From Pseudobacteriovorax sp. (GTDB taxonomy: Bacteria; Bdellovibrionota_B; Oligoflexia; Oligoflexales; Oligoflexaceae), in NCBI GenBank assembly GCA_013215145.1, contig JABSRP010000014.1:62001-126000 (forward strand): a stretch of DNA of 64,000 nucleotides, given 5' to 3'. A program made the translations under genes and the position numbers. The notes beneath the pieces were generated by a model. It made no database searches. It saw only the letters and a program-made list of their open reading frames with translations, and was not told the DNA's origin. The stretch's first letter is position 1, and each line of letters begins with the position of its first letter. Below, piece after piece: positions 1 through 64,000 of the stretch.

Positions 1-2
1 GG

Positions 3-1628
3 GAAGGAGAGCCAGGTGACAAGAGGACTTTGACTTACCAGCAGCTTCTAAACGAAGTATGCAGATGCGCCAACGCTATGAAGTCTCTGGGAGTAAAAAA
101 GGGCGATCGTGTCACGATTTATCTTCCTCTGACCCCTGAGCTAAGCATTGCAACTTTGGCATGTGCAAGAATTGGAGCCATACACAGCGTCGTCTTTGCC
201 GGCTTTTCCAGCCACGCCTTAGCCGAACGCAACAACGACGCCGAATCTAAACTGATTATCACGGCGGATGGTGGCTGGCGAAAGGGCGCTATCACACCGC
301 TGAAGCAAAACGTCGACGAATGCCTCGCTGAGTCTCCAACGGTTGAAAACGTTATCGTTCTAAAAAGAACAGGACAAGACATCACTATGCAACCAGGACG
401 AGACCATTGGTGGCATGATGTTGTCGATAGTAAATCACATATTTGTGAAGCCTTACCGCTTGATAGTGAGCACCCATTATTCCTGCTTTATACCTCTGGC
501 AGCACCGGCAAACCAAAAGGGATTCTTCACACTACCGGTGGTTATTTACTAGGCGCCACACTCAGTACAAAATTTGTCTTCGATCTTAAAGAAAACGATG
601 TGTTCTGGTGCACAGCCGATGTCGGCTGGATTACTGGACACAGTTATCTCGTTTATGGCCCCCTATCAAACGGTGCCACCACCTTTATGTACGAAGGCGC
701 ACCCAATTTTCCCGATGCCGGTCGCTTTTGGAAAATGATCGAGACCTATCAGATCAATACATTTTATACCGCTCCCACGGCGATCCGCGCGTTTTTAAAA
801 GCGGGAAGCCAATGGCCCAACTCCTACGACCTATCATCCCTCAGATTATTAGGCACCGTTGGCGAACCGATAAATCCGGAAGCTTGGATGTGGTACCGCG
901 AAGTGATCGGAGGCAACCGTTGCCCCATCGTTGATACATGGTGGCAAACGGAAACGGGCAGTATCATGATCACACCACTACCGGGATCAACCCCTACGGT
1001 GCCTGGATCGGCCACGCTACCATTTTTTGGAGTCGTGCCAGAAATCGTTGATGCCAATGGCAAGCCTGTACCTGTAGGGTCAGGAGGATATCTTACTATC
1101 AAACAGCCTTGGCCCAGCATGCTTAGAACGATTCACGGAGATGATGAGAGGTACAAAAGGACCTACTGGTCCAAGTTTCCTGGCCGTTACTTCACTGGCG
1201 ACGGTGCTAGGATGGACAAAAATGGTTACTACTGGATCATGGGTCGTATTGATGATGTGATCAATGTTTCAGGTCACAGACTAAGTACCATGGAAGTCGA
1301 AAGCGCACTGGTAAGCCACCCCTCAGTCGCAGAGGCCGCTGTCGTAGGAATCCCTCATGAAATAAAGGGTGAGGCCATTGTCTGTTTCGTCTCTTTGGAC
1401 TCCTATGCAGAAAGGGATGAAGCCTTAGAAGATACTTTGAAATCTCATGTCACCGAACAAATTGGTGCCCTAGCGCGGCCTGAATCCATCCGAATCGCGG
1501 AAACCCTACCCAAAACTCGATCCGGAAAGATTATGCGTCGTTTGCTGCGTGATGTTGCCTCAGGCAGAGATTCTGGAGGAGACATATCAACCTTAGAGGA
1601 TACCCAGTCGCTGGAAAGTCTAAGATAA
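3..1628 (+). CDS. acs: Acetyl-CoA synthetase (AMP-forming), 5'-truncated by window edge
   Basis: Converts acetate, ATP and CoA to acetyl-CoA via an acetyl-adenylate in the cytoplasm. The frame is open to the window edge (542 residues seen of about 650 usual), so the start and the N-terminal roughly 100 residues lie outside; the TTG at 30 is not a start because the codons before it (EPGDKR) already match the family. Visible hallmarks are the AMP-binding P-loop [11 protein letters not shown], the core motif [10 protein letters not shown], the hinge region [13 protein letters not shown] and the C-terminal [11 protein letters not shown], which carries the lysine that is acetylated in regulated Acs enzymes. 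The family assignment is secure. A 10-bp hairpin follows the stop by a few bases. Confidence 0.95.
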
Positions 1629-1631
1629 AAA

Positions 1632-1655
1632 AATGGAACCCTGACGGGTTCCATT
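1632..1655. terminator. Hairpin after acs, possible terminator
   Basis: A perfect 10-bp stem (ATGGAACCC arm plus one flanking A-T pair) with a TGAC loop begins 4 nt after the acs stop. On the plus strand it is followed by TCTACAC rather than a T-run. On the minus strand it is followed by seven Ts, so it has textbook intrinsic-terminator form only for leftward transcription. It probably ends acs transcripts or protects their 3' end. Confidence 0.5.
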
Positions 1656-1868
1656 CTACACAGACTACTACCTAGAATGCTGATACTGGAGATTGTCTGC
1701 GTTCACTAGATTTAAACAGCCTCAAATTTATAGATTGACTGTCTAGCCAGTTTCTACTTTGGGCTAGGTATTTTGTCAATTGATTCTAATTTAACCTCCA
1801 ATACAATTTTTGCTTTTTTGCATAAAATTCATCACAAACCCGTAGGTATTCACAAAACTGACATATTC

Positions 1869-1898
1869 TTGGAATTTGTGCGGCTGTGCTGTCATAAT
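1869..1898 (+). promoter_or_regulatory. Candidate sigma-70 promoter for the PilZ-rlmD operon
   Basis: TTGGAA at 1869-1874 and CATAAT at 1893-1898 are separated by 18 nt and lie about 35 bases before the GTG start at 1934. The match is moderate and is read from sequence alone; it is the best placed pair in the gap. Confidence 0.35.
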
Positions 1899-1933
1899 AA
1901 AATATGGCCCATGAATTTTAAAAGGCAGCAGGC

Positions 1934-2689
1934 GTGTTTAAGGTTTTCCTCAAACGGCAAATTGTTAATGCGGACACCCCCGTCAGCCATGGCAGCCTAG
2001 TCAAAAAAAACAGACGGCAGTTCGATAGATTTGATGTTTCATCCCACTCACTTATCGCACTCAGTGACCAGGACATAGCACAAATCATCGATATTTCTGA
2101 AAAAGGCTTCTCCTGTCAGGTTCCAGAGAGAGCTTTTGAAAAATTCCTTGTGGGCGACATCTACGAAGCGCGCATCCGCTATCTAGGAGAGACCTTCGAC
2201 GTTACTATAAGGGTTGCTTGGAAACGCAGCCCTATGGTTGGATTTGTCCATAGTGATCTTACCGATACCTCTCAGGCTTTTTTTGATCGGATTCTTCACC
2301 CCCTTGCCCTGGCAAAGTCGCTGAAGCTGGTTGATGCAGAGTTCACAAAGCTCGAAGAAAAACACAAAACTTGGTATCACGGGGATGAATCCACAGACTT
2401 TACGGTGTGGCGAGATGAACGCCAGGACCCAATCGCCTTCCAACTGATATTCAATCAGCATTTCGTCGAATGGGATGAACACAGCGGATTTTCTACGGGA
2501 ATCACACAGAAAGAGTCTCAATTCGACGCTTTACTTGAGATCCCCAACAACGAAACACTCGTGAAACACGATCACATTTCTCAGACTTGCCTGCAGTTTG
2601 CTATCGACCTGTTGATGGCTTTAAATAACCATGATGCTAAGGATATATTACCAATCTTGACGGAGGAACTATGGCATTTCGAATCATAG
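1934..2689 (+). CDS. PilZ-domain protein (putative c-di-GMP receptor)
   Basis: 251 residues. The N-terminal third carries the two PilZ signatures: an RxxxR motif (R28-R32, in KNRRQFDR) and DISEKG (residues 53-58, the [D/N]xSxxG motif), the positions that bind cyclic di-GMP in this family. The following beta-rich segment to about residue 110 completes a PilZ fold. The remaining 140 residues are unrecognised and rich in acidic and aromatic residues; they may be the output or partner-binding part. The start is GTG with AAAGG upstream. Its last 19 nt overlap the next small gene, suggesting translational coupling. The target is unknown; c-di-GMP binding is inferred from the motifs. Confidence 0.8.
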   Translation: MFKVFLKRQIVNADTPVSHGSLVKKNRRQFDRFDVSSHSLIALSDQDIAQIIDISEKGFSCQVPERAFEKFLVGDIYEARIRYLGETFDVTIRVAWKRSPMVGFVHSDLTDTSQAFFDRILHPLALAKSLKLVDAEFTKLEEKHKTWYHGDESTDFTVWRDERQDPIAFQLIFNQHFVEWDEHSGFSTGITQKESQFDALLEIPNNETLVKHDHISQTCLQFAIDLLMALNNHDAKDILPILTEELWHFES

Positions 2690-2958
2690 AGAGACAGATG
2701 AAACGCGACCTCATGCATGAACAAAAGCGCCTCGCGATATTAAACCAAGAGGCGCAAAAATACGTCGGACTAAAATGGCAGAATCTCAATGCTGACCAAG
2801 AATTTCTCGAAAAACTTCAGGATATTAGGAATAAACTCGGCTCGAATGGCGAAGCCAAGCAGCTCGCAAAAGACCTGGAATCAAAGATCTCCGAAAAAGA
2901 TCCAACGGGGATTTACCACCAGAACCTCCTTGCTAGTGTTATTGTTGAACTCTTGTAA
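2671..2958 (+). CDS. Small protein of unknown function, coupled to the PilZ gene
   Basis: 95 residues, predicted largely helical, with charged heptad-like stretches and no signal peptide or membrane segment. The ATG lies inside the end of the PilZ gene and is preceded by a strong GGAGG six nt upstream, so this frame is very likely translated. I recognise no family. Its position between a PilZ protein and an rRNA methyltransferase operon suggests co-expression; a role as a partner of the PilZ protein is only a guess. Confidence 0.6.
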   Translation: MAFRIIERQMKRDLMHEQKRLAILNQEAQKYVGLKWQNLNADQEFLEKLQDIRNKLGSNGEAKQLAKDLESKISEKDPTGIYHQNLLASVIVELL

Positions 2959-3017
2959 TCCTATGACGGATTACCTATAACCAATGTTGAAGAGAAAAAC
3001 CAAGGGAGTCAGTAAAA

Positions 3018-3326
3018 ATGGCCAAGAAAGACAGAGAGTCCAACATCAGACAATTGATTTCCCTGCTCATGAAAAACTCAGAAAGCGTTGGCGTCGACTT
3101 TAAATTTGGTCGCGAGCTCGTCGGCAGCTTGGCTACTTGGGCTGGTAAGGGCAAAGACGAAATTGTCCAAATCATCTGTCGTGAAATAGGCGTTGCTACC
3201 GCTGCCGTCATGAAAGAGCCCATCTCACAAATGCTTAGTGGTAAAAAATTACAACTAACCCTAGAGTTGGTCCCAAAAGAATCAGTGAAAAAAGTCACTA
3301 AGACTAGAAAAAAAGCCAGCAAATGA
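3018..3326 (+). CDS. Small phasin-like or UbiK-like helical protein, tentative
   Basis: 102 residues with a basic C-terminal tail (VKKVTKTRKKASK). The middle (WAGKGKDEIVQIICREIG) followed by a hydrophobic helix and a short beta-like end (KLQLTLELVPK) resembles small proteins of delta-proteobacteria annotated as phasin-like or UbiK-like accessory factors, in which a K/G-K-E-E-V...REI segment precedes a short helix and an amphipathic strand. That resemblance is from memory and weak. GGGAG lies 9 nt before the ATG. The stop codon overlaps the next gene's ATG in an ATGA, so the pair is translationally coupled. Confidence 0.6.
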   Translation: MAKKDRESNIRQLISLLMKNSESVGVDFKFGRELVGSLATWAGKGKDEIVQIICREIGVATAAVMKEPISQMLSGKKLQLTLELVPKESVKKVTKTRKKASK

Positions 3327-4624
3327 AATCAAACCACAAGGCCACTACAAACAAGCCGACCACGACAAAAGTATTGAAAGTCACCGGCATGAGCTATGGC
3401 GGCCGCGGTGTAGCAAGAGACGGCGGTAAAGTCTACTTTGTCAGAGACGGATTGCCAGGTGATACCGTTAGAGCCGCCATTACCAAAGAAAAAAAGAGTT
3501 TTGGTGAAGGCTATGTAACAGCTATCACACAACCGAGTGCCCTTCGTAGCCCTTCTCCTTGCAGATTTTCCAAAGACTGCGGCGGCTGCCAATGGCTAGA
3601 AGCCCCTCTTGAACTTCAGGAAGCTTGGAAGAAGGACTTTATCATTACTGCCTTAAGAAAAGCTGATATCTCATGTCACAGCCTCGATGATTTTTTTAGC
3701 AGTCCCAAGTCGAATCACTACAGAAATCGTTCGCAGTTCAAACTATCTCTAAGGGGCAAAAAACTTACCATTGGATTTTTTAAGGAGAAGTCGAGAGATA
3801 TCGTATCTGTGGATACCTGCTTCATCGTTGACAAGAGTATCAATCAAGCCCTTCGCATTATAAAACAGCTGGAGTACCCGGAATCCATCGTGATTGAATC
3901 CGGCTCACTTGAAATCCAACATAGTCTTGATAATCAAATTATAATCAACCTAACGGTCAGCAAATTTGTCGAATCTAAAAACACATCCACATTCATCGAA
4001 ACCCTGCAAAAAGCTTTACCTATTGCCTTGGTTAGCTTCAATCATAGTCAGTCTGAGCCCAGTTTTATTTACGATAAACAAAATGAGTTTCAATACAAAA
4101 GCGCTCCAGGTCAATTCCAGCAGATCAATATTGCAGGCAACCACAAACTAAGGGATATCGTCAAAGAGCTCGTTAGCGAGATCAACCCAGGATTTATACT
4201 TGATCTTTTCTGCGGCAGCGGAAATCTTTGTCTACAACTAGCTGAGAACAACAGAGAGTTGCTAGGAGTAGAATTAAGCGAGTCGGCGATCGCTTTGGCA
4301 GATGAGAATGCTAAAATCAACCATGTTGATCGTATTGAGTTTGTCAGTAAAGACTCGCTCACCTTTCTAAAGAACTATAAATTACCTGATAAAAAATCTT
4401 TGGTCATCTGCGACCCTCCACGAGCAGGGCTACTAGATACAGCTCAACTATTACAGGAGCTGAAACCTCATGCTATCATTTACATCAGCTGCGATCCGAA
4501 CACCTTTGCCAGAGACGCTAAGGTGTTCGTAGACGGTGGGTACGTAATGAAACGCGTTTATGGATTCGATTTTTTTCCACATACCTATCACGTGGAAACC
4601 TGCGGGCTATTTGAATTGTCCTAG
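3323..4624 (+). CDS. rlmD: 23S rRNA (uracil-5-)-methyltransferase, TrmA/RlmD family
   Basis: 433 residues. It transfers methyl from S-adenosylmethionine to C5 of a uridine in 23S rRNA (U1939 in the E. coli RlmD case). Order of parts: an N-terminal TRAM-like RNA-binding domain (about residues 15-70), iron-sulfur cluster cysteines C80, C86, C89 and probably C166, then a Rossmann methyltransferase domain with the SAM motif LDLFCGSGN, the ICDPPRAGL motif and the catalytic-region YISCDPNTFARD. The four-cysteine cluster favours RlmD over TrmA, but RlmC-type specificity is not excluded. ATGA overlap with the preceding small gene. It converges with argH 24 nt downstream. Confidence 0.88.
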   Translation: MKSNHKATTNKPTTTKVLKVTGMSYGGRGVARDGGKVYFVRDGLPGDTVRAAITKEKKSFGEGYVTAITQPSALRSPSPCRFSKDCGGCQWLEAPLELQEAWKKDFIITALRKADISCHSLDDFFSSPKSNHYRNRSQFKLSLRGKKLTIGFFKEKSRDIVSVDTCFIVDKSINQALRIIKQLEYPESIVIESGSLEIQHSLDNQIIINLTVSKFVESKNTSTFIETLQKALPIALVSFNHSQSEPSFIYDKQNEFQYKSAPGQFQQINIAGNHKLRDIVKELVSEINPGFILDLFCGSGNLCLQLAENNRELLGVELSESAIALADENAKINHVDRIEFVSKDSLTFLKNYKLPDKKSLVICDPPRAGLLDTAQLLQELKPHAIIYISCDPNTFARDAKVFVDGGYVMKRVYGFDFFPHTYHVETCGLFELS

Positions 4625-4648
4625 CCTGGCTTGTACCAAACCGTCATC

Positions 4649-6049
4649 TCATCTCCAGGATTGCTCTACTGAGAACGTTTTCATACGGTCTTCAATAGCG
4701 GCGGCGACCTGCACTTGAGACGTACTACCAACCGTTTTCTTGCCATTGATCATAGATTCTATTGAGAGATACCCATACACATCCTCATCGATAGATTGAG
4801 AAAATTGCCTCATGACATCCAATGGTAAGTCCTCAATACCAACCTCAGCCTTCTGAGCAGCCTGGACGATTTGCCCCACGATATGATGAGATTCACGAAA
4901 AGGTGTTCCCCTAGCCACCAAATAATCGGCTAATTCAGTAGCATTGAGGAAGCCTTTTTTACAAGACTGCCTCATGGCATCCTCATTAACGGTTAGGGTA
5001 GATACCACTGTCTCCATAACGGTGAGACTTCCAAACAGGGTATCAAAACTATCGAATAAACCTTCTTTGTCTTCCTGGAGATCTTTATTGTAACTACTCG
5101 GCAAGCCTTTAACCACAGTTAGGATTCCCATCAGACTACCATAGACGCGACCAGTTTTTCCACGAATCAACTCTAAGGCGTCAGGGTTCTTCTTTTGAGG
5201 CATCAGCGACGATCCTGTCGCCACTTGGTCACTCATGCTAATAAACGAGTATTCTGACGAACAATAAATGATTAAATCTTCTGCCAAACGAGATAGATGA
5301 CTCATGATTATGCTCATACAACTAAGGCTTTCAATGACAAAATCCCTGTCGCACGTAGCATCAAGGCTATTCTTGCTCACTTCAGAAAAGCCTAACTCCG
5401 CAGCAATACTATCTCGGTCAATATTGTAATTGTTACCCGCAAGAGCACCTGATCCCAAAGGTAATACATTAAGACGAGCTCGACAATCGGCAATGCGAGT
5501 GGCATCACGCTCGAGCATCTCAAAATAAGACATAAGAAAATGCGACCAAGTGATGGCTTGCGCCTTTTGCAGATGAGTAAACCCAGGCATCACTACGTGC
5601 TGCTCACGATGGGCTCGATGGAGTATGGTTTTCTGCAAGTCTCTTACTTTACCGTGGACTACTTCCAAACCATTGCGGACGTAGAGTCGTAAATCTGTGG
5701 CTACCTGATCATTTCGACTTCGACCAGTATGGAGCTTTTTCGCTACATCCCCCACAGTTGAAAAAAGAAACGATTCGACGAATTCATGAACGTCTTCGTA
5801 CTTGCTAATCTCACTAAAAAAGAAATCTGGTGTATCCGAGAGCTTTTCCTTTAATTTATTCAAGCCATCCAGAAGGCTAGATTCTTCCAACTCATTAAGC
5901 ACGCCTGCTTTTTTGAGAGCATGAGCATAGGCTATACTCCCCTGGATATCATAGTCTAATAGAGCTTTATCAAAGCGAAAGGAATCGTTAAACACCTTGA
6001 AAAACTCATCTGGCCCTTCGGTAAACCTACCACCCCAGAGTTTTGACAT
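4649..6049 (-). CDS. argH: Argininosuccinate lyase
   Basis: 466 residues, the full family length. It cleaves argininosuccinate to arginine and fumarate, the last step of arginine synthesis. The fumarase/aspartase superfamily signature SSLMPQKKNPD lies at about residues 280-290 and TGRSRNDQ at 108-115. The ATG is preceded by AGGAG, which overlaps the argG stop codon region, so it is the third gene of an argR-argG-argH transcript. Expression is expected to follow ArgR, because candidate ARG boxes lie upstream of argR. Confidence 0.97.
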   Translation of the reverse strand: MSKLWGGRFTEGPDEFFKVFNDSFRFDKALLDYDIQGSIAYAHALKKAGVLNELEESSLLDGLNKLKEKLSDTPDFFFSEISKYEDVHEFVESFLFSTVGDVAKKLHTGRSRNDQVATDLRLYVRNGLEVVHGKVRDLQKTILHRAHREQHVVMPGFTHLQKAQAITWSHFLMSYFEMLERDATRIADCRARLNVLPLGSGALAGNNYNIDRDSIAAELGFSEVSKNSLDATCDRDFVIESLSCMSIIMSHLSRLAEDLIIYCSSEYSFISMSDQVATGSSLMPQKKNPDALELIRGKTGRVYGSLMGILTVVKGLPSSYNKDLQEDKEGLFDSFDTLFGSLTVMETVVSTLTVNEDAMRQSCKKGFLNATELADYLVARGTPFRESHHIVGQIVQAAQKAEVGIEDLPLDVMRQFSQSIDEDVYGYLSIESMINGKKTVGSTSQVQVAAAIEDRMKTFSVEQSWR

Positions 6050-6060
6050 AATAGATTCTC

Positions 6061-7263
6061 CTAGTTTTTTCCCAGTCTTAATCGCAGAGCATTCAGCTTT
6101 ATAAAGCCTTCAGCATCAGCCTGATTATACACTTCGTCCTTCTCAAAAGTTGCCAAAGCTTCCGAGTACAGAGATTCAGGTGACTGCCTTCCCAGGGTAA
6201 TAACATTACCTTTGTAAAGCTTTAAACGAACCTCACCGGTTACCGTTTGCTGAGTATCTTTGATCATATTGGATAGAGTTGTGAACTCAGGAGAAAACCA
6301 AAACCCATTGTAGATAAGCTCAGATATTTTCGTTCCAAGGGAATCGCGTAATTTCATCACCTCACGATCCATAGAGATTGTCTCCAAGGCTCGGTGAGCT
6401 TGGTGAAGTATCGTAAGACCAGGAGTTTCGTAAATACCTCGACTTTTCATACCTACAAATCGATTTTCGACAATATCAATCCGACCGATACCATGAATAC
6501 CACCAAGATGATTCACCTTATTTAGTAGATCTAAGGCAGACATTTTTTGCCCGTCAATAGATACTGGAATACCTTTTTCAAAACCAATGGTGATTTCGTC
6601 AGCAATATCTTCCGCATTTTCTATGGATCGTGTCGTCAAAAAGATATCTTCAGGGGGAGCTGCCCAAGGGTCTTCTAAAATTCCTCCTTCATAGCTAGTA
6701 TGCATAATATTTGCATCTATCGAATAAGGCTTTCCTTTAGTGGCGACGATAGGTATATCAAAAGATTTTGCGTAATCAATCAGATCCGTACGCCCCTGAA
6801 ACGCCCATTCTCGCCAAGGAGAAATGACTTTTACTTCGGGCATCAAAGAATAATAAGATAGTTCGAAACGAACCTGATCGTTGCCTTTACCTGTGGCTCC
6901 ATGACAGACAGCATCGGCCCCCTCTTTTTTCGCAATTTCGATCTGCTTTTTGGCTATGACCGGTCTAGCTACCGAGGTCCCGAGCAAATAATGCCCCTCG
7001 TAGACGGCAGAGGCTTGCAACGCTAGCCATACATAATCTTCGATAAACTCTTGCCGAAGATCTTCAATATAGATTTTCGAACAGCCGGTTGCTATCGCTT
7101 TTTCTTCTAAGCCTTCAAGTTCAGAGCCTTGACCGACATCTGCGGTGAAAGCAATGACTTCACAGCCATAGTTTTCTTTTAGCCACATGGCCATGACAGA
7201 CGTATCAAGTCCACCTGAATAAGCTAATACAACTTTTTTGATATCTGTTTGTTTCATATTCAT
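6061..7263 (-). CDS. argG: Argininosuccinate synthase
   Basis: 400 residues from the chosen start. It joins citrulline and aspartate with ATP. The N-type ATP pyrophosphatase P-loop [10 protein letters not shown] is at residues 14-23, and the segment [15 protein letters not shown] is also diagnostic. The longest frame starts at a TTG at 7278 inside the end of argR; I prefer the ATG at 7263, because GAGGG lies just before it (the ATG at 7257 is an alternative with the same Shine-Dalgarno). It is followed by argH after 11 nt. Confidence 0.96.
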
Positions 7264-7270
7264 AATGCCC

Positions 7271-7690
7271 TCAATCAAAGAGTGAAAATATTTTTTTCAA
7301 GACGCGCGACTGTACATTTCTATTGCTTACGGCGACAAAGATCGTATCATCTCCAGCGATAGTCCCCAGAATTCCAGGGATTTGAGTTTTGTCAATCAAC
7401 ACACCAGCTCGATTAGCATTTCCTGGACCCGTTTTTAGAATTATCAAATTGTCACCAGCAGCGATGGCATCCAATCGGTCAACCTTATTCGACTCTCCAG
7501 GGGCAATATTGGGACTTTTATAGCAGCCATCTACCTTAACAATCCCCAGTTTTTTCAAGTCTCGAGAAATCGAGGACTGGGTAGTTTCGAAGCCATTTTC
7601 AAGTAAACGATCCCTCAAGTCCTCTTGATTCCGGACCCTCTCTTTTCTTATAATAGCGGCTAAGGTTGTTAATCTATCTTTTTCATTCAT
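7271..7690 (-). CDS. argR: Arginine repressor
   Basis: 139 residues with the N-terminal winged helix ([14 protein letters not shown], then [16 protein letters not shown]) and the C-terminal arginine-binding hexamerisation domain with the segment [13 protein letters not shown]. With arginine bound, ArgR represses arginine synthesis genes. It is the first gene of the argR-argG-argH operon, an arrangement that would give both autoregulation and direct control of argG and argH. Repeated ATGCAT-centred elements lie 20-65 bases upstream of its start. Confidence 0.93.
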
Positions 7691-7708
7691 TCTTTAAATA
7701 TCCAAATA

Positions 7709-7760
7709 TAATGCATAAACATATATATTATTCGCATAATAATTGATTAATGCATAAAAA
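7709..7760 (-). promoter_or_regulatory. Candidate ARG boxes upstream of argR
   Basis: Three related elements centred on ATGCAT (7711-7716), CGCAT (7733-7737) and ATGCAT (7750-7755), each flanked by AT-rich sequence, are spaced 21 and 18 bases apart. Known ARG boxes are AT-rich 18-bp palindromes that occur in pairs about 21 bp centre to centre, which fits. The region must also hold the argR promoter on the minus strand and abuts the DUF445 gene's upstream region on the plus strand. Assigned by position and pattern only. Confidence 0.5.
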
Positions 7761-7853
7761 GCAAGCCTAAACTTGTTATTCAAAAGTTTTCCTTGGATAC
7801 CCCATAGGCTTTGGTTAAACTCTTGGCACTCACAGCTTTGGAGACTTTGGTAA

Positions 7854-8561
7854 ATGAACAAGAGTATCGTCACAAATTTTACAGCCGGAAGCCTGACCGT
7901 TGTAGGTTTGTTGGTTCCAGAGACGAGTCCATACCTTAAAAATATTGGTTTTTTTGCATTGAGTGGGTCCATCACAAACTGGATCGCTATACATATGCTC
8001 TTTGAAAAAATACCTGGCTTTTATGGAAGTGGGATCATCCCCAATAAGTTTGAGGAGTTCAAGCTTGGCATCCGTAATCTCATGATGAATGAGTTTTTTA
8101 CTGCCGCTAACATAAAACGATTTTTCGAAGACTCGGGTAGCTCAAACCAAATTGAGCTCTCAGCCCTATCCGATGTGATCGACTACGAGATCTTGTTTGA
8201 AAAGCTCAAATCCGGAGTCCTAGCCTCACCTTTTGGAGCTATGGTACAAATGTTTGGGGGTCCAGAGACTCTTGACCAACTCAAAGAACCAGTCATGTCA
8301 AAAATGAAAGAGGCCATCAACGATATATTGGCTGATCCAGAAATGTCACATAGAATTCAGGAGAAACTTGCCGAAGCGATCCCAGTAGAGAATCTGTTAG
8401 AAAAGGTCGATCATATCGTTACAGCTCGATTAGATGAATTGACTCCCCAAATGGTAAAGGAGATCATTCAAACTATGATCAAAGAGCATCTAGGATGGTT
8501 AGTTGTATGGGGCGGTGTTTTTGGGGGCTTAATGGGATTCCTTGCGTCATTTTTTGGATAG
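7854..8561 (+). CDS. DUF445 family membrane protein
   Basis: 235 residues. The N-terminal segment with SGSITNWIAIHMLFEK matches the DUF445 (YheB/YjiN-like) signature of a glycine-rich helix followed by NW.A..MLF. A second hydrophobic helix, VVWGGVFGGLMGFLASFF, ends the protein, so both ends are probably in the membrane with a soluble helical middle. The function of the family is not established. GGAG lies about 10 nt before the ATG. It stands alone, divergent from argR and convergent with the CheX-like gene three bases downstream. Confidence 0.8.
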   Translation: MNKSIVTNFTAGSLTVVGLLVPETSPYLKNIGFFALSGSITNWIAIHMLFEKIPGFYGSGIIPNKFEEFKLGIRNLMMNEFFTAANIKRFFEDSGSSNQIELSALSDVIDYEILFEKLKSGVLASPFGAMVQMFGGPETLDQLKEPVMSKMKEAINDILADPEMSHRIQEKLAEAIPVENLLEKVDHIVTARLDELTPQMVKEIIQTMIKEHLGWLVVWGGVFGGLMGFLASFFG

Positions 8562-8564
8562 TGG

Positions 8565-9653
8565 CTAAGCTATTTTATCAGCCACCAGATCTATCATGAC
8601 TCCCCCTACAGACAGGGAATAGCAATCGTTATGATAAGCAATCTGAACCTGAAGATTTTGAAGCTCAAACGACTCCAATCCCGATCGATAAACTTCCCTA
8701 ACATCTAGGCGGAACTGCAGACCACCGCTAAAGGCCAGTCTAACGATATGATCCGCTTCAACAGTAAGGTATTCAAAACTAGTCGTGTCGGTCTTAGTTG
8801 GCTTTGCAACCTGAGTTGTCGCAGCGTCGCATACCGATTCAGCCTCAGGACTATCAGCTTGTCTCACTGGAGACTCTTCCTTAGCCGGCGTCTCATTAAG
8901 ATTTTGAGATTCCGATAGGACCTCCGACAGATTCGACTCGTCGATATCATCGGTAGTCAATTCACCGAGCCTTTCTTCATTTACGTCAATAGGTTTTGAG
9001 GCTTCAGGGGGGACAGGGTTGATTTTTGGGTCTTGTTCACGGCTAGCATTGACTGGACTGTCATAAACAGTGACCGATTCTGATCTATCTTCCGGATTAA
9101 AATTCTCAAGCTTGACGACACCGCTTCCGGGTTTGAGGGGACGATGCTCTGCAGAAACCGAGTCAATACTGGCATCTTTACTAACTTCATAAGCAATCAT
9201 AACGACTATGCTGTCACCGTCTTTCGTTTCAAATATAACTTGAGTATGGGATTTTTCGGAAGACAATCTAGAGAATACTTCAACATTGTTTTGCCCAACA
9301 GAAGGTGGACTTAGTTCAAAGGACAGGCCATTCGAGAGGAGAAGATTTTTTATCCTGCCTACGAGCAAGTTCGACAACTCGCCGATCCAGTCTTCGATAA
9401 GAGCATCCTTGATTTCAGCGGGATCGGATTCATTGTAGCAAGGACAAGTCGTAGCTAGAAAGCTCTCTTCGCAGCCAACGATAACGGTTCCTTGAATATC
9501 CTGGCCGCGAATTCCCACGATACTAGCTAAAAACTCTTCCTGGAATTTCGACTCAACGGTATCCGTCCCATCAACCTCACTTGCCGAGTCTTCTACGACA
9601 CCTGACAAGGCTAGGCGCAAAATATCCTGGAATGCTGACTCTTCGGTATCCAC
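8565..9653 (-). CDS. CheX/CheC-like domain protein with a long acidic linker
   Basis: 362 residues. The N-terminal 135 residues resemble the CheX fold: GIRGQDIQGTVIVGC (strand pair), then WIGELSNLLVGRIKNLL, which contains the E-x2-N signature that in CheX/CheC phosphatases contacts the phosphorylated response regulator. A roughly 130-residue acidic, low-complexity linker follows, and a C-terminal part of about 70 residues (VEADHIVRLAFSGGLQF onward) is unrecognised and beta-rich. The longest frame begins at TTG 9659, one base from GGAGG; the GTG at 9653 has the same GGAGG at 7 nt and is preferred. A CheY-P phosphatase role is possible; no chemotaxis genes are nearby. Confidence 0.65.
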   Translation of the reverse strand: MDTEESAFQDILRLALSGVVEDSASEVDGTDTVESKFQEEFLASIVGIRGQDIQGTVIVGCEESFLATTCPCYNESDPAEIKDALIEDWIGELSNLLVGRIKNLLLSNGLSFELSPPSVGQNNVEVFSRLSSEKSHTQVIFETKDGDSIVVMIAYEVSKDASIDSVSAEHRPLKPGSGVVKLENFNPEDRSESVTVYDSPVNASREQDPKINPVPPEASKPIDVNEERLGELTTDDIDESNLSEVLSESQNLNETPAKEESPVRQADSPEAESVCDAATTQVAKPTKTDTTSFEYLTVEADHIVRLAFSGGLQFRLDVREVYRSGLESFELQNLQVQIAYHNDCYSLSVGGVMIDLVADKIA

Positions 9654-9770
9654 AGACAAACCTCCGGTTTCCTATAGAGGTTCGTTCGGCGTGATACCGT
9701 TAACCCTTAAGGTAGGAGAATAAAAATCCGATTCGCTCAAATTTTTGTCTTTAATTTAAGGGCCTTAAAC

Positions 9771-9804
9771 AAAAAAACTGGGAAGGTTATGAAAACCTTC
9801 CCAG
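9771..9804 (-). terminator. Intrinsic terminator of the XRE regulator gene
   Basis: An 11-bp perfect stem (CTGGGAAGGTT arms, 9778-9804) with a 5-nt loop is followed on the minus strand by seven Ts (9777-9771). It lies 26 bases after the stop of the gene at 9830-10711. Confidence 0.88.
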
Positions 9805-9829
9805 AAAGTAATCAGAAATACATGTTGAG

Positions 9830-10711
9830 CTACAACTGATTTACGATTGGTTCCTCTTGATTCGCTACCGAAATCACCGGTTCTTTGTAATTTAGGATGA
9901 TCTCTTGTAGCTGGTATCCCACTAAAGACTTTGGTACCCAAAATAAGGTAGAAAGTTCTGAAACCACGTTTTTCCTGGTATCAAGTTTCGTCCATTCTTC
10001 CTTAAGCATTTTCTTAGGTAACAGAAGGTTAGCAGTAAAAAGTAATTCTTCAATTTCAAGCTTTTCCGCTGAAAATGGCCCCAACTCGGGAAAACGCTCA
10101 CGCTCCCCTTGAAGAACGACTTTAGCTAGGTCCTTGACCATGGACATACGAGTCTGTGGCTTGAGGTCGCCTTTCTTAAATTGGATGCAGTAGCGATTGG
10201 CTTTAATCCTGAGAATGCGACTTAGTTTGTCCAGCATATCTACCGGTTGAGACGACACAAAGGCAAAGGAGCGCATCACTTCTGGCAAGTAAAGCGGAGG
10301 CGTTGTAAATTCACATTGCTCCTGAATTGTATTCACGAAATGAATGATTTTCGATTCGATGCTAATCGCGTCGGCTCTGTTCAATTTGGATAGTTTTGCC
10401 GTGACATTTTGAATATTAGCGGACTCTATATACTCAAAAAAAGCCTCGTCAAGATTCACGTTACCGCTCGTCACATCGTGGATCAGACCGGTTTCGACTT
10501 TAAGCGTTTCAGCTAATTTGGCGAGAGCAAAAACGGAGCGCACGTTCTTCTCGCCTCTTTTCCAATGACTGCAATCGGAAGGGTTAAAGTTGAGTATCGC
10601 CCCAACCTCCTGATCTCTAACCTTCTCCCCTTTCTGGTGGATCATAACTTTCTGACAAAACTTAAAAAGCTGGACCGAATGGGGAAATTTTGCTGCTCCC
10701 GAGCGTTTCAT
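9830..10711 (-). CDS. XRE-type regulator with degenerate ImmA/IrrE-like C-terminal region
   Basis: 293 residues. Residues about 10-75 look like an XRE-type helix-turn-helix (EVGAILNFNPSDCSHWKRGE, then VRSVFALAKLAETLKV). The C-terminal part has the pattern that follows the metal site in ImmA/IrrE (M78) proteins, EIEELLFTANLLLP, then a helix and FWVPKSLVGYQLQ, matching the usual E.EAN.FAA.LLMP...F.VS....RL. The HEXXH zinc motif that should precede it is absent. GGAGGG stands 4 nt before the ATG. A 12-bp palindrome lies 45 bases upstream and an intrinsic terminator follows, so this is a monocistronic gene, possibly self-regulated. ImmA relatedness is my reading and needs a profile search. Confidence 0.65.
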   Translation of the reverse strand: MKRSGAAKFPHSVQLFKFCQKVMIHQKGEKVRDQEVGAILNFNPSDCSHWKRGEKNVRSVFALAKLAETLKVETGLIHDVTSGNVNLDEAFFEYIESANIQNVTAKLSKLNRADAISIESKIIHFVNTIQEQCEFTTPPLYLPEVMRSFAFVSSQPVDMLDKLSRILRIKANRYCIQFKKGDLKPQTRMSMVKDLAKVVLQGERERFPELGPFSAEKLEIEELLFTANLLLPKKMLKEEWTKLDTRKNVVSELSTLFWVPKSLVGYQLQEIILNYKEPVISVANQEEPIVNQL

Positions 10712-10755
10712 AAATCCCTCCGACGTCTTTTGTCTCGACGCTGGTAAAAGGTAAA

Positions 10756-10767
10756 TTCCAATTGGAA
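10756..10767. promoter_or_regulatory. 12-bp palindrome, candidate operator for the XRE regulator
   Basis: TTCCAATTGGAA is a perfect palindrome 45-56 bases upstream of the regulator's ATG on the minus strand, where a promoter should lie. XRE-family proteins commonly bind such short palindromes in their own promoters; autoregulation is inferred. Confidence 0.4.
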
Positions 10768-10815
10768 AGGCTTATAACAACTATACATATCACATATTGG
10801 GAGTGTCAAGGATAC

Positions 10816-11364
10816 CTATCTAAATTCCTTGGAGGCTTTGGTATCAGCGGGCGTCAAAGCTTTGTGCGCTGGAAATCCTTTGCTGACAAAGCTTTCGCCA
10901 ACTGTCTTTCCAAAGACAAGCCTAAATCCTAAAATATACAGACTAAATAGAAGGAAAAAAATTGTTATCCCTAAGATTTTTTGGTCAACTGACACTGGAC
11001 TGTAAAAAAGTGACCAAACCTCATCCGTTGCGATCACGAAATCTCCAGTACCAAAATAGAGATAAGAGAGATATCCAACCAAAACTGTCGCCGAAAATAA
11101 TACAAGATCGCATAGATATTTTACTATGAATTGAGAGGTTCGAAACTTTTGTTGCTTGGCTACAGACGAAGCCATAGACACCGCGGAGGGTGGTGGTTTC
11201 TGTGTTGAAGGATCCGGGGGATTGTTAGGTATTTCGTTTTTGGTTTTCAGAGTCCGGTTCATTCCAATCGCTTTAGGAATGACTTTTAAGGATTCAGGGG
11301 TAATTTCGCTTCTCAAACGAGCGACTTCCAACCTAAGGTCTTCGCTCCACTCAACTTTCTTCAA
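10816..11364 (-). CDS. Small two-helix membrane protein, RDD-like
   Basis: 182 residues. A soluble N-terminal 75 residues, proline-rich at PNNPPDPSTQKPPPSAV, precedes two hydrophobic helices (about 85-105, YLCDLVLFSATVLVGYLSYL, and about 128-150). The sequence RLVFGKTVGESFVSKGF after the second helix resembles the loop of RDD-family membrane proteins (TPGKRLLGLRVV type), so an RDD-like fold is possible but not certain. The start is TTG at 11364 with AGGA eight bases upstream. The next gene upstream (11426-11740) is on the same strand and probably co-transcribed. Confidence 0.55.
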   Translation of the reverse strand: MKKVEWSEDLRLEVARLRSEITPESLKVIPKAIGMNRTLKTKNEIPNNPPDPSTQKPPPSAVSMASSVAKQQKFRTSQFIVKYLCDLVLFSATVLVGYLSYLYFGTGDFVIATDEVWSLFYSPVSVDQKILGITIFFLLFSLYILGFRLVFGKTVGESFVSKGFPAHKALTPADTKASKEFR

Positions 11365-11425
11365 GAGATGTCCTAAACTTGTGCCAGACTATGTCTAGGA
11401 TAACCTACTTCGCAGGAGATTGCAC

Positions 11426-11740
11426 CTAAATGGAATCAATTTTGCCGGTGGCGTTCAGATCTGAGCCTTTCGATTCGTAAAGGCGAATGGCAGTGCTTTG
11501 ATCTAGGTAGTCGGATGTTCTTGCGGTCTCCTTGGGCTCTTCGTCTTTTGCATTTTGATCGAGTAAACCATTGACGGTTTTCATAGCGACTTTAAACTCT
11601 ATATCAGGAAGAATCAGAAGGCGATCCCTGAGAGCGAGGACGGCACGATTACGGGAACTACTACCATTAGAATCGATGCAGTCTTTGGCCTGCGCGTCGA
11701 AGTAATGCAGAATTTCACTCATTTGAAACTTGTTTTGCAT
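11426..11740 (-). CDS. Small soluble protein of unknown function
   Basis: 104 residues with no signal peptide or membrane segment. The first 65 residues look helical (SEILHYFDAQAKDCID, RAVLALRDRLLILPDI), the rest is charged and probably disordered. A clear GGAGG lies 9 nt before the ATG. I recognise no family. It is followed on the same strand by the RDD-like gene after 61 bases and is divergent from cysS. Confidence 0.55.
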   Translation of the reverse strand: MQNKFQMSEILHYFDAQAKDCIDSNGSSSRNRAVLALRDRLLILPDIEFKVAMKTVNGLLDQNAKDEEPKETARTSDYLDQSTAIRLYESKGSDLNATGKIDSI

Positions 11741-11927
11741 CCGTCATTTCCTCCGACGGAATCATCGACAAAATTTTCGATACCTTTAGCACATAATAGA
11801 TGTCAAAATAGCCTAACATCGAACATTCCCTTGTAGGGGCAATCGTGTAGACACAAATCTTATCAATCGGTATAAAAAGACTTATTCGCCACAGAGAGTG
11901 GCTGTTTACTATTTGTTGGGGGATCTC

Positions 11928-13385
11928 GTGCAAAAAATACAAATTTCAAACACGCTGACTGGAAAAAAAGAAGAGTTAACCCCCATTGAAGAAGGTCACG
12001 TCAAGATTTATGCATGCGGTGTGACCACCTATGATCATTGTCATATCGGCCATGCCATGCAGGCAATCTACTTTGACATGGTTAGATCCTATCTGGAATA
12101 TGCCGGTTATCAGGTCACCTATGTCAGAAACTACACGGATGTGGACGACAAGATTATCAAAAAAGCCGACGAACTCGGGATCGACCCATTGACCCTATCG
12201 CAGGACATGATTCGCTCGTCCCAAGAGGATATGGCTTCTATCGGCGTGCGGCCGGCGAGCTTCGAACCAAAAGTTTCGGAAAATATTCCTGAGATTCAGG
12301 ACATGATTAAAAATCTGATTCAATCGGAATATGCCTACCCCACCGATTCAGGCGATGTGTACTACCGCGTCACCAAAAAGAAAGACTACGGAAAGCTATC
12401 CAATCGCAATATAGACGATCTCATTGCCAACACGCGAGGAGAGGCTAGCAACGAAAAGGAGCACCCTTTAGATTTCGCCCTCTGGAAAAAAGATACCACC
12501 GAGGGCGCCTCTTGGGAGAGTCCATGGGGACCTGGAAGACCAGGCTGGCACATTGAATGCAGTGCCATGTCCAAACGTTATTTGGGCGATCAATTCGATA
12601 TTCACGGAGGGGGACGCGACTTGGTCTTTCCTCACCACGAAAATGAAATTGCTCAATCAGAAGCGGCCAACTGCTGCAACTATGCCACGATCTGGATGCA
12701 TTCGGGACTCTTGACTATCAACAAGCAAAAAATGTCGAAAAGTCTCGGCAATCATATAGGCATTAAAGACTTCGTCAGCCAGTACCCGGGTGAGGTCCTG
12801 CGACTAGCCTATTTGCAGTTTCACTATTCGTCCAATGTAGATTTTGGCGATAGTATTTTTATTAACTGCCTGCGCCGTCTCTTATACTATTACGAAACTA
12901 TTGGTGAACTAGAAACGATTGCAGCAAAAGCTCAAGCAACAGGGACGTATCTCGACAATCACAACCCCGACGAGTTGATTCCTCAGTTCCACAAAGAAAT
13001 GTCTAATGATTTCTCCACAGTTTGCGCGCTGCGAGACCTCTTGCAAGGAGTTAAAAAATCTAGAGAATTACTGACTGCAAAGAAATCACCTCAAAAAGCC
13101 TATACCGCTGCGGCATATGCAAGGGTATTTCGCGAGCTATTTGGTGTGTTTGGATTGCTTCAGCAGGACTCTGATGAGTTTATCGAAAATCTAAAAGATA
13201 AAATCCTTCCCAGCCTAAATTTAACCCGAGATGTGATCGACAATAAAATTACTGAAAGGAACACTGCTAGGAAGGACAAGGATTTTGCTAAATCTGATGC
13301 TATTAGAGATGAGCTGATCGACATGGGAATAGAGATCCAGGATACACCTGGCGGCACTCGGTGGACTGTAAAGCTTGGGGACTAA
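11928..13385 (+). CDS. cysS: Cysteinyl-tRNA synthetase
   Basis: 485 residues, class I synthetase that charges tRNA-Cys. The HIGH motif is at residues 39-42 (preceded by zinc ligand C30), further zinc ligands are the C of HIECSAM and the H/E of HHENE, and the KMSKS loop reads KMSKSLG. The longest frame starts at GTG 11898, but GGGGGA lies 4 nt before a GTG at 11928 and the protein then begins MQKIQISNTL, matching the normal family N-terminus. hutI follows after 3 nt. Confidence 0.95.
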   Translation: MQKIQISNTLTGKKEELTPIEEGHVKIYACGVTTYDHCHIGHAMQAIYFDMVRSYLEYAGYQVTYVRNYTDVDDKIIKKADELGIDPLTLSQDMIRSSQEDMASIGVRPASFEPKVSENIPEIQDMIKNLIQSEYAYPTDSGDVYYRVTKKKDYGKLSNRNIDDLIANTRGEASNEKEHPLDFALWKKDTTEGASWESPWGPGRPGWHIECSAMSKRYLGDQFDIHGGGRDLVFPHHENEIAQSEAANCCNYATIWMHSGLLTINKQKMSKSLGNHIGIKDFVSQYPGEVLRLAYLQFHYSSNVDFGDSIFINCLRRLLYYYETIGELETIAAKAQATGTYLDNHNPDELIPQFHKEMSNDFSTVCALRDLLQGVKKSRELLTAKKSPQKAYTAAAYARVFRELFGVFGLLQQDSDEFIENLKDKILPSLNLTRDVIDNKITERNTARKDKDFAKSDAIRDELIDMGIEIQDTPGGTRWTVKLGD

Positions 13386-13388
13386 ACC

Positions 13389-14624
13389 ATGCTTGTATTT
13401 ACGAATATCTCTCAACTGATCACTCTAGCCCCTTTAGTGGAAGCCAACCATTCACTTGCTAAGATCTCTCAAAAAGACCTTGGCATTTATGAAGACGCAT
13501 GGCTTGCCGTCAAAGATTCTAAAATCATTGATTACGGGTCAGGTCGAGTTGACAGTAAATATGCAGAGTGGGAGCGCATTGATACAGGAAACGGTCTAGT
13601 TCTTCCTGGTCTCGTGGATGCTCATACCCACCCAATATTTGGTGGCGATCGTTCTGCAGAGTTTGCCGATCGATTGAATGGAAAAACCTACGGTGACATT
13701 GCGAAGGAAGGCGGCGGGATTCAAACCACCATTAAAGCCACTCGTAGCTCATCTAACCAAGAACTCAAAGATACCTGTGAGCAAAGGTTATCGCAGCTAT
13801 CTACTTGGGGTACCACAACTATCGAATGCAAGACAGGATACGGTCAATCTCCAGATGAAGAGCTAAGGCAACTACAGATCCTTAGACAGATAGAGCGGGA
13901 AAATAAGCTAGATTTGAAGCTAACCTACTTAGGACTTCACGCATTCCCTAAGCATGATGGGATCGATAAGCCTCAGTTTATTTCAGATATGACCAACCTT
14001 ATCCCAGAAATCGCCAAGCAAAAACTAGCAGACTACTGCGATGCTTTTGTCGAAAACGGATACTTCTCCACAGACGAATGCCGATCATATTTCGAGTCCG
14101 CAAGAGATCACAATTTAGGAATAAGGATTCACGCAGATGAGTTTGCTGATTCCGGAGCTGCTGCATTCGCAGCCGATATGAAAGCCAATAGTGCCGATCA
14201 TTTGGAAGAGTGCTCAACTGTTGGCGCGCAAAAAATGAGTGAAGCGGGGACCATTGCAACCCTTCTTCCAGGAACGTCTCTATATTCCAAAATCGCCTTT
14301 GCTAAGGCCCAGCTATTTCAATCCCATGATTGCCCTATCGCCCTAGCAACAGATTTTAATCCGGGGTCCTGTCGAATCCCAAACCTTCCGCTTGTGGCAT
14401 CTTTGGGGGGACTTTATTGTGGTCTGAATACAGCGTCAGCAATATCAGCGGTGACTCTCGTACCTGCAAAATCTCTAGGTCTCAACAACCATATTGGGGC
14501 ACTGGCAAGGGGATACCAAGCTGATTTTCTAGTGCATGATGCGGGAAAACTAAGTCATTGGATGGCAGATTTTGGTCAGAAAAAGCCCAGGTGGGTTTAC
14601 AAGAAAGGGCTTCGAATACATTGA
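13389..14624 (+). CDS. hutI: Imidazolonepropionase
   Basis: 411 residues, full length. It hydrolyses 4-imidazolone-5-propanoate to N-formimino-L-glutamate, the third step of histidine degradation. The amidohydrolase metal-binding motif DAHTHPIF is present, as are ECKTGYGQ, the metal ligand regions HADEF and TDFNPGSC. The other hut genes (hutH, hutU, hutF/G) are not in this window; it is placed 3 nt after cysS, which is probably chance co-transcription. A hairpin overlaps the stop codon. Confidence 0.93.
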   Translation: MLVFTNISQLITLAPLVEANHSLAKISQKDLGIYEDAWLAVKDSKIIDYGSGRVDSKYAEWERIDTGNGLVLPGLVDAHTHPIFGGDRSAEFADRLNGKTYGDIAKEGGGIQTTIKATRSSSNQELKDTCEQRLSQLSTWGTTTIECKTGYGQSPDEELRQLQILRQIERENKLDLKLTYLGLHAFPKHDGIDKPQFISDMTNLIPEIAKQKLADYCDAFVENGYFSTDECRSYFESARDHNLGIRIHADEFADSGAAAFAADMKANSADHLEECSTVGAQKMSEAGTIATLLPGTSLYSKIAFAKAQLFQSHDCPIALATDFNPGSCRIPNLPLVASLGGLYCGLNTASAISAVTLVPAKSLGLNNHIGALARGYQADFLVHDAGKLSHWMADFGQKKPRWVYKKGLRIH

Positions 14625-14629
14625 AGCCC
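14607..14629 (+). terminator. Hairpin across the hutI stop codon
   Basis: Arms GGGCTTC (14607-14613) and GAAGCCC (14623-14629) form a 7-bp stem with a 9-nt loop; AGTTAGTTTTC follows. The T content is modest, so it is a weak terminator for hutI in the 16-base gap to the converging greA. Confidence 0.45.
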
Positions 14630-14640
14630 AGTTAGTTTTC

Positions 14641-15117
14641 TTACTTATATTTTATTTCTAAAATGGTGTATTCCATAACACCCTTAGGCACCTTTACTTC
14701 AACCACATCATCAATACGCTTTCCTAGAAGAGCTTTGGCAATGGGAGAGCCGAGGGAAATTTTATTTTGGCTGATATCGGCCTCTAGGTCACCAACGATG
14801 CGATAGGTTTTTTCTTCACCTTCCTCATCTTCCAAAGTAACGAAAGCCCCAAACTTGATGATTTCAGGGTTGTCTTCTTCAAAACTAATGACATTTGCGC
14901 GAGCGATATGATCGTCCAAGATTGTGATGCGACCTTCGATGAAACTCTGTTTTTCCCTTGCCGCATGATACTCGGCATTTTCTTTCAGATCGCCATGTGC
15001 TCGTGCTTCAGCGATTTCCTGTATGACCTTTGGTCTTTCAACCACTTTTAGATTCTCTAATTCTTGCTTTAAGGTCTCATAACCTTGTGGCGTAAAAGGA
15101 ATATGTTCGATACTCAT
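14641..15117 (-). CDS. greA: Transcription elongation factor GreA
   Basis: 158 residues from the chosen start. GreA binds RNA polymerase in the secondary channel and stimulates cleavage of backtracked RNA. The coiled coil with the acidic tip (ARAHGDLKENAEYHAAREKQ, where D and E of GDLKENAEY coordinate Mg2+) and the FKBP-like C-terminal domain (ISLGSPIAKALLGK) are plain. The open frame extends 36 codons further to 15225, but AAAGGA is 6 nt before this ATG and family members begin here. It lies 11 nt after the porin-like gene and is probably co-transcribed with it. Confidence 0.95.
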   Translation of the reverse strand: MSIEHIPFTPQGYETLKQELENLKVVERPKVIQEIAEARAHGDLKENAEYHAAREKQSFIEGRITILDDHIARANVISFEEDNPEIIKFGAFVTLEDEEGEEKTYRIVGDLEADISQNKISLGSPIAKALLGKRIDDVVEVKVPKGVMEYTILEIKYK

Positions 15118-15127
15118 GTCTAATCCT

Positions 15128-16390
15128 TTAAAAACTATGTGTTGCCGAGAACGCTCCGGTGATGGAATCGGCCTCGACATCTTGAATAGCACTTCCTGTT
15201 GTTTTTTGAGCCTTACCTGTACCAACTTGGTACACAGTGCCCACCGAAATTTGACTGTTTGGTTGAACCCAGACGAAGAAAAGAGACATGCCGTAATAAT
15301 CGATATGGTCCCTTTGACCTGTCTTACCAGCTACAACTTCAGGCCTTGCATCGTTATTGGTAAAAAGCCCAACCCGAACAGGGACTGAAGGAGTTATATA
15401 ATATTCAGCGCCAGTTGCAAAGTTCGTAACCGCTTCACGGTCAAATCGGCTATCGCCCTCTTTCGCTTCCGTGTGATGAGAAGCGTCAGCGGAGAGCAAA
15501 AGACTGGCAGAAGCAAACCAAGCCACCCCGAATCGAACTTCGTGAGGCAATATACTTAGTGGTTCCTCCTTTTGGACGTTGCGAAATATTTGCAATGGAG
15601 TTGGCAAAAGCTCGTTCGTTCTTTGGAAGCGGTCGTCAAAGTTTAAGGTTAAGTCAAAACCATCGTCGAATTTTTCATCCATGACTCCCCGCAGCCTTAC
15701 GTTCAGCCCTAGCGAGAATTCACTTACAGCCCATTGCATACCGATTCCCGTCTCAAGTGCCTTTACCTGTAAATGTGAACGAATATTTTGAGTCAAATAA
15801 CGCCCATCTGTATAAGTTACATGTTGGTACTCCTGAGTCAACTCATCGATGCTAATCCCATGCAATGACAGTCCGATCGATAAGGATGGCAAAACCCGGT
15901 ACGCAACCCCTCCCGCAAAACCTGTGGTGGATGCTCTCACATTAGCCGTTCGATGAAAGCGCCGCAGGCCAAGATTTTCCGCTTTAAAAATATCATTCTG
16001 GTTTTTTAATTCGGAATCGGAAGTATAAATCCCAAAACCGGCTGCTAATCCAGGTAGGATATTGTCTAGCTTTTGGAGTGCTCCGAAAAAAGGCGAGGCC
16101 GCACCATCACTGTACTCAACGAAGTCTTCCTCACCAATGGTTTTGAGATAGCGAGCGGTCCTTTTGTAATAGGCATTTGCCGAGCCAGAGACATCATTGG
16201 ACACCGCAAAAGCAAGACCAGCCGGGTTGTAGAATATACCAGACGCATCATCAGATACCGCAGTAAAGGCTCCCCCTAGGCCCATAGCTCTCTCACCCAC
16301 AAGGAGATTTTTGTAGTGGAAGATATCCCCAAACAAGGAAACGGGGTAACCTTGCACAATCAAAAATACCAATAACTTGAGGATTTTCAC
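15128..16390 (-). CDS. FadL/OmpP1-like outer-membrane beta-barrel protein
   Basis: 420 residues with an N-terminal hydrophobic signal (MKILKLLVFLIVQGYPVSLF). After it, GLGGAFTAVSDDASGIFYNPAGLA is split here only in reading: the AFTAVSDDASGIFYNPAGLA part matches the FadL/PorV/UPF0164 signature. The rest alternates polar and hydrophobic residues as in a barrel and ends on an aromatic residue (ATHSF), the usual outer-membrane C-terminal signal. The substrate is unknown; FadL relatives pass hydrophobic molecules. GTG start with AAAGGA 7 nt upstream, 4 nt after the M48 protease gene, so the two are coupled. Confidence 0.8.
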   Translation of the reverse strand: MKILKLLVFLIVQGYPVSLFGDIFHYKNLLVGERAMGLGGAFTAVSDDASGIFYNPAGLAFAVSNDVSGSANAYYKRTARYLKTIGEEDFVEYSDGAASPFFGALQKLDNILPGLAAGFGIYTSDSELKNQNDIFKAENLGLRRFHRTANVRASTTGFAGGVAYRVLPSLSIGLSLHGISIDELTQEYQHVTYTDGRYLTQNIRSHLQVKALETGIGMQWAVSEFSLGLNVRLRGVMDEKFDDGFDLTLNFDDRFQRTNELLPTPLQIFRNVQKEEPLSILPHEVRFGVAWFASASLLLSADASHHTEAKEGDSRFDREAVTNFATGAEYYITPSVPVRVGLFTNNDARPEVVAGKTGQRDHIDYYGMSLFFVWVQPNSQISVGTVYQVGTGKAQKTTGSAIQDVEADSITGAFSATHSF

Positions 16391-16393
16391 AAA

Positions 16394-17365
16394 TTAATCC
16401 TTTCGAGAAAGCGTCTTCATAAACATGTCTTTAGTTTTTTTCTTGAACCTCTTTTTCCCTTGGGCCCCAGTGATATCTTTCGCACCTAAAGCTTCGAGAT
16501 CTTTCATCGCAGCAGCAATTCTCATGGGAACGCTGGGATGGGTCTTATCTAAAATCGATTTCTTTTGCTTTGCATCCATGGTCTTACCGGTAAAACAATC
16601 CTCTTTTTTGCCACCACGCTTTATCTCGATCCGGCATAAAAAATCTACGAGGGCGTACGGGTAGTAGCCAGCATTCACGAGGATCTCATTGCCCACCCGA
16701 TCGGCATCAAACTCAAGCTGGGCATCAAGGCCTTTTTCCAAAATAATACCCATACCAGCAGTGGCAGCTTTAAGAACGTTTAGTCCAGCGACAGAACCGG
16801 AAATATACTTAGCGAGCTGGGAGCCAATAGCCGATACCTTGGGATCTGGCCGTTTTCTAACTTCGACTGATTTAGGCAACTTCGACTTGGTATTTTCCTT
16901 ATTCCGCTCGTCCTGATCGATTTTTACCAGGGTGCTTAGCATGTGCTCTTTGCCGATGTGAGCGATCTCGTGGGCTATAACTGCAGCCAACTCTGCCTCA
17001 TTCGCTGCGTTTTCGAGGGTTCCTCTCGTTATCAGGATATACCCACCTGGAGCGGCAAACGCATTGATAACCGGAGTGTCTAAAATCTCGAACATGAACT
17101 TTCGATCGCGGTACTCGCTGTTTTGGGCCACGTAAGCACCCAGCTGGTTGATATACCGAGTGACCTTAGGCGCGTCGACGGTTCCCCAATAGCGAAGAAG
17201 ACGACCTGCCATGTTACGGCCGATTTCCACCTCTTTTTTCACTTTAATGATTTGCTTTTCTTCCACTTCCGAGTACTTTCGATCCGTTCGCTCAGAATCT
17301 TTGCTGACACACGAAGTGACCAAAAGAGTAAAACTAGCCGCAAAGGCCAAAAGGGAGCGCGACAT
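16394..17365 (-). CDS. M48-family metalloprotease lipoprotein
   Basis: 323 residues. A lipoprotein signal ends in the lipobox LVTSC, so the mature protein is lipid-anchored. The zinc motif HEIAH (in VIAHEIAHIGKEHM) and the downstream glutamate of LEFDADRVG are the M48 ligands. Relatives (BepA, LoiP) act in outer-membrane protein quality control, which suits its place directly before a porin-like gene. The longest frame begins at TTG 17377; ATG 17365 has GGAG 6 nt upstream and is preferred. Confidence 0.87.
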   Translation of the reverse strand: MSRSLLAFAASFTLLVTSCVSKDSERTDRKYSEVEEKQIIKVKKEVEIGRNMAGRLLRYWGTVDAPKVTRYINQLGAYVAQNSEYRDRKFMFEILDTPVINAFAAPGGYILITRGTLENAANEAELAAVIAHEIAHIGKEHMLSTLVKIDQDERNKENTKSKLPKSVEVRKRPDPKVSAIGSQLAKYISGSVAGLNVLKAATAGMGIILEKGLDAQLEFDADRVGNEILVNAGYYPYALVDFLCRIEIKRGGKKEDCFTGKTMDAKQKKSILDKTHPSVPMRIAAAMKDLEALGAKDITGAQGKKRFKKKTKDMFMKTLSRKD

Positions 17366-17481
17366 ACTCGTCTCCAAGAGAGGTATTCATTACCTCCCCA
17401 TTTTACCTTGGGGACCTAGGCCAGGAAATACAGTCATGGAAATGACATTGATGGAAACTATGTAGAGGGGCAACTGGTTAG

Positions 17482-17500
17482 CAGTCGGTTAGACCGACTG
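17482..17500. terminator. Short hairpin after the SH3 protein gene
   Basis: CAGTCGGT and ACCGACTG form an 8-bp stem with a 3-nt loop just past the gene's stop. On the minus strand no T-run follows, so it may be a pause or 3'-end-stabilising hairpin rather than a strong terminator. Confidence 0.35.
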
Positions 17501-17504
17501 GAAC

Positions 17505-18005
17505 CTATTCAAGCTTTTTTTCAATTTCACGAGAGATGCTTTTTTCAAACAGATCGAAGGTGTTTGCCTTAACGTAATGCCGGTCTTCCATGCGATAGAC
17601 GGCACGCAAATCGGGCTTCATGTTTCCCACTTGAGCGAGGTCGGACGATTCATCCAAGCCTCGCACACCCATGACTACCGAACGTGATCGCACACGAGCT
17701 GTATCGCCACCACGCCCCGCTTTGGAAACCGACTCAAGCACCGAGGACAAGCCTTTCTTAGTACCAGCCACACGCTTGACCCTGAGCACGGAAACATACC
17801 CGGTGTTACTTTCGTATTCGATTTTCCAAAACATACCTTTGCGGCCTTTGGATTCGAAAACCGCATCCTTCTCAGCTTCAGCAATAACCGTGGACTTCTT
17901 CTTTGGTTCTGCATGGATCTTGGCTTTTTTCTTGGTTTTTAGCATTTGGCCAAAAGCCGTGCTGCCCATGAGAAACATGACGGAAAGTAATAATAGCCTT
18001 ATCAT
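17505..18005 (-). CDS. Exported protein with a bacterial SH3 domain
   Basis: 166 residues. A signal peptide (MIRLLLLSVMFLMGSTAFG) precedes an SH3b domain of about 55 residues (LKTKKKAKIHAEPKKKSTVI to GYVSVLRVKRV), a fold that often binds peptidoglycan. The remaining part has a short serine/arginine-rich stretch and a C-terminal amphipathic helix, with no recognised domain. The ATG at 18005 is chosen over GTG 18014, because GAGG is 8 nt upstream of the ATG. Likely periplasmic; its function is unknown. Confidence 0.7.
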   Translation of the reverse strand: MIRLLLLSVMFLMGSTAFGQMLKTKKKAKIHAEPKKKSTVIAEAEKDAVFESKGRKGMFWKIEYESNTGYVSVLRVKRVAGTKKGLSSVLESVSKAGRGGDTARVRSRSVVMGVRGLDESSDLAQVGNMKPDLRAVYRMEDRHYVKANTFDLFEKSISREIEKKLE

Positions 18006-18070
18006 AAAAGTCACCTCGCCTCCCGAGTACGATATATCCTCGATCGGCAGAAGTGACCCTTGTCATGAGT

Positions 18071-19300
18071 CTATGAGATCTTGACCCGAAAATAGCTTTT
18101 CTTGCCGCGCTTCACCAAAACGCCATCCTCCGATGAGAATCGCGCGATATCAGCTATATCTTTTATATCATTGATTTTTTTATCATCGACGGTCAATCCA
18201 CCCTGCTGGATCATCCGTCTGGCCTCACTTTTAGTGGGGAAGATTTTTGCCAGAACCATCAGATCGAGGATACTTATTTCATCTCCAACTTCCGCAGAAC
18301 TGATCAAGCATTCGGGGGCATCAGCTCCCGCGGACTTACCTGAGAATAATTGAGATGCCATTGACTTGGCCTTGGACGCTTCTTCTTCTCCATGAATCAG
18401 TTTTGTCGCTTCGAAGGCCAGAACAACTTTTGCGTCGTTGATTTTTGATCCCACATCAGTGGTTAGATCGCGAATATCTTGTACAGGTAGATCGGAAAAA
18501 TAGTAGAGGCATGTGGCAATAATATCGTCTTCCATGTTCCTGAAGTACTGGAACAAATCGTAGGGAGAGGTCTTGTCTGGGTCAATCCATACCGCGCCAC
18601 TTTCCGTTTTTCCCATTTTTTTACCCGAGCTGGTGACAAGCAACGGCATGGTTGCACAAAACGCCTGACCCCGCTCCTTGCGTCTAACTAACTCCATGCC
18701 ACCAAGCATATTGCTCCACTGATCATCGCCCCCGATCTGCACAGTACAATCGTATTTGCGATACAGTTCGTAAAAATCGTAACTCTGAAACAACATGTAG
18801 TTAAACTCAAGAAAGGATAGCCCTTTTTCCAAACGCGTCTTGAAGCAATCTGCTGTTAGCATCCGATTGACAGAAAAATGAGGTCCGATTTCCCTAAGAA
18901 AAGGCAGATAACCTAGGGGTTTCAGCCATTCAGCATTATTTAACAGCAGACCTTTATCCTCTGAAGAAAAATCTAAGAACCGCGATAGCTGTTTCTTGAA
19001 TTTTTCAATATTGCTATCAATCAGCTCTTCCGTCAGCATCTGACGCATTTCGGTTTTTCCAGTTGGATCACCCACCATTGCGGTACCACCGCCGCACAAG
19101 GCAATCGCTCTATGGCCGGCTTGTTGCCACCGCCTAAGTCCCAAAACAGGGAGCAAATGCCCGACATGAAGGCTATCTGCCGTTGGGTCAAATCCAGCAT
19201 AAGCCGTTCTTGTCCCAGTATTCAAATGATCAACAAGTTCGGGTTCGTGGGTTACTTGCGCCAACATACCGCGCTCTTTCATGGTCTCGATAAATCCCAT
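18071..19300 (-). CDS. tyrS: Tyrosyl-tRNA synthetase
   Basis: 409 residues. Charges tRNA-Tyr. Class I signature HVGH at residues 45-48, the YAGFDPTADSLHVGHL pocket, and the KMSKS-equivalent KMGKT at 228-232; a C-terminal S4 RNA-binding domain contains ARRMIQQGGLTVDDKKI. Shine-Dalgarno AGGAT lies 5-8 nt before the ATG. It is the first gene of a leftward run with the SH3, M48, porin and greA genes, but the 65-base gap after it leaves the operon limits open. No T-box leader is seen upstream. Confidence 0.95.
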   Translation of the reverse strand: MGFIETMKERGMLAQVTHEPELVDHLNTGTRTAYAGFDPTADSLHVGHLLPVLGLRRWQQAGHRAIALCGGGTAMVGDPTGKTEMRQMLTEELIDSNIEKFKKQLSRFLDFSSEDKGLLLNNAEWLKPLGYLPFLREIGPHFSVNRMLTADCFKTRLEKGLSFLEFNYMLFQSYDFYELYRKYDCTVQIGGDDQWSNMLGGMELVRRKERGQAFCATMPLLVTSSGKKMGKTESGAVWIDPDKTSPYDLFQYFRNMEDDIIATCLYYFSDLPVQDIRDLTTDVGSKINDAKVVLAFEATKLIHGEEEASKAKSMASQLFSGKSAGADAPECLISSAEVGDEISILDLMVLAKIFPTKSEARRMIQQGGLTVDDKKINDIKDIADIARFSSEDGVLVKRGKKSYFRVKIS

Positions 19301-19470
19301 TGCTCATCCTAGTGTGGTCAAGTTATTGATATGAAAGCCACCCCTCGTCAAGGAGACTGTGGTTGCCTTGTAAAGCTTTATGACGCATCATAGTAATACG
19401 CTAGCTAGAAATGGCTTCATGCCATAGATACCAATACTCTAGTGATAGAACAACACAAGGTTGCGGAACA

Positions 19471-20040
19471 ATGACTTCGTCTCCCATAAAATTTAGCAAC
19501 AACATGTCACACTGCCTGATTTTGGGGGGAGCTTACGCAGGCAAGTCTGATTTTCTCAGCACTTTTTTGGAGCACGATTACGCTGTGACCATTTTAGGTA
19601 CTAGCCACCAGAATGCGGAGCCGTTAACAAGAAGAGTCGATGACCTGAAAGAAAAAAGGCCTAGCCATTGGCTTTCCATCGACACCCCTCTTGACCTTGA
19701 AACGGAATTGTCGTCCCGCATAGATTCCGATCACATCATTATCATCGACTCCCTAAGCCAATGGCTTGCCAACGTCATCGTTAGTCGCATCGGAAAGTAC
19801 TCATCTTCGCAGATGGAAGAATCGATAAGGCTTGAATGCCATCATATCCTTCAGCAAATAAAAAAACGAAAAAAAGCAACAGTTGTTGTCTCATCAGACT
19901 TTAGCCAAAGCATGCCACCAGAAGACCCTATGGCAAGACTATTGCGCTCTGAAAACGGATTACTTAATCAGCAATTGGCCGCCCTCTGCCCCCAGATCAT
20001 TCTAATGACAGCGGGAATCCCCCAATACCTTAAAAGCTAA
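19471..20040 (+). CDS. CobU-like adenosylcobinamide kinase/guanylyltransferase
   Basis: 189 residues. The Walker A is GGAYAGKS (family GGARSGKS), the aspartate-containing IIIIDSLSQWLANVIV strand and the C-terminal LLNQQLAAL...TAGIPQYLK match CobU/CobP. In CobU the sequence RIxxHxxxRP carries the histidine that is guanylylated; here it reads RVDDLKEKRP, with leucine in its place. It may therefore have kinase activity only, or a different NTPase role. No other cobalamin genes are visible. The start is chosen at ATG 19471 rather than the longer frame at 19411 or ATG 19504. Its stop overlaps the converging miaA stop. Confidence 0.65.
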   Translation: MTSSPIKFSNNMSHCLILGGAYAGKSDFLSTFLEHDYAVTILGTSHQNAEPLTRRVDDLKEKRPSHWLSIDTPLDLETELSSRIDSDHIIIIDSLSQWLANVIVSRIGKYSSSQMEESIRLECHHILQQIKKRKKATVVVSSDFSQSMPPEDPMARLLRSENGLLNQQLAALCPQIILMTAGIPQYLKS

Positions 20041-20939
20041 GCCAAAGGATCAGGCACTAATTGACTCTTAAGCGGATCATAGTCACTGGGGTTTGAAAAA
20101 GAAAAGTCAATGGGAGTCTTCTTAAACCAGGTTTCCTGACGCTTGGCATACTGCCTTGTTGCCACTACAATTTTTTCGGGCAGATCTTCAAGTGTAAGAT
20201 TCCCTTCCAAATAGTCGACGACTTGCTTATACCCGATACTCTGTAAGGGCTTGCACTTTCCATATTGATGATACAAACGCCGAGTTTCCTCTATAAGACC
20301 ATCTTCGATCATAGCGTCGACTCGTAGTGCAATCCGCTTATGCAACTGTGGTCTCGGAACTTTCAGATAAATGACAAAAGGATTTGATCTAGCTGTAGAG
20401 ACATTGGTTTGGTGAATGTCAGCAAGAGGTTCTTTCAACAAAAGAGACAGCTCAGCTGCTCTTTCCAAACGGAAGCGATCGTTTACGTGAATCTGAGATA
20501 GTCGTTCGGGGTTCTTTTCTTTGACGATCCGAAGTAGTTCCTCAGTTGAGTAGTTTTTTAACTTATCACGAAGAGCCTGATCTTTTGGCAAATCATGAAA
20601 GTCTTGTCCCAGAAGTGCCCGCAGATAAAGACCGGTGCCTCCCACAACAATGGGCAAATTTCCACGGTCTTTCACCAATTGGATGGTTTCCTCGCAGAGT
20701 TTTTTGTACCTAGCAGCATCGAATTCTTCACCACCGTCGACGATATCGAATAAATGATGAGATACAGCAGATCGTTCTTCTAATGTCGGTTTAGCCGAAC
20801 CGATATCAAAATCACGATATACTTGAACCGAATCACAATTGATAATATGTCCCGATAGTTCTTTGGCTAACTTTAGAGCAAGAGAGGACTTACCGCTGGC
20901 AGTTGGGCCAGCCACGACCAAGTAATCAAAATCCTTCAT
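20037..20939 (-). CDS. miaA: tRNA dimethylallyltransferase
   Basis: 300 residues. Adds a dimethylallyl group to A37 of tRNAs that read UNN codons. P-loop GPTASGKS at residues 11-18, CDSVQVYRDFDIGSAKP and the HHLFDIVD segment are diagnostic. The frame is open 22 codons further upstream, but that part lies in mutL; the ATG used here overlaps the mutL TGA (ATGA), the usual coupling of mutL and miaA. C-terminal tRNA-binding region (RQYAKRQETWFKK) is present. Confidence 0.95.
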   Translation of the reverse strand: MKDFDYLVVAGPTASGKSSLALKLAKELSGHIINCDSVQVYRDFDIGSAKPTLEERSAVSHHLFDIVDGGEEFDAARYKKLCEETIQLVKDRGNLPIVVGGTGLYLRALLGQDFHDLPKDQALRDKLKNYSTEELLRIVKEKNPERLSQIHVNDRFRLERAAELSLLLKEPLADIHQTNVSTARSNPFVIYLKVPRPQLHKRIALRVDAMIEDGLIEETRRLYHQYGKCKPLQSIGYKQVVDYLEGNLTLEDLPEKIVVATRQYAKRQETWFKKTPIDFSFSNPSDYDPLKSQLVPDPLA

Positions 20940-22915
20940 CGATCGAACCAACGCTCTACTTCGCGCTTGGAAAAAATTCTCAGAACACGACGACCGTGGG
21001 GGCAATTCTGATAAAAATCAACTGTCTCGGCCTCATGAAGCAAAATCTCAAGATCCTCTGATGTTAGCTGCTCTCCTGCTCTAACTGCACTATGGCAAGC
21101 CATAGTCGATATTAAGTTATGATTCAAAGTTTCGGTCATTTCTTGACCATCCAAAGTTAATGCCAAGGTAGAGACCAAAGACTCCAGATCAGCATTTTGC
21201 ATCAGACTTGGCACCGCTACGATTTGCACCTCGCAATCAGAAACGGATTCGATCTCAAAACCCAAACCAAAAAGAAGCTCTCGGTTCTCCAAAATAGCGG
21301 CCAACTCGGAGGCGCTGCAGGAAATGACCTCTGGCATTAGAAGGCGTTGTTTTTCCTGCAATAAACTCCGATTCTTCAGAAGTCTTTCATAAAGAACTCG
21401 CTCGTGAAACGCATGCTGATCGACGGCAATAAAATTGTCCCTGTAAGAGAACATTAGGTAACACTTTGCAAAACATCCAATATAATCCATCTCACTCCAA
21501 ATCAGTTGCGATAGCGTTTCGCTGCGAGTTGGAGCCTCCTCATCTGAATCTGGCTGGAAATCAAATTCTACAGGACGTTCAAATAGAGATTTCGCGCCTT
21601 GCCTGAAGGTGTTTTGAGGAACAGTCGGCGGTTCTTCGCTATGAGACGGTGCAGCGAGAGTATTTGGCTTCACATCGGTAGATCCTTCAGTGTCAAAGGA
21701 TGAGATACGACTCTTCATTGAGCTTGGCCTGTAATATCGTTCTGACGAAGGTTCTTGCTCTTTGCTCTCTGTAAACACAGAAAGATCGTTTCTTTGATGA
21801 ACCTTCGGAAGCTGAGGAAGAGGAGCATCAGATTTGGTTGTCTCTTCAACGGCTGATGAGGGGAATGAACTACTCTCAAAACTACTTGCGGATACTGCCC
21901 ATTCTCCTTTTCTCAACCTTTCCTTCAAAGACGTAGCAATGAGTGATTGAGTTTCTTGCTGATATTGAAACCTAACCTCCGCTTTTGCCGGATGAACATT
22001 GACATCCACCAGACTAGGATCCACCAAAAGGTTGATAATGCAGACTGGAAACTTCCCTTTCAGAAGGTGGCTATGATAACCGCGCAAGATAGCGAACCGC
22101 AGCGCTTTGTCTTTGACCAACCTACCGTTGACAAAACAAAACATATGCTTACCAGAGCCTTTTTCAAAGCCAGGGGGCGATATCAGCCCTTCTATCTGTC
22201 CGTAGGTATTCTTCTCAGTGAGGTATAGAAAGTCGGGCGTTTTTTCTTTTAGAATTAACGAAGCCCTCTGCCTCATCACCTCTTCACCCCATTCGGAAGA
22301 GGGCTCTGAAGAGCTAGCTTCAATCTCAAACTGCAGCTTTTGATTGTGACGTAGGCGGAATCCGATATGAGGTTTGCTCAGGGCATTTGCCTGAACAAAC
22401 TCCAAACACTGAGCAAACTCGGCTGAAGCTGTCTTAAGAAACGCTTTACGCGCAGGTATAGTGGAAAACAACCGAGACGCTGTCACAGTGGTTCCAATCG
22501 GTCCGTGACAAGAGTCAACTGAAACGGTTCCTTGATTCATCGTAATCCGCGTCCCGTGCGGGTCACCTTTTCGCTGAGTGGTCAAAACAAATTCGCTAAC
22601 AGCACTAATGGCCGCCAGGGCCTCCCCGCGAAATCCCATGGTCTCGATTTGAAACAGGTCATCCCAATTAGCTATTTTTGATGTGCAGTGCCTTTTAACT
22701 GCCATAACGGCGTCTTCTTCAGACATTCCTAAGCCGTCATCCCGGACAGATATGCTTTGCTTACCACCATCTTCCAAGTCAATTTCAATAAATCTGGCAC
22801 CCGCATCCATGGCGTTTTCTACCAGTTCTTTAACAATACTGACTGGCCGTTCAACAACTTCACCAGCTGCAATCTTGTTAATCAGCTCATCTTCAAGTAA
22901 GAGTACTTTTGGCAT
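20936..22915 (-). CDS. mutL: DNA mismatch repair protein MutL with endonuclease motif
   Basis: 659 residues. Couples MutS mismatch recognition to strand incision. The N-terminal GHKL ATPase shows ENAMDAG, DDGLGM and GFRGEAL; a low-complexity linker (about 340-460) follows. The C-terminal domain has DQHAFHERVLYE at 499-510, which fits the DQHA(X)2E(X)4E nickase motif, plus ACHSAVRA and CPHGRRV, the other metal-site motifs. It is thus of the endonuclease type, used by bacteria without MutH. Its ATG is only 26 bases from the divergent engB ATG. Confidence 0.95.
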   Translation of the reverse strand: MPKVLLLEDELINKIAAGEVVERPVSIVKELVENAMDAGARFIEIDLEDGGKQSISVRDDGLGMSEEDAVMAVKRHCTSKIANWDDLFQIETMGFRGEALAAISAVSEFVLTTQRKGDPHGTRITMNQGTVSVDSCHGPIGTTVTASRLFSTIPARKAFLKTASAEFAQCLEFVQANALSKPHIGFRLRHNQKLQFEIEASSSEPSSEWGEEVMRQRASLILKEKTPDFLYLTEKNTYGQIEGLISPPGFEKGSGKHMFCFVNGRLVKDKALRFAILRGYHSHLLKGKFPVCIINLLVDPSLVDVNVHPAKAEVRFQYQQETQSLIATSLKERLRKGEWAVSASSFESSSFPSSAVEETTKSDAPLPQLPKVHQRNDLSVFTESKEQEPSSERYYRPSSMKSRISSFDTEGSTDVKPNTLAAPSHSEEPPTVPQNTFRQGAKSLFERPVEFDFQPDSDEEAPTRSETLSQLIWSEMDYIGCFAKCYLMFSYRDNFIAVDQHAFHERVLYERLLKNRSLLQEKQRLLMPEVISCSASELAAILENRELLFGLGFEIESVSDCEVQIVAVPSLMQNADLESLVSTLALTLDGQEMTETLNHNLISTMACHSAVRAGEQLTSEDLEILLHEAETVDFYQNCPHGRRVLRIFSKREVERWFDR

Positions 22916-22941
22916 TCTTAGAACCTTCGTAAGGATTCAAT

Positions 22942-23538
22942 ATGGAATCTAGATATATCACTAGCGCAGCGAAACCTGAACAGCTTCCCGAGTATGAACT
23001 GCCGGAAATCGCATTCATTGGCAGATCAAATACTGGAAAGTCGTCTCTTCTCAATGCCTTATTAGGTCGAAGAAACCTCGCAAGGCACGGACGCACACCG
23101 GGCCAAACGCAAATGATTAATTTTTTTGGGGTAAATGAAAAAGTTATCCTAGCCGACTTACCGGGCTATGGCTACAACGTCGCCCGCAGGGACGCTGCTA
23201 AGCACTGGCAACCCATGGCTGATGTTTACGTCAGACGAAGCAATATCGTTGAGTTTATTTGCTTGCAGGACTGTCGAAGAGATTTTCAAGAGATGGACCT
23301 GCGGCTATTGTTTATGTTAGGACGCCAGCTTCCAGTGACCCTTGTCCTGACCAAAGTCGATAAGATCTCGCGGAATCAATTGGCAAAAGCTCGAAAAAAG
23401 TTAGAGGCTGTCCTAGAGGAAAACGGAATAGACTACAAAAACGTAATAGCGACCTCGTCGCAACAAAATCTGGGAATCGAAGACTTGAGAAAAGCAGTTT
23501 TAGACCCATATTTGACCAAAGCAGAACCTACTGATTAA
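22942..23538 (+). CDS. engB: Ribosome biogenesis GTPase EngB (YsxC/YihA)
   Basis: 198 residues. Needed for 50S subunit assembly in known cases. G1 is GRSNTGKS (27-34), the G2 threonine lies in RTPGQT, G3 is DLPGYGY, and G4 is TKVDK. SD AAGGA is 5-6 nt before the ATG. It is head to head with mutL, and its stop codon overlaps the stop of the small gene on the other strand. Confidence 0.95.
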   Translation: MESRYITSAAKPEQLPEYELPEIAFIGRSNTGKSSLLNALLGRRNLARHGRTPGQTQMINFFGVNEKVILADLPGYGYNVARRDAAKHWQPMADVYVRRSNIVEFICLQDCRRDFQEMDLRLLFMLGRQLPVTLVLTKVDKISRNQLAKARKKLEAVLEENGIDYKNVIATSSQQNLGIEDLRKAVLDPYLTKAEPTD

Positions 23539-23783
23539 TCAATCTGAGCCTGCTTTTTCATAACTTTTTCGCAAACGCCCCAAAGCTCCGTCTTCTCTTC
23601 AAGATGATTCATTAATGTGCCCATTCTATGGGCCAGCAGGCCAACTAGATCCCTTGGATCGATCATATCGTCTTGAAGATGCTGTAAAATGACGGCATCG
23701 ATTTCTTCAGCGATACCAACAAGCTTTTCAGCTGTTAGGATATCTTGTGATTTTCTTTCAGGAAACTTCAGTAACTTTCCCAT
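23535..23783 (-). CDS. Small soluble helical protein of unknown function
   Basis: 82 residues, all-helical by composition, beginning MGKLLKFPERKSQ. I recognise no family. The longest frame begins at ATG 23798, but GGAGG there serves the ATG at 23783, 6 nt downstream of it. No signal or membrane segment. Its stop overlaps the engB stop by 3-4 nt. The KLLKFPERK start resembles the basic PFPK-type termini seen in several small cytoplasmic proteins. Confidence 0.55.
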   Translation of the reverse strand: MGKLLKFPERKSQDILTAEKLVGIAEEIDAVILQHLQDDMIDPRDLVGLLAHRMGTLMNHLEEKTELWGVCEKVMKKQAQID

Positions 23784-23841
23784 GACAATCCTCCGCATGG
23801 TTACAGGTACTTATCGGTAAAGGCGCTTCCGCCACTTTAAT

Positions 23842-23883
23842 TATACCAAATAATTACTTTAAATATCTTCAATTATTGGTATA
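23842..23883. promoter_or_regulatory. AT-rich inverted repeat between a small gene and lpdA
   Basis: The left arm at 23842-23855 (starts TATACCA) and the right arm at 23871-23883 (ends TGGTATA) are complementary over 13 bases with one extra A in the left arm and a 15-base spacer. It sits 60 bases before the lpdA start and 59 bases before the start of the small minus-strand gene, so it could be an operator or a shared promoter element. Confidence 0.4.
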
Positions 23884-23942
23884 TCTTCTTACCTTAATTG
23901 ACCAATTCGGCCGCAAGCTAAGAAATACTTTGGAGAAATAGC

Positions 23943-25334
23943 ATGGCAAAAGACTACGATTTAGTTGTCATTGGAGCAGGACCAGGTGGAGAAGTCGGCG
24001 CAATTAGAGCCGCTCAATTAGGTTTAAAAGTCGCCTTGATCGAAAAAAGAGAACATCTCGGTGGCACTTGTTTAAACGTAGGTTGTATCCCCACAAAAGC
24101 GCTTCTTGCCTCGGCCAAGACCTGGTACAAACTTCAAAACGCCGAAGAAATGGGATTCACCACTGGTGATATTTCCTACAACTGGGACAAAATCCAAGCA
24201 AGAAAAGACAAAATCGTCGATCAGCAACGCAAGGGTCTTCGATTTTTAATGAAGAAAAACAAAATCGACACCTACGAGGGACACGGTCGTTTCGTTTCAA
24301 AAAACACGATTTCTATCGAATCAAAAGCTGGTAAAAAAGAAACCATAAACACTAAAAATGTTCTGATAGCCACGGGAAGTCGAGTCCGAGAACTGCCATT
24401 TGCAAAATCAAACGGCAAAAATATTCAGACCTCAGATCATATCCTCAGTATCGAAGAGGTTCCTAAAACTTTAGCCGTCATCGGCGGTGGTGTCGTGGGA
24501 ACTGAATTTGCCTCAATGTTTGCTCGCATGGGTAGTAAAGTCACCATTATCGAGCTCGCGCCTCAGATACTTCCTAGTGAAGATGGTGAGGTGGTTAAAG
24601 AGATGGTTCGTAACCTCAAAAAGCAAAAGATCACAATCAGTACTGGCACCAAGCTTAAGGGCCTAAAAGATGACGGCAAGAAAGTCATCGTTTCTTGCGA
24701 AGGTATCGATGATCAAAACTTCGATAAAGTTCTACTATCTATTGGTAGAGCTCCCGTCACTGATGATCTTGGCCTAGAAAAAATCGGAGTGAGTGTCGAT
24801 AAAGGTGGATTTATACCTGTAGATGAGCATTACAAAACAAAAGCTGCAGGAATATATGCTATCGGAGATATTATCGCTACTCCAGCACTAGCTCATACGG
24901 CCTCAGCTGAAGCCCATCATGCCGTGGAAGTCATCGCCGGCCACAAGCCTCAGACCATTAACTACGACGCCAATCCCAATGCGATCTACACCTATCCAGA
25001 AGTTGCTAGTATTGGGATGACTGAAGAAACCTGCAAAGAAAAGGGTGTTGACTATAAAGTCGGTAAATTCCCTTTCGCACCGATGGCCAAAGCCAAAATC
25101 GAAGATGCGGCCATGGGTTTTGTAAAGATCATTTTCGAACCAAAACACAATGAGATCCTCGGAGTTCATATCATCGGAGCAACAGCAACAGAAATGATTG
25201 CTGAATTTGCTCTTGGTAAAATTCTCGAAACAACTGTGGATGAGATCGCTATGACGGTTCATCCCCATCCAACCATCAGTGAAACGATTCAGGAGGCTGC
25301 ACACGACGCTTTAGGTGGAGCTATACATATGTAA
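23943..25334 (+). CDS. lpdA: Dihydrolipoyl dehydrogenase (E3)
   Basis: 463 residues. Reoxidises lipoamide with FAD and NAD+ in 2-oxoacid dehydrogenase complexes. Redox disulfide C43-C48 in GGTCLNVGCIPTK, FAD motif GAGPGG, NAD-binding GGGVVGTEFAS, and the C-terminal catalytic His in HPHPT (H442) with the glutamate of SETIQE. Length is normal. GGAG lies 7 nt before the ATG. It is followed by an E2 gene; no E1 gene is in the window. Confidence 0.96.
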   Translation: MAKDYDLVVIGAGPGGEVGAIRAAQLGLKVALIEKREHLGGTCLNVGCIPTKALLASAKTWYKLQNAEEMGFTTGDISYNWDKIQARKDKIVDQQRKGLRFLMKKNKIDTYEGHGRFVSKNTISIESKAGKKETINTKNVLIATGSRVRELPFAKSNGKNIQTSDHILSIEEVPKTLAVIGGGVVGTEFASMFARMGSKVTIIELAPQILPSEDGEVVKEMVRNLKKQKITISTGTKLKGLKDDGKKVIVSCEGIDDQNFDKVLLSIGRAPVTDDLGLEKIGVSVDKGGFIPVDEHYKTKAAGIYAIGDIIATPALAHTASAEAHHAVEVIAGHKPQTINYDANPNAIYTYPEVASIGMTEETCKEKGVDYKVGKFPFAPMAKAKIEDAAMGFVKIIFEPKHNEILGVHIIGATATEMIAEFALGKILETTVDEIAMTVHPHPTISETIQEAAHDALGGAIHM

Positions 25335-25335
25335 C

Positions 25336-25364
25336 AAAGCCTTCGGTATGAAACCGAGGGTTTT
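25336..25364 (+). terminator. Hairpin between lpdA and the E2 gene
   Basis: A 12-pair stem with two G-T/T-G wobbles (AAAGCCTTCGGT and its partner) and a 5-nt loop ends in four Ts. It begins right after the lpdA stop and may partly terminate or process the transcript before the E2 gene 40 bases on. Confidence 0.5.
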
Positions 25365-25403
25365 GTAAAACATAACGGGCAGAAATCATATTGGAGAACA
25401 AAA

Positions 25404-26717
25404 ATGGCTAAAACTGAGGTTTTACTCCCTCTCATGGGCGAGGGGGTAAATGAAGCAACCATTTCCAGCTGGTTAGTGAAAGAGGGAGATAAAGTCACAA
25501 AAGACTCCCCTTTGTTAGAAGTGTCTACGGATAAAGTTGATACAGAGATACCAGCTCCAGCCTCCGGAATCCTTCTTAAGGTCTCCGCTGCTGAAGGTGA
25601 TACGGTTACAGTAGATCAGTTACTTGCCATTATTGGAGATTCAACAAGCGACTTAGATGCGAGCGCTGCTCCAGCACCATCACCAAAAACAGCCAAAGGC
25701 ATACCGCCCGCGACTTCGACCCAGGCTAGTGTGGCCAAATCGACAAAACCTCAAACCCCTAGCAGTGCCAATGCTCAGGTTAAGAGCTCACCGTTGGTTA
25801 GAAAAATAGCGGCGGAAAAGGGAATTGATCTCGCAACAGTCTCAGGCACAGGACTCCATGGCAGGATTACAAAAAAAGACATATTGAATCATAACCCAAC
25901 CGTGACGACTCGCCCCACAGAGCAACTAGCTAAGGTAGATAGTCCTGCACCTCAAATACCTGCTGAAACAAACGATAGGCTGACGACAACCTTCGATGAA
26001 GACGGCAATGAGTTGCTCGAGGGAGTAGCTGTCGAACGCGAACCTATGTCGCGCATGAGACAGCTTATCGCAAAGCACATGGTTGATTCAGTTAGAATTT
26101 CGCCACATGTGACCACCGTATTTGAAATCGATATGCACGAGATTGTTAAATCCCGCGAGTCGTTCAAAGATGAGTTCTTTAAGGCTGAAGGTTTCAAACT
26201 CACTTATACCCCATACCTACTCTACGCCGCAGTAGAGGCCATCAAAAAATTTCCCATTGTAAATACTTCTCTAGACGGGAACGATATACTGTTTAAAAAA
26301 GATATTAACTTGGGATGCGCAGTGGCTCTTGAAAATGGACTTATTGTTCCTGTAATCAAGAAAGCTGGTGATCTAAGCCTATCGGGTATTGCTAGGCGTC
26401 TCAACGACCTTGTAGTCCGCGCTCGGAATAAAAAGTTAAAACCAGACGATGTCCAAGGAGGCACTTTTTCCGTAACGAATCCAGGAGGATATGGTTCCCT
26501 TACGTCAAACCCAATTATCAACCAACCTCAGGTGGCTATCCTCGGAATCGGAACTATCGTCAAGCGACCGGTAGTCTATCAAGACATGATCGCAATCAGA
26601 CCGCAAATGCTTGCCAGCCTTACGTTTGATCATCGCGTGATCGATGGCGAAGGTGGTTCAAAATTCCTGGCCTGTTTCAAAGAGAACCTTGAGTCTTTCT
26701 CAGCAAAACCCATGTAA
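25404..26717 (+). CDS. 2-oxoacid dehydrogenase acyltransferase (E2)
   Basis: 437 residues. One lipoyl domain at the N-terminus (K44 in STDKVDTE is the lipoylated lysine), an Ala/Pro/Thr-rich linker, a peripheral-subunit-binding domain (VRKIAAEKGIDLATVSGTG, about 132-168), then the catalytic domain with FDHRVIDG near residue 408 (H410, D414). The catalytic domain resembles the broad branched-chain/2-oxoglutarate-type E2 group, so I do not assign pyruvate or 2-oxoglutarate specificity. It is 70 bases after lpdA. Confidence 0.9.
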   Translation: MAKTEVLLPLMGEGVNEATISSWLVKEGDKVTKDSPLLEVSTDKVDTEIPAPASGILLKVSAAEGDTVTVDQLLAIIGDSTSDLDASAAPAPSPKTAKGIPPATSTQASVAKSTKPQTPSSANAQVKSSPLVRKIAAEKGIDLATVSGTGLHGRITKKDILNHNPTVTTRPTEQLAKVDSPAPQIPAETNDRLTTTFDEDGNELLEGVAVEREPMSRMRQLIAKHMVDSVRISPHVTTVFEIDMHEIVKSRESFKDEFFKAEGFKLTYTPYLLYAAVEAIKKFPIVNTSLDGNDILFKKDINLGCAVALENGLIVPVIKKAGDLSLSGIARRLNDLVVRARNKKLKPDDVQGGTFSVTNPGGYGSLTSNPIINQPQVAILGIGTIVKRPVVYQDMIAIRPQMLASLTFDHRVIDGEGGSKFLACFKENLESFSAKPM

Positions 26718-26736
26718 TCGACATATTTCTCGAGGA

Positions 26737-26763
26737 AGCCCGGCAGTTTTTTACTGTCGGGCT
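26737..26763 (+). terminator. Hairpin after the E2 gene
   Basis: A 10-pair stem (AGCCCGGCAG with one wobble) and a T-rich 7-nt loop 19 bases after the E2 stop; CTTGCTAT follows with few Ts. Probably the end of the lpdA-E2 unit. Confidence 0.6.
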
Positions 26764-26861
26764 CTTGCTATAATTATGCTGTGCATTTCTTGTATCATTT
26801 TAGACATGAAATCGATATCGTCGGACAAGTGTCGATTCTTGATACCAGTCAGGGGGATTCG

Positions 26862-27653
26862 ATGAATATACATCACACCATAACCATCACAGCACTTGTT
26901 GGTTACGCCACCTCGTCTGTATTCTTTTTGTTGGGCTTCGATCGAGATAACAGTCGGTCTATCCTTACCAAAACAGGACAAATTCTATTCTTTCTGGCCA
27001 CATTATTAATGACTTATATCGCAGTCACGGCCAAGGTCCAAGGGATCTACAGTATCACGAGTGGTTTTCTTCTGGTTAGCTTACTTGCTTGGATGACAAT
27101 TGGACTCCAGCTTTTTTCAGGATTCAAGGTAGCGGGAGTATTTGTCGCGCCCTTTATCACTCTTACTACTTTGATTCACCTTTTTACCGTGGCTCCCCAC
27201 GAACCTAACATCGTCCAAGAGCGACCAGAGACGCTCATTCTATGGCATATTTATACCAGTGTCATCGGCGAGGCCTTTGGGATACTTGCGGTGGCAGTTG
27301 CGCTACTCTATATCATTTTACAAAGAGCTATGAAGAAGAAGCAACTAAACCGCGTTCTAGGCTCGGGGCTCAGCGTCATATCATTAGAAAAAACCTTATA
27401 CCTCTGTATTTGGCTTGGTTTTTCCTTCCTCACGCTTGGCCTTATTCTTGGCGCAATTTATACCCAATTCTATAGCCAAAAAGAGATAGAGATGGTTTCT
27501 AAGGTCATCTGGGCACTCATGGTCTGGCTCTCGTTTCTCATCATTATCATCGGAAGAAACGTGTTTAAAATTCAAACGCGCAAGATATCTTATATGTCCT
27601 TTATTGGATTTGGCATTATGGCACTCGGTTTCTTCGGACTACTTGATTTATAG
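26862..27653 (+). CDS. hemX: HemX/CcsA-like integral membrane protein
   Basis: 263 residues with about eight hydrophobic helices. The CcsA/CcmC superfamily pattern is visible (WHIYTSVIGEAFGILAVAV and the LGLILGAIYTQF helix), but the heme-handling WWD tryptophan-rich motif is not. Position directly before hemA matches HemX proteins, which modulate glutamyl-tRNA reductase levels in some bacteria. The start is ATG 26862 with AGGGGGA 4 nt upstream, not the longer frame at 26781. It is followed by hemA after 8 nt. Confidence 0.75.
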   Translation: MNIHHTITITALVGYATSSVFFLLGFDRDNSRSILTKTGQILFFLATLLMTYIAVTAKVQGIYSITSGFLLVSLLAWMTIGLQLFSGFKVAGVFVAPFITLTTLIHLFTVAPHEPNIVQERPETLILWHIYTSVIGEAFGILAVAVALLYIILQRAMKKKQLNRVLGSGLSVISLEKTLYLCIWLGFSFLTLGLILGAIYTQFYSQKEIEMVSKVIWALMVWLSFLIIIIGRNVFKIQTRKISYMSFIGFGIMALGFFGLLDL

Positions 27654-27661
27654 GAAATACT

Positions 27662-28984
27662 TTGTCAGAACACCTTCCAGTCTTGTTTTGTGTCGGCAGC
27701 AATCACGAATCCGCAGCCCTGGATGTGAGAGAGTCCCTCTATTTAAGCCCTGAGGAACTCGACACCGCCATTCCAAAACTGATTGAAAAGCATCACATCA
27801 AGGAAGTCATGGTACTATCAACCTGCAATAGGCTTGAGCTATATGGTGTCGTTAATCGAGAAGAAGTCACAAAAAGTCACCTTTCAGAAATTTTCGCAGA
27901 CCTACAGACTTTGAGCGGCAAAGAGTTTCCTGAAACCTTAAGCCTTGAGGCCGATCAACATAGTTACTCCTATACCAATACATCAGCTGCAGAGCATGCT
28001 TTCTCTGTGGCAGCAGGGTTGGACTCCCTTGTACTCGGCGAAACACAAATTACCGGCCAATTTAAGGATTCTTTCGCTCACTTTTCTGACAAAGGTCTTA
28101 TGGGTCCCATTCTAAAGCGGATGGCTCAGGAAGCATTCTCGTCTTCAAAAAAAGTTCGTACCCAAACTGATATATCCAAAAGACCAGTATCCATTAGCCA
28201 TGCAGCCATAGATCTAGCCAACCGCGTCTACGGTCATATCAAAGACTACCGTGTCTTAATTATTGGCGCCGGTGAGATGGCGGAGGTGGCGGCAAAGTAT
28301 GCGATCAAATATAATCCCAAAGAGTTGCACGTCGTCAACCGAACCCTTAAGAACGCTGAAAAGCTTGTGGAAAGTCTTGGCGAAGGAAAGGCCTATTCTT
28401 GGGAAAATTTATATGACCTTCTGCCTGTCTGTGATGTCGTTATAAGTTCTACCTCGGCTCATGATTATATTTTGAGCAAAGAAAACCTCGTTCGATCACA
28501 GCAAAAAAGGGACAATCAACCCACATTTATTGTCGATATCGCCCTTCCTCGAGATATCGATCCCGATTGCTCTGACCTTGATGACGTCTATCTATTCGAC
28601 ATCGACGATTTGAAGCAAGTTGTTGGCGAAAACTTTGAGGAAAGACGCAAAGCTGCAGATGTCGGCAAAGGCCTCGTTAAGCAGAACGCCGAAAACTTCT
28701 TTATCTGGATGAATAGCCAAAATCTCAAGCCAGCACTAGCTGGGTTTCGCGGCTATTTAGATACCCTTTTCAATCAAGAGATGCAAAAGTCGTTAAAAAA
28801 AGGACCGCTTTCAGATCTGTCGGAAGACCAGATCAAAGCCATCTCTAGTATGCTGAACTCTATCAGCAATAAAATTAACGGCGATGCTGGTCGTCATATT
28901 CGAAAACCACCGGAATCCATCTATGCCGAAGATCTTGCTTCGGCACTGACGATTCTATTTCCGCAGCAAAAGAGAAAACCATGA
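27662..28984 (+). CDS. hemA: Glutamyl-tRNA reductase
   Basis: 440 residues. It reduces Glu-tRNA to glutamate-1-semialdehyde with NADPH, the committed step of the C5 tetrapyrrole route. The nucleophile is C55 in STCNRLELYG; LGETQI, and the NADPH site IIGAGEMAEVAAKYA are also present. TTG start, AGGA 6 nt upstream. ATGA overlap with hemC. Together with hemX and hemC, it forms a three-gene heme operon. Confidence 0.96.
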   Translation: MSEHLPVLFCVGSNHESAALDVRESLYLSPEELDTAIPKLIEKHHIKEVMVLSTCNRLELYGVVNREEVTKSHLSEIFADLQTLSGKEFPETLSLEADQHSYSYTNTSAAEHAFSVAAGLDSLVLGETQITGQFKDSFAHFSDKGLMGPILKRMAQEAFSSSKKVRTQTDISKRPVSISHAAIDLANRVYGHIKDYRVLIIGAGEMAEVAAKYAIKYNPKELHVVNRTLKNAEKLVESLGEGKAYSWENLYDLLPVCDVVISSTSAHDYILSKENLVRSQQKRDNQPTFIVDIALPRDIDPDCSDLDDVYLFDIDDLKQVVGENFEERRKAADVGKGLVKQNAENFFIWMNSQNLKPALAGFRGYLDTLFNQEMQKSLKKGPLSDLSEDQIKAISSMLNSISNKINGDAGRHIRKPPESIYAEDLASALTILFPQQKRKP

Positions 28985-29961
28985 AAAAGATTACCATCGC
29001 CAGCCGTGGCAGCAAATTAGCCCTTTGGCAAGCCAATTATGTAGCAGACAAACTCAAATTAATTGGAATTGATTCTGATATTTCGGTGGTCAGTACCCAG
29101 GGAGATCGTGTCCAAGATAGATTCTTGCACGAATTCGGCGGCAAAGGGGTCTTCGTCAGAGAGCTCGAACAAAGTCTGGCTGTAGGAACCGCTGATATCG
29201 CTGTCCACAGTTTAAAAGACCTTCCTGCGACGACTCCAGAGGGCTTTACGATACCCGCGATTCTAAAACGCCACAATCCTCATGATGCCATTATTTTTCG
29301 CGAGGGAGTCCTGAAAAACCCGGAAAAAACCCCTAAGTTTTTAAGCCTGGATCATTTTTCAAAGATGAGACACTTAACGATTGGGACTTCTAGCTTACGC
29401 AGACAATCACTATTTAAGTCCGTGGGTAACAAATTCAAGTTACATCCTGTCCGTGGCAACGTCGACACACGCATCAGAAAACTCCAAGAGGGGAACTGGG
29501 ATGCACTCATCCTGGCAGCCGCATCCCTAGAACGACTGCAAATTGATGTGGAACATCGTTTTATCGATCTAGAATGGTTTGTGCCATGTGCAGCTCAAGG
29601 AGCTCTTGCCATTGAATGCCGCAAAGATCACCCCCTTATTCCGGCCATCAAAACCTTATCAGATGATCGCAGCTATATGGCAGCTCAGACCGAACGCATG
29701 CTTTTACAGAAGTTAGGCGGAGATTGCACCATGCCTTGCGGTATTCACGTGACCACTAGCCCAACCCAGACAAAGGCCAGAGCGTTGATTTTAAATTACC
29801 AAGGAAAAGCTGCCCGCGCCTACCAGCAATACGATCAGGACATCTTATCCCTCGGAGGAACGCAAATTGTTGATGATCTCTACGCGGGTTTAATGAACCA
29901 AAACGGGGCCAAAATCCTCAAGGAAATCTCGGAAAATACTCCAGATTTAGGCAAAATCTAA
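28981..29961 (+). CDS. hemC: Porphobilinogen deaminase (hydroxymethylbilane synthase)
   Basis: 326 residues. Polymerises four porphobilinogens to hydroxymethylbilane. LKDLP carries the catalytic aspartate (D80). The dipyrromethane cofactor cysteine is C249 in GGDCTMPCG; a second Cys at 253 is uncommon but not contradictory. ATG overlaps the hemA TGA. Downstream hemD or hemB is not in the window. Confidence 0.95.
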   Translation: MKKITIASRGSKLALWQANYVADKLKLIGIDSDISVVSTQGDRVQDRFLHEFGGKGVFVRELEQSLAVGTADIAVHSLKDLPATTPEGFTIPAILKRHNPHDAIIFREGVLKNPEKTPKFLSLDHFSKMRHLTIGTSSLRRQSLFKSVGNKFKLHPVRGNVDTRIRKLQEGNWDALILAAASLERLQIDVEHRFIDLEWFVPCAAQGALAIECRKDHPLIPAIKTLSDDRSYMAAQTERMLLQKLGGDCTMPCGIHVTTSPTQTKARALILNYQGKAARAYQQYDQDILSLGGTQIVDDLYAGLMNQNGAKILKEISENTPDLGKI

Positions 29962-30059
29962 TATTCTTCGAAAAACGCATGAAGTACCGCTATTTAGCTT
30001 GGACTTTCCTCATCGAACGGTTATAACTAGCATCTCGACCACGTCAATATAGGTTGGTG

Positions 30060-31166
30060 ATGCAAAAACCTCATTTTTTAGAACTAAGTCGCGAAAATTA
30101 CAAAGAATTCTGTAAAAACATTGGCCTACCAAAGTTTCGTGCAGAGCAAATATCTGATTGGATTTTTCGCAAGAATGTTCGGTCTCCCGAGGATATGCTG
30201 AATTTATCTAAAGAACTTAGGTCGAAGCTGTTTACCAGTTTGGACTGGCATTTACCTGAAATTGTCAGCAAATTGGATTCTGACGATGGCTCCACGAAAC
30301 TCCTCCTCAAAAACTCAGAAGGCCGATCCATAGAAACTGTCATCTTACGGTATGAGAATCGCATCAGCCTTTGTGTATCTAGCCAAGTAGGATGTAAGTT
30401 GGCCTGTGACTTTTGCCAGACAGGAAAGCTTGGGTTTGTCAGTCATTTATCAAAGGCAGATATATTAGCCCAGCTTTACTTAGCGAATTTGCAATTGGCT
30501 GGTGAAGGTAAGCGCATCTCTCACGTTGTGTTTATGGGGATGGGAGAGCCTCTTGACAACTACGATAATGCCATCGGCGCAGCGAATACTATGATCGATG
30601 AAGATCATTTCAATCTTGCGGCTCGGCACGTAACAGTTTCGACGTCGGGAATCGCTCCGAAAATTGATGACTTATCAAGAGACTCAAAAGCGTCACTCGC
30701 CCTGTCTTTACATGCAGCACGCGACGATTTACGAACACGATTGATGCCCATAAATAGGAAATACCCTTTAGCTAAGCTTAAACAAAGCTTGTTATCTTAT
30801 CAAAAAGTCACCAATCGCAAGATTACCATTGAATATATTCTGATTGGAGGAGTCAACTGCTCGCTGCGTGAAGCCAAAGATCTGATTCGATTTATCCAAG
30901 GTCTCAAAGTGAAGGTGAACCTCATTCCATTTAACTCTCATCCAGGTATGGACTTCGATAGACCAAGCGATGAAGAGATACGCAGCTTTCAAAAGCATCT
31001 TAGCGATAGGTCTGTACCAGCTCCAGTAAGGTATTCTAAAGGTCTAGATGTATCTGCTGCCTGCGGTCAGCTTGCTGCCAAATTTTCATCGGACCTTCAT
31101 GAAAGCCCAGCGAGATACCGATTGCTCCAGAAGGAAAAACACCTGGGCGAGGCCTCGCCACTGTGA
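30060..31166 (+). CDS. rlmN: Radical-SAM 23S rRNA/tRNA adenine-C2 methyltransferase
   Basis: 368 residues. It methylates A2503 of 23S rRNA and A37 of some tRNAs. Radical-SAM cysteines C112, C116, C119 in GCKLACDFCQTG; the methyl-carrying cysteine is C335 in AACGQLA. Three in-frame starts (TTG 30054, GTG 30057, ATG 30060) are adjacent; AGG is 6 nt before the ATG, so ATG is used. GTGA overlap with the next gene. Confidence 0.94.
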   Translation: MQKPHFLELSRENYKEFCKNIGLPKFRAEQISDWIFRKNVRSPEDMLNLSKELRSKLFTSLDWHLPEIVSKLDSDDGSTKLLLKNSEGRSIETVILRYENRISLCVSSQVGCKLACDFCQTGKLGFVSHLSKADILAQLYLANLQLAGEGKRISHVVFMGMGEPLDNYDNAIGAANTMIDEDHFNLAARHVTVSTSGIAPKIDDLSRDSKASLALSLHAARDDLRTRLMPINRKYPLAKLKQSLLSYQKVTNRKITIEYILIGGVNCSLREAKDLIRFIQGLKVKVNLIPFNSHPGMDFDRPSDEEIRSFQKHLSDRSVPAPVRYSKGLDVSAACGQLAAKFSSDLHESPARYRLLQKEKHLGEASPL

Positions 31167-32491
31167 GTATTGTAGCGAACACTCCAGTGACTCATAGGCA
31201 TATCCTTAGTTCATGGTCCCCTTTAGCTCTTTCTTGGATCATGATGGCAGTTGAAGGCCCATACCTCACAGCGCTTGTAGCACGCCTCGATCAACCTAAA
31301 ATCAACTTAGCAGCTTTTGGTGTCGCTTTCGCCTTTGGCCTTCTCCTAGAATCACCAGTTATTATGCTCATGGCCGCCGCTGCAAAGCTGGTTAAAGATA
31401 GGGTCAGTTTACAAACCGTTCAAAAAATTTCACTGGCTCTAAGTATTGCATGCACAGTGGCTATGGGGATTTTGACGATCGGTCCCTTCTTTAGGTTTTG
31501 GGCTCAGGGTCTTCTTAGCTTGCCTAACGAACTTCTAGATCCGCTATGGTGGGCCGTCGTACTTATGTTACCTTGGCCAGGATTTATTGGAATCAGAAGG
31601 TTCTATCAAGGTGTGTTAATTGCCAGTGGCCTAACCAAAAGGCTTGCTGTGGGAACAGCTATTCGTCTGACAACCATGAGTGCCACCGCTTTTGTTTTGT
31701 TCAAAACTCAACCAATTCATGGGGCTGCCATTGCCACGGCAAGTTTGAGCGTGGGAGTCATCTGTGAGGCCTTGTTTACTGTCAGAGTCGCAAGGACGAC
31801 AAAACAAGCATTAAAGGCAAAAGACCCCGAAGACAACAGCGAGACCATTACAGTAAAGTCTTTTGCCAGATTCTACTGGCCTCTTGTTTTGACAACCCTA
31901 ATTGGAATGGCCATCCAGCCTTTTGTCAGCTTTGCTCTATCTCATAGTAAGGACCCAATCGCATCTTTAGCGGTTCTACCTGTCATCCATGGGATAGTCT
32001 TTTTCTTTCGCGCTATCCCTTTGTCGTTTCAAGAAATCATCATTACCATGCTCGGTAAGTCTATGGATTCAAAACAAACGCTTAAGGTATTTGCAACCTA
32101 TTTGGCAATCATACTCACTGTGATTATGATACTCCTAAGTTGTACACCGCTAGCAGGCTTTTGGTTTGCTCATGTCGCGGGTTTGCCAGATAATTTACTG
32201 AATTTTGCAAAGTGGCCATTGATTCTGAACATTGGTGTCCCTAGTCTTAGCCTATGGCTGTGCTGGCAAAGGTCTTTATGCATCCATTATCAAAACACTA
32301 AGCCAGTCACCCACGCCTCTGCCGTGGAAATTGGGTTAGTCTGTGTTGTCATGCTCTTAGCTATTGTTGCTGATATTAATCTTAGCGGAATCATAGTTGC
32401 CATGTTCGCTTTAAGCTTTGCCAGGCTTGCAGCCAACCTTTACCTAAGTGCCGTGCGAAAGCGAGCTGAAGCCATAGCAGTCACGTTTTAA
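31163..32491 (+). CDS. MATE/ANK-like multi-spanning membrane protein
   Basis: 442 residues, with about 12 hydrophobic helices and hardly any soluble region. WSPLALSWIMMAVEGPYLTA at the start and FYWPLVLTTLIGMAIQPFVS after the midpoint give the two-fold pseudo-symmetry of the MOP exporter superfamily. The second segment resembles the repeat in ANKH-type proteins. The substrate is unknown. GTG start overlaps the rlmN TGA (GTGA), so the pair is translated together. The gene ends 2 nt before the converging tdk stop. Confidence 0.68.
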   Translation: MSIVANTPVTHRHILSSWSPLALSWIMMAVEGPYLTALVARLDQPKINLAAFGVAFAFGLLLESPVIMLMAAAAKLVKDRVSLQTVQKISLALSIACTVAMGILTIGPFFRFWAQGLLSLPNELLDPLWWAVVLMLPWPGFIGIRRFYQGVLIASGLTKRLAVGTAIRLTTMSATAFVLFKTQPIHGAAIATASLSVGVICEALFTVRVARTTKQALKAKDPEDNSETITVKSFARFYWPLVLTTLIGMAIQPFVSFALSHSKDPIASLAVLPVIHGIVFFFRAIPLSFQEIIITMLGKSMDSKQTLKVFATYLAIILTVIMILLSCTPLAGFWFAHVAGLPDNLLNFAKWPLILNIGVPSLSLWLCWQRSLCIHYQNTKPVTHASAVEIGLVCVVMLLAIVADINLSGIIVAMFALSFARLAANLYLSAVRKRAEAIAVTF

Positions 32492-32493
32492 CG

Positions 32494-33117
32494 TTAGGCA
32501 TCAGGAGTCTCAACTCTCGTTGAACGCTTGGCGAAAAGGTAACTTTGGGGAGCCTCGACTTGCTCATAATAACAGGTGGAACAAGCTGGAAGGTATTTTT
32601 CTTCTGCACCTAGTTCGATTTGTGGCCCTTCTTTAACCGCGACCCCATCAACAAACTTGATATTAAAGATAGCCTTTCTATTACAAAATGCACAGGTTGT
32701 TTTGACTTCTTCGATACTATCGGCAAGCTCACAAAGCCGTTGGCTTCCAGAAAAAAGCTTAGTTTTAAAATCCGTTCGCAACCCATAACAAATGACAGGT
32801 ATATCACGATTGATGGAAATATCTCGCAGCTGATCGATAAACGTGGAAGGTAAGAACTGGGCCTCGTCCACTAAAATGCAATGCACTCCCCCTAAGACCT
32901 CTTCACACAGAACGGTGTCTTCATCCACAAGAATATCCGCATCCATTGTCATGCCGGCACGAGATTTTATGACATCTGTCCCAAATCTCGTATCCATTTT
33001 TGGCTTTACCAATAAGACATTCTTATTTTGGTGCCGATAGTTATGTGCCACAGCCAAAAGATTCATGGTCTTAGCACTACCGACGGTACCATAGCGAAAG
33101 TACATTTTAGCCATCAT
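32494..33117 (-). CDS. tdk: Thymidine kinase (type II)
   Basis: 207 residues. Salvages thymidine with ATP to dTMP. Walker A GTVGSAKT (10-17) and the DEAQFL Walker B, a lasso region, and the zinc cysteine pairs CAFC and CSTC. Two ATGs in tandem; the first (33117) directly follows the ricT stop. Last gene of a tmk-holB-ricT-tdk series. Confidence 0.93.
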   Translation of the reverse strand: MMAKMYFRYGTVGSAKTMNLLAVAHNYRHQNKNVLLVKPKMDTRFGTDVIKSRAGMTMDADILVDEDTVLCEEVLGGVHCILVDEAQFLPSTFIDQLRDISINRDIPVICYGLRTDFKTKLFSGSQRLCELADSIEEVKTTCAFCNRKAIFNIKFVDGVAVKEGPQIELGAEEKYLPACSTCYYEQVEAPQSYLFAKRSTRVETPDA

Positions 33118-34317
33118 CTAATCCTTGTTTTCTGGCTTTGGTTTACGTTTTCGTGGCGGCCGCGATCGCTTTTTCTTTGGTTGGTTTTCATCTTTAGGTC
33201 CCGGCTTACGATTATCTTGCCGCTTTTTAGGTCCTCTATTTTGGTTCTGGCCATCGGTTCTATCGCCACGATTAGAAGACTGACGTTTCCGACCTTTTTC
33301 GCCTTGCTCTCCTGCTTGCCCGTCTTGCTTTGGACGGCGATTCCTGGATTTGTTATGGCGCCCATCTCTCGAAGAGTCTCTGTCTTTCTTATCTGATGGA
33401 CGCGATCTACCAGAACCTTCCTCTTTTCGTGATTGAGGTTTTGCTGTCTTCTGATCTGCCATCAACTCGCCGAGATCTAAGTCATCTCCCCAATCATCTT
33501 CGACTCCCGACCCCGGGGTTTGAATGGTCAACTCGGAAATAGGTATCCAACGCTGATCGCCACTATCAAGCTCAATCAACATGGTTTGGTTTAGTACATC
33601 ACCGCGGATGACATCGCCAAAGTAATCATCTTCTGTCCTAACACGGGAGCCTTTTGGAATCAGCTCTTTGCGCAATTGGCTGTAGGTATCATCTTCATAA
33701 GTTAAGCAACATAAAAGGCGACCACAGCCACCAGAAACCTTACTCGGATTCAGAGCAAGGTTTTGATTTTTTGCCATTTTGATAGAAACAGGGACAAATT
33801 CACGCAAGAAGCTTGAGCAACAGAATTCTCGGCCACAAATGCCCAAACCACCTGATAACTTAGCCTCATCTCTGGCTCCAACCTGCTTTAACTCGACTCT
33901 AGTCTTCAGTCCACTGGCCAGTTCTTTTACCAACTCACGAAAATCGACACGACCAGGGGCAGAGAAGAAGATAATCACTTTATTGCCGCCAAATTGGATT
34001 TCAACTCCAATGACTCTCATATCGAGTTCCAGTACCCGGATCTTTTCCTTGGCAAACGACTCAGCGTGCTCCGGTGTCAACCGTCCCTCGCTGTCGATAT
34101 CTTTTTTGGTAGCCAAGCGCACAACGGGTTTCAGAGTTGGCCGCTGTTTCATATGGGGAGAGGAAAAAGCTAAACGCTTCACTTCAGCCAAACTCAAACC
34201 GCGTTCGGTTTCTACCACAACACGATCACCGAGTTTTAAGCTAAGCTCTTGGCCATCGAAGTCGTATATTTTTCCAGCCCGACGAAACTGAACTCCTACA
34301 ATATTCTTCCCTGACAT
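33118..34317 (-). CDS. ricT: RicT/PSP1-family protein with long basic tail
   Basis: 399 residues. Residues 1-270 are a PSP1 domain: GICGREFCCSSFL and GGCGRLLCCLTYE hold the cysteine pairs that bind an iron-sulfur cluster in the RicT (YaaT)-RicA-RicF complex, which in Bacillus stimulates RNase Y-dependent mRNA processing. The last 100 residues are a low-complexity basic tail (repeats of KDRDSSRDGRHNKSRNRRP type) suited to RNA binding. It is in the tmk-holB-ricT order conserved in Firmicutes. SD GAGG is 10 nt before the ATG. Confidence 0.85.
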   Translation of the reverse strand: MSGKNIVGVQFRRAGKIYDFDGQELSLKLGDRVVVETERGLSLAEVKRLAFSSPHMKQRPTLKPVVRLATKKDIDSEGRLTPEHAESFAKEKIRVLELDMRVIGVEIQFGGNKVIIFFSAPGRVDFRELVKELASGLKTRVELKQVGARDEAKLSGGLGICGREFCCSSFLREFVPVSIKMAKNQNLALNPSKVSGGCGRLLCCLTYEDDTYSQLRKELIPKGSRVRTEDDYFGDVIRGDVLNQTMLIELDSGDQRWIPISELTIQTPGSGVEDDWGDDLDLGELMADQKTAKPQSRKEEGSGRSRPSDKKDRDSSRDGRHNKSRNRRPKQDGQAGEQGEKGRKRQSSNRGDRTDGQNQNRGPKKRQDNRKPGPKDENQPKKKRSRPPRKRKPKPENKD

Positions 34318-34340
34318 ATGTCATTTGCCTCTATAAAAAA

Positions 34341-35345
34341 TTAATCAAGTGCAAAGCTTTCCGCGATCATCTGCAAATTCAGCGGAATTTTTTCGCGCAT
34401 AGCTCGTTGCCTAATCTCTGCCAAACGTTTACGCCATCGCTGAAGACGCCGATGACTAATTGCTATTGGCATAGCTTTTTCTGTCTCTCCTCTCGTGCGA
34501 GAGGGGACATTTAAGATCTCGCGACAGGCCTCGTTTAATAATAGCGTCAAACCGCGCAAAAGGTCATCAACATTTAATTTGTGGGTTTTGACGAGAGCTT
34601 CACAAGAGTCCAAAACTTTGGGAAAGCTGTTCGTCATGAGCAAATCACGAAGCAACGACTCTACCTCCGAAAGGCTTTCTGTAGCGTCATCCTTTAAGTA
34701 CCTCACGACAAGTCCAGGAACTCCTAAAGCTCTGTGATAAGCTTTGTCAAAAAGTGAGTTCCAATCTTCCCCTTCGTCGGTTGCTGAAGGTTTAAGAAAT
34801 GCCCGAAGCTCTTCTTGATTCGGCCCATTCACCTTCCATCTAACAGCTCGCGACAGAATCGTAGGCAGCAACTGACCAGATTTACTCGTGGTTGCCATAA
34901 AATGGCAGTTTTCAAAAGGCTCCTCAAACGTCTTCAATAGCTGATTGAGAAACTGAGGATTAGCCAAATCGATATCCACAAGAAAGATGATTCGTGGAAC
35001 CACTTCCTCAGAGCCAAGTTTTTTCTGCGGTTTCACAGAAAGATGCTTCTGGATTCTTGAGGCATCGTCAACCTTATACTTAGGCTGATCCAGCCAAAGC
35101 ATCTCGGTATGAGTGCCTCCGGCAATGTCTAGACAACTGGCACAGGTACCACAGTGCGAGTGACTTTCGCAGAAACTCAAATAGGCTAGTTTTTTCAAGA
35201 GAGCCCTTTTACCGGAACTGGCCTGGCCCTCAAATAAAATCACCTGCGGAAGACTACTTTCTCTCAAAAGTTTGCCATAACGATCAAGTGTTTCGGAAAA
35301 ACCAGCGACACCAACCTGTCCCAAGCCTTGGTCTTCAACTGTCAA
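34341..35345 (-). CDS. holB: DNA polymerase III delta' subunit
   Basis: 334 residues. Part of the clamp loader. Zinc module CGTCASCLDIAGGTHTE, a P-loop EGQASSGKRAL with degeneration typical for delta', and the SRA sensor segment (PTILSRAVRW). The start is TTG at 35345, inside the end of tmk, with GGAG 6 nt upstream. Overlap with tmk is 11 nt, so coupled. The C-terminal domain is divergent. Confidence 0.85.
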   Translation of the reverse strand: MTVEDQGLGQVGVAGFSETLDRYGKLLRESSLPQVILFEGQASSGKRALLKKLAYLSFCESHSHCGTCASCLDIAGGTHTEMLWLDQPKYKVDDASRIQKHLSVKPQKKLGSEEVVPRIIFLVDIDLANPQFLNQLLKTFEEPFENCHFMATTSKSGQLLPTILSRAVRWKVNGPNQEELRAFLKPSATDEGEDWNSLFDKAYHRALGVPGLVVRYLKDDATESLSEVESLLRDLLMTNSFPKVLDSCEALVKTHKLNVDDLLRGLTLLLNEACREILNVPSRTRGETEKAMPIAISHRRLQRWRKRLAEIRQRAMREKIPLNLQMIAESFALD

Positions 35346-35988
35346 GGGCGTCTCCTAGTTTTTTTACGAGAATCGACCATGCCTGATCCAACACAGCCTC
35401 TGGAGACTGAGACGCATCGATACATTTGATCCTATCAGGGAATTTCCGACCCAACTCACTGAAAGCTCCTCGCAGTGTCTGATGTAGACGCAACCCTCCT
35501 GAGTCATAGCGGTTACCGTCCTCAGTAAGAGAATCTCTCTGCGCTAATCGTGATAGGGCAAGCTCAGGGGGACAATCAAGAAAAAATGTGACGTCGGGCT
35601 CAATACCTCCGGTTGAAGTCGCAACGACTCTTTCGATAAGATCTTCCGACAGACCACCAATGGCGCCCTGATAAACCCGAGTCGAATCGGTAAATCGATC
35701 ACATATGACATGAGTTCCACGCGTCAGATTATCTTGGATTTTTAAGACGTGTTGATGGCGAGCCGCCGAAACCAAAAACAACTCGGTCAGTGGTTCAATC
35801 GTTTCTCCGTCGGGAGGCGTCATAAATATGGTCCGAATTTGCTGACCTATCAGAGTTCCCCCGGGTTCACGCGTCATCATGCAAGGAAGGTTTGCGGCTT
35901 CCAGCTTAGCGATCAGGTTCCGCGTAAACACGGACTTTCCAACACCTTCTCCACCTTCTACGCTGACAAATAATCCGAGGTTAGCCAC
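35335..35988 (-). CDS. tmk: Thymidylate kinase
   Basis: 217 residues. Phosphorylates dTMP to dTDP. EGGEGVGKS P-loop at 11-19, MTREPGGT (dTMP site), and DRFTDSTRVYQG. The longest frame begins at 36057, but AAAGG is 6 nt before the GTG at 35988, where the protein starts just before the family's LFVSVEG strand. First gene of the tmk-holB-ricT-tdk cluster, divergent from the Ser/Thr kinase. Confidence 0.93.
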   Translation of the reverse strand: MANLGLFVSVEGGEGVGKSVFTRNLIAKLEAANLPCMMTREPGGTLIGQQIRTIFMTPPDGETIEPLTELFLVSAARHQHVLKIQDNLTRGTHVICDRFTDSTRVYQGAIGGLSEDLIERVVATSTGGIEPDVTFFLDCPPELALSRLAQRDSLTEDGNRYDSGGLRLHQTLRGAFSELGRKFPDRIKCIDASQSPEAVLDQAWSILVKKLGDALDS

Positions 35989-36252
35989 ATTCAGCCTTTC
36001 ATAGTTTCTCGTAATGCAAGGACTCGAAACAGTAGCAATCTGACAAATAATGGTCAATCAAGTCCATCAAATTCGCTAACGGCCGCCAACCTTCCAGAGG
36101 TGGCTCCAGCAAGAACTTGTTTTTTCTTTAATTACAGTATCTTACATGGAGTCATGGGAGAAGATATGTGGCGCTGCTTCACTTTAGCAGGATAAAACCG
36201 AAAACTCTTTTGACTTGAAATGTAGACATGGAAGAAAGCTTCAAGGAAACGC

Positions 36253-38043
36253 ATGGCTAAAAATACCTATGTATTAGGTAAAAGAATTGCTCGCGGCGGA
36301 ATGGCCGAAATTTATCTCGGGAAGGCGATCGGAGAGGCGGCGTTTCAGCGTATTTGTGCGATCAAACGGATTCTACCACACTACTCCCAGGACAAAGAAT
36401 TTATCGAAATGTTTCGGGACGAAGCCCATATTTGCAAACGGCTCCAACATGCCAATATTGTCCAGGTCTACGATTTTACTGAAGTGGAGAATTCCTACGC
36501 ATTGATCATGGAGCACGTCGATGGGTGCGACCTACGTACACTGCTGTCAGCTTGCGAAGGCGCGCGGACCCGCCTCACGATTGCAATGTCACTATACATC
36601 ACGGCAAACTCAGCCAGAGCCCTCCATTACGCTCACACCAAGTCTGATGAAATCACCAAAGAGCCTCTGGGAATTGTACATCGCGACATCTCGCCACAGA
36701 ATATTTTGATTTCTTACGAAGGTGAAGTCAAAATTACCGACTTTGGTATCGCCTCTGCTGAGAACAAAATTACGGAAACCAGACCAGGTGTCGTCAAAGG
36801 CAAGTATTCTTACATGAGCCCTGAGCAGGTTGCTGCCAAACAACTAGACGGAAGATCAGATATTTTTAGTCTTGCCATAGTTTTGTGGGAATCCTTGGCT
36901 ATGAAACGACTCTTTGCCGGACAAACAGAAGTGGAAAGTATCAGGCGGGTTCAAAACTGTGAAATCTCTCAAGACTTGCGCGAATTAAACTCTCAAGTAG
37001 ACGATGAGCTTTACAGCATCGTAATGCGTGGCCTTTCGAAAGAAAGGCGACACCGATATCAATCAGCTGCAGCTTTCGAAAAAGACCTGCTTCGCTACCT
37101 GCATTCGAAATACGCCGACTTTACTGCGAGTGAGCTTGGGAATTTTCTCAAAAGGATATTGGCCAAGAAACGAGGAAAAACTCAAGACGATATCAAAGAA
37201 ACACTCTCTCAACTTCAGGTAAAACCTCATCGTGTTGCTTCTGAGGCTATGGAAACCCAAAATACGACGGTTGATCAAAAACCCCTGACGCTTAACAGGG
37301 GCGGACAAATAAACTCGGCAGTCTCAGCTCAGAGTGTCACAGGAACTCATTCTAGGCCTGTAAATCCATCTCAGCCTGGGCAAGAGGCGGTCATGCATAG
37401 CGTACAGCGCACGAACGCAGCTCAGCAAGCGGTCTATCGAAGGGCGGACAGCCGTCCTGCAGGTAGCAATCGGTTTATGATGTTCCTCCTTATGATCTTG
37501 CTGGTCTTTGGTGGGTATTGGTTTGCCAAGAATTTTATTTTGGTGAAAAAGTTGCAGATTAAGGTGGTCACCAAACCTGACACGGTAGCGCTATCGATCA
37601 ATGGTAAGCGGGTCAACGACGGTTACACAAAGACTCCCGCAAAACTATCGCTAAAGCCAGGACAGTACACCATTGAGTTCAATCGACCTGGCTACCTAAG
37701 GGAAACTCTGCGCGTTCGGGGAAAAGCCGGCGACCTCAAAGAACTACCAAGAGTCAGCTTACGCAAAAATCCGGCAGAAAAATTGACCCAAGTTCGCATC
37801 ATCGCTCCTGACGAGAAGATTTATGTCAACGTCGACAACGGACTTTATCGAGGCCCGACTCCCTTAAGGGTCGCCCTTGAAGCCAACACAAAACACAGCA
37901 TATTGTTCAATGCAAATGATGCTCAAAAGAAAGTCCTAAAGTGCTCGTTTCGTCTTCCTCCCAATAAAGACGGCCGCTCTCTCACTGTGTTTATCAGACG
38001 AGGAAAAAGCAACAAAGGCCGCTGCACCATCAAAGCCAACTAA
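36253..38043 (+). CDS. Ser/Thr protein kinase with transmembrane segment and PEGA-like sensor
   Basis: 596 residues. N-terminal Hanks-type kinase: glycine loop IARGGMAEIY, K38, E58, HRDISPQN (D145 catalytic), DFG 163-165, YMSPEQ. A TM helix at about 408-430 divides it from an extracytoplasmic part whose segment VALSINGKRVNDGYTKTPAK is a PEGA repeat. The HRD-I-SPQNIL form is typical of myxobacterial kinases. Substrates and signal are unknown. AAGGAAACGC precedes the ATG. Confidence 0.9.
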   Translation: MAKNTYVLGKRIARGGMAEIYLGKAIGEAAFQRICAIKRILPHYSQDKEFIEMFRDEAHICKRLQHANIVQVYDFTEVENSYALIMEHVDGCDLRTLLSACEGARTRLTIAMSLYITANSARALHYAHTKSDEITKEPLGIVHRDISPQNILISYEGEVKITDFGIASAENKITETRPGVVKGKYSYMSPEQVAAKQLDGRSDIFSLAIVLWESLAMKRLFAGQTEVESIRRVQNCEISQDLRELNSQVDDELYSIVMRGLSKERRHRYQSAAAFEKDLLRYLHSKYADFTASELGNFLKRILAKKRGKTQDDIKETLSQLQVKPHRVASEAMETQNTTVDQKPLTLNRGGQINSAVSAQSVTGTHSRPVNPSQPGQEAVMHSVQRTNAAQQAVYRRADSRPAGSNRFMMFLLMILLVFGGYWFAKNFILVKKLQIKVVTKPDTVALSINGKRVNDGYTKTPAKLSLKPGQYTIEFNRPGYLRETLRVRGKAGDLKELPRVSLRKNPAEKLTQVRIIAPDEKIYVNVDNGLYRGPTPLRVALEANTKHSILFNANDAQKKVLKCSFRLPPNKDGRSLTVFIRRGKSNKGRCTIKAN

Positions 38044-38072
38044 TTAGAACTTTAAGACTACAGCCTCACAGC

Positions 38073-38088
38073 CAGCAACCTTTTGCTG
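38073..38088 (+). terminator. Weak hairpin after the kinase gene
   Basis: CAGCAA and TTGCTG form a 6-bp stem with a CCTT loop 30 bases after the kinase stop; ATTGACAGTTTTGG follows. Short and T-poor, so low confidence. Confidence 0.3.
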
Positions 38089-38143
38089 ATTGACAGTTTT
38101 GGCTTAATTCGGCCCAATAAGGACAACGAAAAGAGGTGTAAAC

Positions 38144-39607
38144 ATGACATCCTATGGTATCCATTGGTTTCGCCGCGACTTAAGAATCACAGGCAACCCA
38201 GCATTGGCGCACAATTGGCAAACGACTAAGGGAAACACTCTTGGATTATTTTGCTTCGATAAAAAGTTTCTATCCAGATCAGATTTTTCTGCCAATCGCT
38301 TTCAGTTTTTCCTAGAAACCCTCCAAAAACTTAAAGACGAGCTCAAGCAGTATGGCGGCGATTTGTTGGTATTAGACGTCGGACCAGAGCATGTTTTTAA
38401 AACCCTCGTCCAATATCTGTCCGCCGAATCCAAAGCACTACCGAGCCTTATCACTTGGAATCGCGACTACGAGCCGTATGCTACGAATAGAGACAGCACG
38501 ATGATTGATTTTTTCGATAAGCAACAGATTGCCCATAAAGACTTTCGCGATCACCTCATCATCGAACCTCATGAGCTGGAAAAAGCACCGGGTGAAGGCT
38601 ATCAGGTGTATTCACCCTTTGCCCGCAAATGGATGAAAATCATTCGCGAACCGGAGTTTTGGTCTAGAATCCAATCATCAAAAGCCAGCTTAGATAAATA
38701 CAAAAGCAAATCTGATAAACCTCGTTTCGGTTTCACTTGGAACGAAGTCCTGGACACCTCTCACCCTTTTAAAGATCAGCTAGAAACGTACCGTGAAGAT
38801 AATCGAAAACATGTGGATATACCGATTCCAAAAGCGGGTTTTGCCTCAGCCCTGGAAACCCTGGATAGCTTTAAGACTCGCATCGACAACTATAAGCCTG
38901 ATCGCGATATGCCATCTATCAACGGAACGTCCCGCCTGTCTCACTTTGTAAAGAACGGTAGTATCACAACAAGTCAAATTGTGGCTTATCTTGGCCTAAA
39001 CTATTACGACAAACGTGAGGATGGCCGCGACACTTACTTTAGCGAGCTCGTCTGGAGAGAGTTCTACTACCATATTTTGAGTCGGCACAAGCGTGTTGAG
39101 CAGGAGGCATTTCTTCCTAAATATAAGGACATAGCTTGGGACAATAATAAAGAGTGGTTTGATCAGTGGAAAAAAGGCACGACTGGATTTCCCATAGTGG
39201 ATGCGGGGATGCGTGAGCTTAACACAACTGGGCATATGCATAATCGAGTTAGGATGATTGTTTCCTCGTTTCTCACCAAAGATTTACTCATCAATTGGCA
39301 ATGGGGGGAGCAGTATTTTATGGAAAAACTCCTGGACGGTGACCTGGCCGCCAATAATGGTGGTTGGCAATGGGCGGCCTCGACAGGCTGTGACCCTCAA
39401 CCCTATTTCCGCATCTTTAACCCCTGGCTGCAAAGCAAAAAGTTCGATCCCGAGGGTGTGTATATAAAAACATATTTACCTGAACTAAAGGATCTCAATG
39501 CAAAGGAATTGCATAAACCTATACTGAGCCACAAAACCTATCCGGAGCCTATCGTGGATCATAGTAAGCAACGAGAGCTGGCGCTAGAATTATACAAACG
39601 ATACTAA
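38144..39607 (+). CDS. phrB: DNA photolyase (class I CPD type)
   Basis: 487 residues. Repairs cyclobutane pyrimidine dimers with light using FAD. N-terminal antenna-binding Rossmann part (WFRRDLRITGNPAL), then the FAD domain with TSRLSHFVKNGSI, ELVWREFYYHI, NRVRMIVSSFL, and WQWAASTGCDPQPYFR...FNPW. Cofactor tryptophans of the electron chain appear in the last block. A cryptochrome role is less likely. GAGG is 8 nt before the ATG. Confidence 0.92.
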   Translation: MTSYGIHWFRRDLRITGNPALAHNWQTTKGNTLGLFCFDKKFLSRSDFSANRFQFFLETLQKLKDELKQYGGDLLVLDVGPEHVFKTLVQYLSAESKALPSLITWNRDYEPYATNRDSTMIDFFDKQQIAHKDFRDHLIIEPHELEKAPGEGYQVYSPFARKWMKIIREPEFWSRIQSSKASLDKYKSKSDKPRFGFTWNEVLDTSHPFKDQLETYREDNRKHVDIPIPKAGFASALETLDSFKTRIDNYKPDRDMPSINGTSRLSHFVKNGSITTSQIVAYLGLNYYDKREDGRDTYFSELVWREFYYHILSRHKRVEQEAFLPKYKDIAWDNNKEWFDQWKKGTTGFPIVDAGMRELNTTGHMHNRVRMIVSSFLTKDLLINWQWGEQYFMEKLLDGDLAANNGGWQWAASTGCDPQPYFRIFNPWLQSKKFDPEGVYIKTYLPELKDLNAKELHKPILSHKTYPEPIVDHSKQRELALELYKRY

Positions 39608-39616
39608 AAAAAACGA

Positions 39617-40261
39617 TTAGGATTTAGGGAAGGGGATGACTTTACCTGAGTCACGCTTAACATTGCGTTTTACCTTAAAGCCATCTCTTCGATTTTTCAG
39701 GCTTGGTTTATCGGTTGATTTCTTGACTTCTGGATCCTGTCCCTGCCTCACTAGCAAGGTTGCTAGTCCACCTTCGTCCAGGAGTTTGCCAGCAGCTATA
39801 CCTGCTCTAACAACTTGGGCAACCTTGGCATCAAAGTGAAGCGAGGTAGGCAGTCGCTCTAAGCCAAGCTCTTCTTTTGCTCTGATAACAGTTATCGCAG
39901 CGTCCTCAATATTACCGTTGAGCAGATGAAGCTTGAAAAGGAAGCAGTAAAAGTCACAAAGGATTCTTGTAACCATGACACCCATTTTTTCTCGATTGAT
40001 ATCCTCGACCACAGTAGTCATCTGATCAATCAAGTTTGCGGCCTTCTCGTAGTTACCTAGCCGGTAATCCACTAATGCTCTCGCGTAAGGAGCAATCAAC
40101 CCTCGAGGAAGCATAAACCGCACGTAGAATGAAAGAGCATAAAATCTATCCAACCGGCGTAGCAGGCTCATTGGAATGGCAAAAATCAAACTGAGTGCAA
40201 GCCCCATCGCTTCCAAACAATCTAAAACCATACTGATGAATGCCCTACAACGTGATCCCAT
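39617..40261 (-). CDS. TPR-like protein with an N-terminal membrane helix, function unknown
   Basis: 214 residues. One hydrophobic segment (about 12-32, MGLALSLIFAIPMSLLRRL) then a helical region with TPR-like spacing (YARALVDYRLGNYEKAANLI, then HLLNGNIEDAAITVIRAKEEL). The C-terminus is basic and ends KVIPFPKS. I prefer the ATG at 40261 (GGAGG 10 nt upstream) to the longer frame at 40309. Unrecognised. Confidence 0.55.
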   Translation of the reverse strand: MGSRCRAFISMVLDCLEAMGLALSLIFAIPMSLLRRLDRFYALSFYVRFMLPRGLIAPYARALVDYRLGNYEKAANLIDQMTTVVEDINREKMGVMVTRILCDFYCFLFKLHLLNGNIEDAAITVIRAKEELGLERLPTSLHFDAKVAQVVRAGIAAGKLLDEGGLATLLVRQGQDPEVKKSTDKPSLKNRRDGFKVKRNVKRDSGKVIPFPKS

Positions 40262-40432
40262 GCTACTTTGACCTCCGATTTCCAGAACTGCAAAATCTAG
40301 GATTACCATGGTTATTGGGATCTGACTAGAGCTGGTGCGAAATAATCAAACGGCAGTTTGTGCTCGGCGGCAAGGACAGGTATGGTTTGAAATAATACTC
40401 CTGTTTCCTGAGACTTATAAGGTTTGAACTCA

Positions 40433-41794
40433 ATGAACCATCCCACTGATTCTTCCACTAGCCGATGGCGAAGGTTGTTGGCCAACTTAGGCCTCGATAA
40501 TAAGGAGCTACGAGCATGGGCTTATTATGACGTAGCCAACTCTAGTTACGCTGCAGTCATTATGGTTGCTATATTCCCGATTTACTTTGCTGACGTTGTT
40601 GTGGCTGAATTAAACCCCAATGAAAAGTCGACGTTATGGGCATACCTAACCGCATTATCTATGGGTATCTCAGCTATCTTATCTCCATTTTTAGGAAATA
40701 TTTCCGATCATCTATCTGCAAAAAAGGAGTTCCTACTAGTGGCTACCATAGTTGGAGCCTTATCCTCCGCCGCGCTGGCATTTTCTGGAAAGGGCTTCGT
40801 GGTTTCTACATCTATCATTTATATTATTTCAAATATGTCTTTCGTACTTGGTAATGTCTTCTATGAGTCTCTCCTAGTCGACATTAGTGACGATAGCAGT
40901 GTACACGCCACGTCGACATCTGCATATGCCCTCGGTTACCTGTCAAGCGGAGTCATCTTAGCGATAAATTTGTCGTGGGTCTTAAAACCAGAGGTCTTCG
41001 GCTTTCCCAGCTCAGATATGGCGATCAAAGCATCATTTATTAGCGTCGGTATCTGGTGGGCGTTTTTTAGTATCCCCCTGTTCAAACGAGTCAGAGAATC
41101 CTCCAACGCCACCGCTCATAAATCCTCTGTCCCAGAGATTGTTAAATTCTCTGGACGACAGCTATGGAAGACTTTTAGGGAGATTAAGGAACTTCCTAAT
41201 TTATTCCTTTTTCTACTGGCCTTCTGGTTTTTCTCCGACGGTATTGGGACCATCATTAAGATGGCAACGATCTATGGTAAGGAAGTCGGGATAGGGAACA
41301 ACGACTTGATTGCAGCCATCGTTATGATTCAATTTGTGGGAGTCCCGTTCTCGTTTATTTTCGGTCCTCTCGCCATGAAAATCGGTGCAAAGAGAGGGCT
41401 CTACGTGGCTCTTTCCGTATACCTAGTGGTCTCAATCCTCGGGTATTTCATGACCAGCAAAACGGAGTTTTGGATCCTCGCCTTTGGTATTGCCATGGTG
41501 CAAGGGGCTGCCCAAGCCTTGAGTCGTTCGCTGTTTTCTCTATTGGTACCGCCCAGCCGAAGTGGGGAGTTTTTCGGCTTTTACAGTGTCTCGTCAAAGT
41601 TTGCCGGAATTTTCGGCCCACTTATGTTTGGACTCGTCAGCCAATTAGCTGGAGAAAGCCGGCTATCCATACTTTTCATCGGTTTCCTATTTATAGCTGG
41701 CATGGCTCTGTTGAGCTTCGTAGATATTGAGAAGGGTCGATGGGAAGCATTACAAGCTGATGGTGCAGACCGAGAATTGCTAGACTCCCAATAA
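40433..41794 (+). CDS. MFS transporter, UMF1/Atg22-like family
   Basis: 453 residues. About 12 membrane helices. WAYYDVANSSYAAVI and SPFLGNISDHLSAKKEFL fit the UMF1 family, whose eukaryotic member Atg22 exports amino acids from vacuoles. Bacterial substrates are not known. ATG 40433 with AAGG 10 nt upstream is chosen over TTG 40424. It ends 5 nt before a converging small gene. Confidence 0.82.
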   Translation: MNHPTDSSTSRWRRLLANLGLDNKELRAWAYYDVANSSYAAVIMVAIFPIYFADVVVAELNPNEKSTLWAYLTALSMGISAILSPFLGNISDHLSAKKEFLLVATIVGALSSAALAFSGKGFVVSTSIIYIISNMSFVLGNVFYESLLVDISDDSSVHATSTSAYALGYLSSGVILAINLSWVLKPEVFGFPSSDMAIKASFISVGIWWAFFSIPLFKRVRESSNATAHKSSVPEIVKFSGRQLWKTFREIKELPNLFLFLLAFWFFSDGIGTIIKMATIYGKEVGIGNNDLIAAIVMIQFVGVPFSFIFGPLAMKIGAKRGLYVALSVYLVVSILGYFMTSKTEFWILAFGIAMVQGAAQALSRSLFSLLVPPSRSGEFFGFYSVSSKFAGIFGPLMFGLVSQLAGESRLSILFIGFLFIAGMALLSFVDIEKGRWEALQADGADRELLDSQ

Positions 41795-41799
41795 CATCT

Positions 41800-42009
41800 C
41801 TAGCTGTCAAATGGCTCGACTTCCTCAAGGAAGTCGACAAACTTGTAAGTCGCCAAGTCTTCGGCACCAATAATTTTCATGTCACCATCTGTAGAATCAT
41901 CATCTTCTTTAGTAGCCAAATAACTACCACCAGGACCTTGTGAAGGGTGATAATTAATAATCTGCCACATTTGCTTGTTTTCACGATCAAATACTCTAAA
42001 GGGAACCAT
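41800..42009 (-). CDS. Small acidic protein of unknown function
   Basis: 69 residues; MVPFRVFDRENKQMWQIIN, a middle acidic loop (EDDDSTDGDM) and a C-terminal LATYKFVDFLEEVEPF look like a compact beta/alpha fold. GAGG lies 10 nt before the ATG and overlaps the end of the upstream gene (3 nt gap). Third in a series with the heptosyltransferase and a basic protein. Not recognised. Confidence 0.55.
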   Translation of the reverse strand: MVPFRVFDRENKQMWQIINYHPSQGPGGSYLATKEDDDSTDGDMKIIGAEDLATYKFVDFLEEVEPFDS

Positions 42010-42012
42010 GGG

Positions 42013-42324
42013 CTACTTTCCTCTGCCGTTAAATTTTTTAATACGTTTTTGTTTCGTTAGAATGGTTTTTGCTTTCACATTGACTGTTTTTCTTCGTGAA
42101 ATAGAAGGTAGAGCTATTTCGTACAGTTGTTCAGCTATGATTTTGTCAAAATTTGCCCTGGTCGGCCCGCGCTCCCATAGGTTGACCAAGGTTTCCAAAA
42201 CGGGAGCTTGACGGTAGGACAAGCGTCGTCCACCAATATCCACTACAATTCCAATTCTAGGTAACAGTGGAAACTTCCTTGTTTTTGTTTTTTTGCTTCT
42301 TTCAACTCGAAAAACATTAATCAT
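42013..42324 (-). CDS. Small basic protein of unknown function
   Basis: 103 residues and strongly basic. A central segment LSYRQAPVLETLVNLWERGP resembles a winged-helix-like or transposed DNA-binding helix in composition only. It overlaps the end of the heptosyltransferase by 8 nt and is followed by the acidic gene after 3 nt. Basic plus acidic neighbours may interact, which is a guess. Confidence 0.5.
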   Translation of the reverse strand: MINVFRVERSKKTKTRKFPLLPRIGIVVDIGGRRLSYRQAPVLETLVNLWERGPTRANFDKIIAEQLYEIALPSISRRKTVNVKAKTILTKQKRIKKFNGRGK

Positions 42325-43357
42325 GATGGATCTCGCCTATCTGACGTTTCGATTGATTTGGCCTCCAATCCATCCTAACACCAATAGACTTTCTTTCACC
42401 TAAATTATTTAGAACCTCTGGCCACAAGGCCTCCACTGCATTCTCAACCTGTTGACTGGTAATATCAACCATTGATTCACCTTGGATAAACCTATGCCTT
42501 TGATTATCGGGGCACCAAGTAACTCCTATAGTTGGTCCATGGAGCTGGATCGAAGGAGTGTTGGTGGCCACAGCCACGTGGGACGGGCCATTGGAATTGC
42601 CAATAAACAGATCTGAATTTGCAAAAAAAGCCGCTAACTCGGCGAAACTTGTCTTCGGGGCCATATGAGTCTTCGTCTCACAATGATCTCTAATATCTGA
42701 TACGAACTCGTTTTCTCCAGGTCCCCAAACCCAAACCACGTGAGCTTCTTTCGCTCTTACTAAATAGTCTGCTAGACGCGCATAACAATCCCCAGGCCAT
42801 TGCCGTATCGGTCTACGATGGGTCGGTGACAGGCAAACGATCGGCCTACGATCGAGGAGGTTATGCTCTTTGACAAAGGACTGCCAAACTCCGGTATCTT
42901 CGGACGTCCAAGGCAAATACAACTGAGAAATATCACTATCAACGCCAAGTTCGGCCAAAAGCCTTTGTTTTTCGATGGCGATATACACTGGATGTTTGGG
43001 CTGTTCCACGATGTGAGTGTAAAACCACCTACGCCGAGAGGGAAAGGCCACCCTCTTTTCTGCTCCTGACAGATAAGTAAAAAGAGCACTGCGCGGATTA
43101 TACATAAAGTCGACAACCACATCGTAGCGACGTTTACGGAGCTGCTGCAACAAGGACAACTGCGGGCCAATACCCTTCGCTTCGTTATAAGTATAGAGCT
43201 TATCGATATCAGGATTTCCTGACAAAATAAGCCTGCCCATGTCGTGAGTTAAAAAGTCAATCTCTGCCGATGGGTGCTTTTCACGGGCAGCACGGAGAGC
43301 CGCCGTAGTAAGAAGGATATCACCTAATTGTCGTAATTGGATTAAAAGAATACGCAG
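42317..43357 (-). CDS. Family 9 glycosyltransferase (heptosyltransferase-like), CTG start
   Basis: 346 residues from the proposed start. LPS heptosyltransferases add ADP-heptose to the lipid A core. The N-terminal nucleotide-independent strand ILLIQLRQLGDILLTTAALR and the acceptor loop are typical; the donor-side motifs PTHRRPIRQWPGDCYA, SNGPSHVAVAT and QLHGPTIGVTWCP are in the C-terminal half. The first ATG, at 43240, would remove 39 residues of the family core. The frame from the upstream in-frame TAA to that ATG contains no ATG, GTG or TTG, but it has CTG at 43357 with GGGGGA 7 nt upstream. CTG is therefore my start. Substrate and heptose position are not assigned. Confidence 0.87.
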   Translation of the reverse strand: MRILLIQLRQLGDILLTTAALRAAREKHPSAEIDFLTHDMGRLILSGNPDIDKLYTYNEAKGIGPQLSLLQQLRKRRYDVVVDFMYNPRSALFTYLSGAEKRVAFPSRRRWFYTHIVEQPKHPVYIAIEKQRLLAELGVDSDISQLYLPWTSEDTGVWQSFVKEHNLLDRRPIVCLSPTHRRPIRQWPGDCYARLADYLVRAKEAHVVWVWGPGENEFVSDIRDHCETKTHMAPKTSFAELAAFFANSDLFIGNSNGPSHVAVATNTPSIQLHGPTIGVTWCPDNQRHRFIQGESMVDITSQQVENAVEALWPEVLNNLGERKSIGVRMDWRPNQSKRQIGEIHHD

Positions 43358-43425
43358 TGCCGAGTCCCCCAGTTATAGCTTAGGGGATGCGCTATCACAG
43401 TGCGTCGATAAATTCAATCATGTAA

Positions 43426-44283
43426 TTATAGGCCGACGGCCTTGAATGCAGCTTGAGCGAGCTCCTCGGCTTTTCGACTTCCCACAATCATTCCGATCAC
43501 GTTGTCTTCGAGTTCCCAAACCAACACGTTGAAGTAGTCGCTGGCGTAAGTCTGATAAAGGAGTCCCTGATAGTTTCCTGGTTGGCTATAAGGAAAGTCC
43601 TCCAACCGGCCTTCGAACTGATAAATGAATAACTTATCCTTTTGAGCCAAACTACCAAACTGAGCTACGGCAATTTTTTGCACTTCATAGTCGATAACCG
43701 CTGCCCCTTCGACCTGCCAATCGCTCTCCGGCGACTTAATGGGCTTGGCAGAAAATCCCAAATTGGGGTAGCGGGCGAAGTAATCCCTCAACTCGTCCAA
43801 TTCGTTAGTGGGAAAATCCAACCGGCCTTCCGGGTCTTCGATCATCACCGCCGATTCGTACACCAGAGAGTCCAAAGCAGAAAACTTTGGCTTGGATTTT
43901 GGACCAAGCCAATAGTAACCGCCAATTCCCAAGCCGATAACGGCCAGAGCAATCAGTCCTCCTCTTATGAGCCGAGCAGCAACCGACACACGAGCGAACT
44001 CTTCGATGTCTGACGCCTCATGATTTGCCCTTGCGGCGTCGTCTTCCAGTAGAACGTGAAGCTGATGGGTTAGCTCGTCATCGACAAAAACCTTTTGAAA
44101 TTCTAGCTGCAGTTGGCCCCTGGCAAGGCCGTAGTCCACAAGCCTTTGCTCGTTACCATTGGTACCCATCACGCTATCAAAACGTGCCTTGTCAGACTCA
44201 GAAAGACTACCATCTTGGTACTCCGACAAATAAGCAAAAAAGAATTGGTCGTCACTTAGGTTTGTTGCAGAATTATTGCTCAT
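43426..44283 (-). CDS. Putative membrane anti-sigma factor
   Basis: 285 residues. A cytoplasmic N-terminal part of about 105 residues (YLSEYQDGSLSESDKARF resembles the start of anti-sigma domains), one membrane helix at 107-126 (GGLIALAVIGLGIGGYYWLG), then a periplasmic region. There is no cysteine in the protein, so the usual ZAS motif HxxxCxxC is absent. It follows the sigma-like gene by 13 nt, and the order sigma then anti-sigma is typical. SD GGGAG is 7 nt before the ATG. Confidence 0.7.
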   Translation of the reverse strand: MSNNSATNLSDDQFFFAYLSEYQDGSLSESDKARFDSVMGTNGNEQRLVDYGLARGQLQLEFQKVFVDDELTHQLHVLLEDDAARANHEASDIEEFARVSVAARLIRGGLIALAVIGLGIGGYYWLGPKSKPKFSALDSLVYESAVMIEDPEGRLDFPTNELDELRDYFARYPNLGFSAKPIKSPESDWQVEGAAVIDYEVQKIAVAQFGSLAQKDKLFIYQFEGRLEDFPYSQPGNYQGLLYQTYASDYFNVLVWELEDNVIGMIVGSRKAEELAQAAFKAVGL

Positions 44284-44296
44284 GTTTCAGCTCCCT

Positions 44297-44746
44297 TTAC
44301 TTCATCGACAAAAGTAATTGCTGGCGACCATCGGCAAGGTAGCGTCGGACTTCCACAGGTTTCATCTTCAAAATACGCTCGGTCTCTCGCGGCGACATAC
44401 CCAATATGTCAACCGTGACTAGAACTAAACGGCAGTCTTCACTCAGTTTTTGTAAGGACGCCACTAAGCCAGGCTTTTCCGGGTTAGACTTGTCCGTGAA
44501 TTCCAGTAGGTTCTCCCAGGCTAGGCTGAGCAGCTTGAAGCGAATATCTTGGCTCTCTAGGTTCAGGAACTCATTGATCAGCTTGGTGACCCTGGCAAAC
44601 GTCGCGATTACGAGTTTTTTGGCCTGCTCTTCGTTTAAAAGCACCGTATAGCCAAAGCGATAGACCAGATCCGCCTCGGAGCATAGATTACTCACAAAGA
44701 AAGCGACGGCTCCCGGATCTTCTGTACTTCTAGCGGATGCACCCAT
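44297..44746 (-). CDS. Divergent ECF-type sigma factor
   Basis: 149 residues. The first half has a region-2-like helix set (SEADLVYRFGYTVLLNEEQA, then ATFARVTKLINEFL). The C-terminal half has a region-4 helix-turn-helix: LVTVDILGMSPRETERILK followed by VEVRRYLADGRQQLL. Both are weakly conserved, so it is divergent. GAGG lies 7-9 nt before the ATG. Together with the following gene, it forms a sigma/anti-sigma-like pair; target promoters are unknown. Confidence 0.7.
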   Translation of the reverse strand: MGASARSTEDPGAVAFFVSNLCSEADLVYRFGYTVLLNEEQAKKLVIATFARVTKLINEFLNLESQDIRFKLLSLAWENLLEFTDKSNPEKPGLVASLQKLSEDCRLVLVTVDILGMSPRETERILKMKPVEVRRYLADGRQQLLLSMK

Positions 44747-44813
44747 TTACGTTCCTCAGCTCTAGAGTCTTGCGACGGATTTTCTTTCGTAAATCACCTG
44801 CTTCCATGGTAAC

Positions 44814-44839
44814 AATGTTGTCCATCAGGTGGCAACATT
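44814..44839. promoter_or_regulatory. Inverted repeat between the sigma-like gene and kdsB
   Basis: AATGTTG (44814-44820) and CAACATT (44833-44839) form perfect 7-bp arms; CCA and TGG inside continue the symmetry with one extra base. The repeat lies 68 bases before the sigma-like gene's ATG and 34 bases before kdsB. An operator or a promoter-linked hairpin. Confidence 0.4.
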
Positions 44840-44872
44840 CCGCCATATATTTGACGCACAGGATAGGGAATC

Positions 44873-45640
44873 ATGGAAGACAGCGCAAAAACTCCCGTTA
44901 ACTGGAACCAATGGCTTGTTGTCATACCGGCAAGGTTAGCTTCAACCCGACTTCCCAATAAACCGTTACAGGACCTTTGTGGAAAACCGCTGATCGTGAG
45001 GGTCTTCGAAAGGATCTCCCCTCTGGTCAAACAAGGAGCCACCGTCTTAGTAGCCACTGACGAGCCATCGGTCCAGACTGCCTGTGAGGACCACGGTGTT
45101 CCTGTCGCAATGACTAGCAAAACGCACCCCTCTGGTACCGATAGAGTTTTTGAAGTTAGCAATCGTCACGATACAAAGTTTGTTTTGAACGTCCAAGGGG
45201 ACGAGCCGTTTGTCAATCTGAGCACACTTGAGTCCCTTGCCCGTCGCATGGTAGCTAGTAAGAATAGTGAGATGGGTACCGTCGTCTATCGCAACACAAA
45301 CCCGAAAGACTTTGTTGATCCCAATATCGTTAAGACCATCATTTCTCAGGAGAATGCGCAGTATTTCTCAAGGAGCCCCATACCTTATCATAGAGACCAG
45401 GAATTCTCCTTTTTTTGGCAGCATATTGGCATCTATGCCTTCACCAAAAAAGCGCTCAAGGAATTTTGTAACCACCCGCCTCACCCTTGGGAGCTCTTGG
45501 AAAAACTCGAGCAATTGCGAGCTCTAGGCAATGGAATTGGTATACTAACCGTAGAAACTCATGAAGTTACTATCGGAATTGACACTCCCCAAGATCTCGA
45601 GGATGCCTGTGATCACTATAAAAAGAGCCTTAATATTTAG
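44873..45640 (+). CDS. kdsB: 3-deoxy-manno-octulosonate cytidylyltransferase
   Basis: 255 residues. It activates Kdo as CMP-Kdo for LPS core synthesis. VVIPARLASTRLPNKPL is the nucleotide-binding start; TKTHPSGTDRV is present as SKTHPSGTDRV; VQGDEP holds metal-ligand residues. SD AGGGA is 4-5 nt before the ATG. Its last 32-38 bases overlap the next large gene. Confidence 0.96.
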   Translation: MEDSAKTPVNWNQWLVVIPARLASTRLPNKPLQDLCGKPLIVRVFERISPLVKQGATVLVATDEPSVQTACEDHGVPVAMTSKTHPSGTDRVFEVSNRHDTKFVLNVQGDEPFVNLSTLESLARRMVASKNSEMGTVVYRNTNPKDFVDPNIVKTIISQENAQYFSRSPIPYHRDQEFSFFWQHIGIYAFTKKALKEFCNHPPHPWELLEKLEQLRALGNGIGILTVETHEVTIGIDTPQDLEDACDHYKKSLNI

Positions 45641-48600
45641 TATTTTCCTAGGTTTGCTGAGCGAGAGCCTGTACGCTCTTCCCATAGGTTTTGGTCGCAA
45701 CCAAAGAGACTTAAAATACAACCTCATCGAAACACCTCACTTCTACGTCTATCACGATTACAGGGTCACTAGGGAGGGTCAGGCTATCGCCAACTCCCTC
45801 GAGGCGGCTAGACCGGTTATCGAATCTTGGTTTCAGGTGCAACGCTCGAGCAAACTTCCAGCCATCCTATCGTCCACGACATCTAATGCAAGCTTTGCCA
45901 ACTTTATCACCGACGTGATCGAAATCCAGTCGCTTGGACGAGGAGACCGAGACCTTGCCTGGCACGAATACACCCACAACATGATGTATCTGTATTTGGA
46001 TAATATTTTCGGTCCAGCTGGGGCCATCATCCATCTACCTTGGATGCCCGCTTGGTGGATTGAGGGCCTGGCTGAAGCAACGTCAGCGTCCGTCGGTTCC
46101 GACCTCATGTACACCATCGAACGCTCTATGGCGCTTTCGGGTAATTGGCCCACTTATGACAAGCTCCATAGTCTCTACAACAGTTCCTTTGGCACCGAGG
46201 GGTATTCCATATCTGGCGCTTTCGTTAGCTACATCTTACGAACCTATGGGGCCGATAAACTCCCAGCCTTGATGGAAGATTTTTACGACTATACCATGCC
46301 CTGGTGGTGGCCTTGGACTGCCGTCCCTTTCAATGACTTTATGCCTCTAGATGCTGCCCTAGAAAACCATACAGGCAAGACGGGAGAACAGCTCTACGAA
46401 GAGTACAAAACCTTCGCGGAACGCTACTGGAAAAGGCAAACCGGACTCTACTTTTACGATACCAAAAACCTCAGCCTTTCTGTACTGCAACCTAAAAGTA
46501 GAAAGACTCGCATGGGATCCAGTAGTGTGAAAGCGTCACCTTATGGCCTACAGGCGCGGGGAGATAAGTTGTACAGGATGGTTTACGATCTGGACGAAAA
46601 CGCCAACATGGAGCTCCGTCTGACCCCAAATAAAAAAGGTGGCTTCAGCAAAACTCCCATCAAAAAACTACCAGATGACATCTACCTTTCGCGCATCGTC
46701 CATGGCTCCCATCAAGTTGTCGTCAAATCTGAGGTAAACGATAATTTAGAACCCGTTTCGACTCTTTATCGACTGAGTAAAAAAACCTTATCTCCAAAAA
46801 TCAAACGGCCTGGCACGATAGTCAAGGTTCTGCCTTCGAGAACCTCTATCCTTTGGCTAGAAAACGAGCGCGACACCTCAAGGCTTTGCCAAGTTTCCAA
46901 GGAGCAATTTAGTAAAAAAGGCCTCGTTACAAAAAAGCATATTCATTGTCCGATGAAGGCAACCTACCCTGATACTTTGACCGTTTTGGGCGAGTCCTTC
47001 CAAGGGGATGCAAAAAATGAGACCGTTAGTCACCTATGGATTCGTAAGAGCACGGAATACCTGCGAGGCAATCGCCACCAGATCGTGAGGTACGACCCGG
47101 ATAGAAAAACCGCCACTAACATGGCAGACAAGTTCGGTGGCAAACCGATCTCGGTAGCTCAGGTCAAAGAAAACACCTATGTCTTACTTTCGGGAAAAAA
47201 TGCACGCCTGCTACGCCGATTCTCTCAGGGAGGCATGTGTACAGGAGAGCTATCCCTTGGGGACGCCGTGAATTCCATTTACGGCATGACGAATCGCCTT
47301 GTAGCTAACTTCAATGACTATCAGCGCAAAACCGCTTCAAGTGGACAAAAGTTCTGGATCGTTGCCAAAGACCCAAGAGAGTTTTCCTTCAAGCCCTGCC
47401 GTTCAACATCAGGCCCCGTATCTCCACTACTCATCGCCATGAATCAACCAGGGATCTCCTTTGCCGGAGCATTGAGGGAGAGTTCGCCTTATCACCAAAG
47501 CACAAAAGCTAGCCAGACGTTGACCCCTGGTGCCAAGGCTCTTGATCAATACCCCAAGTCTTATACATCGGAAAAAGCCGATTGGCACCCTCGCCCAGTA
47601 TTTGCCTTTCCATGGATTGGCGCCGGCGCTGTTGGCAACCAGTATGGATTCCTTTCCGTTCCTTTGATGGATCATCTCCAGAACGAAACCGTGACGCTAA
47701 GCGCTCTCTACGGAATCGAGAGCGAGTTCCCTAATCTAGACCTCACCCTACAGACCAATCGATTCGCCACAACACTAAGGCTCAATGCCTTTAGGCGTCA
47801 AAGCTGGAATGGGGTGATACCAGGTACAGAAGGAAGCTCCATTTTTTACTTCGACGAAAGAGGGGCGGAATTCGAAGGCAGCCGCTCTTTTCGAGGCCCC
47901 AAAATCAGTCTAAGTGGAGGCTACCGAGCCACCTACAAAGAACCCTATATCGGCGATGCCGGGATCTGGCGATTCTTGGCTCAAGGGTATGCAAATGAAT
48001 TTTACGCCAGCTTTAGCCAGGTGTTTAGTTCGCGGCGTCGCGGCAACCCCAGCTTCAACTACGGTGTGACCGGATTGGTGGCACCTGAACAGATCAATGA
48101 TAACTTTAAATACGACAAACTTAGGTTTCGGGCCGCCTATGGCCATTCGATTTATCTGCTCGGGATGAACACCCGCCAAAGGCTAGGCTTAACCTACGGC
48201 CGCACCCGAGGCAAAAGGAGACCCTATCTTAGGGAAGTCCATCGACCATTGCGTACTTTTGTACCGGGAAGTGGCGGTGGCTACAACGAGATCAATGTCA
48301 GTTTTTCACCCACAAGTTTTTTGACGGCGGCTGAATACGGGGATACCCAGGCCGGACTCAACTGGTCCTGGACCTTTCCTATAATCCGTCATTTTGACTA
48401 TTTAATTCACATTTTTTATCTCGAGAGACTAGACTTTACGGCATTCTTTAACTACGGAAACGCATGGAATCAGCAGATCAAACCTCACCCCGACAGCTTT
48501 GTTAAGGCCCATGGCTATAATCTTGACCTTTCCTCTGATATAAAAGGGGTCACGGTCAACCTCGGACTCGGTACAGGCCAAGTCTTTGAGCGCGATTGGG

Positions 48601-48641
48601 AGCTGTTTTTCAAATTCGGCTTCGACACCCTACTAGAATGA
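45609..48641 (+). CDS. Large exported HEXXH metallopeptidase-like protein with barrel-like C-terminus
   Basis: About 1010 residues. A signal-like segment (IKRALIFSIFLGLLSESLYA) is followed by a domain with HEYTH, and EGLAEA 29 residues later, the gluzincin pattern; the middle (about 280-600) is beta-rich, possibly a propeller; the last 300 residues show alternating beta strands (GFRFR-like) ending in LFFKFGFDTLLE as an outer-membrane barrel would. The start may be ATG 45603 or GTG 45609; GAGG 6 nt before the GTG favours 45609. Both overlap kdsB. Substrate unknown. Confidence 0.72.
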   Translation: MITIKRALIFSIFLGLLSESLYALPIGFGRNQRDLKYNLIETPHFYVYHDYRVTREGQAIANSLEAARPVIESWFQVQRSSKLPAILSSTTSNASFANFITDVIEIQSLGRGDRDLAWHEYTHNMMYLYLDNIFGPAGAIIHLPWMPAWWIEGLAEATSASVGSDLMYTIERSMALSGNWPTYDKLHSLYNSSFGTEGYSISGAFVSYILRTYGADKLPALMEDFYDYTMPWWWPWTAVPFNDFMPLDAALENHTGKTGEQLYEEYKTFAERYWKRQTGLYFYDTKNLSLSVLQPKSRKTRMGSSSVKASPYGLQARGDKLYRMVYDLDENANMELRLTPNKKGGFSKTPIKKLPDDIYLSRIVHGSHQVVVKSEVNDNLEPVSTLYRLSKKTLSPKIKRPGTIVKVLPSRTSILWLENERDTSRLCQVSKEQFSKKGLVTKKHIHCPMKATYPDTLTVLGESFQGDAKNETVSHLWIRKSTEYLRGNRHQIVRYDPDRKTATNMADKFGGKPISVAQVKENTYVLLSGKNARLLRRFSQGGMCTGELSLGDAVNSIYGMTNRLVANFNDYQRKTASSGQKFWIVAKDPREFSFKPCRSTSGPVSPLLIAMNQPGISFAGALRESSPYHQSTKASQTLTPGAKALDQYPKSYTSEKADWHPRPVFAFPWIGAGAVGNQYGFLSVPLMDHLQNETVTLSALYGIESEFPNLDLTLQTNRFATTLRLNAFRRQSWNGVIPGTEGSSIFYFDERGAEFEGSRSFRGPKISLSGGYRATYKEPYIGDAGIWRFLAQGYANEFYASFSQVFSSRRRGNPSFNYGVTGLVAPEQINDNFKYDKLRFRAAYGHSIYLLGMNTRQRLGLTYGRTRGKRRPYLREVHRPLRTFVPGSGGGYNEINVSFSPTSFLTAAEYGDTQAGLNWSWTFPIIRHFDYLIHIFYLERLDFTAFFNYGNAWNQQIKPHPDSFVKAHGYNLDLSSDIKGVTVNLGLGTGQVFERDWELFFKFGFDTLLE

Positions 48642-48662
48642 GCAAAGAGAGGACAGAGTTTC

Positions 48663-49772
48663 ATGGATAATACATTTGGCCACATATTCCGCGTCACGAC
48701 TTTCGGCGAATCCCATGGGGGTGCTGTTGGCGTGGTGATAGATGGCTGCCCCTCTGGACATGAAATCAGCATAGAAGCCATCCAAAAGCAATTAGACCGC
48801 AGGCGGCCAGGCCAAAGTCACCTGGCATCCCCTAGAGCCGAGCTGGATCAGGTGGAATGCCTGTCAGGCCTAAGCCAAAATATCACTCTAGGAACCCCCA
48901 TCACTCTTATCGTGCGCAATAAGGATGCTAAGGCGGATCATTATTCGGATCTCAAAGAGGTCTATCGCCCTTCCCATGCCGATTACACAACTGATGCCAA
49001 GTTTGGATTGAAGGCACCCTCGGGTGGAGGCCGGGCGTCGGCCCGAGAAACCATTGGCCGCGTGGCAGCGGCAGCCGTCGCCGAGCAAGTCCTAAAACGA
49101 CTAGTGCCCGGTTTTGAGGTGGTGGCCTGGGTCGATCGCGTCAAAGATTTGCAGGCAGATATCCCGTCTCCCGAGAGCATTAGCCGAGAGGATGTCGATG
49201 CCACGCCCCTGCGTTGCCCAGACCCCAAACAGGGTCCGGATATGGAAAAAATCATTGTCTCGGCAAAGAAAGCCGGCGACTCTGTAGGGGGCACGATATT
49301 CTGCGGGGTAAAACATTGCCCAGTCGGATTAGGGGGACCAGTTTTTGATAAACTCGAAGCTGAGCTTGCTAGGGCACTAATGAGCCTGCCTGCAACAAAA
49401 GGTTTTGAGATCGGCTCTGGATTTTCCGCGGCAGGATATATGGGATCCGAGCACAACGATGCCTTCTATCGTGATGGTGACAAGGTGCGAACCAAGACCA
49501 ATCGCTCTGGCGGCGTTCAGGGTGGGATTAGCAATGGCGAATATATTTATACCAGGACCGCGTTCAAACCCGTCGCGACGATCTTCAAAGATCAAGATTC
49601 GGTTGATCGCGACGGTCAGGAAACACTGTTTAAGCCCAAGGCGGGACGTCACGATCCATGCGTCCTCCCGAGAGCCGTCCCCATGGTGGAAGCCATGACA
49701 GTCCTTGCGGTGATGGATCATTATTTGCGCCAGCTTGTTACGATACATAGTCGCGGGGACCAGCACGTATAA
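48663..49772 (+). CDS. aroC: Chorismate synthase
   Basis: 369 residues. Converts EPSP to chorismate with reduced FMN, the branch point to tryptophan, tyrosine and phenylalanine. [17 protein letters not shown] and the RPGHAD-like [24 protein letters not shown], and [11 protein letters not shown] segments are conserved, all in family order. Its product feeds the trp genes at the right end of the window, but the two loci are separate units. Confidence 0.96.
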
Positions 49773-49805
49773 ATAGGATTTTAACCACATAGGTCATATC
49801 CCTTT

Positions 49806-51986
49806 ATGGAACAAAAAATAGGTTTTGGAACCTTTAAGGGAGTTTACACTCCCAGTGTGCTGACGATTCTCGGCGTGATCATGTACCTACGCATGGGCTG
49901 GGTCGTCGGTAACGTAGGCTTAATCGGAACCCTCATCATTGTGACCCTGTCGTCGGCGATTACTTTCGTCACCGCACTATCCATCTCAGCCACCGCAACG
50001 AATATGAAAGTCGGCACCGGTGGCGCTTACTACATGATTTCTCGCTCGCTCGGAGTCGAAATTGGTGCTGCCGTTGGCATTCCACTATATTTGGCCCAAG
50101 TTCTTGGCATATCGTTTTACTCAGTGGGTTTCGCTGAGTCTCTCGTGGCATTGTTTCCTAATTTGTCGGTTACTGCCTGTGCCATCGCGTGTTTAGTGAT
50201 TCTCACAGCTGTCACCTATAAATCAGCCGATCTCGCGCTGCGGATTCAGTTTCTCGTGATGCTGGCTATCGTTCTTTCACTCATTTCGTTTTTTTGGGGT
50301 GGATTAACCTTAGAAACTATACCAGACCCATCACCATCGGCGACGATTCTCGAGGACGCCTCTTTTTGGGCCGTTTTTGCTGTCTTTTTCCCAGCGGTAA
50401 CAGGTATCCTCTCCGGAGTTTCGATGTCGGGTGACCTGAAAGATCCCAGCCGATCGCTACCTTTCGGAACCATTGCAGCCGTCCTAACGGGATATGTAGT
50501 ATACTCAGCGGTTCCTGCGATGCTCCATGCGGCATTACCTGCAGACTTACTGAAACAAGATCCCATGATCATGGTTAAAATCGCCAAATTCGGTTTTCTC
50601 ATCTACTTGGGAATCTGGGGCGCAACCCTTTCAAGTGCATTAGGTGGCCTGCTAGGAGCACCTAGAATCCTGCAAGCCTTAGCCAATGATTCCGTAGTTT
50701 TCAAAAAACTAGCCAAAACTTACGGGACTGACCAAAACCCTCGGCTTGCGACTTTGGTCAGCTTTCTATTCGCTCTGGTGGGCATCTTACTTGGTGACCT
50801 CAATGCCATAGCCCCTATCCTGTCGATGTTTTTCTTGACCGCTTATGGTCTACTTAATTTTAGTGCGGGGATAGAAGCCCTCATTGCCAGTCCATCGTGG
50901 AGGCCTAAATTTAAAAGCCATTGGGGCACCTCTATGATTGGTGCTTTCCTTTGCCTGGCAACGATGCTTATGATCAACCCTGGCGCCACCTTCATTGCTG
51001 TGGCCTGCGTCATCGGTATTTACTATTACATGCTGCGCCGCAATCTTAAGGCCCGATGGGAAGATATGGGTTACGGAATCCTAATGCTACTGAGCCGCTA
51101 TTCCATTTATCAACTTGGCAAAAAGAAGGCTAATGCGAAGTCCTGGAGACCAAATTTTCTCGTCCTAAGTGGAGCTCCTACGAATCGTTGGTACCTTATT
51201 GATTTTGCCCATAACATCACCCAGGGTAAGGGCTTTTTAACCGTTGCTAGCGTGTTGACAAAAAACGAAGCCAATGTGAAGAAACGCCAAGCATTTAAAG
51301 AGTCCATTCATGAATATCTAAAGAAACGACGGGTTCAGGCTCTGGTTGAGGTCTTCCTGTCTCATGACGTGTCGGAAGGCCTCCACTCTTTAGTACAGGG
51401 TTACGGTATGGGCACCTTAACTCCGAACACGATCCTTCTAGGCGAAACTGAAAAAGAGGAAAACTATGAAAAGTTCTCCGAATTCATTCAATTCAGCCAT
51501 ATCAATAATAAAAACGTCATCCTATTTCGTGAGAGCATGAAAACCACGCACGAAGGACAGAGAATTCATGTTTGGTGGGGTAGGGAAAGACAAAATGCTG
51601 GTTTGATGCTAGCGCTAGCCTATATGCTACAGCTGAGTGATCCTTGGAGCCGGGCGGAGATTGTCCTCAATACCATTGTCAAAAATGAAACAGAAAAAGA
51701 GGCCGCAGAGAAAATGCTCCAGAAGTTTTTACTCAATGGCAGGTTGAAGATGTCCCTACAAATTGTCATTAAGGAAAGCTGGCGTCAATCACTAAAGAAG
51801 ACCATCACTTCCATGTCATCGGATGCTGATCTTGTTTTTATCGGTATGCGCCCTCCTGAGATCGATGAATCCACAGCTGACTACAAGAACTATTATGAGA
51901 GTATTATTGATTTGACCTCCGACTTACCACCAGCTGCGATTGTTATGGCAGCTCAAGAGATCGACTTTGCCAAAGTCTTCAGCTAG
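49806..51986 (+). CDS. SLC12-type cation-chloride cotransporter-like protein
   Basis: 726 residues. The N-terminal start FGTFKGVYTPSVLTILGVIM followed by YLRMGWVVGNVGLIG is the classical opening of APC-superfamily SLC12 (Na-K-Cl/K-Cl) transporters. About 12 helices reach residue 430; the C-terminal 290 residues are cytoplasmic and similar in layout to SLC12 regulatory tails (FLVLSGAPTNRWYLIDFAHN, then DADLVFIGMRPP). Ions moved are not decided by sequence. A weak SD (AGG 14 nt upstream) precedes the ATG. Confidence 0.83.
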   Translation: MEQKIGFGTFKGVYTPSVLTILGVIMYLRMGWVVGNVGLIGTLIIVTLSSAITFVTALSISATATNMKVGTGGAYYMISRSLGVEIGAAVGIPLYLAQVLGISFYSVGFAESLVALFPNLSVTACAIACLVILTAVTYKSADLALRIQFLVMLAIVLSLISFFWGGLTLETIPDPSPSATILEDASFWAVFAVFFPAVTGILSGVSMSGDLKDPSRSLPFGTIAAVLTGYVVYSAVPAMLHAALPADLLKQDPMIMVKIAKFGFLIYLGIWGATLSSALGGLLGAPRILQALANDSVVFKKLAKTYGTDQNPRLATLVSFLFALVGILLGDLNAIAPILSMFFLTAYGLLNFSAGIEALIASPSWRPKFKSHWGTSMIGAFLCLATMLMINPGATFIAVACVIGIYYYMLRRNLKARWEDMGYGILMLLSRYSIYQLGKKKANAKSWRPNFLVLSGAPTNRWYLIDFAHNITQGKGFLTVASVLTKNEANVKKRQAFKESIHEYLKKRRVQALVEVFLSHDVSEGLHSLVQGYGMGTLTPNTILLGETEKEENYEKFSEFIQFSHINNKNVILFRESMKTTHEGQRIHVWWGRERQNAGLMLALAYMLQLSDPWSRAEIVLNTIVKNETEKEAAEKMLQKFLLNGRLKMSLQIVIKESWRQSLKKTITSMSSDADLVFIGMRPPEIDESTADYKNYYESIIDLTSDLPPAAIVMAAQEIDFAKVFS

Positions 51987-52067
51987 TTGCGACCAAAAGA
52001 GTTTTGGCTCACGATCGCTGTGAGAAAAAGGGTCCATTTTTTTAGGGTATTGGTGAATGGGTTTCCT

Positions 52068-53303
52068 TCAAGACTCGAAGGAAGCACTCACTAAACTCTG
52101 CATCATGTCAAAAGCCTGAGGTGAGAGGCCTTCTGTTAATGTGTCCTGGCCGAGCATATGACAGGACATCAATTGGAAGCGCATCATATCGTCTAAAGAC
52201 GATTGATCAGAGTTAGATTTTGGATTGACACGATGGATGTTTGCCCCGAGAAAGCTGAATCGTTGAAACAAAAAAATCAGATCAAGAAGATCGGCTTCCA
52301 TAAAAGCAGAGAGCAGTTTGGGGCCACCTTCAATGAAGATAGACTGCAGCGGATGCTGTGTGATCTGCTTGTAAGCAGTAGACAACAAATCTAATAAGTC
52401 TCTGTCCACGTTTCCGTTCCATTGCAAACCTACAGTAGACGCATGCTCGTTAATCCAAGGAACTGACAAAGGGCCAAGATATATTTGCCTTCCCTCTTTA
52501 AAGGTTTTTTCCAGTAAGGTTTGCTTTACGGATGGGTCAATATTCGCCAATCTTCCGCCACGATCTAGTATGATTTTAATCGGATGGCGATTGATAGGAG
52601 TTAGCGATTCACGGGCATTCAATGAAGGCAAATCAGCTAGCACTGTTGCAGCGGACACGAGAATACAGTCATATTTTTGTCTAAGGTGATGGGTGTACCG
52701 CCTTGCTTCTTTGCCAGTGATCCATTTTGAAACCCCCTTATCGTCAGAAAGTAAAGCATCGGCAGTTTGTGCCCACTTACCAATCACCAAAGGTTTCTTT
52801 TCTTTTTGGTAGAACATAAAAGCAAAATGCCAAGCAGCTATTTCCTTGGCCAATGTTCCAACGTGGACCTCGATTCCAGCTGCCTTCAGCATTTGAATCC
52901 CCTGGCCATTCACATCCTGAAAAGGATCTATCATACCTATGACACAGCGTTTAATTTTTAAATCGATCAATAGTTCTGCGCAGGGTGGTTGCTTTCCATG
53001 GTGACTACATGGCTCAAGCGTTACGTAACAAACAGAATCCCGCAGATCTTTTGTATCCTGAGCGGAATATGCTGCCACGCGTTCACCATGCTTGCCGCCA
53101 TAAGTTTCTGTCGTTCCCTGACCAATGATCACTCCATGTTTGACGAAAACACAGCCTACGTTAGGATTCGGGTTGGCTTTACCAGTGCCAGTCATTGCCA
53201 TCTCAAGAGCCCGAGACATCCAACTCTCATCTTCGCTTAATAAACCTGACTTTGGCCCTATGATGCCACCAAAACTAAACCCAGGTTGAAGATTCCATGC
53301 CAC
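52068..53303 (-). CDS. ribD: Bifunctional riboflavin deaminase/reductase RibD
   Basis: 411 residues. Deaminase domain (about 25-155): the zinc motif is HGE at 72-74 (usual HAE) with C99 and C108 in PCSHHGKQPPC. The C-terminal reductase part (about 160-370) shows PLVIGKWAQTADALLSD and IFIEGGPKLLSAF. An N-terminal tail of 27 residues precedes the family start. GTG start at 53303 has GGAG 10 nt upstream. No FMN riboswitch is seen upstream. Other rib genes are not in the window. Confidence 0.9.
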   Translation of the reverse strand: MAWNLQPGFSFGGIIGPKSGLLSEDESWMSRALEMAMTGTGKANPNPNVGCVFVKHGVIIGQGTTETYGGKHGERVAAYSAQDTKDLRDSVCYVTLEPCSHHGKQPPCAELLIDLKIKRCVIGMIDPFQDVNGQGIQMLKAAGIEVHVGTLAKEIAAWHFAFMFYQKEKKPLVIGKWAQTADALLSDDKGVSKWITGKEARRYTHHLRQKYDCILVSAATVLADLPSLNARESLTPINRHPIKIILDRGGRLANIDPSVKQTLLEKTFKEGRQIYLGPLSVPWINEHASTVGLQWNGNVDRDLLDLLSTAYKQITQHPLQSIFIEGGPKLLSAFMEADLLDLIFLFQRFSFLGANIHRVNPKSNSDQSSLDDMMRFQLMSCHMLGQDTLTEGLSPQAFDMMQSLVSASFES

Positions 53304-53337
53304 AGTCTAAACTCTCCTAAATATTCAGCTAAGTTAG

Positions 53338-53393
53338 AGAATGCATACGATAGAAAATGATAATTTCTTAAGTCATTTTCAAGATGGCATTCT
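53338..53393. promoter_or_regulatory. Nested inverted repeats between ribD and degP
   Basis: Outer arms AGAATGC (53338-53344) and GCATTCT (53387-53393); inner arms GAAAATGA (53353-53360) and TCATTTTC (53373-53380). Both pairs are perfect. The inner region GAAAATGATAAT matches the first half of a Fur-box consensus in 11 of 12 bases; its second half does not. It lies 35-90 bases upstream of ribD. The 294-base gap is otherwise featureless. Confidence 0.45.
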
Positions 53394-53597
53394 GTTACAT
53401 TGTTGGTGATTTGTCTAGCTACTTGACGGCCTGCAATTCAGTATTAGATTGCCTTGTAACTATCAAGTGTTAGCGGCGAGTCTCGTGTTACTGCAACCCT
53501 TGGTAGCGAAGTTTCTTTTGAGTCCTTAAAGGAATTTCATTATGATTGTGTCAATAATAAAATTCGTTGATTAACCTGTATTGAGGATATCGTAGCC

Positions 53598-55061
53598 ATG
53601 AAAACTCCCTTAAAACTTCTCGCGGTAGTATTAAGTCTGGGACTTAGCTGGTCCCCAGCTATGTCTTACGAGTTACCCCCATCGAAGGCGATCGCAGGTA
53701 AGGAGACTGATCTTCTCGATAAGATTTCAAAAGGTTTGGGGGACCTTTCCGAAAAGGCGAGTTCTGCCATTGTATTTATATCGGTCAAGAAAACTGTATC
53801 TGGTCGTCAGATGGGACAAATCGATCCTTTTGACTTCTTTTTTGGCCCGCGACGCGGATTTCCTCAGGGACCGAGCCAACGTCAGCAGGCTGGCTTGGGC
53901 TCAGGATTCATTGTCGATTTAGATAAAGGATACGTACTTACTAATAATCATGTCATTGATGGTGCTGATGAGATTTCGCTCAAAATGGCCAACGGAAAGA
54001 CCTACGATGCTAAGGTCATTGGTGCCGATAGCAACACAGATGTCGCTGTCGTACAGATTGAAGACAAGTCTTACTCCCGCAAAGGATTATCGCAGTTATC
54101 GCTGGGTGACTCTGACCGGGTCAAAGTTGGGTCATTTGTCCTAGCCTTGGGCGCTCCTTTCGGTCTGGAGACGAGTCTTAGTTTTGGTGTGGTATCGGCA
54201 ATCGGGCGTGGCTCACTCAATATCACTTCCCTTGGCGATTTTATTCAGACTGATGCTGCCATCAACCCAGGAAACTCAGGTGGCCCACTTATCGATATGA
54301 AAGGCCGGGTCATCGGCATGAATACGGCCATATACTCACGTTCAGGCGCCTCTGCCGGGATCGGCTTTGCTGTCCCATCACAACTCGTCCGTAAGATTGC
54401 TAGCCAGCTCATAAACAAAGGAAAGGTGGCTCGAGGCTATCTCGGTGTGCAAATGAGTCCACCCATCACAGAAGACATCGCAGCGGCTTTAAATCTCCCC
54501 AAGGATGTGAAAGAAGGCGCCTTGATTGGTCGTGTTGAGCGAGGTACTCCCGCGGCCAAAGCAAATCTTCAGGATGGTGATGTTATCGTTGAAGTTGATA
54601 GCAAAAAAATCACCTCTAATGAGAGACTCACGACTACTGTTGGGTTGCTGCCTCCAGGAAAAAAAGTGAAGGTGAAATTCTACCGTAATGGAAAATTGAA
54701 ATCGACGTCGCTGACATTAGGCGAATTTCCGACGAATCCAAGGCTTGCCTCGTCTCAATCACAAAGAAATAATTTTGAAAATACAGCTGGTTTGAAATTG
54801 GAAAATCTATCATCGTCGCGACATTCAAGCTTTATCGATCGCTACAACATTGAGAGTAGAAAAGGCTTACTTATTGTAGACATCAATCCAGATTCACCCG
54901 GTGCCCAAGCAGGCCTCAGACCCGGTGATGTGATTATAAAAGCGAATCGAAAGTCTGTGGACTCTCCGGAGACCTTCGAAAAAATGTTTAGTAAAAGTAA
55001 CAAGCTTTTAGTACAGATTGAGCGTAGTGGCGGCTATCGTTTTGCCTCGATTCGAAAGTAA
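53598..55061 (+). CDS. degP: Periplasmic serine protease Do (DegP/HtrA)
   Basis: 487 residues. Periplasmic quality-control protease and chaperone. A signal peptide of about 23 residues, trypsin-like domain with H118 (NNHVIDG), D148 (SNTDVAVV) and S227 (GNSGGP), then two PDZ domains (about 265-365, RGYLGVQMS; and about 395-487, LLIVDINPDSPGAQAG). The Q-linker between H and the N-terminus contains a Phe/Gly/Pro-rich region as in DegP. SD GAGG 11 nt upstream. Followed by the FecR-like gene. Confidence 0.94.
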   Translation: MKTPLKLLAVVLSLGLSWSPAMSYELPPSKAIAGKETDLLDKISKGLGDLSEKASSAIVFISVKKTVSGRQMGQIDPFDFFFGPRRGFPQGPSQRQQAGLGSGFIVDLDKGYVLTNNHVIDGADEISLKMANGKTYDAKVIGADSNTDVAVVQIEDKSYSRKGLSQLSLGDSDRVKVGSFVLALGAPFGLETSLSFGVVSAIGRGSLNITSLGDFIQTDAAINPGNSGGPLIDMKGRVIGMNTAIYSRSGASAGIGFAVPSQLVRKIASQLINKGKVARGYLGVQMSPPITEDIAAALNLPKDVKEGALIGRVERGTPAAKANLQDGDVIVEVDSKKITSNERLTTTVGLLPPGKKVKVKFYRNGKLKSTSLTLGEFPTNPRLASSQSQRNNFENTAGLKLENLSSSRHSSFIDRYNIESRKGLLIVDINPDSPGAQAGLRPGDVIIKANRKSVDSPETFEKMFSKSNKLLVQIERSGGYRFASIRK

Positions 55062-55139
55062 TAAAACTGGGCAATCTCTGCCCTTTGATTGAAGTAATGG
55101 TCTCCCGATACCGATATAGGCAAATTTTTATGGAACACC

Positions 55140-57383
55140 ATGAAACGTCTATCATCGGTTTTTTTTGTATTTATGATTTTTTCTAGTCTGAGCAATACGC
55201 TTCAGGCTCGGGATTTCCTTGAGTTTTTTCCCGAGACAAACGATACAAAGTTTGTTTTCTCCGAGAAAAACGGGCTTTCGGCTAATCCACCTTCCCAAGC
55301 TTCCACCGGCCAGGAAGCTGTTCCTGAGCAACAGCCCCCTAAAAAAACATTCCCACCCAAAACTATGGTCATGGTAGAAGGGGACCGCCTCATCATTGAC
55401 CTGGATCAAACCAGGTCTTACGATTGGTCCGTTAACAATCAAGCTGTGTGTCTCAGTCAGGCTACCTGCGAGATTGATTCTAGGGCCTTGGGTTCAGGTA
55501 ATCATAAACTAAAAGTCACCTGGGACAATGGAGATGTGCAAGAGTGCTCCTACTCGCGCATTGCCATAAAACGAAAGGATATAGACGACCCAACGCTGCA
55601 AAAAAAGATTCAGGGGATCATACGTGATGACATAGAGAGAGTGGATCGCAGTAAGATGTTTTTGCAAGTCCTAAGGGGGATTGCTTACCAAAAGTTTGGC
55701 AAAAAAACCAAAGCCCTGAAAGGCTTCCATCAAATTAAGTCCTCTCAAATCATAAAGAGCCTTGGGAAAACAGACTTAGCTCTAAAGCTCAACAACGGTA
55801 CTCATATTTGGCAAAGCTCTAACTCAAAAATCCAGCTAATAGCTGGTAAGGCTCAGATTCTAAATGGTCTTGTATTAGTTAAAATAGAAAGCGAACAAGT
55901 ATCCCAGCAGATCAAAGTGGGAGATCTGTTCTTTAATTTGCCAAATAAGTCTGAAGTTGTATTCATTTACCGAAATGACCTCCTCCAAGCCATTCCTTTA
56001 ACACAATCAATCTCTGTTATTTTCTCAGGAGACAACAAACGACCACCTTTAGCAATCAACGTTGGTGAGTCTCTCAATCTAAAAAACGATAAGCTAGTAG
56101 TCAGAAGTAATCATAATTTCAATATGATTCGACTAGGCAAGGTCTTTTTTAAAGTAAATCTAATACGAGAGAAGCAAAAGCTCCCTCTCGTTTCGGAAAA
56201 CTATCTGGCGAAGGTATTTGCCGAAAGCTCTCAGATGTCTGCAGAAGATCTTTTCTTACGAGGTTTTTCTCGCCGTTCAGCTAAGATTTTTCGGCAGAAC
56301 CTAAACGCCAAGAGCAAAAGCTTTTGGCAGTATGGGGCAAACCTAATTATTCTGAAGGACTGGCAAAAACTTGAATCCCTCTATGAAATACGGGACGAGT
56401 CCATCGAAGTCGATCATAGAAGGTACTATGAAGGCGTATCACTTCATTTGAAAGGTGATGTTAACGGCGCCTATCGCCAATTTAAAGAGCTTTTATGGCT
56501 CGGAGACAATGTATTAATGAAACAGTCAGCCCAAAGATTCATTGAATACTATGAAAAAGACCAAACCTTCTCGTCACAGATTAGAATTTTGGGCGTAAAC
56601 TCAAACAACGTTCTTGGGTTTAACGATAGTAGCGAACCGCCACAAGGCATCGAGCATCGAGCCTCCAACGGCATCACCCTTAACGGGAATACTGCTTATC
56701 AGCTTTCATCCGATCAAGGCTTTAAAGTCTATATCAAAGCAGATCTTTTGTACGAATACTGGCTTAAAGCGGGCCTGTCCGAGTACGGTCGCATGGAGAT
56801 CTCACTCGGACCGTCACTGAATTATACCAACGATCAATCTCGCGTTACGGCACGTCCTTATTTTGGCAACTATCTCTATGGCTCTACCCCCTACCTCGAT
56901 CGATACGGGCTAAAGCTCATTTATGAGTCCGCATTTATAGGTGAAAAAACAATACTGAGCTATGATCATAGCAAAAATCTGGATCCCAATGCCGCAGATG
57001 AAAGCTTCCTAGACGCCTATACGGGAGACATTGTCCCTAGCGAAGACAGGAGTTTACAAGCTCAATTATTCAATATTCTAATAAACTGGTCGCAAAATTG
57101 GTCAACTGATTTGACTCTAGCACGAGGGGATTATCGCTTTGTTGAGGCTGAGGGAGATGACTTTATATCCACAAGGTTTGCGATCCAGTATTCTAAGGAT
57201 TTCTCTCCTTTTTCTTCGGTTTTAGTCAAACCCGAAGTAGCGATGAGGCAATCTGAGGATTCTCCAGCAAATACCACAAGCCTTTTATTAGAATTCTATC
57301 TGAGAACATCGGTCACCCTCAGATATTTAGGTCAAATCTACTATAAGACTCAATCATCCTCGGAAGAATCTCTCACTCATTAA
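55140..57383 (+). CDS. Exported FecR-like and barrel-like protein, function unknown
   Basis: 747 residues. A signal peptide (MKRLSSVFFVFMIFSSLSNT) is followed by a Pro-rich stretch, an Ig-like segment with cysteines in CLSQATCE, a FecR-like beta region (about 200-335; KIQLIAGKAQILNGLVLVKI), a helical TPR-like region (about 350-460; GVSLHLKGDVNGAYRQFKEL), and a C-terminal region of alternating strands (about 490-740) that suggests a barrel. It follows degP by 78 bases on the same strand. I recognise no named family. Confidence 0.6.
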   Translation: MKRLSSVFFVFMIFSSLSNTLQARDFLEFFPETNDTKFVFSEKNGLSANPPSQASTGQEAVPEQQPPKKTFPPKTMVMVEGDRLIIDLDQTRSYDWSVNNQAVCLSQATCEIDSRALGSGNHKLKVTWDNGDVQECSYSRIAIKRKDIDDPTLQKKIQGIIRDDIERVDRSKMFLQVLRGIAYQKFGKKTKALKGFHQIKSSQIIKSLGKTDLALKLNNGTHIWQSSNSKIQLIAGKAQILNGLVLVKIESEQVSQQIKVGDLFFNLPNKSEVVFIYRNDLLQAIPLTQSISVIFSGDNKRPPLAINVGESLNLKNDKLVVRSNHNFNMIRLGKVFFKVNLIREKQKLPLVSENYLAKVFAESSQMSAEDLFLRGFSRRSAKIFRQNLNAKSKSFWQYGANLIILKDWQKLESLYEIRDESIEVDHRRYYEGVSLHLKGDVNGAYRQFKELLWLGDNVLMKQSAQRFIEYYEKDQTFSSQIRILGVNSNNVLGFNDSSEPPQGIEHRASNGITLNGNTAYQLSSDQGFKVYIKADLLYEYWLKAGLSEYGRMEISLGPSLNYTNDQSRVTARPYFGNYLYGSTPYLDRYGLKLIYESAFIGEKTILSYDHSKNLDPNAADESFLDAYTGDIVPSEDRSLQAQLFNILINWSQNWSTDLTLARGDYRFVEAEGDDFISTRFAIQYSKDFSPFSSVLVKPEVAMRQSEDSPANTTSLLLEFYLRTSVTLRYLGQIYYKTQSSSEESLTH

Positions 57384-57416
57384 AAAATGAATTTTGGTCT
57401 AGGTATTGAGCTTAAC

Positions 57417-59576
57417 TTATAAGCCCGAGGTTTGTATGCGCAACACAGAGCAGGCTGATTTTGCAGTAATCTTATCTTGTTTTGAGCCAAACATCGTGTC
57501 GATGATAGATTGAGGGGGCAAGGCGCCCATGATCAGCAAATCATAATCTGCGGTCAATGCCACAATATCATTGAGTTCGTTACGACCTTGAATCACAAGA
57601 CTATTGGACTCTTCTGCGAAGACTGATGTCGCCTCACGAAGGAAAGCTCGTTCGGCTTTGACTCGTTTTTCCGAAAAGTCTTCTGGTACCCATCGGACAA
57701 AAATGAGTTCAGCATCATTCATCTCACCCATTTTAACGCAAGTTTTAATAATCAAAGGATTATGGGGCCCCTGGTCAACATAAACCATGATCTTTCGGAA
57801 ATACCGGATTCCCGAATCCTTAAATGTGGCAACATTACAAGCCAGATGCTCTTCGAGCCAACCCATTTGATTGTGAATGGTGATATTTCCGCGCGAACGG
57901 CCACCCCACTCTTTAACCAGCCAATTACAGTGCAAACGGTTGCTAATTTCGTGAACAGTCTTATAAATATCATGAGATACGATCGGCTCAAACTCTACTA
58001 AAAAGTTCTTATCAATAGACATAGCTTGAAAGCGTCGACGAAGGGACTTTATCACTGATGTCTCGACACTGATATCATCAACACTCAGTTGTTCGGGAAT
58101 CTCTGTTAAGTGAACCACTTCAACTTTTCCACCCTCAGATAGACCTGCTCCTAATTCAAGTAGGACCTCTGGTGACCGTTCCTCACCGAAGAGACTAACC
58201 ACAACAGCAGCCTGATCAAAAAAGAATAACTCATCCCGTTCAGCGACAATGGGCGACCGTTCTTCAATCAAGTCTTGACGCCTCCCTCTAATACCAACTA
58301 CTCCCTTCCGATTGGTACGGGTACGTCCATAAAGTAGATACACAGAACCGCCAAGTATAAAAGCAGCTCCAATCGTGATACCAACGATTTGACCCATGAG
58401 TAGCAGGATCCCAAGGCAGACAGTAATCCCAAACACCTGAAGCCAGGGGTAGAAGAATGATTTATACGGAGGCGCGTACCATTGAACTCTGTTTTCCCTT
58501 AGTAGAATGACAGTCGCATTTTCTGCAATATAGATGCAAAGCATGAAGGCACTAGCTGTTTTTACCACTTTATCAACCGGAACGAAGATGATCGCAGCGG
58601 CAATGGCTAAACCGGAGAATATAATACTAACCGTGGGCGTCATGAACCTCGGGTTTAGATAGGCAAAAATACTCGGCAACAGATTTTCCCGCGACATAGC
58701 GAAAGGAAATCGGCTGGCAGCCATAATACCGACATTAGCCATAGACGTTAGTGTTAATACACCTAAAATTCCAGCAAGAATGCCCGCGACATCGCCGCCA
58801 AGCTTTTGTGCCAGAGTGTACACAGGCCGCAAATCTTGAGCTAAAGCATCTCCATCTAAGTTTCCGACAAAAACTAGACTCAAAGAGGTGTAGAGCAAAG
58901 TTATGGTGGCCAAGGAGATTAAAATACCCCGCGGTAAGTTTTTGCCTGGATCTTTGACCTCCTCTGCTATCGCCGCCACTTTATCGACTCCAGCAAATGC
59001 GACAAAGACAAAACCGGTCGCTGCCAATAGGCCCTGAAAACCCTCTGGAAACAGTGGCTGTAACCGCCTCGGCTCAAACGTAAACGATCCCCCTATAAGT
59101 AAGAGACCCAACGAAAAAAGCACAAGCATAACGATAAACAGAACTGCCTTACTGAGTTTACTCACACCTAGAAGATTGATACCGACGATAAAAATGAGTA
59201 GCCCAAGAGCCGTCTGCTGAACCGGTATATCTGTAAATACTGCGAGATAGGCCCCGAACCCAACAAGGGAAAATGTACTTTTCAGAAGCAATGAAATCCA
59301 AAGACCAATACCAGCTACGGTTCCAGCCAAAGGACCAAACGTTCTTTCGATGTAAATATAGGTCCCGCCAGAGGTGGGCATGGCCGTCGAGAGTTCAGAC
59401 TTTGAAACTGCTGCAGGCAGAACACAAAAGCCTGCGATAGCGTAGGCGAGCCAAATAGAAGGGCCTGTTAGCTCAGAAGCGATACCAGGGAGAACGAAGA
59501 TACCGCTTCCTAGGGCCGCCCCAAGGCAAATGGCAACAACGGAAACCAGTCCTATACGCCTTTCGAGTTGACTCAA
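57417..59576 (-). CDS. APC-family permease with C-terminal universal stress protein-like region
   Basis: 719 residues. About 12 membrane helices (residues 1-430; LGAALGSGIFVLPGIASEL is the APC signature). The last 270 residues are soluble: one segment (FDQAAVVVSLFGEERSPEVL) and another (FRKIMVYVDQGPHNPLIIKT, then DYDLLIMGALPP) resemble two USP domains. TTG start with GGGAG 7 nt upstream. It is 18 bases after trpA, so it may be the last gene of the trp operon. Confidence 0.85.
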   Translation of the reverse strand: MSQLERRIGLVSVVAICLGAALGSGIFVLPGIASELTGPSIWLAYAIAGFCVLPAAVSKSELSTAMPTSGGTYIYIERTFGPLAGTVAGIGLWISLLLKSTFSLVGFGAYLAVFTDIPVQQTALGLLIFIVGINLLGVSKLSKAVLFIVMLVLFSLGLLLIGGSFTFEPRRLQPLFPEGFQGLLAATGFVFVAFAGVDKVAAIAEEVKDPGKNLPRGILISLATITLLYTSLSLVFVGNLDGDALAQDLRPVYTLAQKLGGDVAGILAGILGVLTLTSMANVGIMAASRFPFAMSRENLLPSIFAYLNPRFMTPTVSIIFSGLAIAAAIIFVPVDKVVKTASAFMLCIYIAENATVILLRENRVQWYAPPYKSFFYPWLQVFGITVCLGILLLMGQIVGITIGAAFILGGSVYLLYGRTRTNRKGVVGIRGRRQDLIEERSPIVAERDELFFFDQAAVVVSLFGEERSPEVLLELGAGLSEGGKVEVVHLTEIPEQLSVDDISVETSVIKSLRRRFQAMSIDKNFLVEFEPIVSHDIYKTVHEISNRLHCNWLVKEWGGRSRGNITIHNQMGWLEEHLACNVATFKDSGIRYFRKIMVYVDQGPHNPLIIKTCVKMGEMNDAELIFVRWVPEDFSEKRVKAERAFLREATSVFAEESNSLVIQGRNELNDIVALTADYDLLIMGALPPQSIIDTMFGSKQDKITAKSACSVLRIQTSGL

Positions 59577-59594
59577 AAAAGGGCTCCCATTGGG

Positions 59595-60389
59595 TTATAA
59601 GACGTCCGAAATCCCCCTAGCAAAACTAGACAATGCATCAGTTGTTGCTTCACTCACAGACCCTTTTTCAATCAGTTTCACGAGAGCGCTACCAATAACG
59701 ATACCATCTCCCATCTGCGAAACCTGTTTTGCCTGATCCGGATTCGAGATTCCGAAACCTATGACGATCGGTTTACCAACGATCCCTCTCAAGTTTTCCA
59801 CTTCGCTTTCCAGGGTATCCGAGACGGTAGCTTGAGCTCCCGTCACACCAGTTCGCGAAACATAGTACAGGAATCCTTTGGTTTTCTCACTTATCAAGGA
59901 TAACCTATCCGAAGTCGTTGTCGGTGCTGCTAAAAATACCGTATCCAAATCTTGACTATGAATCACCTCTGTGTAGGCCTCGGCCTCTTCAATGGGTAAA
60001 TCTAGGACAAGAACTCCATCTACCCCTGAAAGTTTACAGCGTTTTGCAAAAGTCTCATACCCCATATTAAAAATAGGATTGAGGTACGAAAATAAAACGA
60101 TGGGTGTGGAGAAGCCACTTTCTCTTAATTCCTTTACGGTATCAAGAATTTTTATTAAATCAGTGCCCGAAGCCAAGGCTCGCTCTGCTGCAGCCTGATT
60201 CGTAGGCCCATCCGCCAAAGGATCTGAAAACGGGACCCCCAGCTCAATTAAATCAACCCCTGAGCTTGCAAGAGTCCGACAAAACTCTTTGGTCTTTTCT
60301 AGATTCGGGTCGCCAGCCGTAATATAGGCAACAAAGGCCTTTTTATGTTTTTCTTTGAGTTCTTCAAAAAGATCATCAATTCGACTCAT
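59595..60389 (-). CDS. trpA: Tryptophan synthase alpha subunit
   Basis: 264 residues. It releases indole from indole-glycerol phosphate. Catalytic E49 and D60 lie in [20 protein letters not shown] overlap with trpB, suggesting equal translation of the two subunits. Last biosynthetic gene in the trpDCFBA order. Confidence 0.96.
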
Positions 60390-61561
60390 GACAGACTTCC
60401 TTCCAAATCTTTATCACCGCGACCAGAAAGATTCACAAGTAGGATTTTATCCTTACTTAATTTTGGCGCTTGTTTAATGACGTAGGCAATGGCATGGGCT
60501 GTTTCCAAAGCCGGAATGATTCCCTCAAGAGCAGAAATCAGCTTGAAGCCCAGCTTTGCCTCCTCATCTACGACATAGGTATACCGAGCTCTATTGATGG
60601 ACTCCAAATAGGAGTGTTCAGGTCCGATAGCCGGATAGTCGAGGCCGGCTGATATACTGTGAGTATTTTCGATTTGACCATCTTGATTCTGCAGTAGATA
60701 GGTATAGGTACCATGCAGAATTCCGAGTTTGCCGCCAGAGAACCTCGCAGCATGTTGCCCTGGTTTGATTCCATGACCACCAGCCTCAACACCTGTCATA
60801 GCAACCTTTTCGTCACCTAAGAAAGCGTGAAATAGTCCGATGGCATTGGACCCTCCACCGACACAGGCCACCAACTCATCAGGCAGCCTGTTTTCCACTT
60901 CAAGAATTTGCTCCCTTGCCTCTTCACCTATGATCTTGTGAAAATCCCGCACCATCTGAGGGTAAGGGTGAGGGCCTAAGGCGGAACCAAGTAGGTAAAA
61001 GGTGGTTTTTACGTTTGTGACCCAATCACGCATAGCTTCGTTGATAGCATCTTTGAGGGTTTTACTACCGCTTTCTACCGCTACCACATCAGCGCCCAAA
61101 AGCCTCATCCGTCTGACATTCAATGCTTGACGCTCCATGTCGACTCGTCCCATATAGACTACACATTGCAAACCCATTAGAGCGGCAGCGGTGGCCGTAG
61201 CGACTCCATGTTGCCCAGCACCGGTCTCGGCAATAATTCGTTTCTTTCCCATTTTTTTAGCGAGCAAAATCTGGCCAACCGCATTATTGATTTTATGAGC
61301 ACCTGTATGGAGAAGGTCTTCCCTTTTGAGGTAGATTTTTGCTCCATCCAAATGATCTGTCAGTCTTTTTGCAAATGTCAAGGGAGTGGGGCGACCGACG
61401 TAGGTGGTCAAAATTTGTGTCAGTTCCTTTTGAAAATCAGCTTTTGGGACATAATTCAAAAAAGCTTCTTCTAATTCACGTAAAGGCTCTACAAGGGTTT
61501 CCGGTACGAACTTACCCCCGAACTGTCCGAAATACCCCTTGGGGTTTGGAACTTGTTCCAT
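60386..61561 (-). CDS. trpB: Tryptophan synthase beta subunit
   Basis: 391 residues. Joins indole and serine with PLP; K90 in HTGAHKINN is the PLP lysine, and [17 protein letters not shown] are the other active-site loops. One base after the trpF stop, SD GGAG in the end of trpF. It precedes trpA with ATGA overlap. Confidence 0.97.
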
Positions 61562-61562
61562 C

Positions 61563-62204
61563 TTAGGTCTCCTGAACTAAAGTGTTTGCAAATAGTTGTT
61601 TTAATTTTTCATGGTCTTTCACACCTGGAGATGCCTCCACACCGCTAGAAAGATCGTAGGCAAAGGCGTCAGGCACTGATCTACACGCTTCTAAAATATT
61701 GGAAGGGCCAAGCCCACCAGCTAGAATGATGTTTTTTCTTTGACGACAGAGTTTACTAGCTAGTGTCCAATCTGCCACTTGCCCCGTTCCTCCTCGCTGA
61801 TTTCCAACCCGGGAGTCCAGCAGGACATAATCACAGTTTTCCGAGAGGTCTATGGCACGGTCCAGCGATTTATCAGATTCAAGATGAAACGATTTAACTA
61901 AGGGTTTCAGTTCCGTGTATTCTGTTAGGGTCTCTTCGCCATGGAGTTGAACGTAATCTAAGGATAATTCTCGCTTGTAGTTTGCAACTTCTTCAGCAGG
62001 CATATTGACAAACACACCCACAATTTTTGGGACGGTTGGCAACGACTCGCGAAGTATCGCTAATATTTCAGCTGCATGTTTCTTTGAAATATAACGTGGA
62101 CTCTCCTCGGCAAAAATAAACCCAAGGGCATAAGCACCAAGATCGGCAGATAGCTTTGCATCTGCATAGTTAGTGAGACCGCAGATTTTTATCCTAGTCT
62201 TCAA
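61563..62204 (-). CDS. trpF: Phosphoribosylanthranilate isomerase
   Basis: 213 residues. Isomerises phosphoribosylanthranilate by an Amadori rearrangement. [11 protein letters not shown] with C8 as general base, [13 protein letters not shown], and the phosphate-binding [10 protein letters not shown]. It begins at TTG that overlaps the trpC stop (TTGA). A separate gene, not fused to trpC. Confidence 0.93.
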
Positions 62205-62992
62205 GATTCACCGCCAATCAGCTGCTTTAACGCGACACCTGGAGTCTTGGTTTTCATCAAGCTAGTACCTACCAGAAACCCTCTCACGCCTGAACGTAGG
62301 AGCCGCTGAATATCAGAATGTGATTCAATACCACTTTCAGAAATGGCGATCCGTTCTTTGGGAACCGACTGCATGAGTTTTTCTGTGGTGCTTAATGAAA
62401 TACTAAGGTCTCGTAAATCTCTGTTATTGATTCCTAAAACAGCATGCTCCAGCTGCAACGCCACGTCTAGTTCGGCTTGGTCATGGACCTCAACTAAAAC
62501 TGACAGACCTAGCTCTCTTGCATAATCGTATAATTCTAGGCATCGCTTTTCGCCAAGCAAGCCGACAATGAGTAAGACTACGTCGGCACCATATAGCCGC
62601 GCCTGTAATAGCTGATATTCATCAACGAAAAAATCCTTCATCAAGATAACAGCCTGGGAGTGTTTTTTTCTAACTGTACTGATAAACTCAATATTACCAG
62701 AAAAGTACTTTGGCTCTGTCAGTATGGAAAGAGCCTTAGCACCGCTCTCTAGATATTGGTCTGTGACCCCCGTTGCTGTTAATTCAGGAGCTATATCCCC
62801 TTTGGAAGGACTGGCACGCTTATACTCGGCAACGATGTTTATGGCAGTCAGGTCCGCAAAGCAGGCTTTAAAATCATGGCAAGATCTCAGATCTGCTGAA
62901 ATTTTCGATTTAAGTACTTCGATTGGTACTATACCTTTGTCGGAGTCGACTCGTTTTTGAGCATACTCACCAATTTCCTTTAGAACACTCAC
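62201..62992 (-). CDS. trpC: Indole-3-glycerol phosphate synthase
   Basis: 263 residues. Closes the indole ring. IVAEYKRASPSKGDI, ILTEPKYFSG, and VLLIVGLL, LGINNRDL and SESGIES are the barrel strands with catalytic residues. GTG start overlapping the trpD TGA (GTGA). Confidence 0.95.
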   Translation of the reverse strand: MSVLKEIGEYAQKRVDSDKGIVPIEVLKSKISADLRSCHDFKACFADLTAINIVAEYKRASPSKGDIAPELTATGVTDQYLESGAKALSILTEPKYFSGNIEFISTVRKKHSQAVILMKDFFVDEYQLLQARLYGADVVLLIVGLLGEKRCLELYDYARELGLSVLVEVHDQAELDVALQLEHAVLGINNRDLRDLSISLSTTEKLMQSVPKERIAISESGIESHSDIQRLLRSGVRGFLVGTSLMKTKTPGVALKQLIGGES

Positions 62993-63996
62993 GGCACAAA
63001 ACTCCTAATATTTTCAAAGGCAGTCCAAGCTTCCCCTGATTCTAATAATCTACGAGCTTCCTCTATACCATCTTTTAAATCATCTACTTTTTCCATGACC
63101 AAAAGTGCGGCAGCAGCATTTATTAAAACGATATCTCGCTTAGCTCCTCTTTCCTGTCCGCGAAGAATGGCCTTTATAATTTCGGCATTTGTTGATTTAT
63201 CACCGCCAACCAATTCCTCAGCCTTAGCTCGCTTTATCCCATATGAATCTGGGTCAATAGTTAGCTCGGTAATGGTCCCAGCACGTAGATGGACTGCCTG
63301 GGTCGTAGTCGTCGTGGTAATCTCATCGAGACCATCATCTCCCGTAACCAGCAAGACATTTTCAGAACCAAGATTTTTTAAAACCTCGGCAAAAGGCAAA
63401 AGTTTGCTACGATCGTAAACACCAATCACCTGACGTTTCGTTTGAGCAGGATTAGCAAGAGGGCCAAGTAAGTTAAATATAGTCCTTGCTCCAAGATTCC
63501 GCCTAATAGGAGCTACATTACCCATAGCAGGATGATACTTAGGCGCAAATAAAAAACAGTATCCTACCTGCTCTAAAGCTTTAGCAGCTTGATCTGGACC
63601 AAAATCAATAGGAATTTCCAAGGCTTCTAAAACATCGGCGCTTCCGCATTGGCTCGAAATCGATCGATTACCGTGTTTGCATACGGCGAACCCTGCCGCA
63701 GCACCAATGAATGCCGTTGTCGTTGAAATATTAAAGGTATTAGCCCCATCTCCACCTGTTCCACAAGTATCGATGGTATCAGTTCGTTTTAGAGAGAGTG
63801 GAACGCTGTGCTCGCGAAGTGATTTGGCACACCCTACGATTTCTTCAACGGTTTCTCCTTTAGTTCTTAGTGAACCTAGGAAGGCACCGACTTCTTCAGC
63901 AGAAACCTGACCAGTCATAAGGCTATTCATAGTGCTATAAGCTTCGCTCTCGCTAAGGTCATTGCCAGAAAATAGTTTTGTTAAGATTGCTTTCAT
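62989..63996 (-). CDS. trpD: Anthranilate phosphoribosyltransferase
   Basis: 335 residues. Couples anthranilate to PRPP. DTCGTGGDGANTFNIST (PRPP site, about 77-93), KHGNRSISSQCGSADVLEAL and the metal-binding GDDGLDE are conserved. Full length; its start lies 4 bases from the window edge, so trpE/trpG and the operon's promoter or leader are expected beyond 64000. Confidence 0.95.
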   Translation of the reverse strand: MKAILTKLFSGNDLSESEAYSTMNSLMTGQVSAEEVGAFLGSLRTKGETVEEIVGCAKSLREHSVPLSLKRTDTIDTCGTGGDGANTFNISTTTAFIGAAAGFAVCKHGNRSISSQCGSADVLEALEIPIDFGPDQAAKALEQVGYCFLFAPKYHPAMGNVAPIRRNLGARTIFNLLGPLANPAQTKRQVIGVYDRSKLLPFAEVLKNLGSENVLLVTGDDGLDEITTTTTTQAVHLRAGTITELTIDPDSYGIKRAKAEELVGGDKSTNAEIIKAILRGQERGAKRDIVLINAAAALLVMEKVDDLKDGIEEARRLLESGEAWTAFENIRSFVP

Positions 63997-64000
63997 GGTC

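Follow-up and report, generated by a model that had tools for sequence, protein, structure and literature searches.

A probable CTG start codon in a family 9 glycosyltransferase gene of Pseudobacteriovorax sp.

The Escherichia coli genes infC and pcnB begin with AUU, a rare near-cognate start codon that limits their expression. Among nearly 85,000 genes from model genomes, 20 (0.024%) are annotated as starting at CTG (PMC11983097), and structures of the E. coli 70S ribosome with CUG in the P site and a tRNA-fMet variant show weak pairing at the first position (PMC11497404). According to a study cited in PMC11983097, expression from CTG was approximately 10 times lower than that from TTG in E. 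coli reporters. The closest described case is the RepFIB rep gene (P307, pO157, F), which starts at a CTG that works with a good ribosome-binding site, as shown by the loss of function upon its change to CTC and by an earlier N-terminal analysis; its start is usually misannotated at a downstream GTG (PMC11983097). For the encoded enzyme, the reference is E. coli WaaC, heptosyltransferase I (2gt1, 2h1h), of glycosyltransferase family 9 (GT9). Its Asp13 is the proposed catalytic base, the D13A change lowers activity 4688-fold, and changing Asp261 and Lys192 to Ala causes 2027-fold and 926-fold losses, respectively (PMC5713226).

The locus described here lies on the minus strand of the window, a 64,000-nt stretch of a Pseudobacteriovorax sp. 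genome (7.39 Mb in 152 contigs). It resembles RepFIB rep in having a CTG with a good Shine-Dalgarno sequence, a misleading downstream canonical codon, and a low expression that has been proposed for rep (PMC11983097) and that we propose here. However, rep is a plasmid replication gene in which the CTG is widespread and proven, whereas the present case comes from one genome and is read from its sequence. With infC and pcnB it would share a rare near-cognate start that limits expression, but their AUU codons serve regulation, whereas this CTG is not kept in relatives.

The reading frame and its initiation signals

The frame opens after a TAA at 43375-43373 and closes at a stop at 42317. On the minus strand, the TAA is followed by CTG GGG GAC TCG GCA CTG CGT ATT CTT TTA ATC CAA, in which the second CTG, the proposed start, occupies 43357-43355, and then by TTA CGA CAA TTA GGT GAT ATC; the first ATG (43238-43240) comes further on, directly after a GAC. 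We scanned the frame from the TAA to 43240 and found ATG, GTG, and TTG all absent, exactly as an earlier, sequence-only reading had stated. The product would be 346 aa long from the CTG at 43357 (42317-43357) and 307 aa long from the ATG at 43240, which encodes residue 40. Two further conceivable rare starts, missing from that reading, are another in-frame CTG at 43372, immediately 3′ of the TAA, and an ATT at 43351.

A Shine-Dalgarno-like GGGGGA (43365-43370) ends 7 nt upstream of the CTG at 43357, in agreement with the spacing reported before. Against an assumed ACCUCCUUA tail, its predicted pairing energy is -8.4 kcal/mol, compared with a median of -5.75 kcal/mol over 68 gene starts on the same contig, and when 1500 random 20-mers were drawn from the window, 9 reached this strength at a spacing of 4 to 10. 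The tail used is the common 16S tail, assumed rather than read from the host: a search for the 16S gene did not find it in the assembly, nor did it find one in 5 of 14 control genomes. The ATG at 43240 has no Shine-Dalgarno match and the CTG at 43372 none of use (-0.5 kcal/mol), while the ATT at 43351 lies 13 nt after the GGGGGA.

The Shine-Dalgarno sequence is covered by a predicted hairpin (43365-43387, minus strand; UCCCCUA...UGGGGGA, 7 bp, -9.6 kcal/mol), which we count against the CTG start. As a regulatory element, this hairpin was rejected: with a z of about -1.3, equal stability in 22 of 200 shuffles, and no like hairpin in G001, the nearest genome searched (same family, different genus), it amounts to no more than chance. 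A -10-like TATAAC at 43377-43372, which would imply a near-leaderless message, was dropped because G001 lacks it. An 8-codon open reading frame (ORF), MIEFIDAL (43395-43421, minus strand), begins 4 nt past the stop codon of the preceding gene and finishes just short of the hairpin; its presence is probably due to chance.

The upstream residues and the identity of the enzyme

Orthologues with 41-51% identity were found in 29 related genomes, several of which are named Oligoflexales, Oligoflexaceae, or Oligoflexus sp. Within the 39 codons 5′ of the first ATG (43241-43357), these orthologues share QLRQLGDI almost unchanged, a motif that contains Asp13 and corresponds to strand 1 in the model; the aspartate occurs in all 30 sequences (30/30). 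In a phmmer alignment, residue 1 of the full frame pairs with Met1 of WaaC (2gt1), and the GD at 12-13 meets G12-D13. The AlphaFold model of the protein (mean pLDDT 87, pTM 0.84) alternates strands and helices; its first 39 residues, modelled at a pLDDT of 86-94, comprise strands at 2-7 and 32-38 and helices at 11-16 and 18-27. In this model, the segment would supply strand 1 along with the remainder of the first Rossmann unit in the acceptor domain. Judged by its conservation, the segment upstream of the ATG at 43240 is coding.

These residues bear on the possibility that the start codon has been lost, leaving an early pseudogene or a truncated protein made from the ATG at 43240 only. A very young pseudogene would indeed look like this, with its start lost in an otherwise intact frame, but the gene carries no further disabling change. 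The truncated 307-aa protein would be without strand 1 and Asp13 and should thus be inactive, given the effect of D13A on WaaC (PMC5713226), and the ATG lies within the conserved domain without a Shine-Dalgarno match, whereas the CTG at 43357 has a strong one. We therefore regard the ATG at 43240 as unlikely to be the real start, and a lost start as very improbable. The earlier proposal that losing the 39 residues would remove the N-terminal strand of the acceptor domain is borne out by the alignment and the model, and the catalytic Asp13 would go with it.

The product matches PF01075 with 106.8 bits (gathering score, 22; E value, 1.4e-30), and the two-domain fold of its model and the N-terminal Asp13 likewise agree with GT9. 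Its closest NCBIfam model is heptosyltransferase III, at 143.7 bits against a cut-off of 170.2; it also falls below the equivalog cut-offs for heptosyltransferases II (90.1 versus 134.6) and I (82.9 versus 185.3). At the position of WaaC Lys192, all 30 sequences have an arginine (Arg185), and at that of Asp261, 27 of 30 have a serine (Ser255), the others having C, T, or A; a different GT9 gene in this genome (L003) retains Asp at the latter position. The GT9 clade carries NSNGPSH at residues 254-260 (42578-42598, minus strand), whereas the second position is D in heptosyltransferases.

The protein is like WaaC in its profile, its N terminus (Asp13 included), which aligns in register from the first residue, its donor-site Ser-His, and the Trp-Pro after the basic residue, and unlike it in belonging to a clade with Ser255 for Asp261 and Arg185 for Lys192 and in scoring below all heptosyltransferase cut-offs. 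The serine suggests that the donor differs or that the mechanism has changed. By profile and alignment, the protein is a GT9 enzyme, but the label of heptosyltransferase is only partly supported and cannot be given safely because of these scores and clade residues. Of the core-lipopolysaccharide (LPS) heptosyltransferase named in the sequence-only reading, the family assignment holds, and the specific activity is less well supported than assumed. An HldE-like kinase in the genome, a candidate enzyme of ADP-heptose synthesis that scores 342.9 bits and so falls slightly short of the 345-bit cut-off, and the neighboring kdsB would fit an LPS-core setting.

Start codons in related loci

Comparison with relatives, which the earlier reading had suggested, covered 33 distinct related loci from a set of genomes with no second member of the window's own genus. 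The CTG is not conserved: all 33 have ATG, GTG, or TTG either at the aligned position or no more than 12 codons upstream of it, and in 13 of them, as in WaaC, the start falls exactly at the position of the CTG at 43357. The start thus varies by a few codons among relatives, with a canonical codon always present and the window genome as the sole exception. In G001, whose cluster has the same gene order (sigma-like gene, 285-aa gene, GT9 gene, and 103-aa ORF), TTG is the sole possible start of the orthologue and aligns with the CTG (GGACTCGGCACTG---CGT over GGACTCAGCCTTGCAACGT), G001 having one extra codon after the start. The two codons are one T-to-C transition apart. A GGAC lies upstream of this TTG at the same distance as that between the Shine-Dalgarno sequence and the CTG in the window. 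Its pairing reaches only -3.0 kcal/mol, and the stronger Shine-Dalgarno sequence of the window may, on this one comparison, offset the weaker codon.

Initiation could instead occur at the ATT at 43351, by analogy with infC and pcnB, or at the CTG at 43372, either of which would yield an essentially full-length protein, and the latter has an in-frame counterpart in G001. However, the ATT lies 13 nt from the Shine-Dalgarno sequence and is ATC in G001, the CTG at 43372 is without a Shine-Dalgarno sequence, and both disagree with the exact start of WaaC and of the 13 related loci. We consider these codons improbable starts.

The main rival is that the C at 43357 is an error, introduced by sequencing, by assembly, or by a mixture of strains, and that the true codon is TTG (or ATG or GTG). 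The division of the assembly into 152 contigs, the canonical start in every relative, and the single base separating the CTG from the TTG of G001 all speak for it, but the gene is otherwise open, conserved, and free of anomalies, and it lies on a contig of 228 kb. In addition, the per-base error of a short-read consensus is, as a rough estimate, below the 0.024% of genes annotated with CTG starts (PMC11983097). Such an error is therefore unlikely, if the most serious of the alternatives.

To see how isolated the case is, 445 kb of the window genome was compared with 790 kb of G001, giving 109 non-overlapping reciprocal orthologous ORF pairs. Conserved sequence extending more than 20 codons 5′ of the first ATG, GTG, or TTG was found in 1 of the 109, the GT9 gene, indicating an isolated case in a genome with an unchanged start-codon rule. 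The idea that this organism uses CTG starts generally was accordingly rejected, there being no second comparable case among these pairs, which also counts against the CTG start. Smaller upstream excesses in the comparison came from alignments that ran on 5′ of an evident Met start or from shadow ORFs on the antisense strand. The genome encodes IF3, which acts against starts such as CTG and is hence counted against its use.

The reading we prefer, with a probability of about 0.7, is that of an intact GT9 gene whose 346-aa product is translated from the CTG at 43357, most likely after a lineage-specific change from TTG. The conserved N terminus in a coding frame with no other canonical start, the Shine-Dalgarno sequence, the start codons of relatives, and the TTG of G001 support the CTG as the start, as the sequence-only reading had proposed. 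One transition would have converted an already weak TTG into CTG, a direction of change that we infer; the GGGGGA 7 nt upstream would position the ribosome on it, and the initiator tRNA would pair by its last two bases, making the first residue formyl-methionine. The CTG would then be a weak but used start in vivo, with an expression presumably low in view of the reporter difference between CTG and TTG cited in PMC11983097.

The gene cluster and its wider meaning

The GT9 gene belongs to a family-conserved cluster (42013-44746, minus strand) that is divergent from kdsB. Its first gene encodes a short sigma-70 region 4 protein of 149 aa (44297-44746; PF08281, 25.8 bits against a cut-off of 25.7), placed also by synteny. 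The second, co-directional and immediately upstream of the GT9 gene, encodes a 285-aa protein with one apparent transmembrane segment (43426-44283), syntenic in G001 and other family members; with no Pfam or NCBIfam match, it may be anti-sigma-like by its position. The last, a 103-aa ORF (42013-42324), is conserved in the family, sharing 58-66% identity with its counterparts in G001 and the g3 genomes, and likewise has no Pfam or NCBIfam match. Its ATG overlaps the GT9 stop (ATGATTAA; 42317-42324, minus strand), which suggests translational coupling; in G001, 25 nt lie between them.

The CTG might be a selected low-output start, in which a strong Shine-Dalgarno sequence within a leader hairpin and ribosomes arriving from the upstream gene would hold this envelope glycosyltransferase at a deliberately low level in this lineage. 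We find this hardly probable, and return to a weak but used CTG that most likely arose from TTG.

With conserved coding sequence 5′ of all canonical codons and a CTG at the homologous start behind a normally spaced Shine-Dalgarno sequence, the gene probably joins the known rare class of CTG-started genes; the CTG start is real in the sequence and probably so in the cell. It is a modest oddity of a known kind, and by itself it leaves the understanding of initiation unchanged. It nevertheless offers a clear and testable chromosomal CTG start from a little-studied bacterial order, in which gene callers restricted to ATG, GTG, and TTG would cut 39 residues, including the catalytic base, from a conserved enzyme. 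The link of this glycosyltransferase to a sigma/anti-sigma-like pair deserves attention.
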